Shown here: in pieces, positions 1-20,625 of the stretch
Position numbering within the stretch: position 1 is the first letter of the stretch
How the letters are laid out: each line of letters begins with the position of its first letter
Source: a virus
Strand: one strand, 5' to 3'
IMG/VR virus record: IMGVR_UViG_3300025647_000347
Coordinates: 1-20,625 of that record
DNA length: 20,625 nucleotides
Made by a program: the position numbers and the translations under genes
Notes under the pieces: model-generated
What the model was told of the DNA's origin: nothing
The model's input: only the letters and a program-made list of their open reading frames with translations
Databases searched by the model: none

Positions 1-243
1 GTACTGGATGTAGGCTTTGACTGCTTGCCTCTTGTTGAAGATGCAGATCGTTTGGACTGGCCAGCCTTTGGTGTACCACCAGCCACCTTCTTCGGGTCCT
101 CCGTAACACTGATAGGTTTCGTGGACCGTGACCGTGGTTGGCTCTTCGCCTTCCCACTCCTTGTGGATGTTGTAACTGTTGAGTGCACGCCGGACTTTCC
201 AGCTGCGAGGGTAGGTTTCTTGGAGGTAGGAGAGATAAGACAT
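1..243 (-). CDS. Hypothetical phage protein, cut by the left window edge
   Basis: The ATG at 243 opens a frame that runs 81 codons and leaves the window without a stop, so the C-terminus is missing. The visible part is rich in Trp and Tyr and carries GGPEEGGWWY at residues 48-57. I recall that Gly/Pro/Glu/Trp pattern from small phage proteins of unknown function, but I cannot name a family. No signal peptide or membrane segment is visible. The start has no clear Shine-Dalgarno sequence and lies inside another open frame that begins at 347, so the two may be translated as overlapping genes. No function is assigned. Confidence 0.7.
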   Translation of the reverse strand, partial: MSYLSYLQETYPRSWKVRRALNSYNIHKEWEGEEPTTVTVHETYQCYGGPEEGGWWYTKGWPVQTICIFNKRQAVKAYIQY

Positions 244-347
244 GATGCAAGTTCAGTGATGATCAGTGAGACGACAGCAAGAAGGATGATGATGATATCA
301 CCGTCATCCCATGCTTGCTGCCATGGATTGGTCTTCTTGGTAGGCAT
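1..347 (-). CDS. Small membrane protein with a basic tail overlapping the next gene
   Basis: ATG at 347, four bases after the TGA of the upstream cistron (351-353), suggesting coupled translation. Residues 17-36 form one hydrophobic helix (a run of Ile/Leu/Val after DDGD), with a short Lys-rich N-terminus before it. After residue 40 the protein turns into a Ser/Thr/Lys/Arg-rich, low-complexity tail. That tail lies in another frame over the gene starting at 243 and stays open to the window edge. The membrane segment and position support a real start. The tail could be genuine dual coding or a chance open frame, and the stop is not visible. Confidence 0.45.
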   Translation of the reverse strand, partial: MPTKKTNPWQQAWDDGDIIIILLAVVSLIITELASCLISPTSKKPTLAAGKSGVHSTVTTSTRSGKAKSQPRSRSTKPISVTEDPKKVAGGTPKAGQSKRSASSTRGKQSKPTSS

Positions 348-350
348 GGT

Positions 351-596
351 TCAGTTGTAGTAAGGGTAAACGTTACGTTCGTTGTAGAGATCACAGGCAT
401 GCCGCTCCTCTACAGAGATTTCTTCAATGCCACCCCATTCATCATCAAGTGTCTTAGGCGTAGAGAAACTAACGGATTTCCCATTAGTTTCCAAGGATGA
501 CCAATCATTCTGATTGGATTCACGGATGGCATCGTCGATGTCAGCAAGGCGATCAGCCATTGCATCCATGTAGTCTGCTTCGTAATTGCTGTACAT
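351..596 (-). CDS. Small acidic hypothetical protein (81 aa)
   Basis: Start chosen at ATG 596 (MYSNYEADYM). Further upstream, the frame runs through a structured RNA element (616-688) that would be an unlikely coding region. The protein is acidic and soluble, with a probable helix at residues 5-27 (DAMADRLADIDDAI) and a Tyr-rich C-terminus. The leader has no Shine-Dalgarno sequence. Instead, ACTCAACTCAACT ends just before the ATG, a leader seen at other genes of this arm. I do not recognise a family and assign no function. Confidence 0.7.
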   Translation of the reverse strand: MYSNYEADYMDAMADRLADIDDAIRESNQNDWSSLETNGKSVSFSTPKTLDDEWGGIEEISVEERHACDLYNERNVYPYYN

Positions 597-597
597 A

Positions 598-610
598 AGT
601 TGAGTTGAGT
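598..610 (-). promoter_or_regulatory. ACTCAACTCAA leader before the start at 596
   Basis: The RNA reads ACTCAACTCAACT directly before the ATG at 596. It lacks G, is unlikely to fold and replaces a Shine-Dalgarno sequence. The same core occurs at 1438-1451, 2817-2831 and 3289-3301. A role in translation initiation is inferred from position. Confidence 0.45.
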
Positions 611-615
611 AAATG

Positions 616-688
616 GACAGAGACCTGGGACTTACACCACTATTGATATTGAGAATCAGTCTCAATAAGTAGTGGATGCCCAGATGTC
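616..688 (-). ncRNA. Structured intercistronic RNA, family B copy 1
   Basis: Read as leftward RNA. Outer stem CTGGG/CCCAG is extended by GACA/TGTC. Then comes the conserved asymmetric internal loop (CAU on one side, UGUAAGU on the other), then inner stem CCACUA/UAGUGG. The inner stem is capped by about 27 nt holding a further hairpin (UUGAGA/UCUCAA). The element starts at the stop codon of the HNH gene (TGA 687-689) and ends 20 nt before the next ATG (596). Compared with copies 2-4, the inner stem differs in sequence on both sides while pairing is kept, which supports a conserved RNA fold. Confidence 0.65.
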
Positions 689-1112
689 AGCGGATGTAGA
701 GTGTTTCAACTCTAATGATTCCTTTATGGGATTTGCGCTGGCCCCTTCGTACTGCACGTAAGTGGCCAGCGTGATAACCATTCTCTTTGCACCAAGTATC
801 AAGTGAATAAATAGTTTCTGTTCTACCATCTTTCCATGTAAGAACATGATATTTAGAATTAGAAACAAAATCACCACTATCAATTGACTTTTGAATATGA
901 CAAGATTTACAAAGTAACTGACACTTCAATGCTTCTTCGTAGCAACGTTTAAATCCGTTGCTAGTAGCAAGCTCACCGATCGCCGCAACTTTAGTTGCAG
1001 GATCTATATGATCAAAATGTAAGCTGTCTGTTGCTCCGCATTTAACACACTTGTTTCCAAATGCATTACGAAGCTTGTCCATTCGCTTCAGGTACTGAGA
1101 AAACTCTTTCAT
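687..1112 (-). CDS. Free-standing HNH homing-type endonuclease
   Basis: A 141-residue protein with a complete HNH nuclease core: a CVKCG zinc ligand pair (residues 22-25), HFDHID (32-37) with the catalytic His, and a second ligand pair in LLCKSCH (66-72). The C-terminal part (about 92-136) contains a SLDTWCKENGYHAGHL segment followed by a basic RRGQRKSHKG stretch. This resembles the helix-turn-helix DNA-binding repeats (NUMOD type) found at the ends of homing endonucleases. Its ATG overlaps the stop of the upstream cistron (ATGA, 1109-1112). The product should cut DNA and may be a mobile gene inserted in this operon. No intron boundaries are evident around it. The gene is followed directly by family B element copy 1. 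Confidence 0.88.
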   Translation of the reverse strand: MKEFSQYLKRMDKLRNAFGNKCVKCGATDSLHFDHIDPATKVAAIGELATSNGFKRCYEEALKCQLLCKSCHIQKSIDSGDFVSNSKYHVLTWKDGRTETIYSLDTWCKENGYHAGHLRAVRRGQRKSHKGIIRVETLYIR

Positions 1113-1456
1113 TTCAGATATAAATATTGACCAGCCCAGTCTGCTCGCTGGAGACAGTCGGCATACGATACATCATCCATGAGATTGTAACGGACAATCT
1201 TTGCAGGAGACTTCCAGCTTGCCGGCTTGTACACAGATCCAGTCTGACGACAAATGAATGCATGTACGGATGTACCACCCATGCCTGATGCCCTGGTACT
1301 ACGCTCGATGAGCTTGTAGTATTTCGTGCCTTTCACGATTTCAAATTCAATGCCACCTTCTGGGTACTGTCTGTAGTACTTCTTGAGCATTGCATCGATC
1401 AGGCACTGGATGCGAGCTTCCAGAACTTGGATGTGTTCTTTGAGTTGAGTTGTCAT
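1109..1456 (-). CDS. Conserved phage hypothetical protein (115 aa)
   Basis: Start chosen at ATG 1456 (MTTQLKEHI). An earlier in-frame Met would read back through an RNA element. Residues 1-25 look like an amphipathic helix or coiled coil. The central part has FEIVKGTKYYKL (about residues 37-48) and then SVHAFICRQTGSVYKPASWK (about 63-82), followed by PAKIVRYNL. I recall this VHAF...TG..YK.ASW..PAK..RYNL pattern from small uncharacterised proteins in many phages. The stop overlaps the HNH gene start by 4 nt. The repeat ACTCAACTCAA lies inside codons 2-6 here instead of upstream. Function unknown. Confidence 0.8.
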   Translation of the reverse strand: MTTQLKEHIQVLEARIQCLIDAMLKKYYRQYPEGGIEFEIVKGTKYYKLIERSTRASGMGGTSVHAFICRQTGSVYKPASWKSPAKIVRYNLMDDVSYADCLQRADWAGQYLYLK

Positions 1457-1480
1457 GTTGTTAAAAGGATGAGGGTTAGA

Positions 1481-1518
1481 CCCGGGACTTACACACACGT
1501 GACCGTGTGATGCCCAGC
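1481..1518 (-). ncRNA. Structured intercistronic RNA, family B copy 2
   Basis: In leftward RNA: outer stem CTGGG/CCCGG (one G-U pair), internal loop CAU opposite UGUAAGU, and inner stem CACACG/CGUGUG capped by a GUCA tetraloop. It lies 6 nt after the stop of the upstream gene (TAA 1524-1526) and 25 nt before the ATG at 1456. No U-tract follows, so it is not a typical intrinsic terminator. Confidence 0.65.
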
Positions 1519-1523
1519 ATTAA

Positions 1524-1877
1524 TTAAAGCTGCTCTTCTATGATCTTTGCAATTTCCTTGAAATTAAGACGTCGTTCATCGTTAAGACAAGTAAGAGTCG
1601 TTAAATCTTCTTCATATACAACATCAGGATCACATGAATCTAATCCAGACCATTTAATAACAGGCGCACTGATATTGTCTGCATCGTAATCAAAATGATA
1701 AAAGGTATCACCTTCTATTACATCTTCCTTCCACTCTTCGCCTTTCTCTTGGAGATACAAATCAGTTAATACACCAAGGCAACAGTAACCTTGGCAATCG
1801 CGAAGTACTTCTGTGGTTTGTGCATACTTCTCAGAGCGAAGTGCAGCAAGCCACTTTGCTTTAACTTCAGGATTCAT
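1524..1877 (-). CDS. Conserved phage hypothetical protein with YCCLGVL motif (117 aa)
   Basis: ATG at 1877. The N-terminus KAKWLAALRSEKYAQ (residues 6-20) followed by GYCCLGVLTDLY (about 30-41) is a pattern I recall from small uncharacterised proteins of many tailed phages. The adjacent Cys pair could bind metal, but that is not shown. The rest is strongly acidic, with Asp-rich loops and a C-terminal helix (RLNFKEIAKIIEEQL). It is soluble, with no membrane segment. No Shine-Dalgarno sequence precedes the start. Two tandem family B RNA elements lie upstream (1903-2014) and one follows the stop. Function unknown. Confidence 0.82.
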   Translation of the reverse strand: MNPEVKAKWLAALRSEKYAQTTEVLRDCQGYCCLGVLTDLYLQEKGEEWKEDVIEGDTFYHFDYDADNISAPVIKWSGLDSCDPDVVYEEDLTTLTCLNDERRLNFKEIAKIIEEQL

Positions 1878-1902
1878 GATGGATCAAAAGGTAAATGAAT
1901 GG

Positions 1903-1947
1903 TTGACCTGGGACTTACACACACGTGACCGTGTGATGCCCGGTCAA
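1903..1947 (-). ncRNA. Structured intercistronic RNA, family B copy 3
   Basis: Leftward RNA with a long outer stem (TTGACC/GGTCAA plus GGG/CCC with a bulged A), the conserved CAU / UGUAAGU internal loop, and inner stem CACACG/CGUGUG with a GUCA loop. It ends 25 nt before the ATG at 1877. The core is identical to copy 4, but the outer stem differs, so the copies are not simple recent duplicates along their full length. Confidence 0.65.
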
Positions 1948-1966
1948 ATTATTGAAAGGATGAAGG

Positions 1967-2014
1967 TCTGAACTTGGGACTTACACACACGTGACCGTGT
2001 GATGCCCGGTCAGA
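1967..2014 (-). ncRNA. Structured intercistronic RNA, family B copy 4 (tandem with copy 3)
   Basis: Leftward RNA with outer stem TCTGA/TCAGA plus GGG/CCC, the same internal loop and the same CACACG/CGUGUG inner stem. It lies 19 nt upstream of copy 3 in the RNA, so one intergenic gap holds two copies. The outer stem is rebuilt with different bases (TTGACC/GGTCAA in copy 3), which is compensatory change. Confidence 0.65.
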
Positions 2015-2021
2015 TCAGTGA

Positions 2022-2216
2022 TCAGTCAGCCGTGATGTGATGCGACACCTCAGGCTGTGGCCTGGTGATGTCAACACCAACCAATGCCCCGCCGGTGATT
2101 GCGGCGAGGAGGAGTGCGAGGAGGGCAATGGCATAAGACCAACGGCGTGTCTCATGAGACTCAGGGTAAGAATCCATGTGCACGTAGCCCTTGCTCATGC
2201 GATAAATAGTTTTCAT
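2022..2216 (-). CDS. Small single-span membrane protein (64 aa)
   Basis: Start chosen at ATG 2216 (MKTIYRMSKG), one base after the TGA of the upstream gene (2218-2220), giving a TGAGATG junction typical of coupled translation. A hydrophobic Ala/Leu-rich segment at about residues 27-47 is preceded by HETRRW, which suggests an N-in membrane protein with a short polar C-terminal tail. A downstream start at MSKG is possible. No family recognised. A phage inner-membrane role is likely but unspecified. Confidence 0.68.
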   Translation of the reverse strand: MKTIYRMSKGYVHMDSYPESHETRRWSYAIALLALLLAAITGGALVGVDITRPQPEVSHHITAD

Positions 2217-2217
2217 C

Positions 2218-2484
2218 TCAGGCAGTCTCCAAGATATAACGCATGTTTGTGAATGGACGCTCTTCATATTGATCAGAGCATTCTTCAAAACTGAGCCACT
2301 TGCCTTTACGTTGATAATCAAGGCACGTCATATCACCTTTCATGTAGTCATATATGTCGGCTGGGCATGCAACCCAGTACATATAAACAACTTGATCGGT
2401 AAATTCAAGGTAATAATCTGTGGGTTCAAGCTTGAACTTCTCACAAGCTGCTGTGATGTCGTGGTAATCAATTGAAATTGCCAT
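2218..2484 (-). CDS. Hypothetical acidic protein (88 aa)
   Basis: ATG at 2484 (MAISIDYHDI). The protein is Tyr- and acid-rich, with four scattered Cys residues (CEKF, ACPAD, MTCLD, ECSDQ) that do not form a clear zinc motif. No membrane segment. The leader before the ATG is A/C-rich (CTACTACGACATG) without a Shine-Dalgarno sequence, and two hairpins lie upstream (2510-2549). No function can be given. Confidence 0.72.
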   Translation of the reverse strand: MAISIDYHDITAACEKFKLEPTDYYLEFTDQVVYMYWVACPADIYDYMKGDMTCLDYQRKGKWLSFEECSDQYEERPFTNMRYILETA

Positions 2485-2509
2485 GTCGTAGTAGCAATGG
2501 GTTTAGTGT

Positions 2510-2549
2510 CCAGGAGTTGAATCCTGGTGGGAAGGGCCGAAGCCCCTCC
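2510..2549 (-). ncRNA. Two intercistronic hairpins: UUCG tetraloop and T-arm-like
   Basis: Leftward RNA after the stop at 2559-2561. The first hairpin has an 8-bp stem (GGAGGGGC/GCCCUUCC, one G-U) closed by a UUCG tetraloop (2530-2549). The second is CCAGG-AUUCAACU-CCUGG (2510-2527), whose loop contains UUCAA, as in a tRNA T-loop, but is one nt longer. No U-tract follows the first stem. Likely mRNA punctuation or stabilisation. Confidence 0.5.
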
Positions 2550-2558
2550 GATCAGGAA

Positions 2559-2804
2559 TCAGATCTGGTCTTCGTGCCTACGTTCCCAACGCAGCAGATC
2601 CCTATTGAGATCCACCTTGCGTTGGAGTATAGCAACGAATGGCATGAGGTCTTTAAATTCCTTCATACCGTCTTGCCATTGAAAGAAAAGATCAAGTGCC
2701 GCTTGGCGGGCGGACTCTATCTCTTGGTCAATGACAGGAGAATCTCGACGTGCCAGGAGACGAGCATCCTGGGTGAGGAGATGTTCAACAGCTTGGTAGT
2801 TCAT
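2559..2804 (-). CDS. Hypothetical helical protein (81 aa)
   Basis: Start chosen at ATG 2804 (MNYQAVEHLL). The frame upstream would read through hairpins and the ACTCAACTCAA leader. The protein is almost entirely predicted helix, rich in Glu, Arg, Gln and Leu, with a basic-acidic alternating pattern (SARQAALDLFFQWQDGMKEF at about residues 31-50) that could form a coiled coil. The C-terminus is highly charged (RWERRHEDQI). No recognised family. It is the only cistron here followed by a UUCG hairpin. Confidence 0.72.
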   Translation of the reverse strand: MNYQAVEHLLTQDARLLARRDSPVIDQEIESARQAALDLFFQWQDGMKEFKDLMPFVAILQRKVDLNRDLLRWERRHEDQI

Positions 2805-2816
2805 GGAACTAGCTTG

Positions 2817-2831
2817 GGTTGAGTTGAGTTG
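2817..2831 (-). promoter_or_regulatory. ACTCAACTCAA leader before the start at 2804
   Basis: RNA reads AACTCAACTCAACC starting about 12 nt before the ATG at 2804. It directly follows hairpin TGCAGG/CCTGCA. The same hairpin-plus-leader arrangement occurs before the gene starting at 3287. Confidence 0.4.
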
Positions 2832-2832
2832 G

Positions 2833-2880
2833 TGCAGGAGAACCCTGCAGAAACCCATCAACATACATTGATGTGATGGG
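2833..2880 (-). ncRNA. Double hairpin in 5' leader (type C, copy 1)
   Basis: Leftward RNA: hairpin CCCAUCA/UGAUGGG (2854-2880) then hairpin UGCAGG/CCUGCA with a 5-nt loop (2833-2849), followed by the ACTCAACTCAA leader. The same order (variable hairpin, UGCAGG/CCUGCA hairpin, leader, ATG) occurs at 3289-3359. Structure read from perfect complementarity. Function inferred only from position. Confidence 0.5.
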
Positions 2881-2892
2881 AAAGTGCAAGGA

Positions 2893-3096
2893 TCAGTTCA
2901 TGTACTTACTATTGACGCAATAGTAAGTGTCGCCTAAGAATCCGTGGGCGTAGACAAGGTTGTGTCCTGGTCTTTCGTTGCACATTGCTTTGTAGTAGTT
3001 GTTGAGTAACTTCTGTGCTCCAACAGATAGGAGTAAGCCAATATGAGCGCCAATGAAAATAGCAACACAGGCATCAACAAATTCGTTACGACGCAT
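2893..3096 (-). CDS. Small membrane protein (67 aa)
   Basis: ATG at 3096, two bases after the stop of the upstream gene (TGA 3099-3101), so probably coupled to it. After MRRNEF, residues 8-28 form a hydrophobic helix (ACVAIFIGAHIGLLLSVGA). The rest is polar, with two Cys (MCNER, YYCVN) that would lie outside or in the periplasm if the basic N-terminus stays inside. No signal-peptidase site is obvious. No family recognised. Confidence 0.7.
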   Translation of the reverse strand: MRRNEFVDACVAIFIGAHIGLLLSVGAQKLLNNYYKAMCNERPGHNLVYAHGFLGDTYYCVNSKYMN

Positions 3097-3098
3097 AA

Positions 3099-3287
3099 TC
3101 AGTTACCTTGCTTGGGCTGGATAACGAATGCCATGTCGTTAGGCATGATGAGCGCCGCCGCACGGATGCGGTACTCGTTCAGCTTCTCACCAATGTCAGC
3201 CTTAGTAGGCACCTTGGCATTATCTATGGTTGTAGCGGCAGACATAAGCGCAGAAGCAATATTCTTGCGGATGTTGAGCTTAGCCAT
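3099..3287 (-). CDS. Hypothetical basic protein (62 aa)
   Basis: ATG at 3287 (MAKLNIRKNI), preceded by AACTCAACTCAAAC and no Shine-Dalgarno sequence. Mostly Ala/Lys/Ile with a probable helix at residues 5-22 (NIRKNIASALMSAATTID) and another at about 32-48. Soluble. The stop is 2 nt before the next ATG, indicating a two-gene unit. No function recognised. Confidence 0.7.
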   Translation of the reverse strand: MAKLNIRKNIASALMSAATTIDNAKVPTKADIGEKLNEYRIRAAALIMPNDMAFVIQPKQGN

Positions 3288-3288
3288 G

Positions 3289-3301
3289 TTTGAGTTGAGT
3301 T
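3289..3301 (-). promoter_or_regulatory. ACTCAACTCAA leader before the start at 3287
   Basis: RNA reads TAACTCAACTCAA ending one base before the ATG at 3287. It follows hairpin TGCAGGT/ACCTGCA, copying the arrangement before 2804. Confidence 0.45.
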
Positions 3302-3307
3302 AGGGGA

Positions 3308-3359
3308 TGCAGGTGATACCTGCAATAAGAAAACCAGGCAGTACATACGTACCACCTGG
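3308..3359 (-). ncRNA. Double hairpin in 5' leader (type C, copy 2)
   Basis: Leftward RNA: CCAGG/CCUGG stem with an inner GUAC/GUAC stem (3334-3359), then UGCAGGU-AUC-ACCUGCA (3308-3324), then the leader repeat. The second hairpin shares its stem with copy 1 but not its loop. There is no U-tract, so it is not a standard terminator. Confidence 0.5.
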
Positions 3360-3377
3360 AATGTCTTAGAGCAGAGA

Positions 3378-3638
3378 TCAGAGCATAGAGTACATACGCT
3401 CTTGTTCCATTACAATCCCATAGTTGTAATAGTCTTCCATCTCTTCATAGAGACGCTTGACGCTGGTAGGTAAACCGCCAGTGATGTTTCTTACATCAAT
3501 GTCAATCCAGTCATAGTGTCCGTCGAAAGTAGGCGTCGCAATACGACACCACTTCTCAAAGTGAAGTTGGTTCTTGTTCCCATACCAACAAACGCGGTAT
3601 TTCCGCTCCTGTGCAGGTTGGTAGATCAGGGGTCGCAT
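3378..3638 (-). CDS. Hypothetical protein (86 aa)
   Basis: Start chosen at ATG 3638 (MRPLIYQPAQ). The frame further upstream overlaps structured RNA element A1 and has no supporting start signal. The protein is rich in aromatic residues (Tyr, Trp, Phe) with a probable beta-rich N-terminal half (KYRVCWYGNKNQLHFEKW) and a C-terminal helix (PTSVKRLYEEMEDYYNYGIV). No motif recognised. The leader is A/C-rich (TTACACTACACC) without a Shine-Dalgarno sequence. Confidence 0.72.
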   Translation of the reverse strand: MRPLIYQPAQERKYRVCWYGNKNQLHFEKWCRIATPTFDGHYDWIDIDVRNITGGLPTSVKRLYEEMEDYYNYGIVMEQERMYSML

Positions 3639-3672
3639 GGTGTAGTGTAAGCCAACCTCAGTGGTTGGCAAT

Positions 3673-3720
3673 TCTGAAGGCAGGGTTTGCACCTGCCAAT
3701 GCCGCTTTAACGGACTCAGA
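3673..3720 (-). ncRNA. tRNA-like intercistronic RNA, family A copy 1
   Basis: Leftward RNA: acceptor-like stem UCUGAG/UUCAGA (one G-U). A 17-nt insert contains UCCGUUAAAGCGG, able to form CCG/CGG. A 6-bp stem GGCAGG/CCUGCC has the 7-nt loop UGCAAAC. The two stems abut with no spacer, giving a 12-bp stack like a tRNA acceptor/T-arm. The loop keeps U at position 1, C at 3, a purine at 4 and A at 5, as in T-loops. The upstream gene's stop (UGA 3716-3718) lies in the first strand. A further hairpin GCCAACC/GGUUGGC follows (3651-3669). Confidence 0.6.
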
Positions 3721-3904
3721 TGTCGTAACCGTTACCGATGCACCAATCACGGTGGATCTGGTCGGCTTCCTTCGGCCAGTCATGGGTCCTGCACTGATGA
3801 GCAGTTGCTCGATCAATGAAGTACCCTGCGACCGGACCAGCAATAACGCCGAGGCCAAAAGCCCAGACGATGACTGCTGCGAAGGTGTGCTCGGGTTTGA
3901 TCAC
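3716..3904 (-). CDS. Small membrane protein, GTG start (62 aa)
   Basis: Start chosen at GTG 3904 (VIKPEHTF) because GGAG lies 7 nt upstream (GGAGAACACCC-GTG). An ATG further upstream would translate the tRNA-like element A0 and is unlikely. Residues 8-30 are hydrophobic and Gly/Ala/Val-rich (FAAVIVWAFGLGVIAGPVAG). A polar His/Asp/Trp-rich tail has two Cys. The same GGAGAACACC-GTG signal precedes the gene starting at 4475. No family recognised. Confidence 0.7.
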   Translation of the reverse strand: MIKPEHTFAAVIVWAFGLGVIAGPVAGYFIDRATAHQCRTHDWPKEADQIHRDWCIGNGYDI

Positions 3905-3950
3905 GGGTGTTCTCCGTGTGTGCAGTGCCCATCTCTGCGTACTAGGCAAG

Positions 3951-3993
3951 TCTGATGCCGGGAATCGAACCCGGCTGCGCACCAGCTATCAGA
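3951..3993 (-). ncRNA. tRNA-like minihelix, family A copy 0 with canonical T-arm
   Basis: Leftward RNA: 6-bp stem UCUGAU/AUCAGA stacked directly on a 6-bp stem GCCGGG/CCCGGC closed by UUCGAUU, a perfect tRNA T-loop. Only 12 nt (AGCUGGUGCGCA) replace the D and anticodon arms, so this cannot be a working tRNA. Its 12-bp stack equals a tRNA acceptor plus T-arm, a shape known from minimal RNase P substrates. The upstream stop UGA (3989-3991) lies in the first stem strand. No CCA follows. Copies 1 and 2 have the same layout, also followed by UUGCC. Confidence 0.62.
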
Positions 3994-4168
3994 AGGGAAA
4001 CTCGTCGATGCAAAGCATCTCTTGCTCCCAATCTTCAAAGGAAGCCAAGTATTCCTCAGCTTCCTCCTTGGTCATGTAATGCCTGTCACATCCTTGGAAG
4101 TAAGCCTCCTCGAGTGTGTAGTCATGGCCTTCAAAGGGATTTCGTTTGATCTGTACGGAGTAGTACAT
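3989..4168 (-). CDS. Small acidic hypothetical protein (59 aa)
   Basis: Start chosen at ATG 4168 (MYYSVQIKRN). Upstream in this frame is element A2 and no other start is supported. Short and strongly acidic: a YTLEEAYFQG segment, then a helix rich in Glu (TKEEAEEYLASFEDWEQEM). Three aromatic clusters and no membrane segment. Its stop codon forms part of the tRNA-like element A0. No function recognised, but composition and codon pattern look protein-coding and match its neighbours. Confidence 0.68.
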   Translation of the reverse strand: MYYSVQIKRNPFEGHDYTLEEAYFQGCDRHYMTKEEAEEYLASFEDWEQEMLCIDEFPF

Positions 4169-4203
4169 GTCGTGTTGGGTAGATGCCACGGGATTGTGGC
4201 AAT

Positions 4204-4250
4204 AACTGTGGGAGGGTTTGCACCTCCCAACCCGCTTTAACGGATCAGTT
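4204..4250 (-). ncRNA. tRNA-like intercistronic RNA, family A copy 2
   Basis: Leftward RNA: stem AACUG/CAGUU, one A-A mismatch, the shared UCCGUUAAAGCGG insert, and 6-bp stem GGGAGG/CCUCCC with loop UGCAAAC. Compared with copy 1, the T-arm-like stem differs by a paired change (C-G to G-C at the third pair) and the outer stem is different but still pairs. The stop codon UGA (4245-4247) of the upstream gene lies in the first strand. Hairpin GCCAC/GUGGC follows at 4185-4200. Confidence 0.6.
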
Positions 4251-4475
4251 GTTCTCCAGCATCTCGTCCACGTAGGACTTAATGACCTGGAGATGTTCGG
4301 CAGTAAGTACTTGGCTGCGGCCATACTCAAGCAGGTCAAGGACCTGGAGCATGACGTTATCGCCAGCTTCCTGCCGGGTTGGTACGCCACACATTTCGAA
4401 GATCTGATCTTGCGACATCTCAGTGATGTCAACGCAATCGATGCGACGAACGGTGGCGATGGTGGTGTTGGTCAC
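4245..4475 (-). CDS. Hypothetical protein, GTG start (76 aa)
   Basis: Start chosen at GTG 4475 (VTNTTIATVR), with GGAG 6 nt upstream in GGAGAACACC-GTG, the same signal as the gene at 3904. Residues 17-50 look helical (ITEMSQDQIFEMCGVPTRQE). The C-terminal half is also helical and acidic (VLTAEHLQVIKSYVDEMLENN). Soluble, no motif. The leader contains family B copy 5 sixteen nt before the GTG, and the stop codon is built into element A2. Function unknown. Confidence 0.72.
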   Translation of the reverse strand: MTNTTIATVRRIDCVDITEMSQDQIFEMCGVPTRQEAGDNVMLQVLDLLEYGRSQVLTAEHLQVIKSYVDEMLENN

Positions 4476-4490
4476 GGTGTTCTCCAGTAG

Positions 4491-4524
4491 CTTGGGCTTA
4501 CACCACTGAAGTGTGGATGCCAAG
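4491..4524 (-). ncRNA. Structured RNA, family B copy 5
   Basis: Leftward RNA: outer stem CUUGG/CCAAG, internal loop CAU opposite UGUAAGC, inner stem CCAC/GUGG with loop ACUUCA. It is the most divergent copy, yet it keeps the GGCAU and UGUAAG loop strands while both stems have changed by paired substitutions. It lies 16 nt before the GTG at 4475. Confidence 0.6.
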
Positions 4525-4584
4525 AACAGCTGGTGACCTACCACCTGAGTTGTCTGCTACGTTTAACGTCCAGCTTGACGAAAG

Positions 4585-4617
4585 TTTTCCACAGGCTTGT
4601 GGAAAAACTGTGGAAAA
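4585..4617. other. Cluster of three DnaA-box 9-mers, candidate origin element
   Basis: TTTTCCACA occurs three times in 33 bp: forward at 4585-4593 and inverted at 4598-4606 and 4609-4617. This 9-mer is the DnaA-box consensus reported for Synechococcus origins. A one-mismatch copy (TTGTCCACA, minus strand) is at 5104-5112. The cluster sits in a 239-nt stretch without a gene, close to the change of transcription direction. It could serve phage replication by host DnaA, or act as a DnaA-bound control site or titration site. Confidence 0.6.
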
Positions 4618-4685
4618 CGGTAGGTCTTTGCCGCAAACCGTTCTAGCCAAACCCCAGCCGCGCGAAGCAAAAATTCCGCGGGCGC

Positions 4686-4701
4686 GATACGAATTCGTAT
4701 C
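4686..4701. repeat. Perfect 16-bp palindrome
   Basis: GATACGAATTCGTATC reads the same on both strands with no spacer. Palindromes of this size are typical operators for dimeric regulators, and they also occur in origins. It lies 69 bp from the DnaA-box cluster and downstream, in the leftward sense, of the gene at 4764-5081. Confidence 0.6.
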
Positions 4702-4731
4702 AAACGAAGCAGGTGTTGAGGGCTAAGTAAA

Positions 4732-4751
4732 CCCCTGGCTCTCACCAGGGG
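4732..4751 (-). terminator. Hairpin terminator after the 4764-5081 gene
   Basis: Leftward RNA: CCCCUGG/CCAGGGG, a perfect 7-bp stem with a 6-nt loop, followed by UUUACUUAG. The U-tract is weak, so termination may be partial. It begins 12 nt after the stop codon at 4764. Confidence 0.5.
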
Positions 4752-4763
4752 AAAAGTTAACCG

Positions 4764-5081
4764 TCAATCGATGCAGGTTGCCTTGACAACGAAGCTAAGA
4801 TCCTGTGGCTTACGTGTGATAAACACTCGCCATTGGCGGATGTTTATGCAATCGTCGCCACGATAATAGCTGTCCATGTACATCTCGGCCTGAGCTACTT
4901 CAAGCTCGTGGATGTACAGGAACTTAAGCAATGTTTCCATCAGTTCCTTCGGCGTAATGCCGGCGGCCCTGAAGAAACCTGGCGCTAACGTCACACGCTT
5001 GCCTTCAGCAAGCGAAGCAACTGCACACTCGCAACGATAGTCAAGCTCTTCGGCTGAAATCGTGCTGATAACTGTTGCCAT
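4764..5081 (-). CDS. Hypothetical protein with strong ribosome-binding site (105 aa)
   Basis: ATG at 5081 (MATVISTISA), with AGAGGAG 9 nt upstream, the strongest Shine-Dalgarno sequence in the left arm. Residues 9-30 are helical (AEELDYRCECAVASLAEGK). Residues 34-50 contain LAPGFFRAAGITPKELMETL, which could be a helix-turn-helix-like or other small alpha/beta element. The C-terminal part is probably beta-rich (INIRQWRVFITRKPQDLSFV). Soluble, with three Cys and no metal motif. First gene of the leftward arm after the hinge and set apart by its own terminator, so it could be a separate, possibly early unit. No function recognised. Confidence 0.75.
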   Translation of the reverse strand: MATVISTISAEELDYRCECAVASLAEGKRVTLAPGFFRAAGITPKELMETLLKFLYIHELEVAQAEMYMDSYYRGDDCINIRQWRVFITRKPQDLSFVVKATCID

Positions 5082-5139
5082 TGAACTAAACTCCTCTGGA
5101 AACTGTGGACAATCTGCGTTACACGGATGCGCAGCCCCC

Positions 5140-5145
5140 GTTATA
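5140..5145 (-). promoter_or_regulatory. Possible -10 box for the 4764-5081 gene
   Basis: On the minus strand TATAAC lies 58 nt before the ATG at 5081. The -35 position reads GAAGGG, which is not a match, so this would be a -35-independent promoter. Weak evidence. Confidence 0.2.
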
Positions 5146-5277
5146 CTTATCTACCCATCACACCCCTTCTTTTTTTCTATACGCAATTCACTACGCGTGG
5201 GGTGTTGGAGAAGCCTCAGATAATTTTTTCTCCTTTTTTGACCTCTATAGGGACCTTTTTTGTATCACAGTGTACTA

Positions 5278-5308
5278 AACCTTAAAAAGTGTCGTGCTAT
5301 TTAAGGTT
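5278..5308. repeat. 9-bp perfect inverted repeat
   Basis: AACCTTAAA (5278-5286) and TTTAAGGTT (5300-5308) with a 13-nt spacer. Either a weak AU-rich hairpin or a protein-binding operator. It lies directly beyond the terminator of the gene at 5385-5591. Confidence 0.45.
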
Positions 5309-5325
5309 TTACCCTAATTTATAGA

Positions 5326-5352
5326 CAAAAATGCCGGGGTTTTATCCCCGGC
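5326..5352 (-). terminator. Intrinsic terminator of the 5385-5591 gene
   Basis: Leftward RNA: GCCGGGG/CCCCGGC, a perfect 7-bp GC-rich stem with loop AUAAAA, then AUUUUUGUC. Stem plus U-run fit a classical intrinsic terminator. It begins 33 nt after the stop at 5385. Confidence 0.8.
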
Positions 5353-5384
5353 TATACCTAGATTTACTTTTGTGTTACCTAAAA

Positions 5385-5591
5385 TTAAAAACTGTTCTTT
5401 GCTTTTTTTGCGGCAACGGCTGCATCAAAGTATTGTTCCGTATCAGGTCGTTGATTGGCTAGTTCTTTCCTGGCGCCAACCGTAAAACTCTTGACGGTAA
5501 GGGGGTCAGCACCTTTTGCCGCTAACTTTTCCGCTTCTTCGGTAATTGCATCTAACGCAACAACGCGTTCTGCACGGTTTTTAGGGTTCAT
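5385..5591 (-). CDS. Small Ala/Lys-rich helical protein (68 aa)
   Basis: ATG at 5591 (MNPKNRAERV). Nearly all helix: residues 4-27 (KNRAERVVALDAITEEAEKLAAKG) and a Lys/Ala-rich C-terminus (FDAAVAAKKAKNSF). Basic and soluble, with no Cys. It forms its own transcription unit with a strong terminator, divergent from the right arm (122 nt from the ATG at 5714). A small DNA-binding or scaffold-like role would fit its composition, but nothing specific is visible. Confidence 0.7.
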   Translation of the reverse strand: MNPKNRAERVVALDAITEEAEKLAAKGADPLTVKSFTVGARKELANQRPDTEQYFDAAVAAKKAKNSF

Positions 5592-5713
5592 TTCCCAATA
5601 ATACCCTTGTTTCTCGGGTCATTCAACTTATCTGTTACTACTTTAGCCCATGTGTGTGCGTTTTTATCCCTTAAAATACAAATAACAAGAATACATCAGC
5701 AAATAAAACACCC

Positions 5714-8683
5714 ATGGCACTAGCACCCGCCGATTTTTACGCTTATAGCCGTGCAACCGGGGTGCCGGTACCAGAAGATCCGGAGGAAAGGGCAGCTTTA
5801 GCCCCAGAAGTACTTGAATTTCGCCGTAATCAGCTCCGTGCACCACAAGAAGAGTCAAATCTCCTCCAGATTTTGGGACTAGGCGCCCTTGGTCTTGCTG
5901 GTGCTGGCGCGGGTTACGCAGGTTACCGTGCATTGGCTGGTCGTGGAACAAGGAAAGAGACCCCTATTAATGCAACTCCCGCTGCGCAAGCAAAATACGC
6001 CGAAGAAAACGAATCACTTCTACGAGAAATTGCCGTTCCCCCTTCACGGGTTGTCCAAAGCGAACAAATTATTCAAGAAGCGCGTAAAGAACGTCCCCGC
6101 GGTGTTGTTAAAGCAGATTTGACTTCTTTCTTGCAAGATTTACGTCAACAAGAAGAGCTTCGCAGTATTGGTCGTCCAGTGACGCCGTATCGTCCAGGCT
6201 CTCTTGCAGATCGTACAACTCGCGAAGCCTTGGCACGTCAAGAAGAAAGAAATCCAGAATCTCCTTCTTACGTTTCTAAACTCAATGAACGCCGTCAAAT
6301 TCGTGCACAACAAGCACAACAACTTGCCAATTCCGTAAAAGATGCACTTCTTTCTGGTGAGCAACAAGAAGATTACGACCTTGGCACAAGTCAAATTCAA
6401 ACTGCGGGGAGCTCTTCTACCGAAGCTTTGAATAAAGCCATGGAGCGAAAGCAACAAAATTCTGTTGCACCAATCAGTCGTGACTGGAACGAAAAACTAT
6501 TTGACAACCGCGGCATGCTTCGGCCCGATATCATTTCCATGCACCTTGGAGATGAAAACGTTATTCCACAACCAATTGCACGACAATTAATAAGTAGTGC
6601 AATAAAAGACAATCGCGGCAATATTCTTTCTTTTAATGATTCAAATGCAGTGTTTAACGCAACGCGTTATGTAAGAGAAAATCTTTTATCTCAAGATTAT
6701 CAAGGATCTATAAAAAATTATCTTGCAGGCGAGTTCCCTGGTGACATACAAGCCATCCAATCGCGCGGATTTAGTTGGTCAGCACGTCCTGCTTCTCGTA
6801 CTGATGTTATTAGCGTACAGAAAGGCGAAGGCGGCGAGCCTGAAATTTCTATTAAAAAACGTGCTTCTTCTCAGTTTGATGTTAGTGATCTCGAGCCTCT
6901 TTATCTAGATACAAATGGAAATTTAATACCCAAGTCGGCTATTGGTACCAGCGGCACATCTGACGCCGCAACAGGCACTGGTATTGGCGAGGAGATTGGC
7001 CAGGCCGTAGCCTTTGTGCCACGAGAAAAACTCGGGCCTTTTGTTGCATCCCCTGGAGTTACGGGTGAAAAAGAACTGCGCTATAAACAACAGGGTACTG
7101 GTTATGCCATTGGAGGCGTAAAAGAATTTGGAGGCAGCCCTGGAGCTGGCTATACGGCAGGCCAAGATTTTTCATTGCCAGTAATGTCGGCTAGCGAGTT
7201 AATTGAAAATAAATTTGTAGGTATGTCCAGTAACGGCAATGTGTTTGCAAAAGTCAAACCAATTGCGCTAACAGGAGACAGTCGTTTATCTGTTCGTCTT
7301 AACCAAGAGTATGGCAATATTTTTTACGAACATCCAATTACTGGACAAAAATGGAACTCACCAGAAGAAGCTGCTGCGTTTGTAAATAACGTACATAGCC
7401 AATTCAATGAAAAACAACTTAGCAAAATGCGGGCGCAAACTGAAACGCCCGAAACTTATCGCGGCGCAATGGAGGTAGCCCTTACAGGCAGAGATACATC
7501 TGGCCGTCAACGCAAAACATGGATTGATCCTTATCAAAAACTTTCAGCGACAGACGAAGCAACTTTTGCCTCACAAATTCAAGATTCTCTCCTTCAAAAA
7601 GGTTTGATCCAAGAGGCTTATACAGAAGATGGTGCTAAATATTTAAGGCAGACAAGATATTCTGTTCCGGAAATTATTGAGGGACAAGAAACAACAAATT
7701 GGGTTTTAGGCCCAGAGCACTCTGGCATGTTTGAAGCAACCCTTGACAAGGGTAAGAAAAATGATTACGAATATTTAACGGCTGTTCAAAATGCATATCA
7801 AAACATTACTGGTAATCGACTAGCAGATATTGATCTTGCCCTAGATCTTCGCAAACAAAAAGCCGGCCCTTTCCTTGGTGGATCACGTTCTAATCCTTAT
7901 TTAAATAAAGCACTTACTGTAGCCAATACATTGACACAAATTTCGGAGCCAACACGTCAGCTTGTACGTGCCCCAGGACAAGTAGAGGGCCTTGGTGAGC
8001 GCTATGGGCTAGGTGCCACTGTTTCTGAGAAGCCGACGCGTACATTACCAAGTCGGCAAACGTCCGTACCTTTGGTTGGCGCTGAATTTGAGCCAGTGTA
8101 TGAATGGAATCCAGAAAAAAATGCAATGGAGTATTTAGGCGAAAAAGCTACCTATAAAACCATTACCAAAAAAGTCGATCCAGGTGAACTTGGCGGCAGG
8201 CGCCTTGCCGCCGCTTTAGTTGATTATCGCCAACGTTCAGGGCAGCCAATGAAACAATCTGATTTCATGCAGTTTGCTTCATCTATTGCTCAACAAGAGG
8301 GTGCTGATATCAACGCAGTTATTCAACAAGCATCTCGCTTCTCCCGTGGTAAAGGACAAGAGCTTGCTACTGGAAAACTAATGACACAAGGGCGGCGTGC
8401 ATTGGCCGCAATGGACCAACCATCCCCTGCAGAGGAAGTTGCTCAAACTATTGCGGAATACGATTTTGGTGAAAGTATTGGCTCTGACATCGAGAGAGCC
8501 ATTCAAGGACCGTCACAAATAGATATTGATGCTGAATTAACAGCAAAACAAGCAGCACGCGCGAAAGTAGAGCCCCCTGGCAGCCAAGAAATTTTTTCTG
8601 TAGATGATCAGATGCTTTCTAATATGATGGGTAAGTTACGCGCACAAGCAAGTCGTCGCGCTGGTAAACGTAGGAATCGTTAA
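5714..8683 (+). CDS. Large virion-associated protein candidate with one membrane segment (989 aa)
   Basis: ATG at 5714 after an A/C-rich leader without a Shine-Dalgarno sequence. The N-terminus is acidic (PEDPEERAALAPEV). Residues 50-74 form a Gly/Ala/Leu membrane helix (LLQILGLGALGLAGAGAGY), followed by about 900 polar residues rich in Gln, Ser and Arg, with charged helices and no catalytic motif I can identify. The C-terminus is very basic (ASRRAGKRRNR). Large proteins with a single Gly-rich helix, placed before other such proteins in a late operon, suggest an internal virion or DNA-ejection protein. A tail component is the alternative. First gene of the rightward operon, with its stop 2 nt before the next ATG. 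Confidence 0.85.
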   Translation: MALAPADFYAYSRATGVPVPEDPEERAALAPEVLEFRRNQLRAPQEESNLLQILGLGALGLAGAGAGYAGYRALAGRGTRKETPINATPAAQAKYAEENESLLREIAVPPSRVVQSEQIIQEARKERPRGVVKADLTSFLQDLRQQEELRSIGRPVTPYRPGSLADRTTREALARQEERNPESPSYVSKLNERRQIRAQQAQQLANSVKDALLSGEQQEDYDLGTSQIQTAGSSSTEALNKAMERKQQNSVAPISRDWNEKLFDNRGMLRPDIISMHLGDENVIPQPIARQLISSAIKDNRGNILSFNDSNAVFNATRYVRENLLSQDYQGSIKNYLAGEFPGDIQAIQSRGFSWSARPASRTDVISVQKGEGGEPEISIKKRASSQFDVSDLEPLYLDTNGNLIPKSAIGTSGTSDAATGTGIGEEIGQAVAFVPREKLGPFVASPGVTGEKELRYKQQGTGYAIGGVKEFGGSPGAGYTAGQDFSLPVMSASELIENKFVGMSSNGNVFAKVKPIALTGDSRLSVRLNQEYGNIFYEHPITGQKWNSPEEAAAFVNNVHSQFNEKQLSKMRAQTETPETYRGAMEVALTGRDTSGRQRKTWIDPYQKLSATDEATFASQIQDSLLQKGLIQEAYTEDGAKYLRQTRYSVPEIIEGQETTNWVLGPEHSGMFEATLDKGKKNDYEYLTAVQNAYQNITGNRLADIDLALDLRKQKAGPFLGGSRSNPYLNKALTVANTLTQISEPTRQLVRAPGQVEGLGERYGLGATVSEKPTRTLPSRQTSVPLVGAEFEPVYEWNPEKNAMEYLGEKATYKTITKKVDPGELGGRRLAAALVDYRQRSGQPMKQSDFMQFASSIAQQEGADINAVIQQASRFSRGKGQELATGKLMTQGRRALAAMDQPSPAEEVAQTIAEYDFGESIGSDIERAIQGPSQIDIDAELTAKQAARAKVEPPGSQEIFSVDDQMLSNMMGKLRAQASRRAGKRRNR

Positions 8684-8685
8684 TC

Positions 8686-8904
8686 ATGGCTGAAAAGAAA
8701 AAGAAAAAAGACAAGAAGTGGATTCAAGGCATGGAGATGAAGGAAGGTGCCTTCACTGCCAAAGCCAAGCGAAAGGGGATTACTACTGCCCAGCTGCAGG
8801 AAAACGTTCTTTCCAATCCTGATGACTATGACGAAAAGACTGTGAAACAAGCACGGTTGCGTAAGACGTTAGTAGGATTGAAAAAACGTAAGGAGAAGAA
8901 GTAA
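8686..8904 (+). CDS. Small Lys-rich conserved phage protein (72 aa)
   Basis: ATG at 8686, 2 nt after the previous stop, and its TAA overlaps the next ATG (TAATG, 8902-8906), so translation is coupled both ways. Very basic. KWIQGMEMKEGAFTAKAKR (about residues 11-29) and a C-terminal KQARLRKTLVGLKK match a pattern I recall from small phage proteins of unknown role (W-x-x-x-M-x-x-GA...R.RLA.TL). Possibly DNA-binding. The N-terminus has a run of Lys (AEKKKKKDKK). Confidence 0.82.
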   Translation: MAEKKKKKDKKWIQGMEMKEGAFTAKAKRKGITTAQLQENVLSNPDDYDEKTVKQARLRKTLVGLKKRKEKK

Positions 8905-9503
8905 TGGCAAAGGATCACCGCCTGGCACTAGATCGTTATATTGATTACACAAAAGATCCATTCATCAAGAAACGTCAACTTAACTTTGACGATTCTTTTA
9001 TGTCAAAGGCTTCCAGTGGCAAAGCACCTTGGATGCCAAGTCGTTTTGATGAGACCGACCTATTACGCCGCATCCAAACTCGTAAACTGCAACTGAACCC
9101 AACTCTTAACTTTGTGGGTGATACCCCAGAAGAATATGAGGTGTTCGCCAATATCGGACGTTTTACCCGCAAGGAGGGCTATAACTTTGAAGAAGGTAGG
9201 CCAAACACTCGATTGCGTCCTGAGGAGCAACCAGGCTTTTCTCCTGTATGGGTAGAAGCTTATCGCATTAGCCCAACCGTCAACCCAGATAAACGTGCAT
9301 CTAATCCAATGCCACGTGTTTCCAACCCAGATCCAAAGGGTTATATGATGGCGGCTGCAGAGCAACGTGCATTGAAAGAAGCAGAAGGCGATAAGTCTGT
9401 TGCTCAGCTTCTTTCTAATAAGTCAGAAGAAAAAGATACACCTAAAGCAGAAGACAAAAAAAAGACGTTCAAGAAAAATAACGAAGAGCCACAAAAGTCT
9501 TAA
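8904..9503 (+). CDS. Hypothetical protein of the virion gene cluster (199 aa)
   Basis: ATG at 8904 overlaps the preceding stop. It is polar, rich in Arg, Pro and Asn, with a central aromatic segment (EEYEVFANIGRFTRKEGYNF, about residues 76-95). The Lys/Glu-rich, disordered C-terminal tail (about 165-199) resembles the tails of scaffold or packaging-related proteins. No membrane segment or enzyme motif. Co-directional with its neighbours and probably part of the same late transcript. Confidence 0.82.
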   Translation: MAKDHRLALDRYIDYTKDPFIKKRQLNFDDSFMSKASSGKAPWMPSRFDETDLLRRIQTRKLQLNPTLNFVGDTPEEYEVFANIGRFTRKEGYNFEEGRPNTRLRPEEQPGFSPVWVEAYRISPTVNPDKRASNPMPRVSNPDPKGYMMAAAEQRALKEAEGDKSVAQLLSNKSEEKDTPKAEDKKKTFKKNNEEPQKS

Positions 9504-9514
9504 ATCTAGCCACG

Positions 9515-9520
9515 TATAAT
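9515..9520 (+). promoter_or_regulatory. Possible -10 box (TATAAT)
   Basis: A perfect TATAAT lies 16 nt before the ATG at 9537 in a 33-nt gap. No -35 match is found 16-18 nt upstream. It could be an internal promoter without a -35, or chance in AT-rich spacer DNA. Confidence 0.25.
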
Positions 9521-9536
9521 AAAGAAAAACGATATC

Positions 9537-10103
9537 ATGGCTCGCGGTAAACTATTTCAAAGCTTATTGAATACAGCTAAGCAGGTTGCCGCACCTTCAT
9601 TGATGAGTGGTGGCCTTACCACGGCCATGTCTTTATTAACAGGTTCCGATCCAGTTACTGCACTTGCGTACGGTGTCGGAGATACCCTTGCATCTGGTGG
9701 ATCTGTTGCGGCAGTACGTGCATTGCGCCCTAAGTCATATCAACAAAAACGAATAAAAAATCTGGATACAAACAAAGTAGAAACGACAACAAAAGGTAGT
9801 AGGCTCGAGTTGCCTGCCAATATTGCAGCTTCTATTGGTACCGGATACGGACTTTCTTCCATCCTTGAACCACGACCTGTTCCTACAAACTATTCGCAGG
9901 AACAGCAGATTATGGCACAAATGATCGAACGTGCTCAAATTAATGATCTTCCTATCCAAGCCGTAGCACCTGGCACTCAATTTCAGATGGCAGGCATGGA
10001 GTTCTTGGATGATGTCCCAAGACAAATGCAACTTGCTGGTAATTGGCAGCAATACTTAACACCACAGGACCAAGCGGTTCTTTCTCAATACGGGATTGCG
10101 TAA
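9537..10103 (+). CDS. Membrane-active virion protein candidate (188 aa)
   Basis: ATG at 9537. Residues 18-65 are Gly/Ala/Leu-rich and moderately hydrophobic (LMSGGLTTAMSLLTGSDPVT, ALAYGVGDTLASGGSVAAV), followed by a basic patch (RPKSYQQKRIKN). A second Gly-rich segment (ANIAASIGTGYGLSSIL) is at about 94-110. The C-terminus is Gln-rich and polar. Ordered Gly/Ala segments like these recur in the next three genes and fit proteins that insert into membranes during DNA ejection. This is an inference from composition and context. No family recognised. Confidence 0.82.
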   Translation: MARGKLFQSLLNTAKQVAAPSLMSGGLTTAMSLLTGSDPVTALAYGVGDTLASGGSVAAVRALRPKSYQQKRIKNLDTNKVETTTKGSRLELPANIAASIGTGYGLSSILEPRPVPTNYSQEQQIMAQMIERAQINDLPIQAVAPGTQFQMAGMEFLDDVPRQMQLAGNWQQYLTPQDQAVLSQYGIA

Positions 10104-10106
10104 GCC

Positions 10107-10997
10107 ATGAATTTATTCCAGAAAGCACAGCAAGGTTACCGCACAGCTGAACAGCTGATGACGGAAACCAATGCATATAATCTATCGATTGGTTCTCCTA
10201 CTTTCAAGAAACGACTTGCAAAAGAAGGCATTACGCTTCGTCAAAGTCCTGCTGAATTTGTAGGCGCATATACCGCACGCATGATCGCGGATATTACTAA
10301 TGATGGTACACGTACTTTATGGTGGCGCTACAACCATCCTGAAGCAATTAAAAATGTTATTGCTGAGAAAGCAATTGGTAAGCAAGCGGCCAAAGAAATG
10401 GGGCCTATCAAGAAAGGTCTTTTACTTACTTCTGTTTTGGGAGCATCACGAGCTCTTACTGGGGTTTATGACATTACAAATATCTCTCAACAATTTAGGC
10501 CCAAGGGTTTTGCTCAAACCTATGCGGAAGAAGGCTCTGAAGATCGAAGAGAAAGTTCTCAACCAACCATGGAATTATTTGAGCGCTTTTTCCTTGGGCG
10601 CTCTGGTCGCCCACTGAAGTACGAAACAGCTAAGCAAGAAATTCCAGATCTTACACCACAACGTTATGGTAATTTCATGAGGAGTTACTACCAAGACCGT
10701 GGTTTACTTGGTGTTGCAAAATTCACACCTGAAAATCTTCAAGGAGTACCAGAAGCACGGCTCCTTGGTTTCCCAGTGACCATTCCTTCTGTTACATCGG
10801 CTGTTGGTGGTGTGGCTGCTGTTGGTGTTGCAGCAAGGACTGGTGGACCTAAAGGAAGATTTGCGCGTTCTGCTATTGCTGGTCTTGCTGGTTCTGGTGC
10901 TGGCGCATTGGTTGGTAATGTAATGAACCAGGCTATTGCATCTGCTAACCGACCAAAATTACCAACAACAACAGAATATACACAAGGCATGCAGTGA
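10107..10997 (+). CDS. Virion protein candidate with C-terminal Gly/Ala membrane segments (296 aa)
   Basis: ATG at 10107, 3 nt after the previous stop. The N-terminal two thirds is polar and basic. Residues 222-240 (IPSVTSAVGGVAAVGVAA) and 252-272 (RSAIAGLAGSGAGALVGNVM) form two Gly/Ala membrane-like helices split by a basic GGPKGRFAR loop, a hairpin-like arrangement. A further weakly hydrophobic stretch lies at about 103-120. Candidate internal virion or ejection protein, by analogy with Gly-rich membrane segments in such proteins. No sequence family recognised. Confidence 0.83.
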   Translation: MNLFQKAQQGYRTAEQLMTETNAYNLSIGSPTFKKRLAKEGITLRQSPAEFVGAYTARMIADITNDGTRTLWWRYNHPEAIKNVIAEKAIGKQAAKEMGPIKKGLLLTSVLGASRALTGVYDITNISQQFRPKGFAQTYAEEGSEDRRESSQPTMELFERFFLGRSGRPLKYETAKQEIPDLTPQRYGNFMRSYYQDRGLLGVAKFTPENLQGVPEARLLGFPVTIPSVTSAVGGVAAVGVAARTGGPKGRFARSAIAGLAGSGAGALVGNVMNQAIASANRPKLPTTTEYTQGMQ

Positions 10998-11028
10998 TAG
11001 AATTTAAGTAAATAAAGACTATTGATAA

Positions 11029-11940
11029 ATGACGCCGGAAGAACTTGCCGCCATGCAGGCGGGATTAGACCCAAGAGCTTATTATCAAGATCCTTATGCA
11101 GCCGCACGTGCAGGTTTAATTGACCCGGAATCGCTTCCTTCCCGTGGTGCAACTCCTGTTCTTTCAGGTATTCCCACCCCTCCAGGGCCTGGCATGCGTG
11201 AACAAGCAAAGGAAGTAATTGGTAAAGGAAAGCAAAAGCTCAGGGAGGGAAGAGTAGCTGCGCAGGATTTCCTTAAGCGTTACCCTCAGGCAGGTGGTTA
11301 TGCACGCTTAGGTACAGCCGCTCTCGCAGCTACTCCAGCCCTTGGCACCTCCATAGAAGAGCTTCAGGAAGGTCGTCCTCTTGGCGCTGTTGCAGCACTT
11401 GCTCCTGCCGGCTTATCTGCCGCTGGTGCGGCAATGCTTGGCAAGGGTGGTCTACCTGGAACCGTACTTAGCCTGGGTCTTATGGGTCTCGGTGCTATTC
11501 TTCCAGGGGCCACAGCTTCTGGTATGGAAGCTTTAAAACGCAAAGCAACAGGTGATCCTACCACTGGCAAAGAAGATTTTGCTAATCAACTTGCCAGAGC
11601 GCGTCAGATCGACGATCTTGGCACAACAAGGTTTCGCAATAACATGGGAGTAATCACCAGTAACGCGATAGACCTGCAGAAAGCTATTTCAGATCAATCT
11701 TACTCGGATCTTCAACGTAAACTTCCGATTATCAACCAACTCAACAACGCAGCCCTGGTTCGACAGCAAGCTTTACTTAACACACAAAACCAAGGTTATC
11801 TGCAGCAAGGCATGTTAGCAACGGCAGGTGCTCTTGCCCAGGGCGCACAAGCCGAGACTGGTGCTACCGTTCGTACTGCGTTGTCGAACAATCCTTATGC
11901 CGGCTCTGTGATGCAGGCTCCTCAAATTAGGTTTGGTTGA
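11029..11940 (+). CDS. Virion protein candidate with central hydrophobic hairpin (303 aa)
   Basis: ATG at 11029. The N-terminus is acidic and Pro-rich (MTPEELAAMQAGLDPRAYYQ). Residues 96-168 contain several Gly/Ala/Leu stretches (LGAVAALAPAGLSAAGAAML, GTVLSLGLMGLGAILPGATA) that look like a membrane hairpin. The C-terminal third is Gln/Asn-rich, helical and coiled-coil-like (LQRKLPIINQLNNAALVRQQ). Same composition pattern as its neighbours, so a role in the ejected virion content is plausible. The stop overlaps a possible TTG start of the next gene. Confidence 0.83.
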   Translation: MTPEELAAMQAGLDPRAYYQDPYAAARAGLIDPESLPSRGATPVLSGIPTPPGPGMREQAKEVIGKGKQKLREGRVAAQDFLKRYPQAGGYARLGTAALAATPALGTSIEELQEGRPLGAVAALAPAGLSAAGAAMLGKGGLPGTVLSLGLMGLGAILPGATASGMEALKRKATGDPTTGKEDFANQLARARQIDDLGTTRFRNNMGVITSNAIDLQKAISDQSYSDLQRKLPIINQLNNAALVRQQALLNTQNQGYLQQGMLATAGALAQGAQAETGATVRTALSNNPYAGSVMQAPQIRFG

Positions 11941-11945
11941 TTGTC

Positions 11946-12413
11946 ATGTCTTCATTTGCACAAGGTCGTCCATTTAACTCTGGTCCTGTATGGGATCGTA
12001 TGCGTTTTGATTCGGGTCAGACTAGTACCACTATGCCTATTGCAGGTGGGTTTATGTCTGATTTAATCGGGTTTGCTTCTAATCCCGCTCTTAGTAAACT
12101 GCCTGAAGACATGCGTGGTTTTGCTCTCATGGGAGGCATGTTAAGCCTTCGTGATGCAGAAGCAGCTCGTCGGTCTGAAGCGATGTTTGACAAAGCTCTT
12201 GCTTATCAACGCCAAGCAGCACAAGAAGCAAACGAGATGGGTATTCGTAATACGGTAATTGGTTCGTTCCTTAAGGATGTTCCAGCTGCCATTAGCAATG
12301 CCTTTGCACAAAGACAACGTTATACACCTGAGCAGATTGAAATTGCTGCTCGTGGTGCCGGGCAGATGCAACGCCCTTATCAATCCCGTAACTATTACGG
12401 CTTTGTCGGTTAA
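11946..12413 (+). CDS. Hypothetical virion-cluster protein (155 aa)
   Basis: Start chosen at ATG 11946 (MSSFAQGRPF). A TTG at 11937 overlapping the previous stop would add three residues. N-terminal Gly/Ser/Pro-rich part, then a helical, Ala/Glu/Gln/Arg-rich middle (LRDAEAARRSEAMFDKALAY, about residues 68-87), then an Arg/Tyr-rich C-terminus. No membrane helix is as clear as in the neighbours, and there is no motif. Probably structural by position. Confidence 0.8.
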   Translation: MSSFAQGRPFNSGPVWDRMRFDSGQTSTTMPIAGGFMSDLIGFASNPALSKLPEDMRGFALMGGMLSLRDAEAARRSEAMFDKALAYQRQAAQEANEMGIRNTVIGSFLKDVPAAISNAFAQRQRYTPEQIEIAARGAGQMQRPYQSRNYYGFVG

Positions 12414-12430
12414 AATAAGAAAAAATAACC

Positions 12431-12862
12431 ATGGCAAGTAGCGCTAGCTCTATAGGTCGATTCTTCCCAGATATTTTTGGCGGAGGAGCAGCCATGTCAG
12501 GAGCTGGTACTAGCGCAACTACCTCAGCAGCAACAGGAGCAGGATCAATGGCATTAGGACCTTGGATGGCAGCATCGGCAGGTATTCAAGGCCTTGCCGG
12601 AATTGTTGGGGGCGCCATGGGGCAGCAGTCTGCCCGCGAAGCTCAGAACGAAGCTAATAAATGGGGCGTTCGGAACATTGGCTTAGATATGGCCATGCAA
12701 GATCGTGATATGGGCAGTCAAATGCAAGCTTTACGTGGGGGATATAGCTTCATGCAAAGTCCTATATTCCAAGCAAAAAATCAGCAAGATTTCAGGCAAA
12801 ATTTCATGCTGTCCGGGAAGTTTGACCCGTACTTAACGGCCATGGCTTCACGTCTTTCATAA
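12431..12862 (+). CDS. Internal virion protein candidate (143 aa)
   Basis: ATG at 12431 after an A-rich leader. Residues 18-68 are a long Gly/Ala/Ser/Met segment (MSGAGTSATTSAATGAGSMA and GIQGLAGIVGGAMG) able to cross a membrane, followed by an Ala/Gln/Glu-rich amphipathic helix (QSAREAQNEANKWGVRNIGL). This layout, a Gly-rich membrane region then a coiled-coil-like helix, is seen in small internal virion proteins of podoviruses (T7 gp14 type). The match is by layout only. Confidence 0.82.
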   Translation: MASSASSIGRFFPDIFGGGAAMSGAGTSATTSAATGAGSMALGPWMAASAGIQGLAGIVGGAMGQQSAREAQNEANKWGVRNIGLDMAMQDRDMGSQMQALRGGYSFMQSPIFQAKNQQDFRQNFMLSGKFDPYLTAMASRLS

Positions 12863-12902
12863 AAACTTGTTGTTTTAGACTGGAACGATAGAGGCAATAC
12901 AC

Positions 12903-13451
12903 ATGTCATTTGGTAAATCTCCTGGCGAAGGCCACCATACAAGCCTTTCAATCTTTGAAGATTACCCTGCAAAGGTATCACGCCTTTCTCGTAAGGAGCG
13001 CAAAGGGATTAAAAAAACAGCTAGAGAACTCTTCGAGCAGAGTCCTAGCGATGCTATTAGTTTTTTATCGGGTTATAGAGGGTATACAAACTTTCGTCCG
13101 GATGCACTAATTGGTAAATACAGTGCAGCTGATGTTAATTATGAGGCATATAAACCAATTGCTGAGGTTTCTTTCCAGGATCTGTTAAGCCGTCCTATGA
13201 CAGATGCTGAGTGGGCAGATACGACCCGCTATGCTAAGGCAATGGGGGCTAAAGATCCCAGCTCTTTTCAATCTTTATTGAACACTCGTATACTGTCTGC
13301 AAATCCTGGTGCCGTTAGGAGCGAAGCTGATCTTGATTGGGAGCGCACGTATGGCCCTATATCAACACGGCCTGATGGCACGCTAGACAGAGGACGTTTT
13401 CAATTTAATCCAGGTAACGTCACGAATCTAGTTAATGCAATGCTTGGCTAA
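12903..13451 (+). CDS. Hypothetical virion-cluster protein (182 aa)
   Basis: ATG at 12903, with GAGG about 9 nt upstream. An alternative start at 12910 lies in another frame and is not supported. Basic N-terminal third (SRLSRKERKGIKKTARELFE), followed by a mixed alpha/beta region with many aromatic residues (GYRGYTNFRPDALIGKYSAA). The C-terminus is Asn/Gly-rich (GRFQFNPGNVTNLVNAMLG). No motif or membrane segment. Structural role inferred from its place in the late operon. Confidence 0.82.
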   Translation: MSFGKSPGEGHHTSLSIFEDYPAKVSRLSRKERKGIKKTARELFEQSPSDAISFLSGYRGYTNFRPDALIGKYSAADVNYEAYKPIAEVSFQDLLSRPMTDAEWADTTRYAKAMGAKDPSSFQSLLNTRILSANPGAVRSEADLDWERTYGPISTRPDGTLDRGRFQFNPGNVTNLVNAMLG

Positions 13452-13477
13452 ATTAAACTATAAAAAAAGGTTTTAAT

Positions 13478-13939
13478 ATGTCCTGGCTAGATACACCTGG
13501 ATCAGCACCTGGCATTGGCCAAGCTGATATTGATCGAGCCCTTGCTGCAGGTCGCAGCATGCGCGAAATTCAAGCTGAGATCAATAGGGTTCAAGGCGCA
13601 GGGGTTGCAGTTGGGCCTAAAGCGCAAGCGTACGCAGCACCAACGACAAGTTACACTCTTCCTGAGTTCGAGGCTGCACAAACAGCCGCTGAACTACAAA
13701 CGCGTTCTCAGATCTCTAACTACGGCTGGGACGCACAGAAAGCAATGGAAAATGTTCGGCAAGCAGCCGAGACAGAACGTCTTAAGTATGAAATTGATAA
13801 TCGCATTCCTGTGGTACAAGCAGAAGCCAAAGGCAAAATTGATCTACAAAAAATTGTTAACGCTGGATTGGAAAACGTTACTAGAATTGAACGTGGTGCT
13901 GACATGATGCGCAGCATTACCAGTATGTTTAATTTCTAG
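13478..13939 (+). CDS. Hypothetical helical virion-cluster protein (153 aa)
   Basis: ATG at 13478, with AAGG 7 nt upstream. N-terminal Gly/Pro-rich stretch, then helix IDRALAAGRSMREIQAEINR (about residues 18-37), then a long Ala/Glu/Arg-rich helix (about 65-150) with heptad-like spacing, so a coiled coil is likely. Soluble. No family recognised. A second frame (13515-13907) is also open here but has the composition of a shifted shadow. Confidence 0.82.
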   Translation: MSWLDTPGSAPGIGQADIDRALAAGRSMREIQAEINRVQGAGVAVGPKAQAYAAPTTSYTLPEFEAAQTAAELQTRSQISNYGWDAQKAMENVRQAAETERLKYEIDNRIPVVQAEAKGKIDLQKIVNAGLENVTRIERGADMMRSITSMFNF

Positions 13940-13980
13940 GTAAAACATACTAAAATAACTTTAGATTTAATCTTTTAAAC

Positions 13981-14289
13981 ATGGCTTACAATCTCGCTGC
14001 AACTACTAACGTCTCTAGCGGCAAACGCGCTGGCGACCAGAGTAAATTCCGTGCTACTAAAGAACAGCTCATGTCCGAGGGCATGAGTGAAGCAGAAGCC
14101 CAAGCATTGGCAGATGAGATCACCACCCGCAAGTACGGCGGTGGTATGTCTGATGCCGAGCTTCAGGATTTTGAGACCCTGATCAGCCGTCTTGAAGGTT
14201 CCAAATTGCGTCAGGCTGCACAAGCTAACCGTGCACGTCAACGGGACACCTTTGCTGGAGGCCTTGCCAGCATGATGGGTAACTTCTGA
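13981..14289 (+). CDS. Small hypothetical protein (102 aa)
   Basis: ATG at 13981 (MAYNLAATTN) after an AT-rich 41-nt gap. Residues 23-60 form a helix pair with MSEGMSEAEAQALADEITTR. The C-terminus is Arg/Gln-rich and ends in GGLASMMGNF. No membrane segment. Position and size suggest a minor structural or chaperone-like protein. Not recognised. Confidence 0.8.
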   Translation: MAYNLAATTNVSSGKRAGDQSKFRATKEQLMSEGMSEAEAQALADEITTRKYGGGMSDAELQDFETLISRLEGSKLRQAAQANRARQRDTFAGGLASMMGNF

Positions 14290-14310
14290 TCTATATAAAG
14301 CCTGGTTGTA

Positions 14311-14472
14311 ATGAAAGAGACAGATACCGTTTCTGAACTTAATCGTTACCGCCAGGCTGCTGACGTTGCTTACCGCTACGCCAAAAACAAATTAGAACAG
14401 GATAAACAATCTTCTTCTGGACAAAAAGAAGAAGATGTTTTTAAGGCAGATAACAAAGAGGAAGTGCGTTAA
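14311..14472 (+). CDS. Short charged protein (53 aa)
   Basis: ATG at 14311 opens 53 codons (MKETDTVSELNRYRQAADVA...) ending in TAA 14470-14472, which overlaps the next ATG (TAATG). Composition is strongly protein-like: an amphipathic helix over residues 7-32, then a Ser/Gln/Lys/Glu-rich tail. The gene fills an otherwise empty 180-nt gap and is stop-start coupled to its neighbour, which supports it. Function unknown. Confidence 0.7.
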   Translation: MKETDTVSELNRYRQAADVAYRYAKNKLEQDKQSSSGQKEEDVFKADNKEEVR

Positions 14473-14765
14473 TGGCTGACTTTGAAGCCTATTGGGACGA
14501 AAGTAAAAGCCCAGCAAACCCTGATCCTTACGATCTTTTGTTTGATGAGGACAAAGCACGTAAGGCAGCGTCTGCTGTTAAAATCTTCCAGGATGTATCT
14601 GTTGGTTCGTCCAAGGAAAAAATGAAGGAAGCAGGTGAGCAAGAACGTGCCTCAATCGGAAAGACCGGTGAAGAACAGCGTAAGTCTGCAGCACAAGCCC
14701 AGCAGTTCGGTCAAGAAGACGAAGCTCGAGATTACGCGCAATCCCAAAGAGCATATCGATATTGA
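14472..14765 (+). CDS. Hypothetical charged protein (97 aa)
   Basis: ATG at 14472 overlaps the previous stop. Acidic, Trp/Tyr-containing N-terminus (ADFEAYWDESKSPANPDPYD), then a long helix rich in Glu, Gln, Ala and Lys (about residues 40-95), likely a coiled coil, ending in DYAQSQRAYRY. The last 131 nt overlap the start of the small terminase candidate in the +1 frame, so this DNA would code for two proteins. No family recognised. Confidence 0.75.
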   Translation: MADFEAYWDESKSPANPDPYDLLFDEDKARKAASAVKIFQDVSVGSSKEKMKEAGEQERASIGKTGEEQRKSAAQAQQFGQEDEARDYAQSQRAYRY

Positions 14766-15252
14766 GGTATTCGACCAATGGGTCGATAATCTTGACTCAC
14801 CTACCGAGAATGCGTTCAGAGCTTTTTGCGCCGAAACTTTTTCGGTGATTGAATGCTATTTATATGCACGTTTTCTTGGATATAACGGAGGTATCGCTGG
14901 ATGTGATTACTGGCTACAAAAGTACTATCCAAAACCTGATCACAGGAAAGTACTTTTGTACGAAATCGATGAGATGCAGGAGGATATCCGTAAACTCCGT
15001 GAAGACGTAGATAACGGCATTGTCAAGCGTGATGCAGGAGTTGCGCGTATCGCTGGTATGCAAAAAGAATTACGTGGGACTATTGCACAAGTAGAGCTGT
15101 TTACTTCTAATAAAGATCGCAAGGGCCTGTTAATGGCGGGTGCGGATCGCGCTATTCGTGAACTCCTTACTATCTTTAAGGATGATCCTATTGAAATGCC
15201 CCTGGAAGAGGCTTCGATGAGTGTATGGTCTCACATGCAACTTGAAGAATAA
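14635..15252 (+). CDS. Candidate terminase small subunit (205 aa)
   Basis: Start chosen at GTG 14635, with AAGGA 5 nt upstream. GTG 14668 is a weaker alternative. The N-terminal 44 residues lie over the preceding gene and look unstructured, so the core probably begins near EHIDIEVFDQWVDNL. The core is helical, with a central coiled-coil stretch (YEIDEMQEDIRKLREDVDNG) such as small terminases use for ring assembly, and a basic patch (TSNKDRKG). No nuclease or ATPase motif. Its place two genes before terL and its size support the call; there is no sequence signature I can name. Small terminases bind the packaging site and hand DNA to the large subunit. Confidence 0.6.
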   Translation: MSKNVPQSERPVKNSVSLQHKPSSSVKKTKLEITRNPKEHIDIEVFDQWVDNLDSPTENAFRAFCAETFSVIECYLYARFLGYNGGIAGCDYWLQKYYPKPDHRKVLLYEIDEMQEDIRKLREDVDNGIVKRDAGVARIAGMQKELRGTIAQVELFTSNKDRKGLLMAGADRAIRELLTIFKDDPIEMPLEEASMSVWSHMQLEE

Positions 15253-15270
15253 TTAATTTAGACTTGTTTC

Positions 15271-15627
15271 ATGGAAAAACCATCGCCGCAGCCACCAGTT
15301 TTTGGTGAAAATATTGCTGGCCGCATGGCTGATGTAGTACGTAAACTACAGAAGAATCGCGAGCAGCATGCTGGTGTGCGTCGTCCAACACCAATTGCCC
15401 AAAAGGTTTCTCAAGGGCAAGAAGTGATGAATGCCTTAATGGAAAAGAAAGCCAATGAGCAAGAACAAGATGCCTCCAGAACTACTGGAGCACTTCAAGA
15501 AGAAAGAGGCCAAGAACAAGGACGGCAGCGAGATGTCGGACAACGAGAAGAGGAAGGCCGCTTTGGAGAAAGCTCGCAAGTACAAGGAACAGAAGAAGAA
15601 AGGCAACAACGAGGGAAAATAAGGTAG
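15271..15627 (+). CDS. Polar hypothetical protein, C-terminal half overlapped (118 aa)
   Basis: ATG at 15271. Residues 1-62 look like a genuine protein (Pro-rich start, then helix GRMADVVRKLQKNREQHAGV). From about residue 63 the sequence becomes a Gln/Glu/Arg/Gly run (QEERGQEQGRQRD, REEEGRFGESSQ) that lies in another frame over the 55-codon gene at 15455-15622. The two stops are 5 nt apart. Either the tail is real dual coding, or this gene has lost its original stop. Function unknown. Confidence 0.6.
   Translation: MEKPSPQPPVFGENIAGRMADVVRKLQKNREQHAGVRRPTPIAQKVSQGQEVMNALMEKKANEQEQDASRTTGALQEERGQEQGRQRDVGQREEEGRFGESSQVQGTEEERQQRGKIR
15455..15622 (+). CDS. Small Lys/Glu-rich protein in an overlapping frame (55 aa)
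   Basis: ATG at 15455 (MSKNKMPPELLEHFKKKEAK) opens 55 codons ending in TAA 15620-15622, in the +1 frame relative to the gene starting at 15271. The PPELLEHFKKK start followed by a Lys/Ala/Glu helix (EKRKAALEKARKYKEQKKK) has the look of a conserved small phage packaging-region protein. The overlapped frame reads as low complexity here, so this is probably the main coding frame of this stretch. Its location between the terminase genes suggests a packaging or head role. Confidence 0.65.
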   Translation: MSKNKMPPELLEHFKKKEAKNKDGSEMSDNEKRKAALEKARKYKEQKKKGNNEGK

Positions 15628-15631
15628 TATT

Positions 15632-15651
15632 CAGTAATACGCTGATTACTG
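15632..15651 (+). promoter_or_regulatory. Hairpin just before the terL start
   Basis: CAGTAAT/ATTACTG, a perfect 7-bp stem with loop ACGCTG, ends 6 nt before the terL ATG (15658). An alternative stem GTATT/AATAC (15627-15640) would exclude it. terL has no nearby Shine-Dalgarno sequence. AAGG at 15621-15624 would be brought closer to the ATG if the hairpin forms. A control of terL translation is inferred. Confidence 0.4.
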
Positions 15652-15657
15652 CATAAG

Positions 15658-18195
15658 ATGCCTGCTTATCAACACCTTGCTTACCGACGTAACGCACAGG
15701 CTGCTGCACGCAGGCAACAAATTCGAGTTCCACGAAATCTTGAATCCCTGGAGAAAGCACGGGAAGATTTTGGGTTCTTTTGTGAGTATGTAGCAGATAA
15801 ACCACCAGCCGCTCACCACAAAGAATGGCATAGACAGTTTGTTACCGGCAATGATAGTAATTGTTTGATAAAGATTGCCGGTCCAAATGTTGATCTCTTG
15901 GCGCCGAGGGGCTCCGCCAAAAGTACCGTCCTTGGGTTGTTTACGGCATGGGCTATTGGTGTTCACACCATGGCAAAAATGCCGCTACAAATTCTTTATC
16001 TTTCCTACACAGTCGATATTGCTCGATCTAAGTCTGCAACGATTAAACGAATCATTGAAAGCAAGCGCTACCAAGAAGTTTTTCCAAAGGTACGGCTACT
16101 CAAGAACGTTACCAGCAATGAGTATTGGTCTATTGATCACAGGTTTGCAGGTATTGACACCACTGGTGAAGAACAATTCACACTCTGCGCTGCTGGCCTC
16201 AAGGGCTCCGTGACTTCTAAGCGCTCGCACTTGTGCTTGACAGGTGATACACTAGTTACGACCAACGTTGGTCAAGTGCCAATTAAAGCTATTTATGAAG
16301 ATCCAGACCAATACCAAATTGCTGTTAGAAACTCAGAAACAAATCAAATTGATTGGAGCAACGTGGGGGCAGTTACAAGGCGTTTTACCAAAGGCATTGT
16401 TGACATTACAACAGCCTCTGGAAATCGTATTTCAGCAACTCCCGAGCACCCTTTCGTTACGCAAGACGGAAAACAAAAGAGGGCGGGAGATCTTAGTGCA
16501 GGGGATGTCCTTGTCAGAGCATCCAACAGGAGACAAGATAAAGAACTGTCTTTCCTGCGGGGGGCCAAAGAAAAAAACACAACGTATCTGCGAGGCTTGT
16601 TTTCGTACAACACAGGCTTTTCAGGTAAGGCCAACTTGTCCGCAGTGTGGCCAACAGTTTTGCGTAACCTCAAATCGCTTATCCCAACGTCTTTCAAAAA
16701 ATCCATTAGTGATTTGTTGCAGCCATCAGTGTACTGGAGCAGCATCACGAAAGCTTCAGGAAAAATCTTGTCCAGTTTGTCAAGCATTATTTCGACCAGT
16801 CAGTCACAAAACAACTTGTTGCTCGCGGGAGTGTGCGAATCACCTTCATTCACGGCGAATGAAAAAGACTGGGAACAGCAATTACCAACACGGCTGCAGT
16901 TCCAACGATTTTCAGGAAATGAGACCGTTGATTTTGGAAAGGGACAATTTTACTTGCGTTGGATGCAATACAAAGGAGCGGAAGTTGTTATTAAGCAACG
17001 GAACGTCCAGGACAAATCTTTGCGTACATCATATCGACCACAAAAAGACAAACAATATCCCGCAAAATTTGATTACATTATGTCGCCAGTGTCATGTGGC
17101 GCATCATCAGGTAACGGACAAGGCTGGTCGCCCGAGCCCGTTTCCAGAGTTGAGTTTCTTAGCGAAAGAGAGGAGTTCGTCTATGACCTAGAAGTAGAGC
17201 ATTTAGACCACAACTTTATCGCTAATGGTTTAAATGTTTTGAATTGCATAATTGATGACGCGATCAAGTCAGCTGCAGATATTTCTAACCCTGACATCCG
17301 TAAACAGATGCAGGAGAACTGGAATGCGGTGATTGCACCAACAATGTTTGAGGGTGGACGTGCCATCTGTCTTGGTACGCGCTTCAGACATGACGATATT
17401 CACTCCACAACATTCAACCCACAAAACAACTGGATTCAAATTGTGTTGTCCGCCATCTTGAACGACCCTAAAACAGGGGACGAAGTCTCGTATTGGCCTG
17501 AGATGTGGTCACTGGATTACCTGAAAGAAAAGAAGAGGCAAGCACCTATTGCCTTCTCGTTCCAGTACATGAATCAGGTGATCAGACAGAATGAACTGTC
17601 CTTGGCACCAGAGCTTATTATAAAAGCCGAGATCGCCACTGAGTTCGATACGATTGCTGTGGGAGTCGACCTATCTGCTGGTACAAAAGAAAAGAATGAT
17701 TACACGGTAATGACGCTTGCCGGTCGAATTGGCGATCAGATTCACGTGATTGATTACCGCCGGTTGCGTGTCATGGGCAACCTTGAAAAGCTGGATGCCC
17801 TTAAAGAACTTCTTAATGATTGGTCTATCGTGGGACGTGACGAAAACGGAAATTACTATCCGACCTACTCCACATGCGATATTTATTCAGAAGCTGTGCA
17901 ATACCAGGCTTCTCTTGAATCAGACTTCAAGCGTGTTTGTTTAAACAATGAAAATCTTTATAACTTAAATTGGCACGCAGTCAAAGGATTCCGCGCCGAT
18001 AAACTTGCGCGTTTCCGTGGTTGCATGGGTCTTTTTGAAGATCGTAAGATAATTTTCAATCGATTCCGTAACTTCACGGCAATGTTCGAAGAGCTGACGA
18101 ACTTTGGTATTAGCAGTCACGACGATTGCGTCGATAGCTTGGTTTGGGTCATTAACGGTTTGATGCGCAAAGGAAAACTACAGGTTGATTACTAG
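15658..18195 (+). CDS. terL: Terminase large subunit with intein (845 aa precursor)
   Basis: ATPase-nuclease that drives DNA into the phage head. The N-terminal ATPase has Walker A APRGSAKST at residues 82-90. After intein removal (residues 193-529), the next strand reads HLCIIDDAIKS, the Walker B motif, so the insertion lies directly before the catalytic Asp pair. CLGTRF further on fits the coupling motif. The C-terminal RNase H-like nuclease has VGVDLSAGTKEKNDYT (first acidic site) and SSHDDCVDSLVWVI (last acidic site). The spliced protein would be 508 residues, normal for TerL. It is co-directional with the small terminase candidate and the portal. Inteins in TerL often sit at ATPase motifs, where loss by deletion would harm the host protein. 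Confidence 0.93.
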   Translation: MPAYQHLAYRRNAQAAARRQQIRVPRNLESLEKAREDFGFFCEYVADKPPAAHHKEWHRQFVTGNDSNCLIKIAGPNVDLLAPRGSAKSTVLGLFTAWAIGVHTMAKMPLQILYLSYTVDIARSKSATIKRIIESKRYQEVFPKVRLLKNVTSNEYWSIDHRFAGIDTTGEEQFTLCAAGLKGSVTSKRSHLCLTGDTLVTTNVGQVPIKAIYEDPDQYQIAVRNSETNQIDWSNVGAVTRRFTKGIVDITTASGNRISATPEHPFVTQDGKQKRAGDLSAGDVLVRASNRRQDKELSFLRGAKEKNTTYLRGLFSYNTGFSGKANLSAVWPTVLRNLKSLIPTSFKKSISDLLQPSVYWSSITKASGKILSSLSSIISTSQSQNNLLLAGVCESPSFTANEKDWEQQLPTRLQFQRFSGNETVDFGKGQFYLRWMQYKGAEVVIKQRNVQDKSLRTSYRPQKDKQYPAKFDYIMSPVSCGASSGNGQGWSPEPVSRVEFLSEREEFVYDLEVEHLDHNFIANGLNVLNCIIDDAIKSAADISNPDIRKQMQENWNAVIAPTMFEGGRAICLGTRFRHDDIHSTTFNPQNNWIQIVLSAILNDPKTGDEVSYWPEMWSLDYLKEKKRQAPIAFSFQYMNQVIRQNELSLAPELIIKAEIATEFDTIAVGVDLSAGTKEKNDYTVMTLAGRIGDQIHVIDYRRLRVMGNLEKLDALKELLNDWSIVGRDENGNYYPTYSTCDIYSEAVQYQASLESDFKRVCLNNENLYNLNWHAVKGFRADKLARFRGCMGLFEDRKIIFNRFRNFTAMFEELTNFGISSHDDCVDSLVWVINGLMRKGKLQVDY
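16234..17244 (+). mobile_element. Intein inserted at the terL Walker B motif (337 aa)
   Basis: Residue 1 is Cys (CLTGDTLVTTNVGQVPIKAI, block A). Block B is GNRISATPEHPFVT with the TxxH motif. Block F is EFVYDLEVEHLDHNFIANG. The C-terminal end is GLNVLN followed by Cys of the extein. The usual penultimate His is Leu here, which may slow C-terminal cleavage, although the block F His and the terminal Asn are present. Between blocks B and F the terL frame is open but shows no LAGLIDADG or HNH motif, only a Ser-rich, low-complexity linker. The endonuclease lies in the +1 frame over the same DNA (16496-17191). Confidence 0.9.
16496..17191 (+). CDS. HNH homing endonuclease encoded in the +1 frame inside the terL intein (231 aa)
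   Basis: Start chosen at GTG 16496, with GGGAG 6 nt upstream (16485-16489). ATG 16505 is the alternative. The frame is open further upstream, to 16268, but there it reads as a shadow of intein block A/B. Three zinc-ribbon-like clusters: C18-x2-C21 with C32-x2-C35, C48-x2-C51 with C75-x3-C79, and C92-x2-C95 with C109-x3-C113. The HNH core follows: LERDNFTCVGC (147-157), LCVHHIDHKKTNNIPQNLIT (175-194) and LCRQCHVAHH (195-204). The product should cut DNA, presumably the intein-free terL allele. Stop TAG (17189-17191) falls in intein block F. The gene fills exactly the place of an in-frame homing domain but is shifted by one base. Confidence 0.87.
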   Translation: MQGMSLSEHPTGDKIKNCLSCGGPKKKTQRICEACFRTTQAFQVRPTCPQCGQQFCVTSNRLSQRLSKNPLVICCSHQCTGAASRKLQEKSCPVCQALFRPVSHKTTCCSRECANHLHSRRMKKTGNSNYQHGCSSNDFQEMRPLILERDNFTCVGCNTKERKLLLSNGTSRTNLCVHHIDHKKTNNIPQNLITLCRQCHVAHHQVTDKAGRPSPFPELSFLAKERSSSMT

Positions 18196-18227
18196 CCTTT
18201 AGAATTAGAAAAAAGCCAATTCAGGTC

Positions 18228-18524
18228 GTGGGTCCGGAATATATTGCCATTGCTGTAACAGCTGTTGTATCCGCTGTGACAGGTGGTGGCTGGGTAGCCA
18301 ACAAAATTATGGCCCAACAAAATGATCGCATTATAAGGGCTTTTGATTACATTGGATCCCAGAAAAGAAGGATTGATGTTTTGGAAGACGACCTGAAACG
18401 TTTGCCGCTTGAATACGTGCTCAAGGTTGATTTCTTAAGAGAAATTCAACAGATGCATGAAAACTTTACGCAGATCAACGCTAAGCTTGATAAACTGGTC
18501 GAAAAGCTTCTCGACGCGAAATGA
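18228..18524 (+). CDS. Membrane-anchored coiled-coil protein, GTG start (98 aa)
   Basis: GTG at 18228 (MGPEYIAIAVTAVVSAVTGG). Residues 4-24 form one membrane helix, followed by a charged linker and long heptad-like helices (KRRIDVLEDDLKRL and FTQINAKLDKLVEKLLDAK). This N-in, one-helix, coiled-coil design occurs in phage spanin- or holin-associated proteins and in small virion proteins. The sequence cannot decide between them. The stop region overlaps the next ATG by 4 nt (ATGA, 18521-18524), so translation is coupled. Confidence 0.8.
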   Translation: MGPEYIAIAVTAVVSAVTGGGWVANKIMAQQNDRIIRAFDYIGSQKRRIDVLEDDLKRLPLEYVLKVDFLREIQQMHENFTQINAKLDKLVEKLLDAK

Positions 18525-18703
18525 GTTACATCTTAGAAGTCCAAGAGGACGAGAACGGATATCAGTACATTGTTTTTCCTGATGAAGTAACCGAAGAGCT
18601 TGGCTGGGAAGAAGGCGATGTTTTGAATTGGGATGTACGTGGTACTGGCATCGTTATTTCCAAGGTGAATGACGCAGCTGGTTACGAAGTTATAGAAGAG
18701 TAG
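18521..18703 (+). CDS. AbrB/SpoVT-like small protein (60 aa)
   Basis: ATG at 18521 overlaps the preceding stop by 4 nt. Residues 14-50 (QYIVFPDEVTEELGWEEGDV...) follow the swapped-hairpin AbrB/MazE pattern: a beta strand, then P-x-E/D-V, then L-G-W-x-x-GD, then a second strand (GIVISKV). Such folds bind DNA as dimers in regulators and antitoxins. This one is very acidic, so DNA binding is uncertain. No toxin partner is adjacent. It may be a virion-cluster regulator or a structural use of the fold. Confidence 0.7.
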   Translation: MSYILEVQEDENGYQYIVFPDEVTEELGWEEGDVLNWDVRGTGIVISKVNDAAGYEVIEE

Positions 18704-18736
18704 AATAAGTGGATTGATCGTTAAAAGGAACAGCGT

Positions 18737-18817
18737 ATGCGTATGCGTGGGGCTGACCAGATGCAAGTAGGTCCCAATCAGTTTGTAACTTACCCTATGC
18801 AACAGCGTCCTTTTTAA
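18737..18817 (+). CDS. Very short ORF with good ribosome-binding site (26 aa)
   Basis: ATG at 18737, with AAAGGAA 6 nt upstream, and 26 codons (MRMRGADQMQVGPNQFVTYP...) to TAA 18815-18817. It fills the gap before the portal gene. Composition (Met/Gln/Arg/Pro) is not that of random AT-rich spacer. Coding potential is supported by the strong Shine-Dalgarno sequence and the position. No function known. Confidence 0.5.
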   Translation: MRMRGADQMQVGPNQFVTYPMQQRPF

Positions 18818-18852
18818 AACCTGCTAGTATTTAAACAACAAGGTAATAGATA

Positions 18853-20625
18853 ATGGCCGACGCTAAAGCCCGTTTACAAGAGATTATTAACGCTTACCTG
18901 GATAAGGACAGCGATATTGTTGTCGATACGGGCATTGTTGCGTCGCATATTGCTCAGATGAAACTTTTTGGCATTCGCCAAGGAGTTGAGTTCTTTCCAT
19001 CTCAAGACAACTTCGGTGCACAACGCAAGGACTTTATCGACCGTGTGCTCAAGTACAACAAAATGGATACACGCCTAGATTCGATCTGGGAGTATTTTTT
19101 GTGTGATGGCAAAGGTCTTTTTTACATCCGTCCCACGAAACAAAGCTATAGGCTTTACTACTTTCGTGCGCATGAATATCGTGCCTATTACAACGTTGAT
19201 GGCGAGCTGGATGAGGTTGTAATCATCTATAGCTACAAGGTGCGTAAAGGTAATGGTTTTGGCGATCAAATTAATACAACAAATATTACAGGCAATCAAA
19301 GTAGCTATAGTCCTGGAGCCAAACGTTACATTCGCTTGGCAATTAAAGCAAAAGAAATCGAAGAGACGCATTCAGATTCTGAATTAAATTTTGACATGCC
19401 AACTTATGCGCTTACGGGTAATACCAAGCAGTTAAAAAATAGCCTTGGTTTTATTCCATGCGTTGAGATCATTAACAATACTCAAGGGTTTTCAAATGAA
19501 GGTACTGGTGAGTTTGATGCCCTTGCTAATCACATCTGCACGCATGATGACTTGATGCGCACCATGCGCAAGAACATTACATTCTTTGGTAACCCAACAT
19601 TATTGTCTTCTCGTCCCAAGACAGACCTGATGGAAGCCGGTGGTGACACCACAATTCAGCGTCCATCAATCGCAGCAAACTCTGGATTCACAAGCCCATC
19701 ACCGATGAGTAGGTCGATGTTTAAATCTGATCCAGTCAGTCGTGGCATGGACGGTCAGATCCGTGTACCACGTGTCATTGCAAATTTAGAACCAAACGAC
19801 CGTGTTGGCTACATTGTTCCAGACGCCATCACTGGCGACCAAAATGCTTTTGCACGTCAGTATCGTGAAGAAATTCGCACTGCTCTTGGTGGCGTTGATG
19901 AGCTTTCCATCTCTGCTGGTGTTACCGCAACTGAATACAAATCTCTCTTTGGCCGCGTTGCCGCGACATCGAAGAAAAAAGCAAATGCCATTTACACCCA
20001 CGGCATCTGTCGTTGTCTTGAACTAATTATTTATCAAGAAGAACAATTGTTCAAGACTACACTTGCAATGGCAGCAGGACTTGAGAAGCCCGTAGATCTA
20101 CCAGATGAGGCTTCACCGGAAGAAGAAGCTGCCTATGAAGACGCGATGAAGCAATACAATGACATGCTCAAACGATTGATGATGGCTTGCGTGGAGACAC
20201 AACAAATTCCACCCAAGGTTATTGGTCTTATTCCAGATGGTGATGTCACTATTTTGTGGCGTTGGATGGGTCCTGTTTACGAAGATTCAACCCAAGATAT
20301 TCTCAATAACTCAATCGTGGTACGAAATCTGCAAGAATTAGGTGTTGATAGCATTGAAGCATTGAAATACCTCTTCCCGTCTAAGACGGATGAGGAACGG
20401 GCCGAGATGTTATCTGGGTTCCCTTTCAGGATGGTGAACGAATTACAGGGTGCTTACTCTCAGTTCGCCAGGTTAGTGGGGGGCATGATGCAGACTCCCC
20501 ACCCGCAAGCACCGGATCTTCCGATGGCTGCGGACCCAAGATTGGATCTAACTCCATATCTGTATCGAACTTTAGAAGCTCTACAAAAGGAGATGAGTTA
20601 TGCAGGACGCTACCGTCCAATCGAT
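18853..20625 (+). CDS. Portal protein candidate, cut by the right window edge (591 aa visible)
   Basis: ATG at 18853 and open to the window end, so the C-terminus is missing. The N-terminal region (about residues 40-60, GIRQGVEFFPSQDNFGAQRK) and the large alpha/beta body followed by long helices (about 345-440) fit a portal, the dodecameric ring through which DNA enters and leaves the head. Acidic and Met/Gln-rich helices (PDEASPEEEAAYEDAMKQYN) lie at about 418-437. No enzyme motif. Size, place a few genes after terL and general character support the call. I see no unique signature, so a different head-vertex protein is not excluded. Confidence 0.68.
   Translation, partial: MADAKARLQEIINAYLDKDSDIVVDTGIVASHIAQMKLFGIRQGVEFFPSQDNFGAQRKDFIDRVLKYNKMDTRLDSIWEYFLCDGKGLFYIRPTKQSYRLYYFRAHEYRAYYNVDGELDEVVIIYSYKVRKGNGFGDQINTTNITGNQSSYSPGAKRYIRLAIKAKEIEETHSDSELNFDMPTYALTGNTKQLKNSLGFIPCVEIINNTQGFSNEGTGEFDALANHICTHDDLMRTMRKNITFFGNPTLLSSRPKTDLMEAGGDTTIQRPSIAANSGFTSPSPMSRSMFKSDPVSRGMDGQIRVPRVIANLEPNDRVGYIVPDAITGDQNAFARQYREEIRTALGGVDELSISAGVTATEYKSLFGRVAATSKKKANAIYTHGICRCLELIIYQEEQLFKTTLAMAAGLEKPVDLPDEASPEEEAAYEDAMKQYNDMLKRLMMACVETQQIPPKVIGLIPDGDVTILWRWMGPVYEDSTQDILNNSIVVRNLQELGVDSIEALKYLFPSKTDEERAEMLSGFPFRMVNELQGAYSQFARLVGGMMQTPHPQAPDLPMAADPRLDLTPYLYRTLEALQKEMSYAGRYRPID

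Follow-up and report, generated by a model that had tools for sequence, protein, structure and literature searches.

The window analysed here, 20,625 nucleotides of viral DNA from IMG/VR, carries five copies of a structured RNA element that, on sequence comparison, represents an RNA family widespread on phage contigs. The element folds on the sense strand as an outer helix, a core of GGC-A opposite GUAAG-Y-CC, and an inner helix whose apex is free. It is restricted to phages, keeps a strict position at cistron boundaries, and is exchanged at orthologous genes for an H-type pseudoknot. The family is common and strongly covarying and is absent from Rfam as tested; one search pattern finds it on many contigs of phages but not in any host genome. 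The element looks like a punctuation mark in viral messages. Genes in phages of cyanobacteria largely lack Shine-Dalgarno (SD) sequences, and the strict position together with the pseudoknot exchange makes it testable how these phages keep apart and express the numerous small genes within a long operon.

The minus strand carries all five copies named in a preliminary description of this DNA. Exact matches to the pattern GGCAT...TGTAAG lie at 1488-1514, 1914-1940, 1980-2006 and 4497-4521 (four matches, against a mean of 0.22 and a maximum of 2 in 100 shuffles), and the fifth, at 631-680, exceeds the gap limit of the search that gave the other four. The copy coordinates that follow include a 5-bp outer stem, and all copies, leaders and genes are on the minus strand. 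Copy 1 (625-683) has the outer stem CUGGG/CCCAG, the core GGCAU/UGUAAGU, the inner stem CCACUA/UAGUGG and a long branched apex; an SD-less leader of 28 nt (597-624) separates it from the ATG of a small gene at 351-596 with no PHROG match. Copy 2 (1482-1517), with the inner stem CACACG/CGUGUG and the loop GUCA, stands 25 nt upstream of the ATG of gene 1109-1456 (phrog_818, unknown function), again across a leader without SD (1457-1481); most orthologues of this gene adjoin the upstream gene directly and have no element. Copy 3 (1908-1943), whose hairpin is identical to that of copy 2, is followed by a 30-nt SD-less leader (1878-1907) and the ATG of gene 1524-1877 (phrog_18067, unknown function). 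Copy 4 (1974-2009), a near-duplicate in tandem upstream of copy 3, begins 5 nt past the stop codon that closes the upstream frame. Copy 5 (4491-4524) has the outer stem CUUGG/CCAAG and the inner stem CCAC/GUGG, and lies 15 nt upstream of the GTG at 4475 of a small gene (4245-4475) with no PHROG match. It is kept in four orthologues (L011, L022, L038 and L138) with compensatory stem changes, and the short leader here and in the orthologues contains a GGAG-like SD.

The inner stems and terminal loops are as first described, and one detail is corrected: the outer stem of copies 3 and 4 carries an A bulge. The copies do precede start codons, but the gap of 16-25 nt given earlier, for which longer stems had been counted, becomes 28, 25 and 30 nt to ATG and 15 nt to GTG when taken from the 5-bp base. 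The folding-energy z-scores of the five copies are -3.5, -1.7, -3.6, -1.6 and -0.7, and folding energy by itself does not decide whether they are structured. It is comparison across loci that lifts the motif above chance.

Across all of IMG/VR, a pattern with a compensated outer stem occurs in 35 stretches, while the corresponding broken pattern occurs in 0. Additionally, of 80 distinct apices, 72 form the first two inner pairs (mean 35.4 and maximum 47 in 1000 shuffles), as do 20 of 23 in a second set. Because the pattern that yielded the 80 apices does not demand an inner stem, this result and the compensated-versus-broken contrast establish the structure without presupposing it, in support of the initial idea of a structured RNA family with a constant core and freely varying stems. 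Covariation extends to 98.5% of cells, with double changes at 7 of 9 pairs, in rows picked by a descriptor that itself demands pairing. The inner pairs include 15 G·U against 2 A·C, which places the fold on the sense strand. The inner helix can shrink to 2 bp plus a tetraloop, and the apices vary on a constant base. The fixed 3x7 internal loop first proposed needs refining: all 22 of 22 replacements of its U·U are standard pairs, which leaves GGC-A / GUAAG-Y-CC as the fixed core. Apart from this replacement, copies with a varying loop on identical stems, which would have spoken against the family, are not observed, and the reverse holds.

An exact-pattern scan of IMG/VR finds the motif in at least 120 stretches. 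Run with one pattern over 84,980 prokaryote genomes, the counterpart scan gives 2 matches, both without the inner stem (L128 and L129, excluded from later sets). The carriers are viruses whose hosts are lake and sea bacteria; most are kin of one cyanobacterial virus, and they hold 1-10 copies per record. A relaxed descriptor gives 230 matches in 1.16 Mb of loci and 0 in the reversed sequence; since these loci were mostly chosen for carrying the motif, the contrast shows how specific the descriptor is and not how frequent the motif is. Redundancy was removed with ad hoc flank-identity cut-offs that varied by script, giving sets of 87, 123, 126 and 161 copies, the last of which includes one apparently false copy (L181). 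An rRNA locus is excluded from the phage counts.

No Rfam 15 family fits the window or the loci searched, which bears out the earlier statement that no nameable riboswitch matches. The window has 0 matches at the gathering threshold; six loci give tRNAs only at E<=1; and five loci at E<=5 give tRNAs together with other matches far below their own gathering scores. A BLAST search of the phage collection with two queries of 42-43 nt gives no true match, and S-CBWM1, S-TIM5 and MaeS contain no element at a meaningful E-value (one match, E 0.97, in S-CBWM1). The motif strings occur in no relevant paper among 5.39 million open papers, and none of the papers listed by topic searches describes the motif.

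The upstream stop codon most often lies 3-5 nt ahead of the element. In line with the proposed placement in leaders upstream of start codons, an ATG follows 26-33 nt downstream in 71 of 123 nonredundant copies, compared with 5.4% at random places; three matches judged false (L005:11936, L049:3033 and L106:5265) are left out of the stop, ATG and leader counts. Leaders after the element are C/A/U-rich as read by eye, with a G content of 2.9% (first 3 nt excluded) against 14.9% in the first 30 coding nt, and an SD-like motif appears in 1 of 90. Among 43 annotated genes in the 23-44 kb minus-strand block of the cultured phage S-EIV1, half have a G-poor leader; a whole-genome leader comparison with crude gene calls is weak, because many of the called frames are false. 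Exceptions are copy 5 with its orthologues, some copies upstream of SD-bearing leaders in the MCP lineage, and one lineage in which the element lies 4 nt past a stop codon, yet no gene start is close downstream. The element is followed by numerous small genes unrelated to each other, by capsid genes and by tRNAs. Of 28 nonredundant tRNAs, 6 have a strict element 3-6 nt ahead of them; tRNA-Leu is among these, and it mostly has a 14-34 nt leader and then an ATG downstream. Where the element precedes tRNA-Leu, it extends into the end of a reading frame and still keeps its stems.

A second, previously unnoticed motif, an H-type pseudoknot, takes the place of the element at orthologous genes. Among orthologous starts, 93 have the element, 28 the pseudoknot, 60 neither and 0 both, and both kinds occur within 6 of 10 gene clusters. 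Many genes in the same operons have other hairpins or none (the 60 of 181 with neither). The pseudoknot lies 17-30 nt from the start in 97 of 121 cases, and five carrier loci show no Rfam match for it at E up to 5. Riboswitches of the preQ1-I type are small H-type pseudoknots with an A-rich third loop. The motif found here shares this architecture but has no Rfam match and captures no SD. The unrelated downstream genes and the exchange with another fold at orthologous genes indicate that the element behaves as a generic module of boundaries or leaders. The same two observations argue against the ligand binding that had been suggested alongside protein binding and translational control; the structured leader RNA itself stands.

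Taken together, these findings make an intercistronic boundary module that acts in RNA, by 5'-end definition, protection or insulation and probably with a host factor, the best reading, which we favour tentatively. The element lies directly after the upstream stop codon, and the leader that separates it from the AUG is unstructured, almost without G and about 30 nt long; alternatively, the element sits 3-6 nt ahead of a tRNA. We propose that it sets or shields the cistron boundary. It may protect an RNA end made by endonuclease cleavage, keep the SD-less leader clear of upstream RNA for ribosome loading, or both, and an RNA-binding factor of the host (a nuclease, a ribosomal protein or another) may hold its conserved core. 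Consistent with a host partner, a BLASTP comparison of 8 records shows no shared phage trans-factor: a ThyX-like protein is the only one common to all three lineages. A broader and somewhat doubtful proposal is an RNA punctuation system, in which the element and the H-type pseudoknot, unrelated but interchangeable, would mark SD-less cistron boundaries together with tRNA-Leu, and one host machine would cut, protect or load at them. In organelles, tRNAs punctuate polycistronic transcripts and structured RNA marks gene boundaries. Similarly, tRNA-Leu in these phages fills the same site ahead of a leader and ATG; the element, however, is no tRNA by either ARAGORN or Rfam. In the plastid intercistronic expression element (IEE) of the psbT-psbH spacer, which is plastid-specific and where cleavage between cistrons yields a downstream mRNA that is stable, the cut falls in the terminal loop, whereas the element has a free terminal loop and a conserved internal core, and cleavage here is only proposed.

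The tight AUG spacing would also fit a direct role in ribosome loading, in which the fold, lying about 30 nt ahead of SD-less starts, would take over from the SD by docking on a ribosomal protein or on the 30S subunit. The nearly G-free leaders and the pseudoknot swapped in at a similar distance agree with such docking, yet it is rather unlikely given the copies directly ahead of tRNA genes, the lineage with no nearby start codon, the SD-bearing leaders of copy 5 and the MCP lineage, and the presence of phage-borne S21 in 0 of 23 records.

According to PMC535899, the T4 gene 32 operator consists of a pseudoknot of about 28 nt and, after it, a leader of more than 40 nt with less structure. The element shares with it a compact fold ahead of an unstructured leader and a phage-gene start codon, and the ability of the fold to overlap the upstream reading frame (PMC535899). 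A translational operator of this type, in which the compact fold nucleates binding and a phage protein coats the leader and blocks initiation, would also suit the multi-copy regulon in the leftward operon and the annotated ssDNA-binding protein of S-EIV1. Nevertheless, it is improbable here: beyond the ThyX-like protein no protein is common to the three lineages compared, copies ahead of tRNA genes offer no initiation site to block, and the UUAAA/UAAA repeats of the T4 leader are not found by eye in the element leaders. Moreover, the T4 operator serves one gene, with a UUAAA-rich SD leader and autoregulation by gp32, whereas the element has a different fold, 1-10 copies per record, some of them ahead of tRNAs, and leaders that are SD-less and nearly free of G.

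A compact conserved core with free stems in a leader would also be expected of a riboswitch of a new class that responds to a single metabolite or ion, which is very unlikely considering the diverse downstream genes, leaders with neither an SD to sequester nor a visible switching helix, the replacement by another fold, and the absence from prokaryote genomes in the one-pattern scan. Spacing of about 4 nt behind stop codons, variable apices on a constant base, and the insertion of gene 1524-1877, flanked by elements, between two genes that abut in relatives recall an attC-like single-stranded DNA hairpin for cassette exchange among small variable genes. This is highly improbable, as orthologues keep the element beside its gene through compensatory changes, its ATG distance is constant, the tRNA-Leu copies retain their stems over a reading-frame end, and the 8 records of three lineages share no recombinase. 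A canonical RNase III site needs a longer helix than 2 bp plus a tetraloop, and a self-cleaving ribozyme or RNase cleavage site inside the core, despite the location at cistron and tRNA boundaries, deserves the least credence given the very small core, the lack of an Rfam ribozyme match and inner helices of just that length.

S-EIV1, being cultured and carrying three element copies and two pseudoknots, makes experiments feasible now. Several other resemblances were considered. A tRNA or T-arm mimic, which would need a cloverleaf or a T-arm closed by a 5-bp stem, is rejected, as ARAGORN finds no tRNA in the window and the loop that holds UGUAAGY is internal and not terminal; the letters of UGUAAGY fit a T-loop, but that reading is not relied on because the first U is a pairing position. 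In E. coli 23S rRNA, GGCAG at position 1162 and UGUAAGCC at 1201 resemble the element, and this resemblance was dropped because there is no significant model match and the strands of the folded segment are not paired like those of the element. The core may also bear a likeness to the UGUNR of SRP Alu.

The window, a virus record of 20,625 bases, has a single megablast match in a set of 50,697 phage records. The matched phage, S-EIV1, infects Synechococcus and comes from a high arctic lake; the match, of 74.5%, covers 1.67 kb at the window's right end. S-EIV1 is laid out like the window, where small genes in a leftward operon fill the left 5 kb and rightward structural genes make up the remainder. 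Because the window is akin to S-EIV1, its virus probably infects a cyanobacterium; hosts throughout are inferred ones and gene starts are mechanical frames. All five minus-strand element copies reported in the leftward operon are present (625-683, 1482-1517, 1908-1943, 1974-2009 and 4491-4524). Their z values for folding energy alone range from -0.7 to -3.6; two or three are unconvincing on folding energies taken alone, and it is the relatives that supply the evidence. S-EIV1 contains three copies, all on the minus strand (41439-41475, 40729-40784 and 36744-36783), and further copies with other stems lie on a contig 93% identical in one long protein.

The preliminary description assigned the element a fixed 3x7 internal loop between free stems. 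A constant core indeed exists, made up of GGC-A in one strand and, facing it, (G/A)UAAG-Y-CC; Y is U in 150 copies, C in 9, A in 1 and G in 1, and A7 lies across from G (133 A·G) or A (9 A·A). However, the loop is not fixed at 3x7, because every exception to the closing U·U is a standard pair. Specifically, with the two closing letters left free, in a scan that gave one match in the reversed control, U·U closes 139 of 161 nonredundant copies, and it is swapped in the remaining 22 for G-C (8), G-U (6), C-G (5) or A-U (3). The apex ranges from 2 bp plus a tetraloop up to long branched inserts.

On comparative sequence evidence, the predicted structure is proven by stem exchange and by an inner stem that was not asked for. 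In an IMG/VR pattern scan, one outer pair G-C becomes U-A with both sides changed in 35 stretches and with one side alone changed in none. With patterns that demanded no inner stem, the first two inner pairs form in 72 of 80 distinct apical sequences (mean 35.4 and maximum 47 over 1000 shuffles of partners) and in 20/23 of a second set of apices. Additionally, 79 aligned copies, selected by a descriptor that itself demands pairing, pair in 98.5% of cells and change on both sides at 7 of 9 pairs, and this alignment exceeds all 500 shuffles on four of five measures. The inner pairs include G·U 15 times but A·C only twice, and the folded strand is therefore the sense strand.

The exact pattern CTGGGCAT-N8..38-TGTAAGTCCCAG occurs in at least 120 IMG/VR stretches, counts of 120 in the viral scans being lower bounds, whereas CTGGGCAT/TGTAAGTCCCAG with a gap of 8-22 matches twice in 84,980 prokaryote genomes, both matches lacking the inner stem. 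The covariance-model search called for earlier gave matches in 30/30 whole records at E<=0.01, 1-10 in each; 28 of these records were brought in by the exact pattern, so that the result counts copies, not prevalence. In cyanophage-like records, most copies found by the model cluster in a single block on one strand, and a few isolated weaker ones occur elsewhere. Covariance-model searches of the window and related loci gave no fitting Rfam 15 family for the element, which bears out the initial failure to match a known riboswitch. Topic searches of the open-access literature listed no paper describing the element, and its motif strings were not found in relevant open-access papers.

The element sits between genes. 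Among 123 nonredundant copies (ad hoc redundancy cut-offs, three false copies dropped beforehand), the upstream open frame ends within 170 nt in 112, with 3-5 nt the commonest distance from its end to the element, and 71 have an ATG that opens a frame of 40 or more codons 26-33 nt past the element, versus 5.4% of random places. The leader, its first 3 nt excluded, contains 2.9% G, whereas the initial 30 coding nt contain 14.9%; 1/90 leaders has an SD-like string. Strict elements also lie 3-6 nt upstream of 6 of 28 nonredundant tRNAs, and looser relatives precede additional tRNA-Leu genes; on our reading, tRNA-linked elements mostly overlap the preceding gene's in-frame end, with the stems kept nonetheless. 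In several S-EIV1-like loci, tRNA-Leu(UAA) is common near the operon end (e.g. L110:7511-7630, L115, L139), and the preceding frame (..DHTWHS..DVSPS..) continues through the element.

In further lineages, with only a few contigs for each lineage besides the S-EIV1-like one, the element stands ahead of an S-CBWM1-related major capsid gene, between a portal gene and the next gene, or after a phrog_4652 gene, where no gene starts nearby. In five loci (L015, L030, L073, L108, L008), the phrog_4652-linked element is followed by a few hundred GC-rich nt, dense in short GGC-like repeats, and then by the next long frame. In four loci (L047, L050, L066, L103), a conserved long-range helix, UAUCAGCGCC...GCGCACCUUGAUA, lies closely upstream of the element, and another hairpin, with AUAGAUUAGCC, comes after it; in L047 and L103, a tRNA-Asn is inserted between them.

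Before orthologous genes, the element exchanges with a second RNA family, an H-type pseudoknot (example CGTCCTGGGCATGACGTTAAACTGCCTA) with S1 CGUC/GACG (also GGAC/GUCC, UGUC/GACA), an S2 of 3-5 bp and a UUAAACU loop. Its fold is likewise proven by stem exchange, a stem scan giving at least 120 native, 51 compensated and 0 broken stretches. Among 151 nonredundant copies, the pseudoknot lies 17-30 nt before an ATG in 97/121 and 4-8 nt after a stop codon in 68/116, copies outside these counts having no frame in reach. Pseudoknots lie upstream of S-EIV1 genes 42715-42957 and 36999-38756, at L010:3364 and L010:6199, in L145 and in many other loci, and this family is absent from the window. At nonredundant orthologous gene starts in 10 clusters, the element occurs at 93, the pseudoknot at 28, neither at 60 and both at 0, and six of the ten clusters contain both kinds. 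Most orthologues of window gene 1109-1456 abut the upstream gene without an element, three have a gap with a pseudoknot-like or other leader, and the element is present in the window, L021 and L059. The gene shows what occurs once genes become separated.

Because two different folds and tRNA-Leu occupy the same or a similar slot, a leader and ATG following tRNA-Leu in most cases, we argue for a generic boundary function over ligand sensing. The element would thus act as an intercistronic boundary or insulation module, a reading that we rank first and hold tentatively; the plastid IEE is a known intercistronic stem-loop required for the downstream message (PMC2230500). Apart from a ThyX-like protein, no protein is common to all three lineages compared (eight records), so any partner more likely comes from the host or is a group of phage proteins unrelated to one another. 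Ribosome loading by the element comes second and seems rather unlikely. Less probable still is a gene-32-like operator: the T4 gene 32 operator resembles element plus leader in its layout (PMC535899), but its fold, like that of the plastid IEE, differs, and the element can be filed under neither. The ligand binding suggested at the outset is not favoured, given that pseudoknot and tRNA-Leu take the same or a similar slot.

The window has other features besides these copies. Two minus-strand T-arm-like hairpins, GGCAGG-UGCAAAC-CCUGCC (3679-3697 with 3702-3713) and GGGAGG-UGCAAAC-CCUCCC (4210-4228 with 4232-4243), each lie behind CCGUUAAAGCGG, and S-EIV1 and several loci have genes preceded by similar motifs. 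Another minus-strand hairpin, GCCGGG-UUCGAUU-CCCGGC (3957-3975), resembles a tRNA T arm, yet ARAGORN found no tRNA in the window. At 2500-2870 and in orthologous leaders, other operon genes have hairpins CUGCAGG..CCUGCA and UUGCCAC..GUGGC about 12-30 nt before the ATG, often downstream of terminator-like hairpins with a T-run. On the plus strand, a terminase-like protein (15658-18195) contains an intein-like internal block that, by eye, ends HNFIANGLNVLN before C, and a frame of 307 aa bearing HNH-like zinc motifs (16268-17191) overlaps this gene in another reading frame.

Follow-up and report, generated by a model that had tools for sequence, protein, structure and literature searches.

An intein of a cyanophage-type large terminase that very probably carries its homing endonuclease in an overlapping +1 reading frame

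The endonuclease of an intein is generally regarded as one of the intein's domains, set free by splicing. In canonical endonuclease-containing inteins it lies in frame with the splicing domain, which is not so at the terminase locus described here. The dCTP deaminase intein of cyanophage CL131 (PMC6293099) also combines a HINT domain with an HNH nuclease, but there the HNH is in frame and leaves with the intein. The inteins of mycobacteriophage large terminase subunits (TerL) include one at the Walker B site, TerL1-e (Kelley et al. 2016, PMC5050341); splicing has been shown for these TerL inteins, and homing-type cleavage for two of the sites. Like the intein reported here they sit in the TerL ATPase domain, with Walker B among their sites. 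In that study, cleavage went with an identifiable HEN domain within the intein, whereas the HNH of the present locus is out of frame.

The nearest precedent is the ShiLan domain (PMC11855218, 2025): a mycobacteriophage methylase gene carries a stop-free insert that encodes an HNH out of frame, and no splicing domain was found in it. In both systems the insert leaves the host frame open and encodes an HNH with zinc fingers in a different frame, and both are sporadically distributed. By contrast, the ShiLan insert has no detectable splicing domain and is presumed to remain part of the protein, whereas the terL insert is a recognisable intein; and the ShiLan HNH occupies the third frame, whereas that of the terL intein occupies the +1 frame and also overlaps intein block B. 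The HNH of one ShiLan member, phage Mantra, is matched by our HNH profile and, at 35% identity, is distantly related in sequence to the HNH of Gordonia phage Clown. An earlier reading of the locus, made from the sequence only, knew of no described example; this holds for inteins, none with an overlapping-frame endonuclease having been found in our literature search, but not for out-of-frame HNH proteins as such, one having been described in 2025 in the non-intein insertion above. A preprint on non-canonical actinobacteriophage inteins that lay outside that search (Gosselin et al. 2025, bioRxiv 10.1101/2025.01.02.630785) is cited in PMC11855218 for frequent overlapping frames in actinobacteriophages; it may cover Clown-type cases and may thus be prior art.

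The sequence analysed is IMG/VR record IMGVR_UViG_3300025647_000347, and the whole stretch of 20,625 nt is called the window. Its terL ORF, intein included, comprises 845 codons on the plus strand (15658-18195) and matches the terminase large subunit family phrog_38 (E = 7e-73) and Terminase_6C; minus the intein, its predicted product has 508 residues. The intein covers 337 codons (16234-17244, plus strand), from C1 (TGC, 16234) to N337 (AAT, 17242), and is followed by a Cys at +1 (TGC, 17245). The ORF itself and the profile matches in the terL frame (Pfam Intein_splicing, E = 5.4e-17; TIGR01445; TIGR01443) bear out the sequence-only reading that this frame is open throughout the intein and holds blocks A, B, F and G. 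On the plus strand, block A, CLTGDTLVTTNVG, lies at 16234-16272 (TIGR01445 and alignment), block B, ISATPEHPFVT, at 16429-16461, and blocks F (FVYDLEVEHLDHNFIA) and G (NGLNVLN) together with the C+1 codon at 17176-17247 (TIGR profiles and alignment). The terL-frame linker (16528-17124, plus strand) is stop-free, poorly conserved and predicted to be disordered. Just past terL, at 18521-18703 on the plus strand, a 60-aa ORF resembles by eye an AbrB/SpoVT-like DNA-binding protein.

In the 18 aligned homologues, each intein is exactly 1011 nt long, the alignment is gapless, and C1, T69, H72 and N337 (T69 and H72 within block B) are invariant; with the Cys at +1, these are the blocks of a class-1 intein. 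None of the aligned homologues has a penultimate His, this residue being L, S, G or A. A penultimate His in block G is usual, not universal, and since some active inteins lack it, we did not take its lack as excluding class 1. AlphaFold modelled the terL-frame residues 1-98 and 298-337, the HINT parts, mostly with pLDDT values of 75-92, and most of linker residues 99-263 with values of about 30. A Foldseek search with this model matched the DnaB mini-intein (E = 4e-7) and VMA inteins, that is, the HINT fold. Judged by these motifs and by the modelled fold, the terL-frame insert is a class-1-type intein with a HINT splicing domain, and would be expected to splice. The site reads KRSHL^intein^CIIDD in the window and KRSHL(V/C)IIDD when empty. 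Intein-free relatives read GLKGSVTSKRSHL(V/C)IIDDAIK, or near variants, across it; the intein therefore interrupts the packaging ATPase in its Walker B motif, at HL^(V/C)IIDD.

The second coding sequence is read one base over. The +1 frame has no stop between 16256 and a TAG at 17189-17191, which falls inside block F, and its protein matches the HNH family phrog_1271 (E = 2e-15), in agreement with the sequence-only reading on both the frame and the place of the stop; the remaining forward frame of the insert contains many stops. With TTG 16349 as the best-supported start, the HNH ORF runs over 16349-17191 (plus strand) and encodes 280 aa. Its N-terminal part (16349-16495, plus strand), which had not been recognised before, carries the pattern xGAxWxQLxxVxPK..LPSTLSLR..EILVxG, is strongly conserved, is modelled with pLDDT of about 70-85 over most of its length and overlaps the N-terminal splicing region of the intein. 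It is followed by three zinc-ribbon-like Cys clusters (16547-16834, plus strand; C67/70/81/84, C97/100/124/128 and C141/144/158/162 in the 280-aa numbering), over which Pfam DZR_2 matches below threshold. Three Cys clusters had indeed been noted earlier, but the Cys pairs of the HNH itself come in addition to them: the core (16955-17095, plus strand) reads C203xxC206 ... VHHID ... N236/N240 ... C245xxC248H249, with the conserved His and Asn and the zinc Cys pairs of an HNH motif, and Pfam HNH models match it below threshold. A fold search with the HNH model, predicted from an alignment restricted to the window and our collection of loci, gave weak matches of HNH type (best E = 0.05). No match was found among solved structures searched with the HNH sequence, and the 14 pattern matches in bacterial and archaeal genomes included no relative. 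The window also encodes a second, free-standing HNH-like ORF of 141 aa outside the intein (687-1112, minus strand; CxxC...HFDHID...CQLLCKSCH).

To ask whether this arrangement is conserved, IMG/VR was searched with the HNH, which yielded 34 loci. The terL frame had no stop across the match in any of them (0 stops in 34/34) and the HNH frame was open in 31/34, while the third frame of the full-length loci contained 11-20 stops. Two independent metagenome contigs (L001 and L002) carry an HNH identical to that of the window. The same intein with a +1 HNH is present in the cultured Synechococcus phage S-EIV1 (TerL, KJ410740), with 62.6% identity in the HNH and 83% in the C-extein. Gordonia phage Clown has the same architecture, inserted one Walker B residue upstream. 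A search by insertion site rather than by HNH gave 29 contigs, in which the HNH was in +1 wherever length allowed a judgement; this included divergent inteins of 313 and 278 residues at the site (L205, L285, L293 and L298). The frame relation is thus the same over HNH identities to the window of 31-100%, and neither search found an inteined terL site with the HNH in frame, the HNH being in +1 in every homologue. In-frame HNH inteins do exist, CL131 (PMC6293099) being one, and an assembly error or recent compensating indels could in principle have put a once in-frame HNH out of frame. The independent contigs, the cultured isolates, Clown and the lack of any in-frame homologue leave this explanation, which the sequence-only reading had itself named as a danger to its proposal, with practically no probability.

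Several observations on individual loci may be recorded here. The 278-aa intein of L298 (1662-2495) encodes a +1 HNH with fewer zinc-ribbon clusters and with another codon at the position of the TTG. The open terL frame begins about 400 codons earlier in L018 and L025 than it does in other homologues. Halovirus HVTV-1 (L275) encodes a free-standing relative of the HNH between terL and the portal gene (1444-2070), and another HNH gene lies just before terL. Such free-standing halovirus relatives adjoining terL are a plausible source of the HNH.

The openness of the terL frame was then compared with expectation. When the synonymous codons of the window's HNH ORF were reshuffled or resampled, a mean of 13.6-18.0 stops arose in the terL frame and none of 20,000 trials was stop-free, so that chance openness is even less probable than had been claimed, the earlier figure of 1 in 10^5 having been too cautious. 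If the HNH protein is held constant, each sequence should contain 3-19 stops in the terL frame, yet the 20 homologues have none, a sum of about 292 expected against 0 observed; these homologues, with HNH identities to the window down to about 31%, are related, and the 292 are not independent events. Summed over homologues, a wobble T of the HNH frame occurs before codons starting with AA, AG or GA, where it would produce a terL stop, in 0/1363 cases and elsewhere in 1311/4231 (31%); the permutation and position tests correct only partly for shared ancestry. Clown taken alone shows weaker stop avoidance (P(0) = 0.02), for which the high GC content of its genome is the probable reason. This pattern also bears on a rival reading, in which the insert is an intron that carries a free HNH ORF and is removed at the RNA level, and the terL frame owes its openness to chance or composition alone. 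HNH nucleases are common residents of group I introns. Even so, an intron is very improbable here, given that the terL frame has the blocks and the fold of a HINT domain, that no Rfam match lies within 15600-18300 and that terL stops are avoided (0/1363).

Substitution patterns delimit where each frame is constrained. The terL-frame synonymous difference is 0.54 in both exteins and mostly 0.05-0.29 over the HNH gene, and at the ends of that gene the codon-position rates pass from the terL pattern to that of the HNH frame and back again. Constraint is confined to the terL frame up to about 16338 and acts on both frames between about 16340 and 16495, with amino-acid identities of 0.62 (terL) and 0.69 (HNH) and low synonymous differences in both; block B is held in both frames because the same bases also code for HNH-frame residues. 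Between 16496 and about 17120 the stronger constraint is on the HNH frame, whose synonymous difference is 0.47-0.51 versus 0.54 in the exteins. Both frames are constrained again from 17123, and past the HNH stop terL alone. As the wobble positions of the HNH are the first positions of terL codons, the terL amino acids of the linker are essentially free except for stops and frame-breaking indels. Judged by these comparisons, the terL-frame amino acids drift near-neutrally over most of the linker, and the edges at blocks B and F are constrained in both frames. Taken together, the computations show that both frames are coding and that both are held open by selection. The earlier proposal of selection on both frames is upheld by the stop avoidance and the synonymous drop, but over most of the linker this selection acts only against stops and frame-breaking indels.

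The same patterns bear on where the HNH starts. The sequence-only reading had placed the start at a GTG preceded by GGGAG (16485-16498, plus strand). These are not conserved and we abandon them: GTG is found at 16496 in 4/16 non-redundant full-length homologues, the others having GTA, GTT, GTC, ATA, ATC or ATT, and selection on the HNH frame sets in at about 16340-16349, some 150 nt upstream of this GTG. ATG 16295 and TTG 16319, considered as starts, are unlikely, since codon periodicity upstream of about 16338 is that of terL only. Where this selection sets in, the sole NTG codon is TTG 16349, kept in 16/16 non-redundant full-length homologues and also in the divergent L205 and L285; the codon at this position is TTA in L008 and L017, and CTA in L298. 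It is the best candidate but not a proven one, because the terL frame accounts for part of its conservation. No canonical start is universal among the homologues compared, and a Shine-Dalgarno sequence ahead of TTG 16349 is absent in the window and seen in 1/16 homologues. On this evidence, the HNH is probably made as a separate protein by internal initiation at TTG 16349. The main alternative is that ribosomes on terL shift by +1 near 16340 and produce a fusion of the TerL N-extein, the N-terminal part of the intein and the HNH. The exact +1 relation of the frames and the mid-gene onset of HNH selection, with neither a Shine-Dalgarno sequence nor a universal canonical start, would fit such a shift. 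It is nevertheless unlikely, as 16336-16350 contains no stop, rare codon or recognisable +1 slippery site, the TTG is retained in the homologues listed above, and free-standing relatives of the HNH exist in haloviruses.

The intein is precisely present or absent among close relatives, as expected of a homing element. L285, which has it, and L227, which is empty, are 96% identical upstream and 99% downstream over 1.5 kb on each side, with an exact junction; junctions are likewise exact between L297 and L267 (about 97% in the flanks) and between L009 and L185 (93-97%). In a comparison that left out the window's two identical contigs, the window's C-extein was 95% identical to that of an empty relative versus 85% to that of the nearest inteined one. 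Such near-identical flanks with and without the intein indicate recent mobility. In L015, the HNH is dead by nonsense and the terL frame is intact; in the 211-aa inteins of L297 and L281, HNH nonsense is accompanied by in-frame loss of 126 codons, again with the terL frame intact. Copies with a dead HNH and a preserved terL frame are what a homing cycle predicts, because the nuclease can decay and splicing cannot. The decayed inteins of L297 and L281 apparently mark a path to a mini-intein. Many intein-free TerLs (terL loci L155-L273) already have Cys at +1, so that no co-conversion of this residue would be needed for splicing after invasion; the closest empty relatives of the window have Val. 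Mobility and decay also bear on another function for the HNH, that of a packaging nuclease partnering TerL, with the overlap domesticated. The position of the intein in terL would suit this role, and HNH proteins are described as assisting phage packaging by Kala et al. 2014, as cited in PMC12613952. The existence of near-identical phages without the whole insert and the persistence of HNH-dead copies make it improbable.

Very probably, then, the locus is a mobile Walker B intein of a cyanophage-type TerL, and the coding sequence of its homing endonuclease overlaps it in the +1 frame. Translation in the terL frame would give a HINT domain (blocks A, B, F and G) split by a disordered stop-free linker, whose self-excision would leave a working TerL. 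Ribosomes starting within the gene, most likely at TTG 16349, would translate the +1 frame into a separate protein, a zinc-ribbon HNH nuclease of about 280 aa; it would cut intein-less terL alleles, and repair would then copy the intein in. That the intein splices, that the HNH is expressed from its own start and that the terL site is cleaved are steps that we infer from sequence.

We regard the chances as about even that these loci form an undescribed class of 'overprinted' inteins, in which splicing and homing would be carried out by two proteins from the same nucleotides, and which would be old, common to cyanophages, other aquatic phages and a Gordonia phage, and doubly constrained at block B and the nuclease N-terminus. 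The overlapping-gene signature behind this proposal is unusually strong, no stop having been met where the 20 homologues would be expected to hold hundreds. The locus would also be an intein-borne counterpart to the puzzling ShiLan insertions, in which splicing would explain how the host gene survives despite an out-of-frame nuclease. For annotation it is a caution, as the records of S-EIV1 and Clown list only the terminase at this locus and no HNH. If the reading is true, splicing and nuclease are uncoupled as proteins and locked together as DNA: mutations that kill homing can spare splicing, and control of the nuclease need not follow that of the host gene.
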